64,000 nucleotides of DNA from Clavelina lepadiformis (Eukaryota; Chordata; Ascidiacea; Aplousobranchia; Clavelinidae): positions 7,442,501-7,506,500 of the forward strand of contig NC_135241.1 in assembly GCF_947623445.1 (NCBI RefSeq), given 5' to 3'. The notes under the pieces are model-generated. The model had not been told where the DNA came from. It saw only the letters and a list, made by a program, of their open reading frames with translations, and searched no databases. Positions 1 through 64,000 of this stretch are shown in pieces (the first letter of the stretch is position 1; every line of letters begins with the position of its first letter). A program made the translations under genes and the position numbers.

Positions 1-2960
1 TCAACACCTGATGGAACATGCCCTTGATGTCCGCAGTGAATGCAATTTTTCCTTGGCGGAATCGTAACAATACTCCTACTAGGCTGTTGGTTTGATCTGG
101 ACCTTGCAGCAGGTTCTCGTTGAGTGATGTGCCCTTGTACTTTGCAGCACAATCGTAAACAACTCTGAATTTCCCTCCAGTGCAACAGTGATGAGGTATG
201 TACCATGTTCTCTTTGCATTGCAAGACTGACCTACCTTCTGGAACTTTCTTGGCATAGCCAGATTGCAGAAGTTCATTGATCTTCTTTTTGTACTGATCA
301 AACAAGCTCGTGTCCTTCTCAAGCTTGCGTTTCAAATATGAAAATCGCTTCACAGCCAGAAAACGATTGTATGGTAGAGTGACATTGTCGGTTTTCCATA
401 GAAGTCCCAACTGGTATCGTCCATCTTTCTTCTGAACTGATGACTTCAGTTTATGCATGACGCGAATATCGTCGACGGAGTAAGCAAGATCTTCTGGGTC
501 TTCATCCTCCACAAAGTCATGATCAAACATCCTTTCGTGCAAGATGCGGTTGTCGCAACGAGCGTAGTTGACCTGGCAAACGGCTCTGTTTCTGGTTGCA
601 GGTTCTGGTCCAACCATTGTCCATCCCAACCCAGTTCTGATTGCTGTTGGCTGATTGGCACCTCCTTACCTGACCGCATGAATGACATGTGCTTTCCTTG
701 CACCGGCCCCAATGAGCAACTCCACTCCACCAGCAGGTATGGCAGGAAATTGCAGGCCTTCAAGACAAGGATATCGTGTCACGTCCTTGTTGGTAGGTAT
801 GCTTCCCTTTAGTTTGGGCAAGCATGAAAGTGTCATGACTTCTACTAAATCAATGACAGCCGTTTCACTCAGACCCTGAATGCTAAGTGAAAACATCTTA
901 CTTTGTTGTGACTCCTCACCGTTTATGCATGACATATGCAACTGAACCTTGGGTCCTTGTAACCCAAGTTGCTTGGAAAGACGATCGCTGCAGAATGAAG
1001 TGTCTGATCCTTCATCCAGGAATGCATAGCACTCCACAGGCTTACGCATGTTGTGACCCCATGCTCTGACAGGGACCACTTTCAGCCTCACGTTGTTTGC
1101 ACCATGATGGTTGGTGTCGATTCCAAAGGATTCCGCTGACTAAACGGGATCAGTTGAATCCTTTTCTTCTTTAGGCTTCTCCTCTTCAGATGTTGACTGC
1201 ATATCCACATGCAGTAATGACTGATGCAACTTATTGCATGTCTTGCACTTCTTCGTCATTTTACTATCAGTGCTACGATGCCCTGGTCCAAGACAGTTGA
1301 AGCAGAGTCCACTATTTCTAACAAGGCAACGTCTGTCTTGAACAGATTTCTTCTGGAACTGGTCACACCTCCAAATGGAATGTCCTCCCTGACAAACAAT
1401 GCAAGCCTTGTTTGACCTTCTGGTAGAGATTTCTAGGTTCTCCATCCTCTTCTCACTTCTCTCAACAGTTGCTTGAGAGGTATAAGACCTAGATGTCTTC
1501 AGATTCCGTGTCTTGGGCACACGGTTGGTTTTTTCCTCCTCTTTGGCTCTGGACATGGTTTGTCCATATATGTTGTTATAAGAGAGCATTTTCTGTTCAA
1601 TGAGTCAATGAGCAGATGATCAAAGGTTGGTCTTTTACCCATCTTTATTTGCCTGTTTGTATCATGGGTGATGCTTTCCTGCATTCTATATGGTAGCCGC
1701 TTGAAGATCTGCTTCAATGTGGAGTGGCTATCAAGTTCAGCAGCATGATCCCATGCCTCAAGCACTCAAGATTCTGCAATTGGACATATCATTATACAGT
1801 TTGCGAAGATCTTTCTCATTTCCCTTCAGCGGAGGTCCTTGAAACAATGACTGGAGATGCGCCGCAACAACATCTTCAGGCCTACCAAACTGGTTTCCTA
1901 ATACTGTAAAGGCCTGACGCAGACCTTCTTCAGGCGGGTCAACCCAAATGCAACCCTTAATGGTTTAATGTGCCTCTCCGACGCACATGTCAATAAGATA
2001 CCGTAACTGTTGGGCAGGATCAGCAATATGGCTTTGAATTGTCTCCCTGAAACCTTTCATGAACACAAAGTATTGCAAGGGGTTGCCATCGAACTTCTCC
2101 AACTCCCTCCTTGGCAAGGTCGATCTTTGCGTCATCGATCTATTTTCTTCGATCATGCCAACTAACATCATCATGTCACATTGATAGTCAGATGGTACGG
2201 ACTGAGATATAGGCCTCTTCTTGAACACGTCAAGTGATTTGGATCGAGCCTGCGGTTCGTTTTGGCCTGTGGCTATCTTTGTTGGTGCCACAGGTATGTC
2301 CTGCATTTCAGGGGTGCTCGTCTTATCTGGTTCATTGTATCTTGTTGAAGTAAAGGCGTTGACAGTTGGCCTTAAGGTTGACATCCTGCCCACTTCATCT
2401 GATCTTGGTGTTTCTTCTGCATGGAGGACTTGATGCATCGCAAGTTTGTTAGAAGTAACTTGATAGGGGTTTCCATAGGTCGTTCTAGGCTTCACCAATC
2501 CTGCTGGAACATTTGCAAACTTCCTGGCTCCAGTAATGGGTTTGGCACTTCCCATACTTGACGTATCCAGCAGGTCATCGTCAGATTCGGCTTCCAGGGA
2601 TGCCCTTTTCACACTTGCCTCAGCACGAGACATTGCAATTCTAAAGTTGACTTCCTTCCTCTGGATCCTTTGTTTAGCTTCAGCCTCAAGTCTTTTAGCT
2701 TCAGCCTTCGCTTCAGCCTCAAGTCTTTCTTCTTCAGCTTTTGATTCAATCATATCCTGCTCAAACGTCAGCTGTGCTTCAAATTTTGCTTGTTCTGCGT
2801 CAATTCGAGCTTGCCGCAGTCTCTTCCTTCTAGAGCTTGAGCAAGTGCTAACCTTGGAAGACCGAGCCGACACATAAGAACGTTGAGTTGAAGCGTCCAT
2901 GTTGCACAGCTGGGTGCATACAGTATACTGCTCGTCAGCTTCCCGCTTCCTTTCGTTCAT
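1..2960 (-). mobile_element. Pao/BEL LTR retrotransposon, broken, runs off left edge
   Basis: An old LTR retrotransposon of the Pao/BEL group on the minus strand. Read in element order, I see a gag region (about 1965-2960) with a glutamate- and alanine-rich coiled-coil stretch followed by a DUF1759-type segment, a Cys/His zinc-knuckle region (about 1150-1600), a DUF1758-type aspartic protease region (about 670-1090, with the DEGSDTSF signature) and the beginning of a Pao-type reverse transcriptase (about 1-450) cut off by the window edge. The coding blocks are not continuous, so the copy is a fossil with several breaks. The LTRs are not identified inside the window. Family assignment is from remembered domain patterns. 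Confidence 0.85.
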
Positions 2961-3304
2961 TTTCTGGAGTTTCTCGATTGCTTCTGTCCGCTGATTATCA
3001 TGTTTAGTATCTTGTGGGATTTTCTAAAAGTATTCCTGGCATGCTCATAGACAGCTTTCCAACTTCTCATCAAAATAGAAATATTAGAAAGGTACACGAA
3101 TTTCTTGGAAGTCTTATATTGAACGGGTAGAAAGATATCATCACTCGAACAGATGAAAAGAACAGCTAGTGAACAATGTGTGTGTGATTTCTATAAGTAC
3201 AGAACCCAGGGTAATATTACTTATCATCTGAAAGTACAAACAAGGCCAAAGTAAAGAAATGAACACTACCCTGTGAGTCTGCACACAATAGCAATAATCG
3301 GCAG
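2961..3304. other. Non-coding stretch between Pao gag and the Gypsy element
   Basis: No gene seen. It lies immediately upstream of the Pao/BEL gag in element direction, so it may be that element's leader or LTR. It ends with GGCAG (3300-3304), the left target duplication of the Gypsy element. Confidence 0.4.
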
Positions 3305-3545
3305 TGTAATGAAAATTCCTGTGTTAAACTCGCCTCGTTTATCTTGATTACTTGTGTTTGTATGCTTCGCGCATTCCTTAGTCGTAGACTAAGATTACTC
3401 CACGGTTCGTATTGTCACAAACGAACATCCTTTGAGCTGTGAGGTTGTGTTGCTTTTCTACTATTATTGTTTTACTATTATTCTATTATTTCAGGTGAAT
3501 GATTTATGTTAAATAAAGCTAAGAATAACGGCATCATTTAGTACA
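3305..3545 (+). repeat. 5' LTR of the Gypsy element
   Basis: Begins TGTAATGAAA and ends TTTAGTACA, so it has TG...CA termini. It contains an AATAAAG polyadenylation-like signal near its end. It matches the rejoined 3' LTR except at one position. Confidence 0.92.
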
Positions 3546-6500
3546 ATTTATTTAACGTAATTTGTAGGCTGACAATAACATGTCTAAAACAAGTGCGCTG
3601 AAACCTGCCAAGCTAGAAGTTGACATCAACTGCGAAACCGCCAGCAAATTGTGGAAACATTGGAAAAGAACGTTTGATAACTTCCTAGCTGAACTTGCGC
3701 GAGAACAAACTTCTACAGCTCCTCCCATCAACAAACTTCAACTATTGACGAATTTCGTGTCGGCGGAGATATTTGAATTCATAGAAGATTGCAATACGTA
3801 CGACTCTGCTGTTGAAATCCTACAAAATTTACTCGTCAAGAAACCGAACAAAATCTTTGCTCGCCACTTATTGGCAACGAGAAAGCAGCAACCAAGCGAG
3901 TCCCCAACCCAGTTTATGCAAACGTTGCAAATACTCAGCAAAAACTGCCAGTGCAAAGATGTGACTGCGGAACAATATCGCAAAGAACTCTGTAGAGATG
4001 CATTTATTAATGGTCTCGCATCTCCCTCGATCCGTCAAAGACTTCTAGAGAATACAACCCTTTCTCTCGAATCAGCAGTAGACCAAGCAAATGCGTTAGA
4101 CATGGCAATCAAGAATGCCTCCGCATACAACATGCACAGCACAACATGCTCATCGGCCTCCACAAGCCCGCAAAGTCTTCATAGTAAAAATGAAATAGAG
4201 AATAGAGGAGAGCTCGAGACAACGACGTACATCGCAGCTTCTTTCAAAAAGAAAAAGTGCTACTTTTGCGGTTATGACTTTCATGACAGGAGATCTTGTC
4301 CAGCGCGAAATCTCACGTGCAACAAATGTGGAAAAATTGGACATTTCCTGAAGGTATGTAAAAGTAAATACCCTTCGAAAACCGTCGCTACAGTAGCAAA
4401 AGCTACACCGACCGTGTGCGCCATTTATCCGCACAACCTACTTGAAGCGGCGTTAATGATATCAATACGTGATCAAAACCTATGCGCCCTGGTTGACTCT
4501 GGAAGTTCCGATAACTACATCAATGCCGTCACCGCAAAATCACTGAATCTTCCAATAACCCCAACACGCCAAGAAGTATCCATGGCACAAAGCAGCTTAA
4601 GATGTACAATGTTAGGTTCCTGCACAACCAACATCGTCGTTAACAACCGCAAATACGAAAACGTTCAACTCGGTGTCATGGACAACTTATGCAGCGACGT
4701 GATCTTAGGTCAAGCATTCCAGAAACGGCATAATCGGCTTATAATCCAATATGGTGGTATTGAGGAAGACTTTACCTTATCCAAACCCATAGTCTGTGCT
4801 TTACCAGCGGCCACAATTGCAATGGAAACCTTATTTCCACAGTTACCAAAGTCTTGCAAACCTATTGCAGTCAAATCACGGCGGTATAGCAAACCTGATG
4901 AACAATTTATTCGAGAAGAAATCAACAAAATGCAAGATGATGGTGTAATTGAACTCAGTCGATCTCCGTGGCGAGCACAGATAGTAGTTGTTCGCACTGA
5001 AGGAAAAACCCGAATGTGTGTGGACTACTCGCAAACGATTAACCTTTACACTCACGTAGATGCATATCCATTTCCAAGGATAGATGACCTGATAAATAAA
5101 CTTGCAAAGTATTCCGTCTTCTCAAAATTCGACTTGAAATCCGCATATCATCAGATTCCGATATTGGAAACCGACCGTGTCTACACAGCGTTTGAAGCTA
5201 ATGGCAAGTTATGGCAATACAAAAGAATTCCATATGGTGTCACAAACGGAGGGATCAACTTCCAGAGAGCAATTGACCGCATCATTGATGAAGAAAATCT
5301 GAACGACGTTTTCGCATACCAAGATGACGTCACGGTCTGTGGCAGGACACAACAAGAACATGACGACAATGTCCAAAAACTGCTTAGCGTATTCAAACGC
5401 CGAAACTTAACATTCAATGAAAGCAAGACTGTCCAATCGGTTTCTCAAATCAACGTTCTTGGTTACCAAGTCCAACACAAAACGATCAAACCAGATCCTG
5501 ACCGACTACAGCCACTTCAAGAATATACTCTCCCACAGAACAAAAAGGCTCTACAACGCCTTCTTGGCTTCTTGTCTTACTATTCGAAGTGGATTCCACG
5601 GTTTTCCGACAAAGTGAAACCACTAACGACAGTCCAGTCCTTTCCCCTCAGTAAAGAGGCTGAGCAAGCGTTTCACCAGCTTCTAACGGAACTGGCCACT
5701 ACCTCATTACAATCCATTGATGAGACTACGCCATTTGTTGTTGAGTGTGACGCTTCAGATGTTGCGATATCAGCATCTCTAAATCAAGGTGGACGACCGG
5801 TCGCGTTTATGTCACGTATGTTGCACGGAAGTGAATTGAAGTATCCAGCTATAGAAAAAGAAGCGACTGCAATCATCGAAGCTACTCGGAAATGGAAAGA
5901 TCTTTTACAACGCCAAAGCTTCGAACTAGTAACTGACCAGCGATCCGTAGCTTACATGCTTGACAATCGTCGTCGCACGAAAATCAAAAACAATAAAATC
6001 CAAACTTGGCGTTTGTAACTTGCCTCTCTTAATTACTCAATTCGCTACCGTCCTGGCAAAATGAACCCGGTCGCAGACTGTCTCTCAAGATCAACCAGCG
6101 CCTCTATCTATCAACCAAGTCAACTAGAAGACATCCATAATAACCTGGGCCATCCTAGAGTCACCAGAATGTTGCACTTTATTCGCATGAAGAATTTACC
6201 CTTTTCAACCGACGAAATACGGAAGGTATGTTCGAACTGTAAGATATGCGCTGAAAATAAACCACGATTTTACAGACCTCCCCAGACGGCGTTAATAAAA
6301 GCTACAAAGCCAATGGAACGAATTAGCATCGACTTCAAAGGACCGATACCTTCATCATCTAAGAACAAGTATATCTTAACCATAATCGACGAGTACTCAC
6401 GATTTCCGTTCGCTGTGCCGTGTCCAAATATGAACTCGACAACAGTGATTCAGGGCCTGAATCAACTGTTTACCCTCACTGGATTACCCAGTTATATTCA

Positions 6501-7983
6501 CTCTGACCGTAGACCCTCTCTTATATCACACGAACTTCGTACTCACCTTCGAAACTTGGGAATTGCAACAAGTTCATCAACCCCATATCACCCCACTGGA
6601 AATTCCCAAGTGGAGAGATACAACGGTTTCATCTGGAAAACAGTTACGCTAATACTCAAGTCAAGGAAACTTCCATTACCCCAGTGGGAACTAGTGTTAC
6701 CTGAAGCCCTGCATTCCATAAGGTCGCTGCTCTGCACGGCATCAAACGTGACACCTCACCAAAGATTTTTCTCCTTTGACCGACGCTCTACCTCGGGATC
6801 TTCAATGCCATCGTGGCTGATCGCTCCCAATAAAGTGTACCTCCGACGTTTTGTACGCAACAGTAAATACGATCCCTTGGTAGACGAAGTTGAATTGATA
6901 GATACAAATCCAACGTATGCACGCGTCCGACGGCCAGACGGACAGGAATCTTCAGTGTCTTTGAACGATCTCTCTCCATGCCCTCAAGAAGCGCCAAACA
7001 GGGACGAAATACCCGTCGCAGGAAAATTTATAAGCAGTCCTTCACCAAACATTGAAGTTCAAAACGATGCCCCTGTCACGGACGAACCAGAAATAGAGAA
7101 CATGCCGACAGAAAGAAATCTTCGCCGATCAAGCCGAACCAACAAAGGGGTACCTCCAGCTCGTTATGGCGAACAGTGAAATATTTCGTATGTAGACTAA
7201 CTTGTGTTACCTATCAGCACGTATACGATACGTGTTCAGTATATGTTATTTTGTGTACGTGCTTATTGCAAGCCCAAGCCAATGTATAATACCATGTCCA
7301 TTATACAATCAAAGTATTACACCAAATTTATTATGGGCCAGGTGAATGTAATGAAAATTCCTGTGTTAAACTCGCCTCGTTTATCTTGATTACTTGTGTT
7401 TGTATGCTTCGCGCATTCCTTAGTCGTAGGGTGGGATGCACCAAACCCGATCAAGTACAGATTACTTTTGATCCGCGATTAACTACTGTTGATCTTTACT
7501 AACGGTATGCACCAGCGACGATCAGAGATAATCCAGGATTAAAATAAGGCATTTAATCCTTGAATTTAATCCTACTGACGAGGAGGTTTAAGTCTAGATC
7601 AATGTGAATAATTGATGAAAAGCAAGTTTGTGGAAGTATTGGAGAGTGCTATAGGTTGTGTATTGGAAGTGCTACTAGCCTTTGAGCCAATATTATATGC
7701 AATGGCAGTAATACAGTACTACAGAAGGGTAGGCCTATCAACCGTTGAACTTATATGGCAGGTAGCAGAGGCTTGCGTTGCTTTATTTCATTATATTATT
7801 AATTGCAACCTACATAGCAGAGAGATTAAGCGTTAGCTAGATTTTTTATGGAATACAAATAAAACTATGAGACCAAGCATCGGTTAACCTTTGTTAACAT
7901 AGATTAGTTACCTTACCTTATGTTACCTTGTTTATTGTGTCATTTTCTGTCAGATTTAGCAATAAAACGTTGCAAATATTATA

Positions 7984-8454
7984 ATGGATTGTATTGATTT
8001 TATTGAGACACCACCGAGAAGAAACATAAAAGACAGACTAAACCCATTTGAAAATTTTACAGAAGAGCAATTTCGCGAACGTTTTCGCTTTAGAAAGGAT
8101 TCAGTTCTTCAACTTTTGGGGATGATTTCCTCTGATTTAGAGCATGGCACAAATCGTAATCACTGCATACCACCAATTCTTCAACTTGTCACTACTTTAC
8201 GGTTTTATGCCGCAGGACATTTTCAGCGGACAGATGGTGACTTAATCGGCATTGACCAATCCAGTGCTTGCCGGGTTATTCATAGAGTAACACGGGCAAT
8301 TGCCACCAGACACGAGCAGTTCATAAGATTTCCAAGCAATCAGGATTTGAACAACGTGAAGTTTCATTTTAAAAATATTGCTCAGTTTGCAGGTGTGCTA
8401 GGAGAAATTGCAGTTGTTCAACTGATCGGAAACAATAACTTGATGCTGAATTGA
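7984..8454 (+). pseudogene. HARBI1-like transposase, N-terminal fragment
   Basis: Predicted 156 aa starting MDCIDFIETPPRR. The recognisable part is the helical N-terminal half of the Harbinger nuclease: FTEEQFRERFRF, then LVTTLRFYAAGHFQRTDGD, then SSACRVIHRVTRAI, in the family's usual order. Full-length members are about 350-450 aa with a DDE nuclease in the C-terminal half; nothing of that half is seen here, and the last ~15 residues read into unrelated sequence. An internal deletion of the transposon most likely removed the rest and brought the fragment against the Myb-like gene. Confidence 0.85.
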
Positions 8455-8600
8455 ATTCTGCACAGAGTTCCTTCCAAGCAGTGGACTTGGATTCCAAAGA
8501 TTTACTATCAGTTTTTTTGCATTCAATTACACTAATGTAATTAGGCTTATTCATTAAGTCAATAAAAAATTTTTTTCCGTAACTGTAAAATTTACTCTCC
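8400..8600 (-). pseudogene. Harbinger-associated Myb/SANT-like gene, fragment
   Basis: Minus-strand reading includes YISVIECKKTDSKSLESKST followed by AWKELCAEFNSAS and RSVEQLQFL, a Myb/SANT-like DNA-binding helix pattern seen in the second protein of Harbinger elements. It converges on the transposase fragment. No full-length frame is present. Assignment is by pattern memory. Confidence 0.6.
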
Positions 8601-9422
8601 TTCCCATGATGAAAATTACACCACCTGAACCGCACAAAACTTTTCAAAATTAAGTCTAGGTTTATACACAAACATAACAGTATTATAAATTCAGCAACAC
8701 AATGTATAGAACTGTAGAACCATTCAGAACTTTCTTCCGTTCAAATTTACCTGTACGTGTACAATTTAAACAGTCTATCGGCAGCCTAGCCTAGTTACAA
8801 TTTTAAAATATTACGAACTTTATGGTAGCCTATCTATAATACCAAAGCCTGAGCTTGCCTGATGTATCCCTGATAGCCTAGGCCCTAGGGCAACATCTGG
8901 GTTAGGATCTCATAAACAAATAGACACCCAGGCTAATGATGCCTAATGCCAATCAACAAACTAATGATGTCCATTGCTTATAAATCTGTCAGTAAGTTCT
9001 TGGCCTATCTATCTCTGTATTAACTTATGCTGTGATTGCTGTCTTCAACAATGGGATGTCAAGCAGTCTGCATATAATCTCGGTTCCAAATCATTAGGCT
9101 TTTAACGTTGATCAAGATCATGCGTCGATCACATGATCTTGACCAGATCGGACTTGGTGCATGACAATTAAGGACCCACTTAAAACCTGGATCATATGAT
9201 CTTGGTTTAATCCTTAATCCTTGATCAAGTTGATCTGTTGTGGTGCATCCCACCCGTAGACTAAGATTACTCCACGGTTCGTATTGTCACAAACGAACAT
9301 CCTTTGAGCTGTGAGGTTGTGTTGCTTTTCTACTATTATTGTTTTACTATTATTCTATTATTTCAGGTGAATGATTTACGTTAAATAAAGCTAAGAATAA
9401 CGGCATCATTTAGTACAGGCAG

Positions 9423-10901
9423 TATTAGTAAATTTGATCTCAATCACATGGCTAACAAATAAGGCATTACCACAGGTTGAATGGCAACTAACTCATCATA
9501 CTGCATGCAACATTCACTCAAACAAGTTAGGCTAATAACTGCAATACATACTGTTAATATCGCTACTCTCGTGATATTATTTGTTGATCTAAGTCGATAA
9601 GACGTTCGGCAGAATCTCTTGTATTATATAGACAGTCTTGAACATGAACGTAATACTCCACACACGAATCACAATGCACAACCAAGAAAGCACATGGCGC
9701 CTGGCGGTAGCATGGCCAACATAGAAATCTTAACAAGTACTTTATACCTATCAACATCCTCCTTTCTTTAAGTAAAGACTAACAGTGAGAAGGCTTTATG
9801 AGCACGCAGAAAATACTGAAATAATATACTACTCGCAATATATGTGAGGCAGTGGCACACTTTAAGTTTAAAAACTACATGCATAATGAGTGGCAAGAAA
9901 TAAAGCAGTGAAGGCAAGGTGACACAAAACAGTATTTACAGTACATAACAAGGTGACACAAACACAGTATTTACAGTACATAATTAATCATTATATCTTA
10001 CTGGCATTCTATGTGTAAGATTAGGTCGTGTGTTAGCAACGGTGTAGTTGTTAGCTGTGAGTTGACTGTTTTGGTTAGGTGTCGAAAATGTAAAGTTAAA
10101 ATCAGTATCTTCATACACATTGTTAGGCTTGCTATGGTCAACACGAATATGTACCCGATTACGACAATATCAATGTCTTATCATTCGACATTAATTTGTT
10201 TTCATTTCAATGCAAGATATTGATATTGTGGTAAGAGCGATATCCGAGCCTGATGACATACTGCGTAGACGTTCCTGTAAACAATGACGCAATAATGTGG
10301 TCACGTTAAAAGTTTTTACGCTGTTTAATTGGCCAGACGACCGTTGGTTGAATGCTCTTTGACTTGAATCTTCCCTGGATTGAATCAACCTATATCCGTT
10401 TTACCACACCATGTAATTTTTTCAATAAAGCCGAAGACCTTACAGCCTACGCAGTTTGATGTGTAGTGTTTCGACGCTTGTCAGCCATTGATCAAGTTCG
10501 TCTCTGTTTTAAAGTGTTCATTTCTTGTCAATGTTTAACCATTTTATGCTTAGTTGTGCATTTCATCTACTCAGCCCGTATCTGGCGGACAGTGCGATCA
10601 GTTGGAAATATCTATTGAAACCTAGTTTCTTTGTCTCTCTTCTGTCTGTTTTTGCTCAGGATGGCATGTGATTACCATAATCCATATCAGTATCGTTACC
10701 GTACTACAGAAAAGACAAACACATTGGTTAAAATGTACTAGTCTTGGGACCTGACGTCAAAATGACACAATTCTTGATTCTGAGTTTGTTGGTGTGCATG
10801 TAGGTGAACTAGTCCTACCGGGCAATTGATGGCAACAAATATTTAATGTCACAATAATGCAAGAGAAGGCATATAGGCTACGTCGTGTTCACGATCAAAG
10901 C
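9423..10901. other. Non-coding stretch, no gene recognised
   Basis: AT-rich sequence with only short open frames. It contains a 34-bp tandem duplication at 9916-9983 (unit begins AAGGTGACACAAA). The part nearest the Gypsy element may belong to the Pao/BEL copy. Nothing else recognised. Confidence 0.4.
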
Positions 10902-10909
10902 ATGTAAGT

Positions 10910-11231
10910 CAGGGGCGGGCAACTTCTTCGGTCAGTGGGCCTGATATGAGAAAATGAAGTACTTGGCGGACCGGATTCCTGAATATATTGGAACGCAGCT
11001 TTGTCTTATTAATGTTCATGGTCGAAAATATTTGCTCACAGATGTATGTAGACCCGAACAGAACAAGTAGATTCATGACCATCTTTCTCAGGTTGGCAAA
11101 CTTGGACTTACTCAGTGACGCAATATAGGGATTGCGGCAGAATGTGGCCGCAGGCCACATATCATGTAAGACCGGAAACTGTCTGCGGGCCGCTCGAAAT
11201 CCCGTCGCGGGCCGTATGTTGCCCGCCCCTG
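10910..11231 (-). mobile_element. hAT remnant/MITE with transposase C-terminal piece
   Basis: Ends CAGGGGCGGGCAAC and GTTGCCCGCCCCTG form inverted repeats. Flanks are ATGTAAGT (10902-10909) and TTGTAAGT (11232-11239), a 7/8 match to an 8-bp target duplication. The minus strand encodes about 70 residues of a hAT C-terminal dimerisation domain, including LVLFGSTYICEQIFS and MNINKTKLRS, similar to the GTF2IRD2/ZBED group. The element is a 322-bp deletion derivative. Confidence 0.9.
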
Positions 11232-11458
11232 TTGTAAGTTCTGTTCGTTCGATAGAGTTTTTTGTATACGGTTTCTTGGCTAAGACTTCAGGTTACATTT
11301 CGCTATTATTGGACTATCGTTTGTGAAAACAACATTGATCACTATAAAAATGTGTTTGCTTCACGGTTTATTGCGACTTGAAATGATTTCGTAATTTTTT
11401 CTCAACCGTTTACCATACATTTCATTACAAATGATGCGTGGTTGAAATTTAGGAGAAA

Positions 11459-14400
11459 TTAATAACCGCCTTGGTTGCCGAATGTTTCAGATATCTTTGA
11501 ATTGTGAGGATTGATTTTACCTATTACATCGGGATAATTGTTTACTAGCAAGTTATAAATATGTTCCGCCGATAATGCTTGACCGGTTTGAGCTGGATGA
11601 AACCCGTCTACCGGTTCTATGATTTGCCAGGCCTGACCACCTTTGGATTCCCATTCAGAAATCACTGAAAAAGAACATTCCATGAAATTGGGCAGAAATA
11701 TACCAATATGTAGCATACAAAGTTATCATGATGCGTTTCACATGACACATTTAGACCTATGTTACATATTCACAATAATAATATTGAAATGACACAATAT
11801 TAAAATGAAATGCTGTTAAATGAGCTCTTACTATCCCCGACGTCATAATCCATAAATATTAGATCTAAGCTTTTATATTTCTGGGTTTCCACAATACGTT
11901 TTCCTTCTTGGCTAAGTTCAGCTGCTCTCTGCAGTTAATGTAAAGCGTGTTATAAAAATCAATATTGAATCCTATAGGCTACAACAGTTTACATGCAAAT
12001 GAAGCATCAGGAATGTTTGCCTTAGACGTCAGATTTCGAATTGTTTCGTTGCTGTTCATCCAACCCGTGCAAGGCGAAATTTGCAGACAGTTGAGATATT
12101 CGTAAAGGTCGCGGTATGTAACATCACTGTTCAACTGACCTATCGGGTGCACTCTAAATATTATAATGTTTGTTGTTATGAATTACTATCATAATTATTG
12201 TTATAAAATTTGTAAATGTTGGTAAAGAATCCAGAAAACATCAGTTAGAAGTTAAACTTTGGAAACTTATACCTTGAATGCATTGTGTCCCAAAGTACCC
12301 TACCATCAGCTAACCCAGATATGATGACTGTGCTGTTTACGGGAAGTGTAGAATTGAGATAGCTAAGAGTCGTTAGCATATTGGATCTATAGTCTTTAAC
12401 TGATGTCATGTGTGCAAGTGTATCTGGATGACTAAAAACAAAAGTAAACTTTACTTATACATTGTTTATGATAAAATACTCAATGAGCCAATCAAATACG
12501 CCGTCCAATTAAAACACTCCAAATACGGTAGCGCGTCTGCCCTTCTGCAAACTTGCGGCCTGTACAGTCAGTAATAAGTTAATAACTAATAGGAAATGAA
12601 CTTACCCATTGCACACATCATTTCCCACTAACGCCAACACGATTATAATTGGATAATCAGTTGTTGAGTTGCGAGCTAACCCTTTCATAATGGTATGCAT
12701 GTTGCTCGAATCTCCCCCGTTCACCGCTATATTTTGATAATCGCGATGAATACATTTGTTGTCTTTTAAAAGGCGCATGTAGAGCGAATCAACTGGACCA
12801 TCAATAGAATGCGGCCATTTGTTTGTAGCAAAGGCTGTAGAAATTGAGGAAATTAAAAAAATACTTTACAATCGCATAAGCAAAAACAATCTTACCGGTA
12901 ACTCCTGACAATTGTGGCCAGTCAAACTCATCAGTAAGGAGCATAAGAACATCTTGAAAAGTATCCTAAATTTTTAGGATTCTTAAAATATTGTATGAAA
13001 CACAACGGCGTGAAGTGTGTTACTTGGTCTCTAGTTATAATTATTCAAGATGTGAAGTTTCTTATTCGGAGGTAAAGTTGGTAACTGGATTACTTGTGGT
13101 ATACAAAACTTCATGTTTGTTATCGGTTGCCTTATTACTTTTTCGTTCATTTATTCGCAATTTAAGTGGGTTTTATGCTAAATCGCTTGCAAACTCCGTA
13201 AAAGCTATGATTTAAAATAAATTCATAGGCATTTGGGTAAATTTCAAGAAATTTATGTAAATTTACATAAATCAACATAAATACAAAAAACATTCCAATT
13301 AATTTATATATAACCAAACAACATTTATGAAAACTCAAGTAAATTTATACTTACATACAAAAGAAATCCTATACGAGTTTAAGTTAATTTGAAAAGGTTT
13401 ACAACAATTAAAAGAAAGTTGCACCAACTCACTTTAACTTTTTTATTTTTATATAAAATATAGTTGTATCGATAAATCAACAGATAATTTAATAGATATT
13501 TGGCATCCTTCTATTTCGGTATCATCTTTGGCAGTTTAATTGGTGTCAATAATTAAGCAGCCATCGTTAAAATTATCAAAAAACTAAATTCTCAATATTT
13601 TTGTAACACACTGGCTTATTTAAGGCTATGTTAATTGGGAGTCGACTAGCCTGGTCCATATATTGGCTGATTGTGCATCGTAGACTAATCGGTTTTAATT
13701 TATCGACCATCGGAAAAATTTTCATGGCGTTTCTATTCTCTTGAACAACTGGTTTATTTAAAGGGTAGTTATTCGGCAGCTGATTGCTCCGGAATCAGCC
13801 AATTTTTATCAGTACAAGTATGGTGTAAATTGATTTAGATTCGTATAAATGAAAGTAAATTTGCAAGAGTAAATGCAAATTTCAATAAGATTAAACAATC
13901 TCAAGAATAAACTCATTAAAATCACAAACATTAATATATTCTATACATCTCTTATCGTTAAATAATTGTAAATTAATTTTTCAATATTGTACTATACTCT
14001 CAATAATAAAACTATTTTTTAAACTTTATTTAACTTTTAACTACTGTACATGTTTCAAAATAATTAATTTTAAAAATGTACAATATTTACGTTTCTGAAA
14101 TAGTTTTCTTTTACATGAATTTATAAGATTTTATTTTAATTTTTGTAAATAAGTAAATGAGGAACCAGGAAACCAGAAACCAATTTTACGCCGGTGTAAA
14201 ACACATACCCAATTTTTGGAATATTTAGTTATTGTACTTTCGAAATGTAATTTTGACTACCGTATTTTCTTGAATAGAAACCGCGGCTACTATTTTTGAT
14301 TTTTGAACGTTTTGTGCGGCTTCTATTCGAGGTCGGCTTCTATTCGAAGGCGGCTTCTATTTTTATTACATGAAGTACCGGTAGTGTTGATTAGGTGACA

Positions 14401-16667
14401 ATAAAATTCTGCGCACTCTTTTGACAAAAAGATTTCATTCTATTACTATCCGATCACTACTGAATGTGACAACTGCTGTTTTTCGCATGTGCAAGCTCTC
14501 ACTGACAGCCTTTATATTACACCGAAGCGATTTCATCATTGTCTTCTGCTGCTACTATGCGAGGGCGGCTTCTATTCAAGAAAATACGGTACCTTTAATA
14601 TTATTTTACCTCGTCCAAAGTTTCAGCCATGAAATATTCTGGAGGTAAATGAAAGTGGGCACCAGCTGAATCACCGAGGATAGCAATTCCACGTGAATGT
14701 GCTTTGGAGCAGTATTGTTCCTCAAAGGGAATGCCGCTGTGCGGATCTACACCCTTTTGAAATTAAATAGTTTGCTCATATTTTGCCATTAAATGGGTTT
14801 ACATTTCATAAATTTGTCGTAAGTATAAACTTTGTTAATCATTTATCCGCATTGCTTACAATGGAAGCTTGTTAACTCAACCAACTTTAAGTTAACATTT
14901 CCAAATGAACAGTAACGTAACTGGTCCCGGGAAAAATGCCGATCTTGCGTATATTGTAACATCTAATATATACCAACTTCTGATAACCTAAACCAAAACT
15001 AAAACAATTATCGGTCCCTTCAGCTTCGAATTATCGAGCTTTCACAGTTATAAACAACACGATTTGTGGTGCAGGTTTTCACTTTTGAGTAAGCTACATT
15101 TTCCTCTCACAACTCAAATAAACTATATAGAAAATTCGAATGGTTTTGATTCGTTTGCAAAAGGACATGTTTGCTGCTTACATAAATTCCATTGCAGTTA
15201 GAATCGGCAACGCGATCACTATTAACAGGTTTTCTTCCGGGATAAAAGTTAGATTTTGTGTCGTCGCAGTCTTTTCCCCTCCAGTGAGTTCCTCTTAAAG
15301 TTGTTACTTCGCTGAACTTGTCTCGATCTATATCTTCAATGGGAAGATGATCATTTGAAAACCTATTCAAGAAAATAATTATTCAAGAAAATTATTAGAA
15401 AATTACCAAAAAATTGAATCTTTTGGTTCAGGCTGTAATCCAAGATTCAGCCAAACAAACACCTGTCTATGATATTGCATATTTCTTTAACACCAGGAAG
15501 GGTGCATAACGGGTTGTCGGATTTATCACGTTTGAAAGCGCTTTTGTCTTTTATTCTTAGAAAAGACGGGTCAAAGTTAGATGGCAACGGAAATGCATGG
15601 CAAAACTCTGTTCCAGGTTCTTTTGTACATAATCCAATCTAAAACCAAAATCCGTATACTGCCGTTAATTTATAGCTCAGTTCACCATTACCAACGAACT
15701 ATAAATCTGTTTAGTTGGTAACATTCGTATAAAAAATGATAAATAGGTAGAGTCTATATAGAAATAGGCGTTTCTCAAAAGTTTTTTTTGTAGAATTTTG
15801 TTTGATTGGTTATGCTTGTTTTGGCATACAATTCAAAATATTTCTACATTTCTGAAATCACATGCTTTATCTTAATAATGATAACGGAACTGTACATTGT
15901 GACATATGATGTCAGGGGTTTCGTTGTGGTAAACTCCATCAATAAGAGCGGAACCAAATTCATTCAGCAGCGCTCTACAAGCTTCATTCAAAGGATTTGG
16001 TAAGTTTGTGCACAAATATGTTTCCACTGCGGTCACTACATCAGTTGTGTGAACTTGCGCCAGCTGTTCGGCCAAGCCAACAAGGATAGAACAGGCTAAA
16101 AATAAATAACACATAAAATAGAAAAAGTTAACGTGCAGAATAAAAACCTACACTTACTGTGCGATATAGTAACGTGAGAATTTTAACATCTGCTATATAA
16201 GCTATGGTGCCAGAATGATAACATTGGATTTTTTTTATTTCGAGCATATTTTTATACCTTATTAATTTTATAACATAATTACAGGTTATTGTGGAAAATT
16301 TTCAGTTTGTTGACAACTCAATGCTGATATTAAAATTATTTCTGTTCATTCTATCACGACACGTTCTCTATATTGGCTATATATGTCGATTAATTGTCCA
16401 TAGTTGACATAAAAGAAGCAGTAGCCATTGCATGCGATTACTAAATGATTTGACCAAGTGGGCCGTCCCAATTATGTTATTTAAAAAAATAGAAACTGTA
16501 TCCCGGTTTCAAATCTGTAGAAATGTTTACTTCACCACAATACTAACTTGTTATACTTGACATAGCCTACCTGCACAAGTAGTTCCTCCATTTATGTCAG
16601 CGTTTGCGAAGCTGCAAGTAAATAACAACAATGAGGTTATTACTAGTACTCTCCGCAGAAACCACAT
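11459..16667 (-). CDS. AOAH: Acyloxyacyl hydrolase (11 exons, complete)
   Basis: Lipase that removes secondary acyl chains from bacterial lipopolysaccharide; secreted or lysosomal. Exons: 16571-16667, 15896-16095, 15463-15638, 15182-15362, 14610-14753, 12896-12965, 12606-12834, 12273-12431, 12021-12153, 11832-11928, 11459-11664. All phases join, giving 563 aa (human about 575). Residues 1-23 are a signal peptide (MWFLRRVLVITSLLLFTCS). Residues 31-105 form a saposin-B domain with paired cysteines (CAAC... CHNIGLC). The GDSL-type hydrolase has GDSAGAHFH (Ser247), GNDVC (Asn361) and DGFHP (Asp515, His518). THWRGKDCDD and CNGIY match the vertebrate protein. The protein ends FGNQGGY. Intron 9 uses a GC donor. 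The exon 5 acceptor has a weak pyrimidine tract and is the least certain boundary. Family identity is very secure. Confidence 0.95.
14260..14589. mobile_element. TA-flanked MITE in AOAH intron 5
   Basis: Inverted ends CCGTATTTTCTTGAATAGAA and its near-complement TTCTATTCAAGAAAATACGG, each bordered by TA, suggest a Tc1/mariner-type MITE of 330 bp. The element starts only 19 nt inside the intron from the exon 5 splice donor. Internal copies of GGCTTCTATTCGA recur several times. No transposase seen. Confidence 0.8.
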
Positions 16668-17673
16668 TTTAAATTAACTGCAGTAGTCCACGAGAATAAA
16701 ACTATACTGAAGTTATGAACACATTAAACAGTCTCATATCTCGACTGATATATATAGACACTCACATGCGACGGGTTTATTTACATATGGCGACGCATAA
16801 CGCATATATAACATGCCAAAACTTTAAAGGTTTCTTTCTCGTTTGCCTCTGAGCAGGTAAGAATCAAGAATTTACTTGCCCGGATCATTCTTACATTGAA
16901 TATACCAAGCAAATTTAAAACTAATAGGCCTACTACTACTGCCTACTTTACTTTTGACTTTAAAGAGAAGGTTAAACTCAATATAATACTGTATTGTGGT
17001 TTGAAATGTTGTCGAAATACATCTTCATTAACAAATTATAATAAATTTTACTCCAGATTTAAATTCATTTTTCCAACGTCTTGTTCTAACGTAGTGGAAG
17101 TCACTACAGTGTGTCAGTTAACGGTGTTGATATATTTGTATACAAACGGTATTAAAGAAAGGCTGCCACTATTTCACTGGACAAAATCGTGCATTCGAAG
17201 CTATTTTTCACAGTTTCTTGTTAACCTAACTTAAATGTTATAACATAGCAACTTGAACCTAGCCAAAATCTACCTTCTAATCCTACTCTAACCGCAACAA
17301 AACCTTAAACACCTAAAATCAACTTTTTGCATACCGGTACCTATTCTCCTAACCACCTATCTTTAACAGCAAGCTGCGTGACCTACATACGGTAAAATAG
17401 TCACTTCGTTAAAAAAGACTTCGCCAGTGGCGACATTGCGTAATGGGCAATGTAGGCCTATAAGCTTTATAGTTTATACAGTTTTAAAAACTATGTTTAG
17501 ATTATTTTCAAACGTTGATGGAATTTTTGCCATACATACATTTTCATCATACATACAGCCAGCCAAACTTAGCCTGAATGGCATGGTATCAAAAAGATTA
17601 CGGCACCATTCCCACTTTCAGCTATCGTATGTTCCAAACAAATCCAAAGAGTAGGGCCGGCTAAGGCCAACGC
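16668..17673. other. Intergenic, upstream of AOAH
   Basis: Contains the AOAH promoter region by position; a TATATATAG-like motif occurs near 16,750. Short open frames here have no recognisable features. No gene seen. Confidence 0.4.
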
Positions 17674-18156
17674 GAGCGATGCAACTGCGTTATTCCCCAT
17701 GTTCCTTACCACCAAAACAAAAATAACAATTTATCTTCTATTTTGCGCAAATCAGTGTTATTTCTCAATTTGTTTACGAAAGAGATTGTTTTGGTGAAAT
17801 ATATCACGATGCAAAGCTTTAGTGAAAGCTGATTCATAATTTGGTTTACGTTATTATTATTATTAAATTAAGTTTAATAATATTAGCCTATTATTAATAT
17901 AAAATCACCAAGGGCTTCGCCATCAGTTCTTGCATTGGGTTTCGCGCATGCTGAGGTAGGCCCTGCAAAAGATATTGAGCTCACCGCCTGACAAAGTTGG
18001 CAAAAGGAATTTAAGTTCCAACATCGATAGTGTCGATAGTTTTTTATTATGCTTAGGTGTATTTTGCGTTCAGTGATAATTGAAATGAAGGGAGTGATTT
18101 TCTAGGCTGCTCCTTAAGTATAAAGGACATATGGTATCTGCTAATTGGCAGTGCTT
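17674..18156. repeat. Direct repeat copy 1 (duplicated 3' flank of CARF-like gene)
   Basis: This block matches 18637-19023 with many substitutions and a few indels. Shared stretches include ACCAAAACAAAAATAACAAT, CATCGATAGTGTCGATAG, GTATTTTGCGTTCAGTGATT and CTGCTAATTGGC. On the minus strand the last piece reads ACT GCC AAT TAG, the same final codons as the CARF-like gene, so the block appears to be a duplicated gene tail plus 3' UTR. Confidence 0.75.
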
Positions 18157-18636
18157 TAAAACTAGAGTATATAAGATTATAAGTTATACAAATGACCCAC
18201 GCTTGGGAACATATTTCTAAGGAATCTGCGCAACTACAAAAAATGGGTTTAAACGCTCAAAGCCGTTCGCAGATTTTTCATCCTCCGCGCATTCATTCCT
18301 TTTTAAGAAAAGAAGCTACCACCTACATTCCTACAGAGTGCATTCCACGTGCGTTACGCCAAACATCTTCGGCACACCTGCAGTCAAGCAGCGTAAATTT
18401 GGTTTGACTACGGCGTTGCACAGAGCAAGTATACATCTGTGCGCAACCACAGCAAATGCACTTAACTCTTCTGTTTTTCTCTTGTTTAGACGACAACGAG
18501 CTAAACCTCTCCTTTTCAGAGATGACAGTTGCCATAGCACATCTATGGCATAGTCATGATGTTTGCCGTACGCATCTCATGGAATGCACCCTGGTGAGTG
18601 GCGACATACCTATATAGGAACAGACAACAGTTCTTA

Positions 18637-19023
18637 GAGCGATGCGACTACGTTTGGCTCCGTGCTGCTTAGCAGTTAGCACCAAAACAAAAATAACAAT
18701 TTAGCTTCTATTTTGCACAAATCAGTGTTATTTATCAATTTTTTTTTCAAAATATGCAACGAAACAAACTTTGGTAGGAGCTGATTCACAAAAAGTTGAT
18801 ATTTGGATTACGTTATCATCATCATTACTATTAAAATAAGTTAATCGGAAAAGGGCTCTGCCAGCAGTTCTTGCATATTGTTCCGCGCTTGCTGATGCAA
18901 GTCTTGCCAAAGAGATTGAGCTCACCACTTGAAATTAACTTCCAACATCGATAGTGTCGATAGTTTTTTTATAATGCTTAGATGTATTTTGCGTTCAGTG
19001 ATTGCTCTGCTAATTGGCGGTGC
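18637..19023. repeat. Direct repeat copy 2 (native 3' flank of CARF-like gene)
   Basis: Partner of 17674-18156. It overlaps the stop codon and 3' UTR of the CARF/ALS2CR8-domain gene. The ~480 bp between the copies has no recognised gene. Confidence 0.75.
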
Positions 19024-20697
19024 CTCGAGATGGATTGAGCTTAAGACGTTTTCGTGGAATTTCATCACACGTTGAAATTAAATTGGTAGTAGCAAAAGTT
19101 TTTCTCTTTATTCTGAAACAGTGTTCATTGTGGCCATTCTTTCCTTCTAATCCAGAATCATATTTACATCTTTCTGAAAGATTATCTAGAACTTCTTTCA
19201 AAATTGCTTCAGCCTTTGACAGTTTGATAACTGAGGCAACGTCATAGCATATATTGCAAATTTTGGTGGCTATTTTTGCAATTGATATACAAAGTTTCTG
19301 ATGGTCAGCTGTTGTTTTGTCCGATTCTATGTTTTCAATTTGTAAAGCTTGAATCGTTGGAGATGGCATAATTGAAGCTATATCATCAATGGCGGTTACT
19401 TCTCTATCTTCATTTGCTGTAGCAACCTGACAATTGAAAAGTACTGAGTCTAGTGTCAAGCAAACAGAGCTTTAACATGATTTAATCGAAGGTATACCAT
19501 CATTTACCATTTTATCAATTTTAGAACTAGGTCGTTGATCCATTGGCTGTAAAACTCTAGTTGCCTGCATTACATTTACTTGTGTTTCAATTATACCATA
19601 CGCTTGTAATCTCACGAAAATAAGTGGTCTTATAATTTTGTATAATGAACAAAACTTAAAACCTGTGTTGTATTTTTTGGGAAGTTTGTATTTGTAGGGT
19701 GACTAAAGGGTTAAAGTTTTTCAATAATATCAAACATCATTTGTCTGGTTAGAAACAGTGTTGTAAGATTATTTTTAATACCTCTTTCAATACATGTCCA
19801 GTGTGCTCTTCTGCTAAGGGAAACCGGATTCGGCAAGCATGCTTTCTGATCAAACTCACGTCACACTCAGAAAGTTTTTTTCGAATTTCTTTACTGGCTT
19901 GGCTTTTAGCATAATTAGTGACTGATGTACTATTTATCATAATCTATATAGAAAATGTCTGACTAAACAGATATTTACGATTTGCAGTTTCAAATACTGT
20001 TCATTACATATTAATAACAGCAGAATTAATAATGAATGAAAATCGAATAGAATTACCAACCTTACCTGATACTCTGGGAATTTAACTACTTCAGACATAA
20101 TAACTTTTGCTTTGCAATTAACCTTTTTTGAACTTCTCACAATCTTTTTCTTATTTGAAAAGTGGTGGTCAGACAGCTTTATGAAATAAATTCAACGGTA
20201 AATATATTACGGAGATTAAGAACTTTATTAAAACATCTAGTAACATACTTGCATAGAAAATCTACTGAGGCGTTTTTGTTCATTTCTAGCTTTGTTCCAG
20301 TCCTTGCCATGCTGACACTCTCTCTCATGAGAGCGAGAAATAATGAAGGGAATAGTGCACTCATCCCAGTAGATTTTACTACCATTAACACCTATGCAAT
20401 GACAAACAAATAAGAAAAGCTGGGGGTGCAGTGCATTTTACTTGTTTTTATTGAAATCTGAACATACCACATTTATAGCTTTTTCGACTTATAAACTTTG
20501 TCAATGAGTTTCTTTCAAATTTCTCCACCTCTTCCAAAGCTTTCTCATATGATGTTGTCCACTGAATAAATACACATTTTGAGAGAATCAACAAGAACTT
20601 TAGCACAGCTTACTGTGAGTACTGTACTAACTTGGTACTTGCATATTTCAATGGCGTTCTTGAATGTCATATTTTGCAGTGTAGAAGTTTTAATCAT
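19010..20697 (-). CDS. CARF/ALS2CR8-domain protein (7 exons seen)
   Basis: Exons 20632-20697, 20468-20561, 20249-20391, 20066-20176, 19782-19943, 19508-19564, 19010-19426 join in phase to 349 aa. The order of motifs matches the calcium-responsive transcription factor family (Pfam ALS2CR8) as I remember it: an A-helix segment (FKNAIEICKYQ, SYEKALEEVEKFE), YWDECTIPFIISRSHEREC, a basic Cys stretch KKIVRSSKKVNCKAKVIM, EVVKFPEYQI, a FPLAEEHTGH histidine motif, and VLQPMDQRPSSKID. The C-terminal tail carries basic nuclear-localisation-like clusters (RIKRKTF, IPRKRLKLNPS). The role is inferred: a DNA-binding nuclear protein. The start at 20697 (MIKTSTLQNM) is the first Met of the open stretch; more N-terminal exons may exist. 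Phase continuity over six introns argues for a real gene. Confidence 0.72.
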
Positions 20698-21703
20698 AAC
20701 AAAGCTACCTTAAAAGGTTACAATTTCTCCTTCACCTACATTAAAATTAATTTTCGTTTTAATTTTGTTTCACCAACATTATTAAAATCTTTTTCCTGTA
20801 ATAATGCACGTAATATAACTTGGGGAGAGCTGAAATATTTTTTTCTGTATCAAAGTGCAGTTATAAATATTATTGTCGAAAATTGACAATAGCCCTTTAA
20901 CTAGAGTTTATACCGATAATTTTTTTGCATTATTTAGATGGTAAAATGTTAATACAATAAATATAAATATGGTCGTTGAACACATACATTAGCTTTTACC
21001 TACACTAGTAGAATCACGCGCAACTATGGCAACAGTTTAGTATAAAAACATGTGTGTATTACTGCAACTTTAATGGGCAGAGAAAGGTTACATATAAAAT
21101 CCTTCTCTTTTCAATTAATCTGTGGTAAACAGAAAGTAGTAACTGGTATGCTTAGTGTCAGTGAAATTCAAAGAACACTTGCCATATCAAAATTTTACTT
21201 TTGCTTGTAAACTATTACTAAAAGCACCAGAAAAGATCTGATACTGCAATGACTGAAAGATTTTAAGTATTTTTTCATAATACATATTCAGTTTCGTATT
21301 GATGTTACTTAGTTTAATGGTCTTAATAAACAGCTCCAAATTCAGGTAATACAAAAATAAACAAAAAAATGTGCGTCTATCAGATTTTGTAAAAAGACAA
21401 GATTGGTAACCGGGTATTAAATAATGAGGAATCATCGTCGAGTTTAAGTCATGCAAAGATTTGCCTTAGTCCAAGGAAACAGATTACGATGGAAATTTAA
21501 AAGAAATCTAATGATTAGGTTTTTCTCTTAAAAATCGGGTAGTATTGTTATACATTACGGTGTTGTGTTTTTCAATACTGAAATAAACAATCAAGATAAT
21601 TTGTATGTGAATGGTCAACATCAGTGACATTACTAGGATTGTATACATGAACTCACATGTTATATATGTATGTACATATTCATATATATACATATTCTGG
21701 GCT

Positions 21704-21793
21704 TAGTATACAAGTGCACAAACAGATGACGTCACAATTTGAGTAGCTGGGGACTAGTATACAAAGGCATCCTGTGGTTGTGCACTTGTATGT
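21704..21793. mobile_element. Short MITE with CRE palindrome, copy 1
   Basis: Inverted ends TACAAGTGCAC and GTGCACTTGTA enclose GATGACGTCAC, ATTTGAGTAGCTGGG and GCATCCTGTGGTTGTGCAC, the same core as at 57796-57888. The core holds the palindrome TGACGTCA. Confidence 0.7.
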
Positions 21794-22087
21794 ATATTAG
21801 ACCCCATATTCTGATATGAAAGTTGTATATTTGCTTAACTCAGTAGCTGAAAGAAGTCCCAAAGTAATAATATGGAAGACAAACATTCTTTGATTTTATA
21901 CATAAGTTACATGAACTAAAACTACATAAGAGCAAAAATGAAATTAACTGAGGCCATACTGTGAGTAGTTTTTTTTTCTAAGAAAGGTAGCTGCCGTCTA
22001 CCTGTAGTCCTGCAATATCAACAGGTTTCAATTATCAAAGTGACTTACATAAAAATGTTATTAGGTTATCTGTAAGACTGGATCACT

Positions 22088-22145
22088 ATCATAGATATCC
22101 TATAAAACATTTTTGTTGTTTTATGTTATATAGGATATCTATGAT
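22088..22145. repeat. Palindrome with 22-bp arms
   Basis: Arm 22088-22109 (begins ATCATAGATATCCTATA) and arm 22124-22145 are inverted complements with one mismatch around a 14-nt T-rich loop. It could be a foldback transposon relic. Confidence 0.85.
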
Positions 22146-22887
22146 CCCTATCCACTATTTTCCACAAAAGGTATAGCAGAATAGCACAGTCTTTCCAAAG
22201 GGCATTACAAGGGTAATGGAAGTGCCAATATGCAAGATCTGCTGATTTTGGTTGAGAAATTCCCAGGTGCCCGGCGCAAGTTTAAAAAATGACCATTATA
22301 TGCGTATAAAGAATTTGCGTATTCGCATAATATGCGGAAAAAAGCGCTTTCGCACAACTATGTTTACTAAGCGAGTCAACAAAATAACATCGGCTGGCAA
22401 ACAGCCGTTTACCGAAAAAGCTTTTTTCCAAATTCCTTAACCGGCAGCCGGTGAAATAGATGCTGCCTATATTTTTTGGAAGTCAAACCCAAACTCAGGC
22501 AACTTCATGAAGAGTCAGATAAGAATGAGAACTGACGATTGAGGACCAGATTTCAACTTTGTTCAACAGACTAGGCCTACAATACGTTAAAATTATTTGT
22601 GGCACAATGAGGTGGGCCGTATTTTGGAGGCCCCTGCCCCAACTAATGACTCATCAAGGACATTACTTTCTGTATTATACGGTAAAGCCACTACACCGCA
22701 AACGTTATAGCCTAGAATAATGAATTGAATTAGCTACATATGTAACGCTAGGCTTCGCATATTTTTCAGTCTGCTGTGAATATTCTATATAAATATCAGT
22801 GGTGTGTGTAATTCATCCGAAAAAATGTAGTTATTTTCTATTTCCTTTTCGTAGCATTTGCAGAGCCAGAAAAGTTAATGACGATAA

Positions 22888-23652
22888 ATGAAAATAGTTT
22901 ATAAGCTTTTTAAAAAGTGGAGCTCCTATAAATACCGGTTTTTACCTTGGATTGCTTTTGGTATTAATCCTGGAAAGCATATTTCTATAGTTAAGGATGA
23001 AATTATAGAAAGAGAAGAAGTGCTAGGACAACTCACTTCAATTTTTTCATACTTCAAACATGTTGAATCATCCAAGCAAAACTCAAATGCAATTTTAGAA
23101 GAAGTGGCTGGATTTCAAATAACTTGCAGACAAAGTGAAATTCCAGGTGCTGGCAACGGAGTATTTGTTTCCAGTGGATCTGTAAAAAAGGGACAAGTTG
23201 TTGCCATTTATCCTGGGACAGTGTATTTGCCTTCCGATTTTATTTTTTTCCAGTCACTGGCAAATCAATTTATATTTCGTTGTAAAGATCATCACTACAT
23301 TGACGGGAAACGTAGCGGCCTATCCAAATCTATCTTCAAGTCGTGTGCAGGCAGGGATAAAGTGGGTTACCATAACACTTGTGATTGTTCCTGGCTTACA
23401 GGAAGTTTGTCATGTCCCTTAAACGTTGGTCAGTATGTCAACAACAAGACAAGCATTCACCTTCCAAATATACAGTATCAAGAATTTGACTTTATGAGTG
23501 ACTTTCCATTGGAGTTCCGAAAATTTGTACCCAACATTAATCATGGTGGTCTTGGAGCTACTAATTATTTGAGAACTGTAGTATTAGTTGCAACTACTGA
23601 CATTTCCACAGGTCAAGAATTGATTGGAGAATATTTTACTGCATCTAATTAA
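22888..23652 (+). CDS. SETD9: SET domain-containing protein 9 (single exon)
   Basis: Predicted 254 aa from one exon. The N-terminus, WSSYKYRFLPWIAF, matches the start of vertebrate SETD9, supporting this Met. The SET region covers about residues 85-250: IPGAGNGVFVSSGSVKKG, AIYPGTVY, FFQSLANQFIFRC, IDGKRSGLSKSIFKSCAGRD, VGQYVNN, YQEFDF, VVLVATTDISTGQELIGEYF. Vertebrate SETD9 is near 300 aa; the shortfall lies in the linker after the N-terminal helix. The product is a putative methyltransferase-fold protein whose substrate is not established. OXLD1 follows 33 nt downstream on the same strand. A TTTGCAG about 18 nt upstream of the ATG could be a cis or spliced-leader acceptor. Intronless structure is what I see; retroposition is possible but the frame is intact. 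Confidence 0.92.
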   Translation: MKIVYKLFKKWSSYKYRFLPWIAFGINPGKHISIVKDEIIEREEVLGQLTSIFSYFKHVESSKQNSNAILEEVAGFQITCRQSEIPGAGNGVFVSSGSVKKGQVVAIYPGTVYLPSDFIFFQSLANQFIFRCKDHHYIDGKRSGLSKSIFKSCAGRDKVGYHNTCDCSWLTGSLSCPLNVGQYVNNKTSIHLPNIQYQEFDFMSDFPLEFRKFVPNINHGGLGATNYLRTVVLVATTDISTGQELIGEYFTASN

Positions 23653-23685
23653 TCGACACAAATTGCAAAAACCATTACAAGCAAC

Positions 23686-24027
23686 ATGCACCGACTAATG
23701 TGTTTGAAACATTGCTTGTACAATGGACTTCAACACAATAATGCCTGCATGTTATTCAATGTATGCACAACTTATAATACGAACTGTGTAACTGAAACCT
23801 CAAAAGACAATGGTTTACATAAACCTATTGAGCCTCCAGCACTGCCAACTGGAACATGCTGCATGAGTGGCTGTGTTAACTGTGTTTGGATAAAGCATGC
23901 TGAGGAGCTTATCAACTTTTACAAAGGTTCTGAAGGCAAAGCCAAAGCTCTAAAACTGGTAGATGCTCAAATAGAAGATGAAAGTTTGAAAGCTTATCTC
24001 AAGTTTGAGATAAGAATGATGAAATAA
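23686..24027 (+). CDS. OXLD1: Oxidoreductase-like domain-containing protein 1
   Basis: Predicted 113 aa. Residues 47-113 match the oxidoreductase-like domain: PIEPPALPTGTCCMSGCVNC, then VWIKHAEELINFYK and DESLKAYLKFEIRMMK. The CCMSGCxNCVW cysteine cluster is the family signature. The first 45 residues contain basic residues and no recognisable domain; mitochondrial targeting is plausible for this family. The start is the first Met, 33 nt after the SETD9 stop; ACAAG lies directly upstream and could be a trans-splice acceptor. An AATAAATATAAAA polyadenylation-like signal lies about 500 nt downstream. The molecular function of the family is not well defined. Confidence 0.9.
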   Translation: MHRLMCLKHCLYNGLQHNNACMLFNVCTTYNTNCVTETSKDNGLHKPIEPPALPTGTCCMSGCVNCVWIKHAEELINFYKGSEGKAKALKLVDAQIEDESLKAYLKFEIRMMK

Positions 24028-24672
24028 AAGCACTAAGTCTGAACTGGAACTGTAGCTGCTACTTCAATGACATTTAAAGAGTCTTCCAGTGTAAACCTTT
24101 GCCAAAATTTCATTTGCTTTGTGTACACAAAAGTTCACACAGATGTTGTACATGAAACTTGTACCAATAAAATTTCAAGATGGAATAATACTGTTAATAT
24201 GACATTTCCACATTTGGCTGTCCTGGACATGCAGTGCACACTAGTTAAGCTCTTCCCAAAAATATTTCATGCGGCATAGTACGTGATACCTATAATTCAC
24301 CCAAACCTCTACACTAGAGCATTATCTAAAGAACAGCAAAGCCATTGTTTTTCACTTGACTAAAACAAAAAAATGAGTCTGATGTACCACCATTTTAAGG
24401 TTCCTTTTGTTACATGTTTCACTCGTATTTTGTTCAAAATATGGACTGTAGCTCAATTTGTACTATTACTTAAATCAAAATTTCTCCAAAACAGACATAC
24501 AACGACAGTACCGACTTGCATGTTGAAATAAATATAAAACATCTTATATTTTGTTGGCTGTAGTATTCACTACATCATGTTTTTCTGTAGTATTCACTAC
24601 ATCACATAAATTAACTATGCATTCAAGATGAGAGATTTTTATTTTCAAGAGAAAAGTTACCAAATAAAAAAC
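24028..24672. other. Shared 3' region between OXLD1 and COX10
   Basis: The two genes converge here. The plus strand has AATAAATATAAAA near 24,528; the minus strand has AATAAAAATC near 24,640. A short duplication (GTAGTATTCACTACATCA) occurs near 24,560-24,605. No gene seen. Confidence 0.5.
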
Positions 24673-27600
24673 TTAAAACAGTGTTTCTTTAGGAGCAGTC
24701 TTTGATAAGATTTCAAAAATCTTATCTTTATGCTCATTCATGTTTAACTTCGATAAAACCTTGCGGTCCACAATAAGTCCCGCTGACAACAAAACAATGT
24801 AGTATAAGCTGCATTTGTAAAGTTTCTTGGCTGCTCTGCTGTTGCCTTCCCTGTAATAAAATGAACATGCTTAATAACTTGCAGCAATTATGAAACAGCT
24901 AAAATATTTTAAAATACCAGGACTTTTAACATAGTTCATACCAGGGCTTTTAACAGCTCAACCATGTAAACATCATACTATAAGTTGTAACATGCATTTT
25001 TAAAAAGTACCATACATACATTAAAACCTGAACTTTAGTTGAAAGGAAATATTGCATAAGCAAAGGATACATAACACAATGGTAATTATGCAAACAAATA
25101 CATACCTATAAAAATTAAATGAATCTTTTGTTAGCCAAAAGTTTAACGGCACTGATAACCAAGTAAAAGCCCATGACGCCACAGCAGTAGGCGGTGCAGC
25201 AAAGCAGAGGGCCCATAGAGATAATGCATGTACAACCACTACATATTTCGTTGCTTGTGGATGTGAAAGTGGGAGCATTTGGTAATTTCCCCGGGCATAA
25301 TCATTTCTTCTCCGCCATGCCAAAGCATAAAAATGAGGAAATTGCCAAGCATAAAGAATTCCAGAGAATATAAATGCACCTATAAATGCATTAAAAACTA
25401 AAAGCTAACAATAAGACACTGCAAAGTAATAGCATAACAACGAGCCACTTCACTGTAATGGATGAAAAGACCTTGCACAACAAGCCGGGCTGATACAAGC
25501 CCTTAAAGATTTGCGAAACAACGATCCATTTTTCAAAATGCGTATGAATACTTCATTTTCTGTGTAATTACTGTGATTGACAAGATGTTATAATTTTATT
25601 TATTGACAAAAGCATTGCAGTAAGTATCACTATTGATTTAAGAGTGCAGCCATGCATTTAAAAGACAATAAACTACACTTTTGTGAACAGATTCAGCAAC
25701 TAAATCATTTATGTTGCAAACTTGCAACCCAAATGAAGCAAGGTATGGATAAAATATTTTATTGGGATACTGACATGAATTGATTTGAGACCCATTTGTG
25801 TTTGTGCTAATGTAACTCTTATAATGTTGAACTCCTTATCATATAGCATATAGTCTATAGATAATAATTAATCCATAATTAAGTACTTCCAAGATTCTAA
25901 TCTTAAAGAGAAAATTAAACAGTTGTAAATCTAAGCATATTTATATATTTCAAAACATAACAAACTGTTATCTCGTCTTTGCATTTAGTTGTATGTATAG
26001 ATTTTCACGCAATAGACTGAATTTGGTTCCTTGTGTAACCAAGCGTGTTATACTGCAAACACTCTATGCAATAAAGCGAGAGTAACATTTCATGGTATCA
26101 TTTTTATAAAAACTAAAGCTAGACTCTACATAATTATGACTGCAATGCATATTCACCTCTGATATGCTAAAGAAATGTATCGATTTAACCATTCCAAATT
26201 TTAATAACAAGGCTCCCAAATCCTCATTTATTAATAATTCTATATACAGTATAATAATAAATAAAAATTTAAGCAAAACACAGTATTCACCAAACTTGAA
26301 AGTTTAGCACTTTTGCCAAGAAGGCTAATAATATTGACCTAAATATATGTTTTATACCTGCACTGATCTGGCCTGTTGCAGCAGTCCATCCCATGACAGG
26401 AGGAATTGCGCCAACAACAGCACCGACCCAAGTGTTGAACCAATGAACTCGCTTTAAAGGAGTATACACAGTAGCATAAAGAAGAATGGTTGAAAGTCCT
26501 AATGATGCAGTAAGCAGATTCACACCTGCATTGTGAAAAAAACAATATTATATGTACAAATATTACACCTTTAAAGATAAGCACCACTACAACTGTTAAG
26601 GTTACACACAACAGGAATATATTTCTAGTTGATTTTGTGGTTGAAGATATTACAGCTGAAGTAGTGATAAAACACTACTAACATTTGCTACACAATGCCC
26701 AAAGCCCTGAACATTAAATATCTCCAGCCAAACTGAATGATGTTATTGCGATAAGCAAGCTGTCTGCAGCAGAACTAACGGAACATTCACATAGTGCAGC
26801 TTTCAATTAATAAGTACCAGTATGTAATTGTTATTTCATCACACATTCAGACACTGAAATGTAGTGAATTACCTCCATAAAGTATAGAAAAGCCTGCAGC
26901 TCCACTAATTACTGAAAACCCAAATGCATGATTTGGTGTGATAAGATTACGAACAAGAGGCCTTCTTCGTGTTCTATCCATCAATGCATCATATTCAACT
27001 TCTGCAATCTAAAAATAAAATTGCACACACCTAAGTAAAAATTCTATATGTTATAATCTCCATGTCAACATTGCATTTTTTCTGCAAATGCTCAAATTTA
27101 TCAACTCACGTGAAATGACAATCATGCTTTAGAAAATGGTAAATTAACTACAACTGTATCAAAATACATTTACCATCCTGATCTTATATAAACCAATTTT
27201 ATGCAATGCTTTTTTATTTTTCTTGATACACAACAATTATAATATAAAAACTAACTCAAAGTGCTGTTACTTTTGCTTGGACATTAAAATTTTGTAAAAT
27301 CATAGAAACATACTTTTCTTTTATAATTGTACATGAACCATAAAACCATGGCTTTAGCCATTAATGAATAACTTTGTCCCGACTGAAAAATTTGTTTGCA
27401 TCAACCGTAAAAGTTGTTGTGTGAAATATTTTTCTTGAAAGTTTACATGGAGTCAAAAACTTAATAAGTCTATGATCCATAGCTTAAAACTTAGTAAAGG
27501 TACCATTAGTGTTGCACGTAACACAGAATTTTGATTACGTAATTCTTATTACTGCAGCTACATAAAAATCCCATTATAATTCACGTGCGTACTTTGCAAG

Positions 27601-30600
27601 CGAAGAAGTGCGTAGAAACTTACGGTATTCCTTCAAGCTCGACATAATTATGTCACTGTAGTTTTAATCAGACGAGAATTCTGAATTCTGATGATGCAAC
27701 AAATGTTTATGAAACCACATATAGATAAAGTAGAGAAGCTTAATCACTTATCGTTAAAAAAGTGAGCAAGTTCAGCTTGTCTGGCTTCAGGTTATAACGC
27801 CGAGGATTGTCAACAAGACCAGCTATACTATAGATCCGCTCACTTGGGCAACCAGTTGCACATACACTAAGATATTTTTTGCCATTCTTGGCAGATATAC
27901 AAACTCCTTCACATTTTCTTTTTCCCTCCACCACAAAAGAGGATTGGTGTCAACTTTCAATTTGGGAACCACTCTATAAAATTCTTCTCCTCCTCGTCCC
28001 GAGTTTTCACTGCTGCAACATGGTGTTTGTTCAAAATCATCAACTTCTTTTAATAGTTCACAAAATGTTAGGCACACCCGTTTTGGTTCTGGTCCAACAA
28101 CTTCGATGTGAGCGGCAACATTACATGAAGGATTACATTGCATTACGTTACGTCATCACACGCATTCAGAATTTCATTTAAAAGGCTTTGCTTCACAAAA
28201 TCACGTGGTTCAGCAACAAGATGTTTAAAACGGTGATATAAAAATGTACATTTTTCAATGAGATGTTTGGGAAAACCATCATTGATTTTTGCCCACATTT
28301 AACTAGTTACTTTATGCTTAATATCTTTTGTTAAACTTTTGTCATTTTTATGACAGATATTGTAACATGTTTTTCCACAGATAAAACATCAGTAAGATCA
28401 TAGCGCTCTCCAAGTGCAGTGCAAAAACTTTCAAAAGCATCCATGTCCTACAAGGTAAAACCATAACCAGAAAAGTGATCATGCGTTAGAACTTCCCTTA
28501 TAGCGCTTTGTTGTTCAACAATGCAGTCAAACATTTTGTGCTTTACAATCTAAAACAAGATTATGTTGTGGCAACTTCAATCCTGTGCTTACTTTTTCAA
28601 TCCTTGTGCTTGTGTACCTGTGCTTCCTTCAAAACACGTTTTTTCTTCCAACTGTTACTAAAAGTTGCACCTATTTTACGGGCGACACCTGCGGCTCTAG
28701 TGATTCTTGGGTCATTAATTGCATGAGTGATAGCAAGATTTAAATGATGTTCAAAACGTATGTTACACCAGATGCCTAATCTGCAAGCAAAAACAATATT
28801 AGTGCGATTGTCAGTGGTTATCGAGATGATCTTATCTTCGGTTATGTTCCGCATTGACATCAGGTTTTTCAAAGCACTGCATATAATACCTACTATATGG
28901 TCTTCGGGGATAAAGAACAACGACAAATATTTTGATTGCCATTTCCACAGATCGTCTATAAAGTTAAACTAATCTAAGGCACCATGTAGCCTCTATTCCA
29001 TAAGTCAGTAGTAAATGACAGCGAGTTCACTGTTGCTAAGACTTCGCAAATTTCCTTTGTGGTGTCATCATAAAGTTTTGATAATGCTGTATTCATAAAA
29101 TAATTACAACCTGGCAATATGTATCCAGAGTCAAATTTCTATAGCATACTTCTAAAACCTTTCTTCTCGACACTTTAAATAGGTAAAATATCTTTTGCAA
29201 TGCACTTGGTGACGGCACCTGTCAATTCTTACCATTTTTGACTACCTTTAGCAAACGCAATGCTCTTATGGATGCATTTAGAGATAGTTTGGATTTTGTT
29301 GCTATTTGATGTAACCCTAATCTTGATTGATTCATATTGCCAAGGATGCCTGCAGCGAAGATGGCTTAACCCTCCGTCGGGCGTAATGCAATTTTTTTTA
29401 CACGTACTGGCGCAATGTGCCTATCAGGCACATGTCAAAGTTTTTTGTAAAATTTGAAATGCGAGCGCTTACATAAGTCAAGAGTTTAATTAAGTGCTTT
29501 AAAAATTTAACTTATTTGCATCAGTTTTATCCACTTATTCTGTTTTTAACAAAAAAACAAATCTGCAATATGTTATGCATCTGGCATAGAGCATGTTTTT
29601 GCAAGAAATATTTGTAGAAGTATGTCATTTTCACATGGCAAAGCATGATTTGCAAACAACATAGGCATGCTCTAATCAAAGCGTGACGTGGAATTTCTTG
29701 CACTTGTCAGTAACATATCTTGGTACCATTTGCTAATTTTGTCCTTCCCGGTATATTGATTGGTTTCAGCTACAGTATCGTGACTATCGTCTTCATCTGT
29801 TTCTTCATCACTGTCATCTTTCTGTTCTGTTTCAGAAACATCGGTTTGTTCTTCTACATTGTCTTCTGATTCAGTATTGCTGCTGTCCTCAAAATCCTCC
29901 TCATCATTGGAATTTTCCAACATACATACTACCTCGTTACGATCAAAATATCTCTTACTCGTCAATTTAGTTCAGTAGCCTAAGATAAGCCATACAGCAA
30001 GCAAAGTATTAGACTTAGTCTTATGAATGGAGTAAACTTACACGATCGGGCGCAATGGGCCTAACAGAAAAAGTAGTAAAGTGCAGAGTATCATTGAAAT
30101 AAAAAGTAAATCACGATGCATTGCTGTTATATTTATTACATTTAACAACAGACAGTCTCAGACAAGTAAAGGAAAGGTTAAAAATTTAAATACCCTTTTT
30201 TACCATTAGTGCCGTATTCGGGCGCAATGTGCCTGCTAGATTCCATACATTATATCTGTCTTCCACAATCTCGAATCTGCAACTAATCTTTACGCTGTTT
30301 GCAGGCACGTGGTGTATGTGGGTGGTTCAAAGGCGGGCTCGTCCCAGCCAATCAGAACCCAAGATAAATGAAATTCTGTCATGCATTTACCTGACAGATC
30401 TACTGCGCTCGATGAAGGGTTAATAGACATGCTGGAGTGACATTTCGACTAGGCACATCTTTTAGAAAAGACATGCAGCAAGAGACTTGTCATTTTTTTC
30501 TTTCAAGCCAAAAAACCTCCTTACTTAAGCCAAAGCACTTTTATTTTCAGACCATCTTACATCAGCAGATTCCTGATTTACTTCCTGCGTTACTACATTG

Positions 30601-31999
30601 TCGGCCATCATATGCTTTTAAATTGCGAGTTTCAACTCAAAAAATGAAACAGCAATACCGTTAGAATTAGCAAACTGCAAACGTATTTTCAAGATATACC
30701 ATAATTATTACGTCACCATATGAAGTGCTGATTGCACAATTTGACTTGGCGGAAATGCGCAACAATGGGGGCAAATGGGTGATACACTGATTGCGAAATG
30801 CAGATACGCATTGCGAGCATGATCAAATTACAAGTGACGGTTCAAAAATTATTTGCGCCGCTGACAAATTACCCTCTACAGCAGTGGTTCCCAAACTTTT
30901 TCAGCTTGTGGCACACTAGAAAAATTAGAAAACGCTCGCGGCACACTTACAAGAGAAGAAATGCTACTTTAAAAAATTACCCTACTCTATCGAAAATGCC
31001 ATAATTGGTTTCATCGTCACATGTGCTTATTTCTCAGCTATTGAAGCAGCTAGAAAGCTTTTAAGTCGCATATGCTTGTCTGCATGCCTTATTTTAAATA
31101 TTTATACAGTTCTTTTCCAAAATTCCAAAAAGATTCGCGGCACACCTGAGAATCTGTGGCGGCACAATAGTGTGCCGCGGCACACAGTTTGGGAATCACT
31201 GCTCTACAGTCCAGTAAGAAAATTACGTAAATTTTTCAAGATGTCTGCAACAGTTACTTGATTATGTAATTGTTAGCAAGTACGTGCAACACTAGGTACC
31301 ACTAATGTTCTTTGTTTGGGGTTGCTATATAGGTTAAAATAACCAAAAATGAAAAATAATAACAGCATGATTAAATATGTATGCATACGGCTTCCAAGTT
31401 ACAATGCACTAACCTGATTTAATGTGTTTGCACAGCAAGAACAAAGCAAAGTCCCAACAGTTGCTATGTAAAATGCGCTTTGGTCAAAAGCAACTGGGGC
31501 CAAACAATAGCCAGCATCCATTGTCATAACAACAAACACTGAAAGGAAAAAGATTCATATATATACTGTATTTCTTTATAGAAGTAAAATCAAATTGCTT
31601 TATCACAACTAACACTATTAAGGAGTAATGCTAGAAAAAGGGTGATATAATTTCATTACTTTAGAAAACTTTAGACTTACACGTCAAGTACCACTTCGAA
31701 AGTGCTGCATAAATGCTTGGTAATTTGGTAAGTGGTATTTTGGCTGAGTCAGTCAACGTAGAAAGTTCATTTTTGAATGATAATATCTGATGCCCACTCA
31801 GTCTGGGGCTCTCAAACAGTTTGACTGATGTATAGCTTTTCTTTTCATAAAACTTTGCAGGTTGTGAAGATAACTTAAAACCTTGTGTTGTGAGCAAGCT
31901 TTTAACACCATTGTAGCTTGATGGAATTAGAAGTACTTTCACTCGTTGACAATACTGCCAAGTTTTCAAAATATTTCCATGTGCATTCAAACAAAGCAT
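24673..31999 (-). CDS. COX10: Protoheme IX farnesyltransferase (haem O synthase), 6 exons
   Basis: Inner mitochondrial membrane enzyme that attaches a farnesyl group to haem B on the way to haem A for cytochrome c oxidase. Exons 31681-31999, 31414-31538, 26873-27008, 26358-26525, 25106-25379, 24673-24850 join in phase to 399 aa (human 443). The first 50 residues are basic with no acidic residue, consistent with a mitochondrial presequence; a CAG just before the ATG leaves open an upstream exon. Family landmarks are [82 protein letters not shown] and [16 protein letters not shown], with several membrane helices. Intron 2 is 4.4 kb and contains nested transposons; the others are under 1.4 kb. 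Identity is very secure. Confidence 0.95.
27740..29365 (-). pseudogene. hAT transposase, decayed
   Basis: In transcription order: a stretch about 29,200-28,990 resembling the family's N-terminal half ([20 protein letters not shown]), a middle part at 28,926-28,600 with the catalytic-region motif [12 protein letters not shown] and [13 protein letters not shown], and the C-terminal dimerisation part at 28,143-27,740 with [23 protein letters not shown] and [20 protein letters not shown]. The frames are broken by several stops and frameshifts. The N-terminal BED finger is displaced beyond the piggyBac insertion and not recognisable. Non-functional. Confidence 0.85.
29370..30419 (-). mobile_element. 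piggyBac-type element, deletion derivative
   Basis: Bounded by TTAA (29366-29369 and 30420-30423). Ends CCCTCCGTCGGGCG and, inverted, CCCTTCATCGAGCG. Three internal copies of a GGCGCAATGTGCCT-like motif (29409, 30048, 30220) lie towards the ends. Minus-strand 29672-29965 encodes 97 aa beginning [12 protein letters not shown], a very acidic stretch like piggyBac transposase N-termini; the catalytic part is missing. Confidence 0.88.
30882..31201 (+). mobile_element. hAT MITE (CAGTGGTTCCCAAAC family), copy 1
   Basis: Inverted ends CAGTGGTTCCCAAAC and GTTTGGGAATCACTG; perfect 8-bp duplication CTCTACAG at 30874-30881 and 31202-31209. It sits inside the larger hAT element. A second copy in opposite orientation is at 34003-34304. 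Confidence 0.95.
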
Positions 32000-33151
32000 G
32001 CTGTTATAATTTTTGCAAATTTAAGTCATTCTTACACACTACAAGGAAATTACTTTGAACTTGGAAAAAACCTATACAGTGAACGTTTAGCATAGGATCT
32101 AAAAACAATAAAACCTCCTAATATTATAAATGATTAATATGATAGATTATGGAAGCAAAAACTAGAATTTAGTATGTCAAACATTTCAATAATAAAAATA
32201 TTAACTTGCATTCAAATCCAAACTAGTGGTGGTTGAATTCATTTGAACTCCACATTTGTTAGAAATCAATAGCAAGCACCTGGCACTAGTTAGTCTTGCT
32301 TCTACAGAGAAGTATAATATATATATACTATATACAACTAAATACAAAAAAACTAAACATCTTCTGCTGGGATTTCAGAACACCAGCAGTTCTGTACCTT
32401 TAAAAGCGGGATTCCAATTTCTGGACAAATAAAAACCTATCCCAGAATTCCCCAATATGCATCCTTAGTCACTCTATGATTGAAAGCTACCAAAACTGTT
32501 AAATTAGCAATAAGCAATATATTTTTAGGATTAAGCCAATAAAATTTATATTCTTAAAGTATCAAAAGCTGTATTACTACTACGACGACTGCGTCAATGA
32601 CCCAAACTGTCATTAACAGTTTGACAACTTTGGTATGTGTAAATGTGAAGTTAAATTCAGTACACTCAGCACACCATGTGTGATCCTAAACAGTTCTAAA
32701 CTACAGTTGCTGCAAAATGACTTAAGACCTGTTACAGTTTTAAATGAAAATCACCACTTTTGTCTGAACTACGGATTTTCATTGAAGCAAACAACAAACA
32801 TTAATATTTGGTCACAATTTCCTTTTTTTAGAATTATTTGCAGACATTTTGGTATTTGGTATCGGTATGCAATAAGTTGATTTTAGCCATTTAAGGTTTT
32901 ATTGAAGTTTGATTTAGATTAGAAGGAAGATTTAGTTTAGGTTACTATATATTAAAACATTTAACTTAGGCTTACAGGAAACTGTGAAAAACAGCTTTGA
33001 ATGCACGATTTTTTTGGTGAAATGGCAGTCTATTATTTTTTTATCTGACTTCATGAAATTCTTTCTTTAACGATTTGCCATATTTCAAGCCTGAAATGAA
33101 ATTTCGATGTCCAGCGCAAAAACTGGTACGGTATGGTATGATAATCTAATA
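32000..33151. other. Intergenic, upstream of COX10
   Basis: AT-rich with no recognisable gene; the COX10 promoter should lie at its left end. Short open frames look random. Confidence 0.4.
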
Positions 33152-33625
33152 CAGGGGTGTCCAACCCGTAGCCCGCGGGAAGGTTCTGAGTGGCCCGCGC
33201 GGTATTTGTCGAAATGACTTATATTAATTATCAACTGAATCGCCTACGTAATTTATGGCGAACTTACATTCTGAGAAATTGGCATTTATTGTTTGTTTAC
33301 GAATTTCTAACAGCCATATGGAAAACTCGCTTCGCATTGCTACATCGTCCGTCTCACAGAATATTGCCTAACTTGTTAGAGAAAAACAATGCTAAACTTC
33401 ACATTGAAATGTCGAGGTGTAGTAAAAACTTTGTTGAATTTACTATATCTTGGTATGTTTATTGTTCTTATAGGCCTAATTGTAACTGAGGGTAAAACGT
33501 ATTTCTAAGATTAGAATTTTGGTGTGATGGTTTTAATTAGAAATTAGCAGTAAACACTCAAGTGGCCCGCGCAATCATTAGTAAATTGCATGTGGCCCTT
33601 TGGCCAAAAAGGTTGGACACCCCTG
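33152..33625. mobile_element. hAT MITE (CAGGGGTGTCCAACC family)
   Basis: Inverted ends CAGGGGTGTCCAACC and GGTTGGACACCCCTG with a perfect 8-bp duplication ATCTAATA (33144-33151, 33626-33633). Subterminal GTGGCCCGCGC repeats. No transposase remains that I can recognise. Confidence 0.95.
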
Positions 33626-33660
33626 ATCTAATATCATCCAACTGAAGAAAGTTTTTGCAA

Positions 33661-33728
33661 GACTCAAACCCGACCGTAGTTTCTCATCGCTCCAGTCCCG
33701 GTTACCGAGCTAACCCCAGTGGTACAAG
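33661..33728 (-). repeat. tRNA-like Pol III promoter module (probable SINE head)
   Basis: The minus strand has an A-box-like TTAGCTCGGTAACCGG and, about 38 nt later, a B-box-like GGGTTTGAGTC. The acceptor stem does not pair, so it is not a working tRNA gene. Adjacent sequence to about 33,960 may be part of the same degraded SINE. Confidence 0.35.
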
Positions 33729-34002
33729 TTCCGACTATCACTTAATTTAATGTTTTGTTTTTTGATTTATTGATATCGTATTGGCTGAATTTAAAACTGT
33801 TCGCCAAGTCCACTGAACAGGAGCAAACGTGGTTAATTACTTCCCCAAGGACATTGCAACGGTAGCGCCAATGAGTTTCGAACACGGTACCAAGGCCGCA
33901 TTGGGTGCCTTCAAAATAGGCGGAGTCGTAACCAAGAGTGGGTGCTGCAGCCTGCTGTTTCTCAATAGCATCCTACTATTGATATCCATCTACCTTCTAA
34001 TG

Positions 34003-34304
34003 CAGTGATTCCCAAACTGTGTGCCGCCACAGATTCTCAGGTGTGCCGCGAATCTTTTTGGAATTTTGGTAAAGAACTGTATAAATATTTAAAATAAGGC
34101 ATGCAGACAAGCATATGCGACTTAAAAGCTTTCTAGCTGCTTCAATAGCTGATAAATAAGCACATGTGACAATGAAACCTATTATAGCATTGTCGATAGA
34201 GTAGGGTAATTTTTTAAAGCAACATTTCTTCTCTTGTAAGTGTGCCGCGAGCGTTTTCTAATTTTTCTAGTGTGCCACAAGCTGAAAAAGTTTGGGAACC
34301 ACTG
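34003..34304 (-). mobile_element. hAT MITE (CAGTGGTTCCCAAAC family), copy 2
   Basis: Perfect 8-bp duplication TTCTAATG at 33995-34002 and 34305-34312. Sequence is the inverted counterpart of 30882-31201 with few differences. Confidence 0.95.
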
Positions 34305-34513
34305 TTCTAATGTATATTTAATTCAAATATAACGTTAAATAGCTAAAATCAACATTTTGCATAGCCTTTTTCTTAACCTAACCGCTTATCTTTAACAACA
34401 GGCTGCGTAAACTACATAAGGTAGAATAGTGATTTCTAAAAAAATACAATACAAAACAAGAGGCAGATTTTTTCTGAGCAGAAATCGACGGCAATGTGTT
34501 TTTAGATTTAGAG

Positions 34514-34890
34514 CTGAGGTGACAAACATGTGGCACGCAAAATAATTTTATGTGGCCCGCAAATCAGTTTGACAATCGCTCTTGCATTGTGGAGAGACCA
34601 GCAGTACTGCAGTAACGAACTTTCTTTGACCTGCTTCTAATCTTTGCACAATGCGATATCAAAAGCTGATAGCACGATTGAGTCGCAGCAGTATGTCTTC
34701 AAAAGATTACCGCACTCAACCAATGTATTTTTTGTGGCCGCGGGAGCAGCTAAAAACCTGCCGAATGAATGCTAATTATTATGCAAAATTTTACAGATTT
34801 TAGTATTTATGACTAAAAAGTTGTGCCGCTCCCTCACTCAGCTGTAACTGAAAAAATGGCCCGCCACAGCGAATAGGTTCGACACCCCTG
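34514..34890. mobile_element. Decayed hAT MITE
   Basis: Right end GGTTCGACACCCCTG; left end degraded to CTGAGGTGACAAAC. Flanks ATTTAGAG and TTTTGGAG match at 6 of 8 positions. Internal GTGGCCCGC and TGGCCCGCC as in the related copy at 33152. Older than its neighbours. Confidence 0.7.
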
Positions 34891-36100
34891 TTTTGGAGCA
34901 ATCAACACGGAGTTTATCGTTCACGATTAACAGCCTTTTTCTACGTCACCGATAGCAGCCTGTTAATCACAAGGAGCAGAGTTTCACAAACCAAAGAGAT
35001 TTAAACACAAATAAATTTTTTTAATTTTTATTTTTTTCATTTAAATCTCTTTGCACAAACCAATAACAGGGTACTACAAGAGCAATAAACTCTCAGTTGT
35101 TTATTACGTCACAAAAATTATGTAATGTTATTATAAACAATTTAATTATTATTATATTATTATTATTATATACATATATAACGTAACTATATTACTTATA
35201 ATTACGTTTTTTTAATTTTTAGTTCTTATTTTAGTTTAACATTTCGCTTTATTATCTTCTATTGGACACCTGAAGCGTATAAGATAGAAATTACTTACTG
35301 TATTTCTGACAGATGTTATCCAATAAGTTTAGTGCACCAGAGGGCCCTACTTAGCCACAGAAACGGGATTCCAATCCTTGGCATGGGGTTACTTTTCACC
35401 ATTCAGCTGCACTAAACTTAATTAACTCATTGTTTGTTGTTGTTATTATGTTGCTGATGCCTACATCTACTATCAACCTTTAATTACCACATTGTATCAG
35501 AGTCCAAATTTAACTGTAACATTTATTTTTTTGTTTTTTGTATTGTTATTTGCACGTTGGGTTTAGTGGCCGTGCTGACCATTAATCGTCTTTATCTTGT
35601 GTTAACATCATTCTTGCACGTTTTAAGGCCTTGGGCTTTGCTGCTTTTTCCCGTCATTGTCTGGTGGCTGAACAATGATGTTTCTACGTTATAATGGTTA
35701 GCATTTTATTTTTCGTTCCCCCGCTGACGATGACGAAAAATAAACGACACGATATTCAATTACCATAGGTGACAGATAAAACCTTTTGCTCACCATTCAG
35801 ACTGAAAAAGAAAATTGATTGTGCTTGAGTGATTTTGAACCTTTGGCTGGCAACCTTGACGGAGTTTTTTTCCACAATTTGGAAGAAGTGATCCTCTCCT
35901 TCATATTTTGAATGGTGAGTAAAAGGCTTTACCATTAGGCAGAGGTCGGCAGTTTCGCGGTAATACTATGCTATTCCGTAGTACACGTAGTACAAAGTTA
36001 ACAGCCTGTAGCATACTGCTGAGATACTTTTTCAGTATCGACACTTGATAAAAAGTCCTGAATCCCTGTACCGAATTACATTATTCAAAAAATTTTAGTC
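34891..36100. other. Non-coding stretch with a foldback repeat
   Basis: AT-rich; no gene seen. An inverted repeat at 35778-35799 and 35909-35930 has two mismatches in 22 bp. Confidence 0.45.
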
Positions 36101-36412
36101 CAATGGTTTTCAAACTTTCATGGTTCGTGGCCACTTTACAGTAACCCGCAAAACCCGCAAAACCCGCGGCCTCCTGTTCCTAAATAAACAATGCAGATCG
36201 TTGATTACAAAGCAATTTTACCTTCATTATACTGCGTTTCAGTAGCTTTCGTGAAGCTAATTTTGTACAGCAAGCACAAAAATGTGATAGACTTGTGTCC
36301 AACTTTGTCTTGTCTTCCCCTATAAGTTACTACACTATATATTACCCCTATATTACTACACTGTATCTCACTGGTGAGGCATCTGCTCGTGCCCCCAGGT
36401 TAAGAAACCTTG
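36101..36412. mobile_element. hAT MITE
   Basis: Perfect 8-bp duplication TTTTAGTC at 36093-36100 and 36413-36420. Ends CAATGGTTTTCAAAC and GGTTAAGAAACCTTG are imperfect inverted repeats. A short tandem AACCCGCAA is near the left end. Confidence 0.88.
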
Positions 36413-37124
36413 TTTTAGTCGGTCCCGGTACTTTTAAAGCAATTATTTCAAGATTTTGAGAAGTATGTGTTTCAAAACTTCATTTTAATTAAATCTTAAT
36501 GCGAATTTTTAGCGTTCTCTCTCCTTTTTTCAATTTACAAATGTCTAACAAAGCCGCAAAGAATGAGATCACTTATGTTTTGATGACCTGAAAAATTTTG
36601 TAACTGGGCCGGGACACTGAAAATGACAGTAACGACAATAGCGGTAATGCACAGTGGTAATATAAATTGATGGTAAACCATGTTTCTATAAAACGTATAC
36701 GTAAATGTTATCTTCAGTTGACTTATTCCCAGTTTAATAAATTGTATATTTCTACTTTTCAGGCTTCTTTTTCAATATTTTGTTTCCTGTTTATTAAATA
36801 AAAACACATCACTATTTCAAATCTATTTCGCTAGTATTGTGCAGTATATTATGTATTTATTTATGCTTGCAATGTATATCATTTATTTACTAGTAACGCT
36901 AGTTGTTGTTAAATAAATATAAGTTGAACGAGTCTTATTCCACGACAAACCGCGTGTTTGGAATTCATCCGAATTTGTTTGTATACGTAAGAAAGCTCAT
37001 GCAAAGTGCCAAAACTACAGACGTTAAGGTTATTAGACTTTCTAGAGGTTTAGAGATAACCAGAAAGAGAAAAGTTTAATTTTTAAAACAATACAGTGCA
37101 GAGGTTACTGCTTATCTTAACCTT

Positions 37125-37735
37125 TAGGTCTTAGTTTACCTGCCGAATTAATGATCTGACTCCGTGGTTGCGTGCGGTTAGAAATCTCTAACCTTAACGT
37201 GTTACTACTGTTACTAGCCGAAAGCTATTACGATTAACAGATACAGTTTATCAGAAACAATCCTTTATTGTAGGAACTGTACAGGTTCCGATTATTATGA
37301 CACAAGCACAAACTTAGCATTCACCAATTAAAACAAGTCTAACAAATTACATTTTAACACGACTGACGTAATACGTTCGTACGATTCGATATCTCTCTGT
37401 CTGCGCTTACTCGCATATTAGCACGAGTTTATAAAGCGGAGCGATGTGAGCGGAAGTATTCAACAAAATATACACAAATAGGTCAGAAATCGCAAACGAT
37501 AAACTAAGCGTTGGGCAAAGGAGATTATACACAGTTTTAAACTCGGATGCTATGAAATCACCTGGTAACATACTAAACGGCGCTTTCACATAACGTTATT
37601 TACAGAAAGTTTCCAAATATTAAGCGACAATTGCAGTTTCATCAACAAACAACATTTAAATAAACAACTGGCGAATACTTTCCCACGAATGATATAAAGG
37701 TATTAAAAATGCCTCCCAGGCCACTACAACAGAAT
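37125..37735 (-). repeat. Probable solo LTR, copy 1 (inverted relative to copy 2)
   Basis: About 610 bp matching 55005-55605 in reverse orientation at roughly 85-90 percent by eye. In element direction it starts near AGTGGCCTGGGAGGCA, has TTTATAAACTCG as a TATA-like motif, CAATAAAGGATTG as a poly(A)-like signal, and ends near ATTCGGCAGGTAAA. This promoter-then-poly(A) layout suggests an LTR; no internal retroelement sequence adjoins it. An old fossil; exact ends and target duplication not resolved. Confidence 0.6.
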
Positions 37736-38441
37736 ACCGGGACCTTCAGTACTGTTTTTTTGCCAAGTACCGCTACCGACGGTACTTTAAAAGTAAGCGT
37801 TGTTAAATCATTATTTAGTTTTTGGTAGTTAATTATTACAGTCGATTTTTGATATGCTGTAGGAGTTAGAAACCGTATCGTTGGTTTTCTGATAGCTTAA
37901 ATTGAAAATTTTTGTAGTGTCAACTATTAAGTACTAACCGAAACGTCTGACTAAAATAAAATGTTTTCTACTGTTTTGGCTCGTAGCCTATTCGTTCTAC
38001 GTATGAATCAAGTACATTAATAAAAAATCATTAGTATTCTTTTCGTGCTTTGTTATGTTTGTTAAACTGTCAGCTTATTCAGCTAAATCAAATGTAACCT
38101 ACTTGCGAAATACCATAATTTTTTAATTCAAAGACGCTTTCAAGAAGTTTTAATTTGACTTTTTTAGAATGGAATCCGCAGGATGGTGGATCCAACGATA
38201 TAAAGAACATGATGGGAAACTACCTCCTCCTCGTTTGTTTCTTTTTTATGAGAAGAGAAGGTTTTGTTTCGCCCGCGTCACGCATGGTTGCGGACACTTA
38301 CTCACTCACACTACGCCAGTCGTGGCGAAAAGTTATACGCATTTGCATGGTTCGTTTGTTGGTTTATCGATTACTGAGAAGTGAGGTTGCTGTTTACGTT
38401 GTTTTGACGATTCAAACGTGTGTATCCTATCAGTTGCCAAC

Positions 38442-39365
38442 ATGTCGTCTGCACCAGCACTTACTGCTGAATATTTAATTGAAATCGTTGTCGACGATGA
38501 AGAGTGTATAATCAAGCCTGTATCATCTTCTGCTTTGCAAGCTAATGATCGCTTTCAGTAAGTTAAGAATTAAGATAGGCTGAGGCTAAGAGACCTTTTA
38601 AGTATATGGTGCTTAATGCTTATAGCTTTATATGATTTAGAAACTATCTCTCACACCAGGAAAATAGAAGGTTGGATGCATTTAATGAGTTTACTTTTGC
38701 ATGTTACTGGTTAGGTGTAAATACTGTGATGAAAAATTTAAAAGTCAGCGAGGTTTTGAAGTTCATCAAAAGGTCAAGCATCGTGGTTATTTAGGTAAGT
38801 CCTGCAGCCTTAAGGTTTTGTATATTTTTATAAGTTTACATGTTTAGCAAGATAAATTTGTGTGTATGCCAAATACAGGATTTTTCACAAGCTAACATTT
38901 TTTAAGGCTTTTCCTCTGAGACGTGTTCTTGCAAAACAATTAAAAGTATGTGGTATGTGAGGTATGTGAATCACCAGACGATTTGACGACAGAAGCCATT
39001 GATTACTTTATGAACATTTTCGCCACCAAACCAAATGGATCTGAGTTACTGACAACGTTTAGTATAGATGGCATATCTAGGATTCTTCATATTTTTGGCC
39101 CGAATGCAGATCGATGCAAATCACTTGAAGCCACAAGAAAAATGTTTGATCTTTTTCTCAGGTATATATTTTTATGATTCAGCTTAACATTTAATGTGAT
39201 AAGATATTAATGTTGTATTATACTGATATTGAATGGTGTGGTATAATATGTTCCGACTTTCTGAAATCAATTGCAATAAGTTGGATTGTTTACTCTAGGA
39301 AAATACAACAGAATTGCCATCAAGTAACCTCACTCCTGATGAAATTAGTATTCTGGAGTATGTTG
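38442..39365 (+). pseudogene. C2H2 zinc-finger gene, probably decaying
   Basis: Exon 1 38442-38557 (MSSAPALTAEYLIEIVVDDE...) joins in phase to exon 2 38715-38794, which encodes a C2H2 finger: CKYCDEKFKSQRGFEVHQKV with C-x2-C-x12-H-x4-H spacing. A third exon may start at 38907 (GFSSETCSCKTIK). Downstream at 38962-39160 an open stretch (ESPDDLTTEAIDYFMNIFAT) ends at a donor, and 39300-39365 reads NLTPDEISILEYVGG, but these do not join exon 3 in frame: a near-triplicated GTATGTG at 38947-38968 shifts the frame, and a TAA follows YVGG where related proteins as I recall them have a GYILRKL-like continuation. I do not recognise the family beyond the zinc finger; it could be transposon-derived. Confidence 0.55.
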
Positions 39366-40531
39366 GAGGATAAATTCTGCGTAAACTGAAACGCAATTTT
39401 AATTTGTATGTTACACATTTGTACACGTTTCGTCTTTAAATAAAGGTGGTGAGTCCACCCTAGGTGTGAATTCAAATGCAACAAAATGTTTATGATGTAA
39501 CAAAGGCCTTGTTTGACTTGAATGCTGGATGATGTAATAATGCTTGCTATCTAGTTTTGATGGCAGGAGCTAGACTTGTAAACATTTAATTTATTTTCTT
39601 ATCGCTGTAGTTAAAAGAAAAGCGATTACACGGTTCGAAAGATGAATGTCCTGCCGTGTCAGAAATGTTTTAGTTGTCAAAATTGACCCATCGTACATCG
39701 AGTAATTGTACAAATTTCAGGCTAATTTTAGTACTGGTTTTGCAAGCGTGCATGTGCATGAACTTATCTTCTCGGTATGACAAAATTTTTCTTTCTAATA
39801 CTTCTGCCCATGCTTCTTTTTTTGATACAAATTTTTTTGTTTGGTACACTAAACAAATTGTGCTGAGGTTAACAGTTGTTGCATTCAGGCATGCAACATA
39901 TACGTGGCTTTTTAATATTGCAGTCTCAATCTGCAAGCATACCTGTAGATCTTTAGGCCTAGTTTCACCGAGTTTTAAAAATTTCGCACCATTGTAAACT
40001 TCAAAGTTAACCAAATTCAGCTAGGCCTATAGGCTATACTGATATATACGCTTCCAAAGGTCACCTTCCCCTAATCATAGTTCTTTCTCCGTAAGGCTAC
40101 ACCAAGTCCAAGGCTCAACCAAAGTCAAACGTGTGAAACGGATGTGACCGCACTGAAGCGTAACGAGGGCGAAATAAAAACGGTACTTCCCCTAGCAGTT
40201 TCCTATCATGTTCTTTATATCGTTGGTGGATCTGTGTAGTTGCTGTTTGGTTCTTTACCTACCCAATGGGAGCGGTAACCAGTATATGCCAGCAGGTATA
40301 ACAGCTACTGCCAGCTAGTAGCTGGCGTATTGAGTTACTACTTCAACTCTACAAATGCTGTGCAGAAATTAGAAAAGGCTAGTTGTGATGTCATAGTATT
40401 GCCAATGTTTTCATTGTTACATAACATTTGATACGATTGTGCTCTGCGCAGCTGGTAGACAAACCTAGAAGGTCCCTGCAGTCTAGAGTGACTTTTGCGA
40501 TTTATTTGCTGCACCGTGCTTGCCTTTAATG
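39366..40531. other. Intergenic, no gene recognised
   Basis: Open frames on both strands at 39670-40014 are mutually antisense and show no family features. The MSRB1 promoter should lie at the right end. Confidence 0.4.
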
Positions 40532-43500
40532 ATGTCTTTCTGTTCTTTTTTTGGTGGAGAGAAATACAAAAATCATTTCAAGTCAGGTAAGTCTTCGTCT
40601 CTAGCACTTCAGTATTTTAATGCTACCATCTCTCATTGTGATAATACAATTTGCAATGCAACTTGTGTATTTGAAACTAGCTAATTTGGTAATTTAGGGT
40701 GTACTAATGTATAGTTGCTCAAATGTTTGTATCTGACCCAAAAAACTCTTGGCTACACTTAATGGAGCCCTAAGATTTTGCCGAAGCCTGAGTGAAATTA
40801 TCATATTGTTCCAGTTTTTAATGTTAACTAATTGTTAGTGAGCATGTTCTTTGTTGTACTGTAACGGTTAGCAGCATTATTTTCACATCACTCAGTTAAT
40901 GACAAAAAATAAATGGTACGAAGTTAGACGATTTTGACAAAAAATTGTGCATACAGTTTAGAGTCACCAAGTTTGCCTGACAGTATCCACTGAAACTTCA
41001 ATTCTTTGTTTAATTTTTGTAAATAGGCAGACGAAGAACCAATTATGTCTTGTTATCTTTATAAAATTGGCGAGTATGGGAAAAAAATTTTCACAAGCAC
41101 TTTGATTGTGAGTAGGGTTAGTTCGGATATCAATAATTTTTACTATCCGGATAACGGATATATCCGTATATTTGGAATTTATCTAACCGGATAATAACTG
41201 CTAAGTGAGACAATCGATTTCACGAGGTTTGCATGAAAAATGGATTGTAAAATCATTACACAGTTTTATTGTAGATCTACGTACATGCGCAGTACGAGCG
41301 AATACGAGAAAAATCACGCAAATTTAATGTTCACTGCTTCTGCAACGCCCTCCTTATAAAGCACAATGCATCAATTGTGGAATCCTGTAGACGGGACCGG
41401 AGTTTTGTAACAAAGAGTCCACATGCACTGAATGCTCTTTCTGCTTCCACAGAAGTGGGCTGAATAGTAAGTAGCGCTTCATAGAGAGTCTGAAGGTTGG
41501 CAGGTCGTTTCCCAGAAGCTTTAAAGACTTCACATTCCTTTTGGACCATTCTTCTGTTTAGGTTTGGAGTACTGGAAGGACGAGTAGCTGATACTGGAAT
41601 TGATGCCGACATGATAGCTCGCTCTAATTCCTCCTTGAGAGATTCGTGTGATGATCCTCTACATACCGTGGTAGAAGCGAGTGATATCAACTGGCTGTCT
41701 TCTCCAGGACCACGCTTTGCTGCTGCAATCAATTTTTGCATTAGGGTTGCTGCAAGAGCATACATCTTGTTTCCGTATTCGCCAAATGTATCAAGCTTGT
41801 TCTCCATCAGAAAATTGGGATCATGCAAATATTCAACTAGATGAACAAGACATGCATTTCTCCTTTCCTTGATTCTTACCTCAAGTACGCAGAATTAGAA
41901 TTAGAAAGAGTTTTAAGCACAAATTCGTGAATCCGCTCAGCAGTTAGAAGTGTAGCGTCCCTTCTGCAAAGTCCATCTACAGCATGTTTAACTGGTTCAA
42001 GGACATCAATCAGATCATGGAGAATTTTAATTTCTGCTTCCGTAATGGTGATAGAAGTTCCAATCTCAACAAGAGCCATTCTGATACATTTTTCTGCTCT
42101 TACAAATGTTTTAATCATCTCTAAAAGACTGTTCCATCTGGTCTTTGAATCTAGAATTAACTTCAGCTCTGTATTCAATTGTGCTTGGATATGCTTTTGC
42201 AGAATTTCGTTCTTAAGAGGACTTTTGCGAAACATCTTCACCACTGTTCTTACCTTCCTTATCACTTCCCCAACAAACCGTTGAAGTTCTACACCGGTTG
42301 TTTCAGTCTCTACAAGATCTACAGCAGCTTCATCAGCTTCTTCCATCTCTTCTGAAGAAAATTTTGAATCCGATCCAGTATTACTATTTTCCCTTTCATT
42401 CTCTAATCCTTCAAAGAGATTTTACCTTGCATACAAGAAGTCAGTTACTGCTAAATGATAACCATGCGCAAAACAGAGCTGGTGGACACAAGTTACACAA
42501 CAAATCATTCTTCCAAAACTCTTCATCACACTAGCTCCATCTGTCGTAGCTGCAACAATGTCTTCCATCTTGAGGCCAAACTCCTGCAATCTTTCTTCCA
42601 CCAAATTCGCTACTCTTTCAGCTGGAAGAGAACCTTTGATTCTTACCATTCCTAAATTAACGGGGTCTGAATCATAGTGCAGGGTTAAGTTCATGTATCT
42701 TCTGCTTCTTGTGCTTGTATATTCATCAAGAGTGACAGAACAGAATTTTCCAGTCTCTTTTTTTATTTCAATCATTTCCTTTGTATCGCTTTTCAGTGTT
42801 TGGAAAAATGTCATGATAATACTTCTGACATTTTGCACCGTTTGTGGTAGCTTGTATCCTCTTGCTAAAAATGCTCGTCTCAGTTGCTTACTAGTAGCTA
42901 TGGTGTTGAAAGAAATTCTGTCCACAGCTGCTAGCTCTGCAACAACCCTCTCCAGCGACTCTTTGGTTGGCTTAAAATAGTTTTCAATCGTGCTAGTACC
43001 TGCGGAACATTTGTTTGTGTTTTCCAAAGAAACTTGCTGTTTTGCTTTCTTTGTGTCAAGAACAATCTTATGTTTTAAACCAAGGTGGTTTCTCATTGCT
43101 CCTGTACATCCACCTTTACAAGAAATCGTGTTTTCACAGGTTTCACATTTTGCCCTCTCACCATTTCTTGATCGTAGAAAGTAGCCCCAAACTGGATTAT
43201 CACTTTTGAAACGTTTAAATTCCATCTCTTAAATTTAGTCACTTCAAACTAGGTTGTAGTCAAAACTTTTCAACTGACACTTCACAGACTTTACCTTGCC
43301 GTGAGAATGCAGTCTTCTATTAAAAGAATCATTCATTATGCTTTCTTTGTGACGTGATAGTAAATTTCACTCGTGCATTTTACGAGTACCGTAGTTGAAA
43401 GTATAAGACAATAGAAGTGTGAACAAAGGTTTAATTGCGCTCAGCGGGAGTCTGCCTCTACGTAACAAAGAATGTTCAAACTTACTGTAGTAAAACGCAT

Positions 43501-44438
43501 TAGCAACGATACTCTTTTAGCCGGTTAACTGGCAGAATTATATCCGGATATCAGATAGAAAAAAAAACTGCGGTTAATCGGTTAACCGTTATCCGGATAA
43601 TCCAACCTTAATTGTGAGCGTGTGTCATGTTTTGTGCTAATATTTATGAGTAAATCACCATTACTTTAATTACCTTCCTAAAACAGTAAATTTGAGTTTT
43701 AATCCCCTGAGTGATTTAAAACGAAATTATAATGGTGATGTATGTTTTTATCGTGCTGTTATAAATACTTTAGATAACTACTAGTCAAATCAGTTTATGA
43801 TTGCAGGTATTTATGTTTGCTCAAAATGTGAATATGAGCTATTTTCAAGCACATCGAAATTTGAGCATTCATCACCTTGGCCAGCATTCACCGAAACAGT
43901 ACATGCGGACAGTGTTTCAAAGCACCATGAATCTGCTACAGCATTAAAGGTTGTTGTCAATGTAGTTTAGAAGAAATAGTACATTGTTTTGTTGTCTATA
44001 TCATTTAGTAGGCTCAGTAGTGAGTGGTTCAAGCGACACTTGCTCCTGTTCTGTGGATATGGCATAATGAATAGCTCTAAATTCGGGCAACATAACAAAA
44101 ATGCAAATAAAAATATGTGACAATCGTAACTTGCACAAAAGCCTAGTTCTGTAGCCGGGATTCAGGCAACAAAGCCTTATTGTCGGTTTTAAGTTGTGCA
44201 AAGAATTTGGTTAGTCTAAGGATTATCATACCATACGAATGTCCGTGGTTTATATGAAAACGAAACATCAGGCTTTTTACATAATTATATGGAGCAGTAA
44301 TAACAAGACCAGTATTTCAGGTGCGGTGTGGAAAATGTAATAATGGCTTGGGTCACGAATTTCTCGGAGCTGGTCCCCAAGATGGACAATCAAGATTCTG
44401 AATATTCTCAGAATCATTGAAATTTGTGCCAAAGAAGT
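40532..44438 (+). CDS. MSRB1: Methionine-R-sulfoxide reductase B1, selenoprotein (last exon not found)
   Basis: Reduces methionine-R-sulfoxide in cytosol and nucleus. Exons 40532-40586, 43807-43949, 44321-44438 join in phase. Exon 1 reads [16 protein letters not shown], almost the vertebrate start, with Cys4 that resolves the catalytic selenocysteine. Zinc cysteines are C23/C26 (YVCSKC) and C69/C72 (RCGKC). [16 protein letters not shown] and NGLGHEFL are typical. At codon 93 (44399-44401) an in-frame TGA follows GQSRF, exactly where MSRB1 has selenocysteine, and the frame continues [12 protein letters not shown] as in vertebrates. The model stops at a strong donor GTAAGT after 44438; the final short exon and the SECIS element were not located. 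Intron 1 (3.2 kb) carries a hAT transposon. Confidence 0.93.
41113..43610 (-). mobile_element. hAT (ZBED-like) DNA transposon in MSRB1 intron 1
   Basis: 2,498 bp flanked by a perfect 8-bp duplication ATTGTGAG (41105-41112 and 43611-43618). Ends TAGGGTTAG and CCAACCTTA are short imperfect inverted repeats followed by ATCCGGATAAC-type subterminal repeats. The minus strand encodes a nearly full transposase. Confidence 0.95.
41331..43225 (-). pseudogene. hAT transposase (BED finger, DDE, dimerisation domain), lightly broken
   Basis: Three consecutive minus-strand blocks cover the whole protein. 43225-42422: a BED-type zinc finger ([20 protein letters not shown] ... HLGLKH), the first catalytic region (SVTLDEYTS) and the second ([10 protein letters not shown]). 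42346-41876: helical insertion domain with [11 protein letters not shown]. 41828-41331: C-terminal dimerisation domain with [21 protein letters not shown] stop follows the first block (after FLYAR) and a one-base frame shift lies between SAYLR and the RIKERRN stretch; the upstream sequence [11 protein letters not shown] continues the third block. Two small lesions suggest recent loss of activity. Confidence 0.9.
44399..44401 (+). other. In-frame UGA read as selenocysteine in MSRB1
   Basis: TGA at codon 93, between QSRF and IFSESLKF. Conservation of the downstream residues and the family's known selenocysteine at this place support recoding rather than termination. Confidence 0.85.
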
Positions 44439-46859
44439 GTAAGTGGGTATCATTCTGCAAAACTATAAAACAATTTGCAAACCTGTATGGTGGTGCTAAC
44501 AATGTTGAATTATTTAATAGAACTCCTTATTTTACCCATTGGATGATGCACACAAAATATGCAACAACGGAAAAAGCACAATTCTCTATGTACATATTCA
44601 AATATCTCTATGTTTTATATAGTGACTTAGCATGTTAACTGCCATTGCCAACCTTTCCTTAAACATGAACATTTAAAAAGGTGTTAGTGATTGGTACCTA
44701 CCATGTAAATATTTGATCTTAAATAAAGCCTTGGTGGCAATACAAAAGTAATAGGTAAAGTCATAATTGACTGAAGAAATTAACCTACTTTTTACCAGAA
44801 AGTTTTTGTGGCAGTCAACATGCTAATAGATATTGTTTAAAGTACTAACCTTAAAAACTTCAATGTCAATTTTTGTTTTATAATGTATACTTATCTATGC
44901 ACCTTGCTATCCTAGCATCACCAGTGGGTTTACTGTATCTGTCCTATGTATATGATGTGACAATTACAACCAGCTAGCATGACTGTATGAAAATGATAAA
45001 CAAAAGCTTTCAAGCAGTTTCTCACTGGATGTCGTCATGCATCCTGATGTACTTGTGACCTTATATGCCATGGAGTGAACATATGCTATATTATTCACAT
45101 GTAAATAAAAGAGTAAAATGTTGGATGAGCAAAGCAAAATTTAAAGACTTGACCCAGAGTAGATGCAAACAGCTCAGATAGGAACTGCACACATTTAACT
45201 AGATAATGCGATCGTAGTTAAAAATGTAAGCAATTAGCTCTTTTAAGTTCAAAGAGCCCAACTCCGGGATCAATCAGAAATAAAGGGCATCTCATGGACC
45301 ATCCTTCACATCCCATTAACATCTTCATCGTGGCTAAACAGATCCTAAAACTTCACCAAGTAATTCACAACCACCCTCTCATGCTTAATGTTAGGAATGT
45401 TCATCAGGGAAAATCTCAACTGATTTGGTCAATGGTCTTTGTTGTTAGGAATGTTGTGTCTGCTTGATCTTCTCCACCAAACTAGTCTTTTCTCAGCAAA
45501 GTTGATAAATGTCTAGGTAATGTCTTTTGTATTCGAAAGAATCTATTTGGGCAATACTTTGCAAATCTATTCTGTTTTGGGTTTGTATCATACATCTTAC
45601 TCACATTCAACGTCCAATTACACCTATTATTTTTTCACTATGTAGCAATCTGATATTTTTGCAGTAACAATCTAATTTTACGACTGTATATCTTGCAACT
45701 TTAATTAATTTTGTTCCACGTTCTAGAAGTAGTAAATATAATCGCATTATCTAGTTACAGTTACTAGGCAAAATGTTCATAATGAAAATGTTTGCATCCA
45801 CACTGTTCAAATGTCTTTGCCTTGTAAATGTTTCCCCAACTATTAAGCTCACTTGCTTTCGTTCATAGATTGTTTATTACTGCTGATTAGTTGAATTTTT
45901 TGTGCATGTCAGGTATGAAATTTTCATTTACTACTAGTAATTAATCACAGTTCGCCAATGGCACTTAGATTTATTGAAGTTAATACTCATCAATGTGCAA
46001 TAAAATATTGTTTTGCTGTTATGAAAAATAGTGTTACTTTTAATATAATGTTACTTATATTATAGCATTTACATTGGTCCGAAAACTATTTAATCAAACA
46101 CAGAAGCATGTTATTATTTTTTTAAAGCTAACAATTTCACAAAATATTGTACAAGATCCGACCATAATAAAATTAACTATAAACAAGCAATGGAAGAAAA
46201 GCATAACATCTGAAAATTAAGATTGCAAATTAAGGGAAGTTGGTACATACATTATAAATCTAGTTTAATTAAATGAGAAAACATTAGACAGCATCATGAG
46301 TGTAAATTAGACTTTGCTAAATTAGATTTTTGTAACGTATTCAATTTACTTTTCTTGCAAGTGTTTTCTAATTAGTACATATACACATCTCCAAAATTAG
46401 GCCATGTTTCATTGTAAAAAATGAATACACTTTAGGTACAGCATGATCAAGCCAGTTTTACAGATATTACAAAGCTAGATGTTCTAACCAGAATTAAAAA
46501 ACACAAACTTTTTTGGTCCATTTAACACATTAAATTTAATTATCAATAATGCTAGGCAATTCTTATAACACCATACCGTCCATACCACTTACATGTCTAG
46601 AAACTCTTCATGAGTCTTGTCCACTTCCTCCATGTTTCACGCAATCCACGCAGATACGGCCATTTTGTAAGAGTTTATTACTCACAACAGCGAAGGGTTA
46701 AATTTAATGGTGCCATAATGATTATAGGTTGGCACAGCCATTAACCCCAAAAGCATTTACGTTATAGCAAGAAACACAGCAATAATGTATATGCTTGCAG
46801 AAGTTGTTGATGTGCACATGGATGGTTAAAATAAAACAACATCCAAAAGATCAGAATCT
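44439..46859. other. AT-rich stretch downstream of MSRB1 exon 3
   Basis: Should include the last MSRB1 exon and 3' UTR with its SECIS, which I could not place. Scanned ATGA...AA...TGA candidates, for example near 44,665 and 44,980, do not fold into the expected helix. No other gene recognised. Confidence 0.45.
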
Positions 46860-48560
46860 CATTTCTGTGGAGAGGGTGAGAGAGTTTATTTCACCATTCA
46901 AAACAAACTAAAAAGTATCATAACATAATTGATTGGTGTGGGGCAGCGAAAAGACCTAATGGCCATCTGCCCCAGATTCTATTGCAAAAAAGACAATTAA
47001 AACGGATAGCAAAAACTGAAACTCAATTAAATCAATACTGCAAAACAGAGACACACCACAGAACAAATAAAAAAACAAACAAATTAACCAAATCAAATAT
47101 CAACAATATGATGCAAAAGAAATCAACAACCATACCTCCATCACCCTATTCACAATTATCCAAACAGCACTTTCCTTGCACAAGTCCACTTCTCAATTAA
47201 TATGAGAAATATTTATGAGACAATTTTTTTATATTGTTTTGTAGTTTATTCCAGAAATTAAGTCCTCAGAATGTTAACTTTTTTTGAATTTTACTGTTTT
47301 CGTTCGGAGCAAGAATAAGTTGTCCTGTGATGATCTAGTATTGTATTTGTGTACTATTTGGTTTTCGCTGAAATAGTCATTAAATATTTGGGGAAGAAGA
47401 TTTGTGTAATAGTTGTGCATAAATTTGCCTGTCTGTAATTGGTAGGTTTGAGAAATATTTAGAATATCGTTTGCTCTAAAAAGTGTAGTTAGTTTGTTAT
47501 ATTTGTTACTATTGGTAATTAGTCTTACTATTTTATTATGAATTATATTTAATGACTTTAAAACACTATTTGATGCAGATCCCCAAGCCAATATACGATA
47601 TTGTAAAGCACTATTATCTAGACCAGCGTGGTCCAACTTCTTTTCATCGCGGGCCAAAATCAGAACATTTTTTTATCTTGCGGGCCAATGTTTTTAAATT
47701 AGAACTGAAGAGCTTAGCTATTTAGCTACTTAGCTATTAAATGCTGATCAATGTGACATCTGCGGTCGAGGTTCTTCCTCGACAATAGCGACTATCAAAG
47801 CTAACTATCAGTTCGTGGGCCAAAAAATCGGTGCTCACGGGCCAACTTTGGCCCGCGGGCCTGCAGTTGGACCACGCTGATCTAGACTATAGTATAATAT
47901 CATCAAAACCTATTTATTGGTAAATTGTTGAATTTTGTACAAGACACCACAGATTCTTGACAATTTTATGCAAAGCCCTTCAACATGATATTTCCATTTG
48001 AATTATTCATCTAGAATTATGCCTAGATATTTAATTTTGGTAGCCCTTTCTATTTTCTTGCCATTTATGGTCAGGTGTACCTTTTGCCATTTGCAGATTT
48101 TAGATGTTGTTATCGTGAAAAAAGAATTACTATAATTTAAAGAACGCTTGTTAATTTTTAGCCAATTATTTATTTACCTCATTAAGTTCGATTCTCATTT
48201 GTTTTTCAAGTCTTGCAATATTTGAATACAAATTGTATAATATTGTATGATAAGGCAAATAGTCTTGTTCCAAGAGAAGTGCTGTTGGGTAGATCATTTA
48301 TATACAGCAGAAAAAGCAGTGGCCCTAATACTGACTCTTGTGGCACCCCTATTGAGATGTACCTTTGCTCTGATCAATAATCACCTCACTTGACTAATTG
48401 TTGTCTACATGTCAAATATGATTTTATCAATTCTTTAGCTTTGTCACAAATGCCATAGTAATCTAGTTTCATAAGTAATTGCCTATGAGTTACAGTATCA
48501 AAAGCTTTCTTAAGGTCCATAAACACTATACGGTGAGGATGCGAATGAATGAAATTCTTA
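46860..48560 (-). mobile_element. CR1/L2-like LINE, 5'-truncated, split by a hAT MITE
   Basis: The minus strand carries the reverse transcriptase end of a LINE: MDLKKAFDTV (near 48,520), then IGVPQESVLGPLLFLLYIND (near 48,330), and after the inserted MITE the C-terminal part ILAWGSASNSVLKSLNIIHN (near 47,580) to HKYNTRSSQDN (near 47,350). The probable 3' UTR has GGGGCAGATGGCC followed by GTCTTTTCGCTGCCCC, a hairpin common at CR1-like 3' ends. Frames are interrupted by several stops. The endonuclease half is missing. Confidence 0.82.
47624..47879. mobile_element. hAT MITE inside the LINE
   Basis: Ends CAGCGTGGTCCAACT and AGTTGGACCACGCTG; perfect 8-bp duplication ATCTAGAC (47616-47623 and 47880-47887). 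Subterminal GCGGGCC repeats. Confidence 0.96.
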
Positions 48561-48767
48561 AATTAGCAATTTTTTTAATTGAGACATTCTTTTAATGCCA
48601 TAACCCAAAAGCTGCTACAGTTTGCTCCCTCATATTGTTGTAATTTCATAACATTATCACCTGTTTCCAGTTGTGGAATTCAAATATTTTAACATCCGGT
48701 TCTGTCACTAGCAGCATGCCATATTGACCTGGGCCGATATAGACATAGGCCTATACATACACTTGAT

Positions 48768-48921
48768 CAGGTTTTTTTTTAAGGTTTGGTTTAGGTGACC
48801 GCTAAGTAGTTTTAAGAGACCAAATTAGCAAGACCAGAGTAGCAAGTCCAAATTTTGGGAAACCGCTGGAGAAATTTGGGGGACCGTTTCGGTCCCCCAA
48901 AACACCTTAAAAAAAACACTG
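48768..48921. mobile_element. Short hAT MITE
   Basis: 154 bp flanked by a perfect 8-bp duplication CACTTGAT (48760-48767 and 48922-48929). Ends pair over about 30 bp: CAGGTTTTTTTTTAAGG and, inverted, CAGTGTTTTTTTTAAGG. Confidence 0.9.
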
Positions 48922-48929
48922 CACTTGAT

Positions 48930-51026
48930 AACAACCGGTTCGCGGAGGTCATTAAAATTCCAAGAACTGGTTTGCACGAACCGGCTGAATCCCTCCACTG
49001 CCTGTTGCCTCTGCCCGGCCTCACAAATACAATTTATGTAACATAGGAGCGGTTGAGAAACGATTTCAAATTATTTTGACAAACTAGCATTTTTTTGACT
49101 TGATGCAATGCAAGTTGTATCTCAGATACTACAGGGTACAACAACTAAAAAATTATCAATTTTGTTTCAATCCAATCATTACCAGTAATTTACAAACATA
49201 AGTACAAACAGCATACATGTAACAATCTAATTTTGTCACTTACATTTGTCATTTGGACAAATTGTATGGCTTTTACATCATTGTATAAGACCAATGAGAG
49301 TAAGGTTAGTGTTTGATCGTTTGAGACACCTGGCCAAGAATGCCTATTACTTGGATGGTATGGTGTAGCAGCATGAGATAAAATACATTTTATTTATATT
49401 CAATTAAGTTATTGCAAAAAGTATACTGATATACAAATTTTAGGGGAGAACCATGTAGTAGGCAGTTTTAGTAATTTCACAAGAAAATTAAATGGAATTG
49501 GAACTTCATTTAAAGTTTGAAGCCAACCAAAGAGTGCACTAAATATTTCAAGTTCTTTATGTTCAAGTTCTCGAACAGCTAATCTTGCTTCCTTCCATTT
49601 CCAAGTGGAACCTATACTAAACTTCAACCGCTACTTTCCAACAATACTATTAAGCAGAGCACCTTTTAATGTAAAACATAACACCGTCACATTCGCTTTG
49701 TAAAAGCATTGTTAAATTTTAAGTTTTCAACAAAATAATGGCAGTAACATAACCCATTTTATTAAATTAAAGCACAACATCAATCAAACTGAAGTAGTTG
49801 CAACACATTGTGCAGTAGAGTACCAAATGTAACGGAGTGCTAAAATTTAAAAGATTGTATTACAAATTTTTTATCCAGAAGTATTAACTTCATTGGTTCC
49901 TATACAAAATGCAGATGACATCAATTAATTTAAGAAGCACATTACAGAAGAAAACATTTAAACATAAAGAAAACAACAACAAGCAAAAAGAACATACATT
50001 TTTACCAAACAATAAATTTTTGCACATCATATCGTGCCATACAACCAATTTCTGCAAATAATTTAATTGCACTCTGTACAAGGCTTGCTTTAGTTGTGCA
50101 AGAAAATCTATTAAATGCCAATACGAAATAAATCGACAATGCTTTAAAGCAGTAAGAACTGTTCATCTATTCTATATATAATACATACAAGGGGATCTTA
50201 ATGGTGTATAAAATGAAATTGCAAATTAACAGCAGCATTTTTGTATAATACACTTTCTGGTAATAAAATTCAGAGACTTTTACAAGTGGCATGACTGACA
50301 TGAGTGATATTTACTACAGACGCACAGATTTACTAAGCCCTGTAAGCAACAAGGAACAGTGATAAAAAAAACAGCAAACAAGTTCATTACTGTCCTGGCA
50401 AATTAGTCTATTTATATCATTTTTAATACAGAAGTATAAAGTTAAAGTGTACTTATGTGTAACCAGTATTTCATTTCTTTAATGCATTTTATAAGCATTT
50501 GTTGTATAAAATACACTTAACCAGGATGTAATATAAAAAAACACAAGAACAAACTATAAAAAGCAAGAACTAACAGTGAATAAAAAAGTCTCACTTCTGA
50601 CAAGTTGTATACGATTTATGTACGAATGTTTTGTACAACTTTTGTCAAGAAGATTACAGTCACATTTCTATAGGAAATAAAATCAAATAGTAACTACATT
50701 CTTTATTAATCATCAATTTGAAAAAATTTCTACTACCATGTTAACAAATGCAGGTTTTTTAAAGATTCATGGTAAAAACTTCCCAATATCTACTCCGCTA
50801 CATGAAATAAATTTAAAAAGAATATAAATGCATTCAACTCCAAACTTATTCCAGCATGAGAAAACACACTATTAATAAAATTGTCAAACAGAAAACTGTA
50901 TGCATGTTAACAACATTTTTATAAATAAACATAATTACAGTAAAATTTCTTGTTTCATAATTAAAAGTTATTTGCATGATCTGCAACAGAGATCATGCCC
51001 AAAAATTATCCATTGTGAGCGAATCT
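48930..51026. other. Downstream of nanos; 3' UTR and unassigned sequence
   Basis: The part next to nanos is presumably its 3' UTR, AT-rich with Pumilio-like TGTATATA absent where I looked. A minus-strand open stretch at 49409-49627 (WKEARLAVRELEHKELEIF) has coding-like composition but no recognised family and is not called. No other gene seen. Confidence 0.4.
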
Positions 51027-51926
51027 TTATAACTTAACTTTTCCTGTTGCGTTGCTTCTTCGTCTAACTGCTAAAGGAAGACTTGAATTTTTGTCAGGAT
51101 TTAAAGGACAGTGACCCAAAGTATGGGCATTATCTCCACTTGCATAACAGAGAGGACACACATAGCTTCGCAAGATCGGGCAGGTAACACGATTAAGGGC
51201 ATCCTTTAATTGATGAGACATTACCCATTCTTCCACTTCTTTGTTATTTCTGCAAAAAGAGCAGCCATGATTTGGCTGCTGTTGCAATTGACTCATCACA
51301 CCGGAAGTGTTGATCTCTTTCTTAATTTCTTGTTCATTTGGGTTGCTCTGCTGCAGTGATGTGGGGCTTTGCTGGGTTGACAGCAAGCTCTGTCCCATCA
51401 AAACTTGGCTTGCAAATGGAGAATGAGCAGGAGATGAACCAGTTGAGTTAAGTATTGGTGTTGACGGTGCTGACGAAAACGGAAAGTAGGAGGGGGGAGG
51501 TGAAACATTCATAGGCTGGGATGTCATGGTTGGAAAACCAGTAGGAGAGAACTGGATTGATCTATTGTTGTTACTACTGTAGGTGGGTATTGGGCCATAT
51601 GAATTTTGATTTAATGATAAACTTTTGTGTGAAAGACCAAGCTGAGAACCACACTTGACATTGGGACTCTGAACAGTCTTTTGTTGATTTAGATAATTGT
51701 TTGAATGGCAAATTTGTGAGTTATTACCGTTTAAAGACATTTTCTCTTTGTATTTATGAATTATTTCCTCCAGACGTCTGTCTAACCAAGCAGAGTAGTC
51801 ATGTGGAACACTACTGACCACATCTAATGTACTGTGATCATAAACTTTACAAGTCTTATCTTCATCCTGTTGAATAATGCTGGAAAGTCCAAAATAATCA
51901 CTGAATGGGGAAAATGATTTCTCCAT
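51027..51926 (-). CDS. nanos: Nanos RNA-binding protein (intronless CDS)
   Basis: Germline translational repressor acting with Pumilio and CCR4-NOT. 299 aa from the second in-frame Met (AAAC ATG G context, directly after an AAAAAA run and CCAG); an upstream Met at 51959 would add 11 residues. Residues 5-18, [14 protein letters not shown], match the NOT1-interacting motif of vertebrate Nanos. The middle is a low-complexity Ser/Pro/Gln/Asn linker. The C-terminal double zinc finger is complete: Cys222, Cys225, His238, Cys249 and Cys257, Cys260, His268, Cys273, with [15 protein letters not shown] and [11 protein letters not shown]. The tail is basic ([12 protein letters not shown]). A TTTTTTTTCAG at about 51,990 may be a 5' UTR or spliced-leader acceptor. 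Confidence 0.96.
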
Positions 51927-53304
51927 GTTTTTTTTTCTGGTAAAGGAACAAATGCACAATGATCAAACAGATAAAACACTTAGCAATTCCCTGAAAAAAA
52001 ATAAGTATAAACATTATAAAATTAAGACCATGTGATAATGCTCTTAAAATAGGTCAAGCTGGATCACATGTCAGCCTTCAAATGTGGAAACACATGTGCA
52101 CAATAAAAAATGTATAAAGGCAAGACCATTTTGGAAAATGTAAATTGTGCGGATTCTTTCAGGGAAAGTTGGCAAAACAGCTGCACAAACAAAAAAATTA
52201 GTTGCCTTGAATTAAGGTTATCAAATGTCTTAGCATAATTTTAATATTGATAATGCAATGGAACACACACGCCTAGAAAAAGCATGTAACACCAATAACA
52301 AAAACCTGATGGAGAGTTTCAATATATTAAAATTATGCAAAACAGATTACTTGAGTAAAATTCATTAAGCACTATTGATCAAACAATTAGATTCATTTCT
52401 CAAAAAACAAACCTTTGAAAATGGAGCGTATTTACTGTTTATGGTAGTTGTTTGGCTGCACTGTTATCGTACTGATTCACATTCTTCACCGCTTTGTTTC
52501 GTTTACCACCTTTTATTTATTTTTTATTATAAAAACGATCCTTTTGCTTAATTCATGAAAGGTTTTCTGTAACCTGTAAATCCATATTATGCAAAATTTC
52601 CTCTAATGAAGGAGACATGTTATTCGTTAACTCCTAAACTAGTTAACATGTTTGTGATAAACGTTCTACTATGAATCTATCTGCTCTTATCATCATGATT
52701 GCAACCACTTTTTGTTTAAATATGGCTGGGAGAGGATTAGCTTTAATTCAATTTACAGTTTGGAGAAAAAGTATGTCATTTTACGTTGAAAAATAGCGTT
52801 TATTTTAATTTTCAGAGTAGTAATTTAACCATGAAAAGTGAATTTGGGTTACAAGCATTGGTGTGAGCTTAGCATAATAACCAGATGTGCTGCGTAACAT
52901 CATCATGTTTCGTCATGACATCACATAACTAAGTGATTACCCCAAGTGCAAAACAAAGCATGTCCAAGTTTTGCGATTAAGTAATTGCCAAGGTTTCATT
53001 TAATGTTACAGTCAAACAGCATAAAAACGTACTCATACGTTGTTTCACATTGCTTAGATTTGACATATAAAAAGTGTAAGCATTTCTTCAGAGAATTTCA
53101 TGGATATAAGTCGTTAAGTTTTTTGTTTGGAAAATTGGTACAACGACATTTTTTAAAGACGGATTACGACCATACAATTAAAGCAATGTATGTATGCATT
53201 AAGACTTATTACACTGAACCATTTTCATGCAGACAACCGATACAACAAATTATAAACTAATATTATTATATAAAAATTATAATAATAATAAATTTTTTAT
53301 CAGA
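51927..53304. other. Upstream of nanos, no further gene recognised
   Basis: Includes the nanos 5' region. A plus-strand ATG at 52,671 opens a 43-residue hydrophobic frame that reaches a GTATGT donor-like site; I do not call it a gene. Confidence 0.35.
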
Positions 53305-54225
53305 GGGTATACCTCTAACAACAGAGGTGTCGAAATCGACACCAGCCACGTTTTTGGATTATTACTGGTACTCAGATTGTGTTATCGGTTACATCACAAT
53401 AGTATAACAATAGATGAACTGTAAAAAGAACGATTTACGGTAGTTTGGAACTGTCCATGCCAATATCGAAGGAATTCCTAAAGAAATAACCAAAGGGGAC
53501 AACGAGAAGTTCTCGAGCAAATTTTTCTATAACATTGACAAAAAATGATTGCTTGTAAATTACCAATGCAAGCAAAAGAAAAACGTTAATCTTATTTCAA
53601 CCATGCATGATTCTCCAGCGACGGACAGAAAAGAAAAAAACCATTTGTCATTGTTCTTCGACCAAATGGCCAGCCAGTACACAGCACATGCATCAACTAG
53701 ATGGCCAATTGGACTAACATTTTGGATATTGCTGGACTGAATTCATGGATCTTATTCCAGAAAGCCTGAGACAGCAAAATCAGGCGTCATGCGTTTATCT
53801 TGCAACTGGACGATGAGCTGAGTAGGGCTTATGTAGCAAAAAGTGCAAGCTCAGACAAAACAGAGGGAGATTTCCCCAGACCTTCCAGGAAGCGACGAAG
53901 ATGTGCTGGGGAACTGTGCAACAATAACACTGCAAACATTTGCGAGCACTGCCGAAAGCCAATCTGCAGAAGATGTGCTACTGGTAACTGGAAACTTACT
54001 GAGGACACGGAACGCATCTGGCAGCAAGAATAACTATTAAGACATTTTCAACAAAACTGCAATTTTAATTTTAAGAACTCACAATTTATTGTCGTCACTT
54101 AGTTTGAAATGCAACAAACTACACATGTCTGCTCAAATAAACGTTCTACAAGTGACCTAGAGTGATGTTGTTTCACTAAAAGAATAGGTGTCGATTTTGA
54201 CACCATCCGTCGTTGACGGTATAAG
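53305..54225 (+). mobile_element. piggyBac-like transposon, internally deleted
   Basis: Plus-strand pieces resemble the C-terminal part of piggyBac transposases: VNLISTMHDSPATDRKEK, FFDQMASQYTAHASTRWPIG, and a Cys-rich tail RKRRRCAGELC ... NICEHCRKPICRRCA (about 53,590-53,960). Inverted ends of about 40 bp begin TATACC and contain GGTGTCGAAATCGACACC (53327) and, at the other end, GGTGTCGATTTTGACACC (54188). The pieces lie in different frames. I could not confirm a TTAA duplication, so the ends are approximate. Confidence 0.7.
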
Positions 54226-55004
54226 CTTTCTTCTGTCATTCTAGTGTAAAAATGACAAGAAGTAAACGATGAATACAAAATAAGGTTCCGATTGCAGACG
54301 CCAAGGGTTTTGCGCAGAATACATCATGCTCGCCAAGGTGTTAAGTAAAAAATCGAGTTTGAGAAGACAAGGGCTAAGGAAACAAACCATGCTCCTCAGG
54401 CAGAATGCGCTTCAAGTTGCAGGGTTCAAAATAAGGACATGCAGTATGTTACGTCAGGTCATACTGCATGTCAGCATGCAGGCCTGTCGCGTCAAGGTGT
54501 GTGTAGACACAATTGCAATACTTCACGGCATAATTTTCAACCCACAATTAAAAGTGCCTGTTAATGAACTTCTTACATTGACTTTGCCAAAAATACATAA
54601 ATTTTATTACGCTTAGAAGACATTCCCACATGAATCTTATTAAGTAAAAAAGTATGAATAATTATGAATCAAAAGAATCAGGCTCCAGTCATCAAGGCAT
54701 CATGCCAAAATTTGCATCTATGCACACACAAGTTCTTGTCAAAAACTGCAGTACTTTGCAGTCGGTCCGGCAGCCCAGGAAATAGATGCTGCCTTAGTCT
54801 AGTTACAAGATATGCATTGAAAAAAAATGCAATAAACGCACAGTTGGCTTGACGTTGAACACCCAAGTTCTCGGTGCATTCTGCCATAAAATAAAGATCA
54901 GGCTGAAAATCTAATTTAACTGGATTTGGTTTACAACTCACACACAGCAGCCTATAGAAAGTGAATATTTAATAACAAGGAAATCGGTGGATGGTAAACC
55001 TTGG
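54226..55004. other. Non-coding, with a 13-bp-arm hairpin
   Basis: Inverted repeat GACATGCAGTATG (54436-54448) and CATACTGCATGTC (54460-54472), perfect arms. No gene recognised. Confidence 0.45.
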
Positions 55005-55605
55005 TAAACTTGAGTGGCCTGGGAGGCACTTTTAATACCAATATATCATTCGTGGGAAAGCATTCGCCAGTTGTTTATTGAAATGTTGTTTGTTGATGAA
55101 ACTGCAATTGTCGCTTAATATTTGGAAACTTTCTCTAAATAACTTTATGTGAAAGCGCCGTTTAGTACGTTACCAGGTGATTTCATAACATCCGAGTTTT
55201 AACTGTAAATAATCCCCATTGCCCAAACGCTTATTTTATCGTTCGCACATTCTGAAATATTTGTGTATATTGTATTTCCGCTCACATCGCTCCGCTTTAT
55301 AAACTCGAGCTAATACGCGAGTAACCGCGCAGACGGAGATAGAATCGTACGAACGTATTACCTTAGTCGTGTTAATTGTAATCTGTTAGACTTGTGTTAA
55401 ATGCTAAGTTTGTGATTGTGTCATAATAATCGGAACCTGTACAGTTCCTACAATAAAGGATTGTTTCTGATAAACTGTATCTGTTAATCGTAAGAGCTTT
55501 CGGCTAGTAACACGTTAGGTTAGAGAATTCTAACCGCACGCAACCACGGAGTCAGATCATTAATTCGGCAGGTAAATTAAGACCGAATATTATAAGTTAA
55601 GACTG
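55005..55605 (+). repeat. Probable solo LTR, copy 2
   Basis: Plus-orientation partner of 37125-37735. AGTGGCCTGGGAGGCA near the start, CTTTATAAACTCG in the middle, CAATAAAGGATTG then a ~130-bp tail. An old fossil with no internal sequence. Flanks GGTAAACT and GGTAAATT look like a possible target duplication but this is uncertain. Confidence 0.6.
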
Positions 55606-57795
55606 ACAAACAAGTGCAAGTCCACTGCAAACTCAACCAGAGGTGGGCATGAGCGTGCTTCTAATAGTGACTCTCTTTTCCAAACAAAAAACAGAACCAC
55701 GAGTATGCACTTTTTTAAGGGTTATTCGCTCATTGCCCTTTTGATTTGCACAAACAACACTGTGAACACACAAAACGTATACAAAAGCTTGGATTTCAGG
55801 ATTTTGGACTGCCGTTAGATCACGATTTTATGTATAATGTATATACAGTCAAATCCGGATAATTGCATTCTGGATAATCGCATAATTCGTTTTATCGCAT
55901 AAAGAGCGCAAGTCCCAAGCCATTTATCATTTGTATCAAGTCTATCATTTGTAAATCTGGAAAAAAATTTATGTCCGTTCATATAAGAAACAGACCACAT
56001 ATGATCATCTTTAAACAACAAACTTGAGAGTTTTTACTCATGAAGTAATTGTTATAGTCTGTTGGCTCGTTGTTGAAAATGTTGAGTGTCAACTTACCAA
56101 TAATTGAGATGCTTTTTGGCTGAAATTCAATTTCCATTACCATTGTTTGATTCGTAGTCTACTTTCATGGTTTTATTACATTGTGAATACTGATGAAAGT
56201 CATTGCAACTACACCATTTGATATCAATTTCTTTATACGAAAAGAATAAGACCACTATTATGTTTTACCATTGACACTTTGAAGTGTCTGACTTGGTTGA
56301 TTTCTCGACGAACAATATTTCAAAACAACCACACAACAACTCCTCGGCAGAAATGCGGTAAAATTTTTCACCAGACTACTCGTCTAAGCAGCTTGTGCTG
56401 GCAACAAGGCGCTGCATTGTAATTTCTCTAGCTCGTTTCTTTTTTGAGATATTACAGGTTTGGCATTGAACATCGAAATTTGGTTTTAGGTTTGAAAATC
56501 AGGCTTTTCTGAGGTAGGAGAGTCTGACAAGATGAAACTTTAAAAGTTTTGTACGTAGAGACTTGAGAGAATTAATTTTTACATAATTGTAAAGAATTTT
56601 GTTATACATTTCGAAGAATCTTTCTTGCTACCTGTAAAAACTCTATTAAATTGGAGAAAAAATCAATATCAAAATAGCAATCTTTATGTAAAATTCAGAC
56701 ACTGGATACTTTCGTAGACTGGTTACCCGACCCAATGTGCATGGCGATTGCCATACGCTTAACTTTGCATGCATACACACTCAAACAATGGCTAGAGACA
56801 GTGTCACGTGCTCAAGGTCCTACATGGAATTAATTAATTAATTATTTATTATGATTTAATATTACCTTAACTTTGTATCAGTGAATGCATTTTTTCTTTG
56901 CAATAGATTAACCAAAGAAAGAAAAAACAGCCAAGAATCATGCTAAAGGTCTGAGAGGTAAACTATTTTTTATTACTTTATCGTGGATACTCTATGTATC
57001 TAGTATCTTAGACTGCCTGCCATTGCTTTCTGTGATGTGCTGAGATATAAAATATCGTTTATTTTAGAGAGCGTTTATTGCACTGGCTGGTGGTTAGCGA
57101 ATCTGGAAAAAGCTAATTCGGCAAACGTCTAGGCTAAGCAATTTGGTATTTTCCTCATTTGGTAAACGAAAGCCGGTGAAGTAGACATTTATTTTACTGG
57201 CGGTCATTAACATAGGCCTAAGTAGGTAATTACGAATATGGTAAACAGCAATTAAGCTAGCCTAGTCAGTGAATTGAAACTTGTATGCTAATTTTAAAGT
57301 TAAAACAACGTACCGGTACGAATTTTTCTAAAGTGTAAATTAACATAAAGCTAACCTCCTCTTACCCAAACTCTAGGCTGAAAATTGAAATAAATGCTGT
57401 TTTTCAACTTAAAATCGCATTTTTTCCAAAGTTTAAATTGAATTAAAACCATTCTCCTCTGTCACATCGCTAACCACTAAGCCTGGACCACAAAATTCCT
57501 TCTCCCCGTATAAAACTATAGGCCTATGTGATAAACGATTATAGTCAGTAAATGGACGCCGGTAAAATAGCGACTTCGTATTTTTTATATGGTTAGGACT
57601 CAATCTGAAGAATCGGGTTTGATAAACGCGTTGGATGGTCCTGGTTGATAGAACTGATCGAGGTTGCATGGTTGAGTTGACATGAAACCAAGAAAGTTAC
57701 GTGTAGGCCTAGTCTTGTAAGACAATACCGGACTACTGGTATTGGCAACTAAGGCTGTAAGGCAAGGGATTAGTTTCGAAGGAGAAAGTATGTAG
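55606..57795. other. Intergenic, no gene recognised
   Basis: AT-rich sequence. A candidate small exon (AATAG|ATTAACC...GAG|GTAAAC, about 56,908-56,958) has splice-like borders but no partner. Open frames at 57,433-57,815 on the minus strand look random. Confidence 0.35.
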
Positions 57796-57888
57796 GGTCT
57801 AGTGCAGAAATGCACAACTAGATGACGTCACTATTTGAGTAGCTGGGATCTAATATACAAATGCATCCTGTGGTTGTGCACTAGACCG
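57796..57888. mobile_element. Short MITE with CRE palindrome, copy 2
   Basis: Perfect inverted ends GGTCTAGTGCA and TGCACTAGACC; core shared with 21704-21793, including GATGACGTCAC and GAGTAGCTGGG. Confidence 0.75.
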
Positions 57889-59029
57889 GTACAAATAGGC
57901 TAACGGTAGCCTTTAGACTTTGGCTAACTTCAATTGAGGTTGGATTAGGAAGTAGATTAAGTTAGTAACGTACGGTACGTTATGAAATTTATGTTAACAA
58001 CAAACCTTGAAATTTCGAACGTGCAATTCTTTTTCCAGTTAAATGTATACACAAGCCTGACTGAGAAACCGTGTCAAACCGTCATTATTGGCCTTCCACA
58101 ATTACGGTGTGCTTGGCGCGAAAATTCTGGACCACAGCATGCACGCATCCCTAGCAGAGCAATGAGACGTGATTAAATCCTAGGTGTACTGGGATCACAC
58201 TAAAAGTTTGAAAAGGCTGAAATGACAAAAATAGGCCTAGTTGGGAAACGTTGTTTTAAATTTAAAGCTTTTAGTGTTTCTTGTTTACTTGACTTGTAGC
58301 AGTTTACGGTAACGCCAACAGTTGGAAAATGGCTGTCTATGTAGGAAACAGTTTTTAGACTATACGAGACTGCTAATATACAGCCCCGCTGGGAATGCAG
58401 TATGGTAGCACCAAAGATTACTAAGAAATACTTCTTAGCAATCTTTGGTAGCACTGTTGTACGGCGGATAAAGAACTCGACTTGACTCGTGTTAACGCGG
58501 AAATTTTGGTTGTCTTGAATCGATTAACAAAAAAAATTGTTTTAAATCGTTTTAATATCGGTTATATGTTTGTGAAAGAATTTATTCGAAAATCACTAAG
58601 CAATAAACCCTTTTGAGTGTGCAAAAGTGTCAGAAATGGATAAAATCGGATTTTAAGCTTGTATGTTGCTTTACGAGTATTCAGAAAGCCGTTTATTATC
58701 CAATAGCAGTTTTAACTGAGTACAAGTAAAAATTGTCTTATTACGTCACCAATTGAAACCTGCTGTTTTTGAGTAGCACCCTGCAATTGGTGACGTCACT
58801 TGGTTGCTGATTAGTAATTTAGATACTGTATGTCATAGAAAAGATAATACATGCACAAGATTGTAGGCAAAGCCATTCCACGTTGGCGTCTGGTGCCACT
58901 AACTAGTCATTGCGTTGAAATGTCCTGAGTTTAATCATAGTACTCTCCGCAGTACTATGGTGTATGGAGACGTATAGAGTGGTACTATGGTGTGTAGAGA
59001 GTTGTGGTCGAACCATTCAACCGACGGAC
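57889..59029. other. Intergenic with two foldback repeats
   Basis: Inverted repeats at 58410-58427/58432-58449 (one mismatch in 18) and 58743-58755/58784-58796 (perfect 13, containing ACGTCACCAATTG). No gene recognised. Confidence 0.45.
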
Positions 59030-59100
59030 CTTTCACGTACGTATGGCTTAGGTTATTACCAAGTTACTTTGTAATAACCTAAGCCATAAGTACGTGAAAG
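59030..59100. repeat. Hairpin with 30-bp arms
   Basis: Arms 59030-59059 and 59071-59100 are inverted complements at 29 of 30 positions around an 11-nt loop. It directly precedes the minisatellite. Confidence 0.93.
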
Positions 59101-59107
59101 CTCAGTA

Positions 59108-59279
59108 GGTTGAATCGTCCGCGGGTTAAATCATCCGCGGGTTGAATCGTCCGAGGGTTGAATCGTCCGAGGGTTGAATCGTCCGTGGGTTGAATCGTCC
59201 TAGGTTGAATGGTCCTGGATTGAATCGTCCATGGGTTGAATCGTCCGGGTTGAATCGTCTGTGGGTTGAATCGACCTAG
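59108..59279. repeat. Minisatellite, 11 units of 14-16 bp
   Basis: Unit consensus GGTTGAATCGTCCGNG repeated head to tail with small variations and three shortened units. A related GGTCGAACCATTCAACC occurs before the hairpin at 59006. Confidence 0.93.
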
Positions 59280-59850
59280 AACCGTAGAGAGGAGGCCTAC
59301 TATGGTTTAATCATCCGATTCACGAATTGTCTGATCACCACGGCTGATATTTTACTTTATCTGCTTTAAAAATTCACCTCATATTGGTGATGAACTCATC
59401 CAAACACCGCTCAAAACGTTGATGCCAAACAGCGTAAAAGTAGGATTTTGTGAGTCTGCTGCAAAGCAAGTCACTTAACCACTAATGCGCCAGATGCCAA
59501 CGCAAATTTTTTATCTCACACAGGATAAACGTAACGCTACCTGCGATCTTTTACATGTATTATTTTATCTATGGATAGGCAAAGTCGTACTGTATTCTAT
59601 TGCTTATTTTTCGTGATTGTCTATGGGGGAACAAAAATAAAATGCCAATCATTGTTTATCAGCGTGATAAAACTAAAATTCACAATTCCACTAGCAAACA
59701 ATAAGCGCTAAAAAGCAGCAAATTATAATGGCTTAAAACTCGCAAGAATAATGCAACCGAATAATAAAGATCAACAATAATAGTTAGCACGGCCGCGAAA
59801 CCGAATGACCCAACATACAATAAAAACATCAAATACAATATGTCACCCTG
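59280..59850. other. Non-coding stretch
   Basis: No gene, and no repeat that I could define. Confidence 0.35.
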
Positions 59851-59967
59851 TTATTATGGCTGGTGGCACTGGCAACTAGGCCTATAGCATTAGCTATTTA
59901 CATAATGTAAGCTATTAATACGTATTATATTAGCTATTTATACCATGGTTGCCACCAGCCATAATAA
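59851..59967. repeat. Foldback element with 18-bp ends
   Basis: Perfect inverted arms TTATTATGGCTGGTGGCA (59851-59868) and TGCCACCAGCCATAATAA (59950-59967) around an AT-rich centre. Probably a small MITE. Confidence 0.85.
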
Positions 59968-60429
59968 GATGAAATACAAGGACTAACTGGTGAAATACAG
60001 AACTTTAATTGTGTCCACGTTTTATTAACCCATTCAGGTTAGCTTCTTCATGACAATGGGAATAAAATGTTAAAACATGTTAAAACGGAAATATGTAAAT
60101 TATGAGTATCAAACTAACTATTATCATGCAAAAAACTCGGAATGTAGCCTACTAGGGAAAGCACGATATCTTATTATCGTTAGTAACATTATAGCGTTTC
60201 TTTATGAAATATGGTTCAATGAATTTACATTTCTGATAATCTTGTTCAAAATACAAAGTATGTGTATCTTTCCAGTTAATGGCGTCTTTATGTTCCGAAG
60301 CGTGTCTACTCAAAGATGTTTTTTCATGCCGAAAATTGGAGATATTGTGACAACCGAACCACAACCACGTGATTCTATGTTACGTCATAAGACTACGTGT
60401 GGAAAACATCTGCATCAGAAATGATCATG

Positions 60430-61734
60430 TGAAAACTGCGTGATCAGAAACAAAGAGAAAAGACCTTACCTCGATTGAACTGGTACAACGATTGGTAAAC
60501 ACATACGTCAGAATTGAGAGGCCAAAAATTAGCCAAGATGGTGCAACTTTTCGAAGTCAATAACTGAACGAACAGAAGAAAGATTCATGCATTACAAAGA
60601 AGTTACGTCACCATATAAATAAGAGATGCATTCGATTTTTCAAAAAAAGACGAGACGAGAGAACAGACGAGAAGAGAGGAGAAAACCAAAATAAATTTTA
60701 CACAGTGAATTAAGTGCATTCAAGGCAAAACGTGTTTACCTCGATTATATTGTGGCGTTCGTGATAATAATTGCAATAATTTATACAAATTGGCATTTGC
60801 ACGAGTTTTTGTATTTTCTCCAGTTTAGATAATGTAATGTGTGCAAAGCTGCGTATTTCGTGTTAAGCAGTTATTCAAACAAAGGACTTTAAAATGTTTC
60901 AAGTAGCATTGTAATTTTACCGCGTAACGTCGATGGTACTTTGGTCAAAGTTTCGGTATAATAGAAGATGTAACATAGCTTGTACGTAGCAATGTATTGT
61001 TCCTAGTAAGCTTCATTCAATCGTAGTTCCAAATTGACATGTGACGTAGTTAAGTGTGTCAAGTGGTTTTCTGTACACGATGTAAATCGATTTGAATTCT
61101 TTGTGATAAAAGCTTAGATTGTAACATTTGACAAGTAGATACGTTTCACTGTATGGCTAATTTGGCAAGCGCTCATTGGTCAATACTTTAGTATAAAAGC
61201 AAATGTTTGGTTTAAATCGCTCTCTTGGAAATTCTCTTCTCTCTGAGTTATTTCCTTTGTTCTGCTGAATTGAAGTTATTACTGAATTATTTTGGAATTG
61301 GGATCATGGTGTAAACATTTCTAATTCGATACAACCTATTCGGACAATATAACAATTAGACTTTATGAAGTTGGTGTTGATTTGAAGAAGCAATATAGAG
61401 ACAGTAAACGCAACGGAGTCAAAGATAATTATCTCGGAGTCAAACAGTAAGACTTGGCTTGGCCTTAGGCCAGCCTAAACACCCGACACACCATCATTCC
61501 CATAATATTATCGGGCGACTGGAAGCTGTAAATAAAAGTGTATTCTGTTTGCTGCTGTTGTGTTCATTTCCTTGCAGGCAATTAAATCAATAAGTAAGTG
61601 TGCGCTAAATTACATTTACATATTGATGCAAACGGAACAATCGACTTTCATGGTTAGAAGAGAGAGACTCATCAGCCAACAAAGAAGATAGCCAAATCAA
61701 AGACAGCTATCAATTGTGGCGATTGGTGGACATT
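60430..61734. other. Unassigned insertion-like sequence
   Basis: Lies between the two Penelope pieces. It has a TATAAAAGC motif (61,190) and AATAAAAGTGTATTCTG (61,530), a promoter-then-poly(A) order that could mark a solo LTR, but no ends were found. A purine-rich GACGAGACGAGAGAACAGAC run is near 60,650. Confidence 0.3.
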
Positions 61735-61742
61735 GCTTAAGT

Positions 61743-62288
61743 CAGGGGTGTGCAACCTTTTGTACAAGAGGGCCAGATCCCAACAACTGGTTGAAACCGC
61801 GGGCCACACCTTTAATTAACATACACGTAGTTAAAAGCACAAAATCAATAACAGTGGTGGTTAAGACTGTTACAAGGTGCTAGTTAAGACTGTTACATAC
61901 TTTAGCTACTGTATCTCTCAGACTATTTACTAATTGCTTAACCTTCAATTGCCCTTTCTTACTTATTTAACAGCGTCTACATTTTCCTTGAAATACTAAC
62001 TGCTCAGCAATTGACATCTTTGTGAATTGCGTTCTTGCTTTGCACAAGCTAGCCGTTAGGCCCTAATCGTCTGTCTGTGACGCAACAATACCATAAGTGT
62101 TAGGGTATTGTTGCGTCACAGACATTCAGCCAAGGTTTGATTCAGCACTGCAAGGGGATTGGAATTGATTGCACATAGCAGACTAAACTAAATTAAAACT
62201 CGTTTCGGGGGCCGCACACCGTTCAAAATTGTCACTTCCCCGCGGGCCGCATATTTTTCCTTTGCGGGCCGCGGGTTGCACACCCCTG
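61743..62288. mobile_element. hAT MITE with internal perfect hairpin
   Basis: Ends CAGGGGTGTGCAACC and GGTTGCACACCCCTG; perfect 8-bp duplication GCTTAAGT (61735-61742 and 62289-62296). Contains a 20-bp-arm perfect hairpin (62073-62092 and 62104-62123), possibly a second, nested element. Confidence 0.95.
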
Positions 62289-62700
62289 GCTTAAGTCGTA
62301 ATAAATAATAGTGACACCATAATTACGTTAAATACGACTAGGCAACCATCCTAAACGTCATAATATCACCTATGTGTTCTTTCATCCTAGTCATGAGAGA
62401 GCGTTTGGTTTCCCCAATGTATGTAGCCTAGAGTTTCAATCTTGGCATGGGATCTCATAAATTGTCCCTTGTCTTTTGGTAGATGGTATCTGGTCTTTTG
62501 GAGAAAAAAGCAAATTACATATTTTTAAGGCTCGAATACCATCTTAATCCTTTGACTACTTAGGATCCTTCTCAATTTATCCGAAAGGTTGAAAATATGC
62601 AAGTACCACAAAACCTTGATAACGGTCAGAAGTGCTGGTGTTTCTCTTCGATTTAAACTTACATTTATTTAAAATCCAATTCGGGTAGCCGCATTTAACT

Positions 62701-64000
62701 GCAATGAATCCTTTACAATATCTTATATAACTTATATATAGTTGGATACTGAGGCAGTGCAGTGACTAGGCCACAAATAAACAGACTTTTAAATCAGACT
62801 AACTTGTAACACAGCTGTTAAAATAGTCTTGTAAGGACATTTTTCCCAACCAGTTTGGATTAATCGATTAATTGCGGGCGAGATTGTGTTACAGTAGAAT
62901 TGTAGCGCAACGAATGACATTACGTCATATATATGTCGTTGAGCTGTTCCTGATCCATCACTGCGGCTAACTTGATATTATTTTATTGGCAAATCACATT
63001 TGCCAAAGCAACGCGGAGAGACGTCTCAAAAGGGAGCGTCTATGACTCTATGTCCTTCCTTGGCTTAAATACGACTGATTTGAATTTTTGAAATGCGAAC
63101 TGTGAAATAGAGAAAAATCCAATGACTTTTCGGCAAATAAACATAGTGTCCTGAGACTCCTGACACTATCAAGGGGCACAGGGTGGTGAACGCTACAGGA
63201 TTACTGATGCGTGACGCACAGAGCAAATGCATAAAACAAAGCCATGACTGTCTGTCCAACAATGTTTTAATACAGCGTTAGTCCACTTTTGGACCACTAA
63301 ATTTATCAGCTTGAACCATCGTGTTGACTTTTAAGCTTACGTGACCAGCACCTTGTCTATAACTGACTGTAATTATTGTTCCTAACCGACCTTGGATTGG
63401 CACCTTAAAATAGTGCTATTAATCGTAAGACTCAAAAATATATTAAGCGGTATGTCTAAGTTGCATACGTTGCTCGTTTTTTGGGAACTTGATTATTTAT
63501 ACTTTGGGCTTTTTTTCGCAATTACTGTATTGCAAGTTTCGCAAAAACAGCATAATTTACACAACGCAGTAAAAAGAGCCGTTACCCATACTGTAAGAAA
63601 TGAAAGTGGCGTTGTAGGTTTGTTTTGTGCAATTTTGTACAGTTTCCAATATCTTTTTGTTTTGCAAAAATTTTTTTTTGTTTTATTTATAGAAAATACA
63701 GTAATGCTGCATTGTGACGAATCCACCATTCGATATAGAAATGTTTCTATAATTCTATTCGGTATCTTATTCATTTTTGTACAGTTTCTCAAGTTTTAAC
63801 TTAAAGAGGAAATAGATCATATGTTGCACAATCTTGTGCATTAAAACGAAGTCGTGCACTTAGCCTTAGAGGGTTTACGCCATCATGTTCAGTTCCCAGT
63901 CCTTTTGCGAAAGTTGGTTTAATGGACCCGATACGGATGGATAATAATGGACCCTTTGGTTTTATTAAGCAAAACTTGTCCTGACAAGTTAACGATCAAT
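62701..64000. other. Right-end intergenic stretch, no gene recognised
   Basis: A 135-codon hydrophobic open frame at 63392-63799 overlaps an equally long antisense frame and shows no family features, so I do not call it. Nothing else seen. Confidence 0.35.

What the first reader, a model, noticed from the sequence alone, without database searches (positions are those of the whole stretch)
40532..44438. MSRB1 gene with an in-frame UGA read as selenocysteine
The exon 3 frame passes GQSRF, a TGA, then [12 protein letters not shown]. Vertebrate MSRB1 has selenocysteine at exactly this site with nearly the same residues after it. Automated annotation would stop at the UGA and drop the catalytic residue. 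The resolving Cys4 and four zinc cysteines are all present. The final exon and SECIS remain to be placed after 44438.
Basis: partly seen in the sequence, partly recalled or inferred. Interest (0 to 1): 0.8.

Follow-up and report, generated by a model that had tools for sequence, protein, structure and literature searches.

The report
Sea squirt MSRB1 selenoprotein gene
This looks like an ordinary, intact sea-squirt copy of the selenium-containing repair enzyme MSRB1, in which a UGA codon that normally means stop is very likely read as selenocysteine; it matters mainly as a gene that automatic annotation may cut short.

Summary
Exons 40532-40586, 43807-43949 and 44321-44438 join in frame into MSRB1 (77 of 103 residues identical to solved MSRB1 2kv1, UGA site left out), with TGA at 44399-44401 (codon 93); 10 of the 11 residues after the UGA match. 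The missing SECIS lies at 44977-45040 + (Rfam SECIS_1, 31.5 bits, best of 9 RNA-family hits in the window). It is below Rfam's 35-bit cut-off, but so are the genome search's three hits, which lie 3' of SELENOF, a GPX and TXNRD. The model is insensitive here: it found 3 of 8 control loci with a clear UGA frame. The last exon probably starts at 44799 and gives TAA right after KFVPKK; this is inference. Chromosome sizes point to the ascidian Clavelina lepadiformis. Matches to tRNA-Sec, SepSecS, PSTK, SPS with in-frame TGA, SBP2 and eEFSec are present. One mild point: the 2010 Ciona table lists no MsrB/SelR. No RNA or protein evidence was available.

The parts
40532..40586 (+). MSRB1 exon 1 (coding part), [19 protein letters not shown], ends in phase 1 before GTAAGT
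   Evidence: aligned to MSRB1 2kv1
41105..43618 (-). hAT transposon in intron 1, antisense to MSRB1; 8-bp duplication ATTGTGAG at 41105-41112 and 43611-43618
   Evidence: Dimer_Tnp_hAT, zf-BED; duplication
43807..43949 (+). MSRB1 exon 2, first CxxC pair CSKC
   Evidence: (SelR match on this exon)
44321..44438 (+). MSRB1 exon 3, second CxxC pair CGKC, UGA and [12 protein letters not shown]
44399..44401 (+). In-frame TGA, codon 93, predicted Sec
   Evidence: aligns with Cys in the solved chain 2kv1 and Ser in 3mao; that the natural residue there is Sec is recalled
44439..44798 (+). Proposed intron 3, GTAAGT ... TTTTTACCAG
   Evidence: splice-site inference, no RNA data
44799..45125 (+). Proposed exon 4: completes the stop (T|AA) and holds the 3' UTR; end approximate, after AATAAA at 45104
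   Evidence: inference
44977..45040 (+). SECIS element, form-2 type by eye: 7-bp stem GCAUGAC/GUCAUGC, AUGA at 44987, AAAA at 45002, mini-stem GCU/AGC, GGAU at 45027
   Evidence: Rfam RF00031 31.5 bits at 44979-45038; layout checked letter by letter, pairing by eye
45104..45109 (+). AATAAA poly(A) signal after the SECIS; another at 44722 lies before it, in the proposed intron 3

Best explanation
A functional MSRB1 (selenoprotein R) gene, most likely with four exons, of the ascidian Clavelina lepadiformis. The UGA at codon 93 is decoded as selenocysteine by tRNA-Sec delivered by eEFSec, recruited by SBP2 bound to the form-2 SECIS in the 3' UTR. Sec93 would be the catalytic residue that reduces methionine-R-sulfoxide, Cys4 the resolving cysteine, and the two CxxC pairs hold zinc (roles recalled from vertebrate MSRB1). 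Shown here: the frame, splice-site sequences, conservation, a SECIS-like element and matches to the machinery. Inferred: the place of intron 3 (about 0.7 for the acceptor at 44798), expression, Sec insertion and enzyme activity.
For: Intact frame with GT/AG borders. 77 of 103 aligned residues identical to 2kv1 leaving out the UGA site, 10 of 11 after it. The post-UGA stretch adds about 25 bits. SECIS_1 31.5 bits, the best of the 9 RNA-family hits (E up to 10) in the 64-kb window, on the gene's strand and 3' of it. The three hits of the genome-wide SECIS search all lie 3' of selenoprotein genes: SELENOF, GPX and TXNRD. tRNA-Sec 75.3 bits; SepSecS; PSTK-like; SPS with in-frame TGA; SBP2 exon matching PDB 7zjw; eEFSec domain III. 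Other UGA frames: SELENOT, SELENOW, three GPX, TXNRD, SELENOF. The SelR search of the genome gave three matches at two places: this gene and a Cys-type MSRB, 38% identical.
Against: The SECIS is below Rfam's 35-bit cut-off, and nothing in the window reaches gathering score. A free ViennaRNA fold does not give the SECIS shape (z -1.08, 24 of 200 shuffles fold as well); this is not decisive because the core has non-standard pairs (recalled). By eye the upper stem has two mismatches in ten. In my own simple pattern scan the element ranks second in the window, and 24 of 100 random 64-kb sequences had one as good. The genome-wide SECIS search did not list the window hit, having scored 133 of 4313 candidates. 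Five of eight control loci with a clear UGA frame gave no SECIS hit. The selD and PSTK matches are below their curated cut-offs. No transcript or protein data.
Confidence: 0.95

Rival explanations
1. No intron 3: the frame runs on past 44438 and stops at 44636-44638, giving 66 further residues after KFVPKK, with the SECIS still 3' of the stop.
For: The frame is open beyond 44438 to that stop.
Against: Homology to MSRB1 stops at VPK, just before a GTAAGT donor. The AG at 44797-44798 gives an immediate TAA. An AATAAA at 44722 would then come before the SECIS. In most mammals MsrB1 has 4 exons (PMC3316567, passage seen).
Confidence: 0.12
2. Intron 3 exists but uses another acceptor, for instance the TAG sites at 44621 or 44914, which tie with 44797 in pyrimidine content; the protein would then end in a few other residues.
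For: One search lists 20 AG sites between 44460 and 45000; 44621, 44797 and 44914 share the top pyrimidine fraction (0.71).
Against: Of the four CAG sites, 44797 has the highest pyrimidine fraction; its use ends the protein where homology ends.
Confidence: 0.15
3. Some transcripts use the AATAAA at 44722 inside the proposed intron 3, lose the SECIS and stop at the UGA, so poly(A) choice would switch Sec-MSRB1 on and off.
For: AATAAA at 44722 lies between the UGA exon and the SECIS. SECIS-less forms of SelS and a similar case for GPx3 are reported (PMC3316567, passage seen).
Against: AATAAA is frequent here (five in the 1.8 kb scanned); no RNA evidence.
Confidence: 0.08
4. A decaying pseudogene or a real stop at the UGA.
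For: Only the stop codon itself.
Against: Intact frame, splice-site sequences, conserved residues after the UGA, SECIS, and no second MSRB1-like place in the SelR search.
Confidence: 0.02

Closest known systems
Vertebrate MSRB1 (selenoprotein R; solved chains 2kv1 and 3mao, mouse and human by recall)
   Same: Sec site, Cys4, two CxxC pairs, GLGHEF, sequence after the UGA; 77 of 103 residues identical to 2kv1 outside the UGA site
   Different: Two residues shorter before the second CxxC pair; proposed end at KFVPKK; hAT insert in intron 1
Cys-type MSRB in the same genome (C2:3737699-3737986)
   Same: SelR domain, CxxC pairs
   Different: 38% identity (37 of 98); Cys where MSRB1 has Sec (RYCMNSASLSF); no stop inside its matches
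Ciona intestinalis selenoproteome (PMC2874816, section 7 with Table 1 read)
   Same: Ascidian with SPS, TR, GPX, SelT, SelW and 15-kDa selenoproteins
   Different: No MsrB/SelR among the 18 listed selenoproteins

Membership tests
MSRB1 selenoprotein | SelR (MsrB) domain | tested here: met
   PF01641 E 6.5e-22, residues 10-103
MSRB1 selenoprotein | Closer to MSRB1 than to MSRB2/MSRB3 | tested here: met
   2kv1 171 bits and 3mao 154 bits against 52.1 at most for MSRB3 and 43.7 for MSRB2; no tree was built
MSRB1 selenoprotein | UGA at the catalytic site with conserved downstream frame | tested here: met
MSRB1 selenoprotein | Two zinc CxxC pairs and N-terminal resolving Cys | tested here: met
   Sequence, aligned; the roles are recalled
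MSRB1 selenoprotein | SECIS in the 3' UTR | tested here: inconclusive
   The element is there: RF00031 31.5 bits at 44979-45038 +, below the 35-bit gathering score, as are the three other hits of this genome. That it lies in the transcript is inferred and was not tested
MSRB1 selenoprotein | Sec-insertion machinery in the genome | tested here: met
   selD and PSTK matches below their cut-offs
MSRB1 selenoprotein | Selenium present in the protein; methionine-R-sulfoxide reductase activity | not testable with these tools
   Needs mass spectrometry, 75Se labelling or an enzyme assay

The most novel reading that the evidence does not exclude
Tunicates kept Sec-MSRB1 in the Clavelina lineage while it was lost or changed in Ciona, so MSRB1 could serve to time Sec loss within one chordate group; the AATAAA between the UGA exon and the SECIS might in addition act as a switch between Sec and truncated forms.
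Probability: 0.2. Interest if true: 0.35.

Novelty: new member of a known kind. Interest (0 to 1): 0.2.

Why it matters
It corrects the model of one gene (catalytic residue, SECIS and probable last exon placed) and adds a tunicate Sec-MSRB1 that the published Ciona list does not contain. It changes no general picture: MsrB1 is reported as a selenoprotein in all vertebrates of PMC3316567 and SelR in all six invertebrates tabulated in PMC3473315 (passages).

Tried and rejected
Rfam at gathering score found nothing in the window; the evalue setting was needed. A free RNA fold of the SECIS was uninformative.

Of the 15 TIGR00475 (selB) hits I read five (L051-L054, L058), none recognisable to me as eEFSec. 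In that script L045 and L058, both minus-strand hits, were probably translated on the wrong strand, so they are not judged. An unread sixth hit, C4:9210262-9210399, turned out to lie 0.8 kb from the eEFSec domain III matches that PF21208 gave.

The SECIS search in ten control loci found 3 (L039 GPX, L040 TXNRD, L041 SELENOF). The other seven gave none: L032 SELENOT, L033 SELENOW, L034 and L035 GPX on C3, L036 GPX on C7, L037 SPS, L038 GPX on C2. Five of these seven hold a clear UGA frame (L032-L035, L037); in L036 and L038 my pattern found none. So the model found 3 of 8 control loci with a clear UGA frame, or 4 of 9 with MSRB1. My own pattern scan was only mildly specific.

No paper holding both Clavelina and selenoprotein was found in the library. 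Figure 6 of PMC3473315, which shows Ciona per family, cannot be read here. Passages of PMC8744743, PMC5371997 and PMC7961861 added nothing on tunicate MSRB1.

Full report
Observation. Reading the sequence gives an MSRB1 model on the + strand: exon 1 40532-40586, exon 2 43807-43949, exon 3 44321-44438, with GT/AG borders and compatible phases. The only interruption is TGA at 44399-44401, codon 93. The protein [10 protein letters not shown]...[18 protein letters not shown] matches solved MSRB1 2kv1 at E 7.7e-50 over residues 1-104 (species of the PDB chains recalled). Leaving out the UGA site, 77 of 103 aligned residues are identical, and 10 of 11 after it. The script printed 78 of 104 because I had put U at that site in both rows; the solved chain carries Cys there, so I subtract it. 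Cutting the query at the UGA lowers the score from 171 to 146.4 bits. The SelR domain match crosses the UGA.

SECIS. Rfam's SECIS_1 model matches 44979-45038 + with 31.5 bits, E 0.0031 for the 6.8-kb stretch and 0.029 for the whole window, where it is the best of 9 hits with E up to 10. By eye the element has a 7-bp lower stem GCAUGAC/GUCAUGC, AUGA, an upper stem with two mismatches in ten, an A-rich loop, a mini-stem and GGAU (letters checked): form 2 in type. It is under the 35-bit cut-off. The genome-wide search gave three hits, of 32.4, 28 and 25.5 bits, also under the cut-off. They lie, on the same strand, 3' of SELENOF (VCG*KIGRYPQVQ, then KWNTDSVEEFLNEKL), of a GPX with TGA, and of a thioredoxin reductase ending NGC*G*: 3 of 3 hits that did not come from this finding sit beside selenoprotein genes.

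Limits of the SECIS evidence. The genome-wide search scored 133 of 4313 candidates and did not list the window hit. Five of eight control loci with a clear UGA frame gave no hit. A home-made pattern scan ranked the element second in the window, and 24 of 100 random first-order Markov sequences of 64 kb held one as good (27 in all). By my arithmetic from that, about 0.0015 would be expected by chance on the sense strand in the 690 bases after exon 3; the pattern was set up after the element had been seen. A free fold does not show the SECIS shape.

Last exon. One search lists 20 AG sites between 44460 and 45000. The CAG at 44796-44798 (TTTTTACCAG) has the highest pyrimidine fraction of the four CAG sites (0.71); the TAG sites at 44621 and 44914 tie with it. 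Joined to exon 3 it makes T|AA, a stop directly after KFVPKK. The SECIS then begins 176 nt after the stop, and AATAAA at 45104 follows it. Four exons agree with most mammals (PMC3316567, passage seen). This is inference from sequence. Without intron 3 the frame runs on for 66 residues to a stop at 44636-44638 and the SECIS would still be 3' of the stop.

Genome. Lengths of the eight large contigs seen (C1 28.78, C2 26.53, C3 25.73, C4 25.07, C5 24.62, C6 20.77, C7 20.45, C9 15.73 Mb) agree to about 0.01 Mb with Table 2 of the Clavelina lepadiformis genome note (PMC10884593, passages seen; abstract start). The window is C2:7442501-7506500.

Machinery. tRNA-Sec, 75.3 bits, over the cut-off. SepSecS, two tandem copies, each in one open frame, 464 of 480 aligned columns identical. 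PSTK-like, 115.4 bits over one open frame, below the 382-bit cut-off. selD, four exon matches, each below the cut-off, with the frame LKG*GCKVPQ, the Sec form. An SBP2 exon whose only PDB match at E up to 0.001 is SBP2 (7zjw, E 9.2e-15). eEFSec domain III, 61.7 and 58.6 bits, over the cut-off. So UGA decoding looks available in this organism.

Mechanism. By what is established for MSRB1 (recalled), Sec attacks methionine-R-sulfoxide, Cys4 resolves the intermediate, and thioredoxin/TXNRD recycles the enzyme; both zinc pairs are structural. These residues are present. I saw nothing that departs from the known system.

Novelty. MsrB1 is among the 21 selenoproteins found in all vertebrates surveyed (PMC3316567, passages), and SelR is listed for all six invertebrates in the table of PMC3473315 (passages; section 12 read). 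The Ciona intestinalis list of 18 selenoproteins has no MsrB/SelR (PMC2874816, section 7 read; words beginning msrb or selr are absent from its main text). Whether Ciona lost it or the survey missed it I could not test. No paper with both Clavelina and selenoprotein was found in the library. The finding is right and ordinary.

Noticed in passing
41105-43618: hAT transposon in MSRB1 intron 1, antisense, with BED-finger and hAT dimerisation frames, similar ends and a perfect 8-bp target duplication ATTGTGAG; looks fairly recent.
   Followed up: partly
L030 and L031 (C6:2413286-2414476 and 2417964-2419154): Two tandem SepSecS genes, starts about 4.7 kb apart, each in one open frame, 464 of 480 aligned columns identical.
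   Followed up: partly
L037 (C5:8694500-8703500), minus strand: Selenophosphate synthetase with in-frame TGA (LKG*GCKVPQ). The ascidian glycine form described in PMC4561486 (passages) was not seen in this 9-kb stretch by a simple pattern, which is a weak test.
   Followed up: partly
51027-51962 -: Nanos-type zinc-finger frame (PF05741) in the neighbourhood of MSRB1.
   Followed up: no
3568-7179 +: Gypsy-like retrotransposon frames; the first holds protease, reverse transcriptase and RNase H domains. The Gypsy label is by eye.
   Followed up: no
C1, C2, C3 and C4: 52 weaker tRNA-Sec-like hits besides the real one, most in clusters (for instance C2:23298392-23375237); possibly arrays of ordinary long-arm tRNAs.
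   Followed up: no
25021-25404 -: UbiA-family exon (PF01040); the COX10 name is by eye.
   Followed up: no
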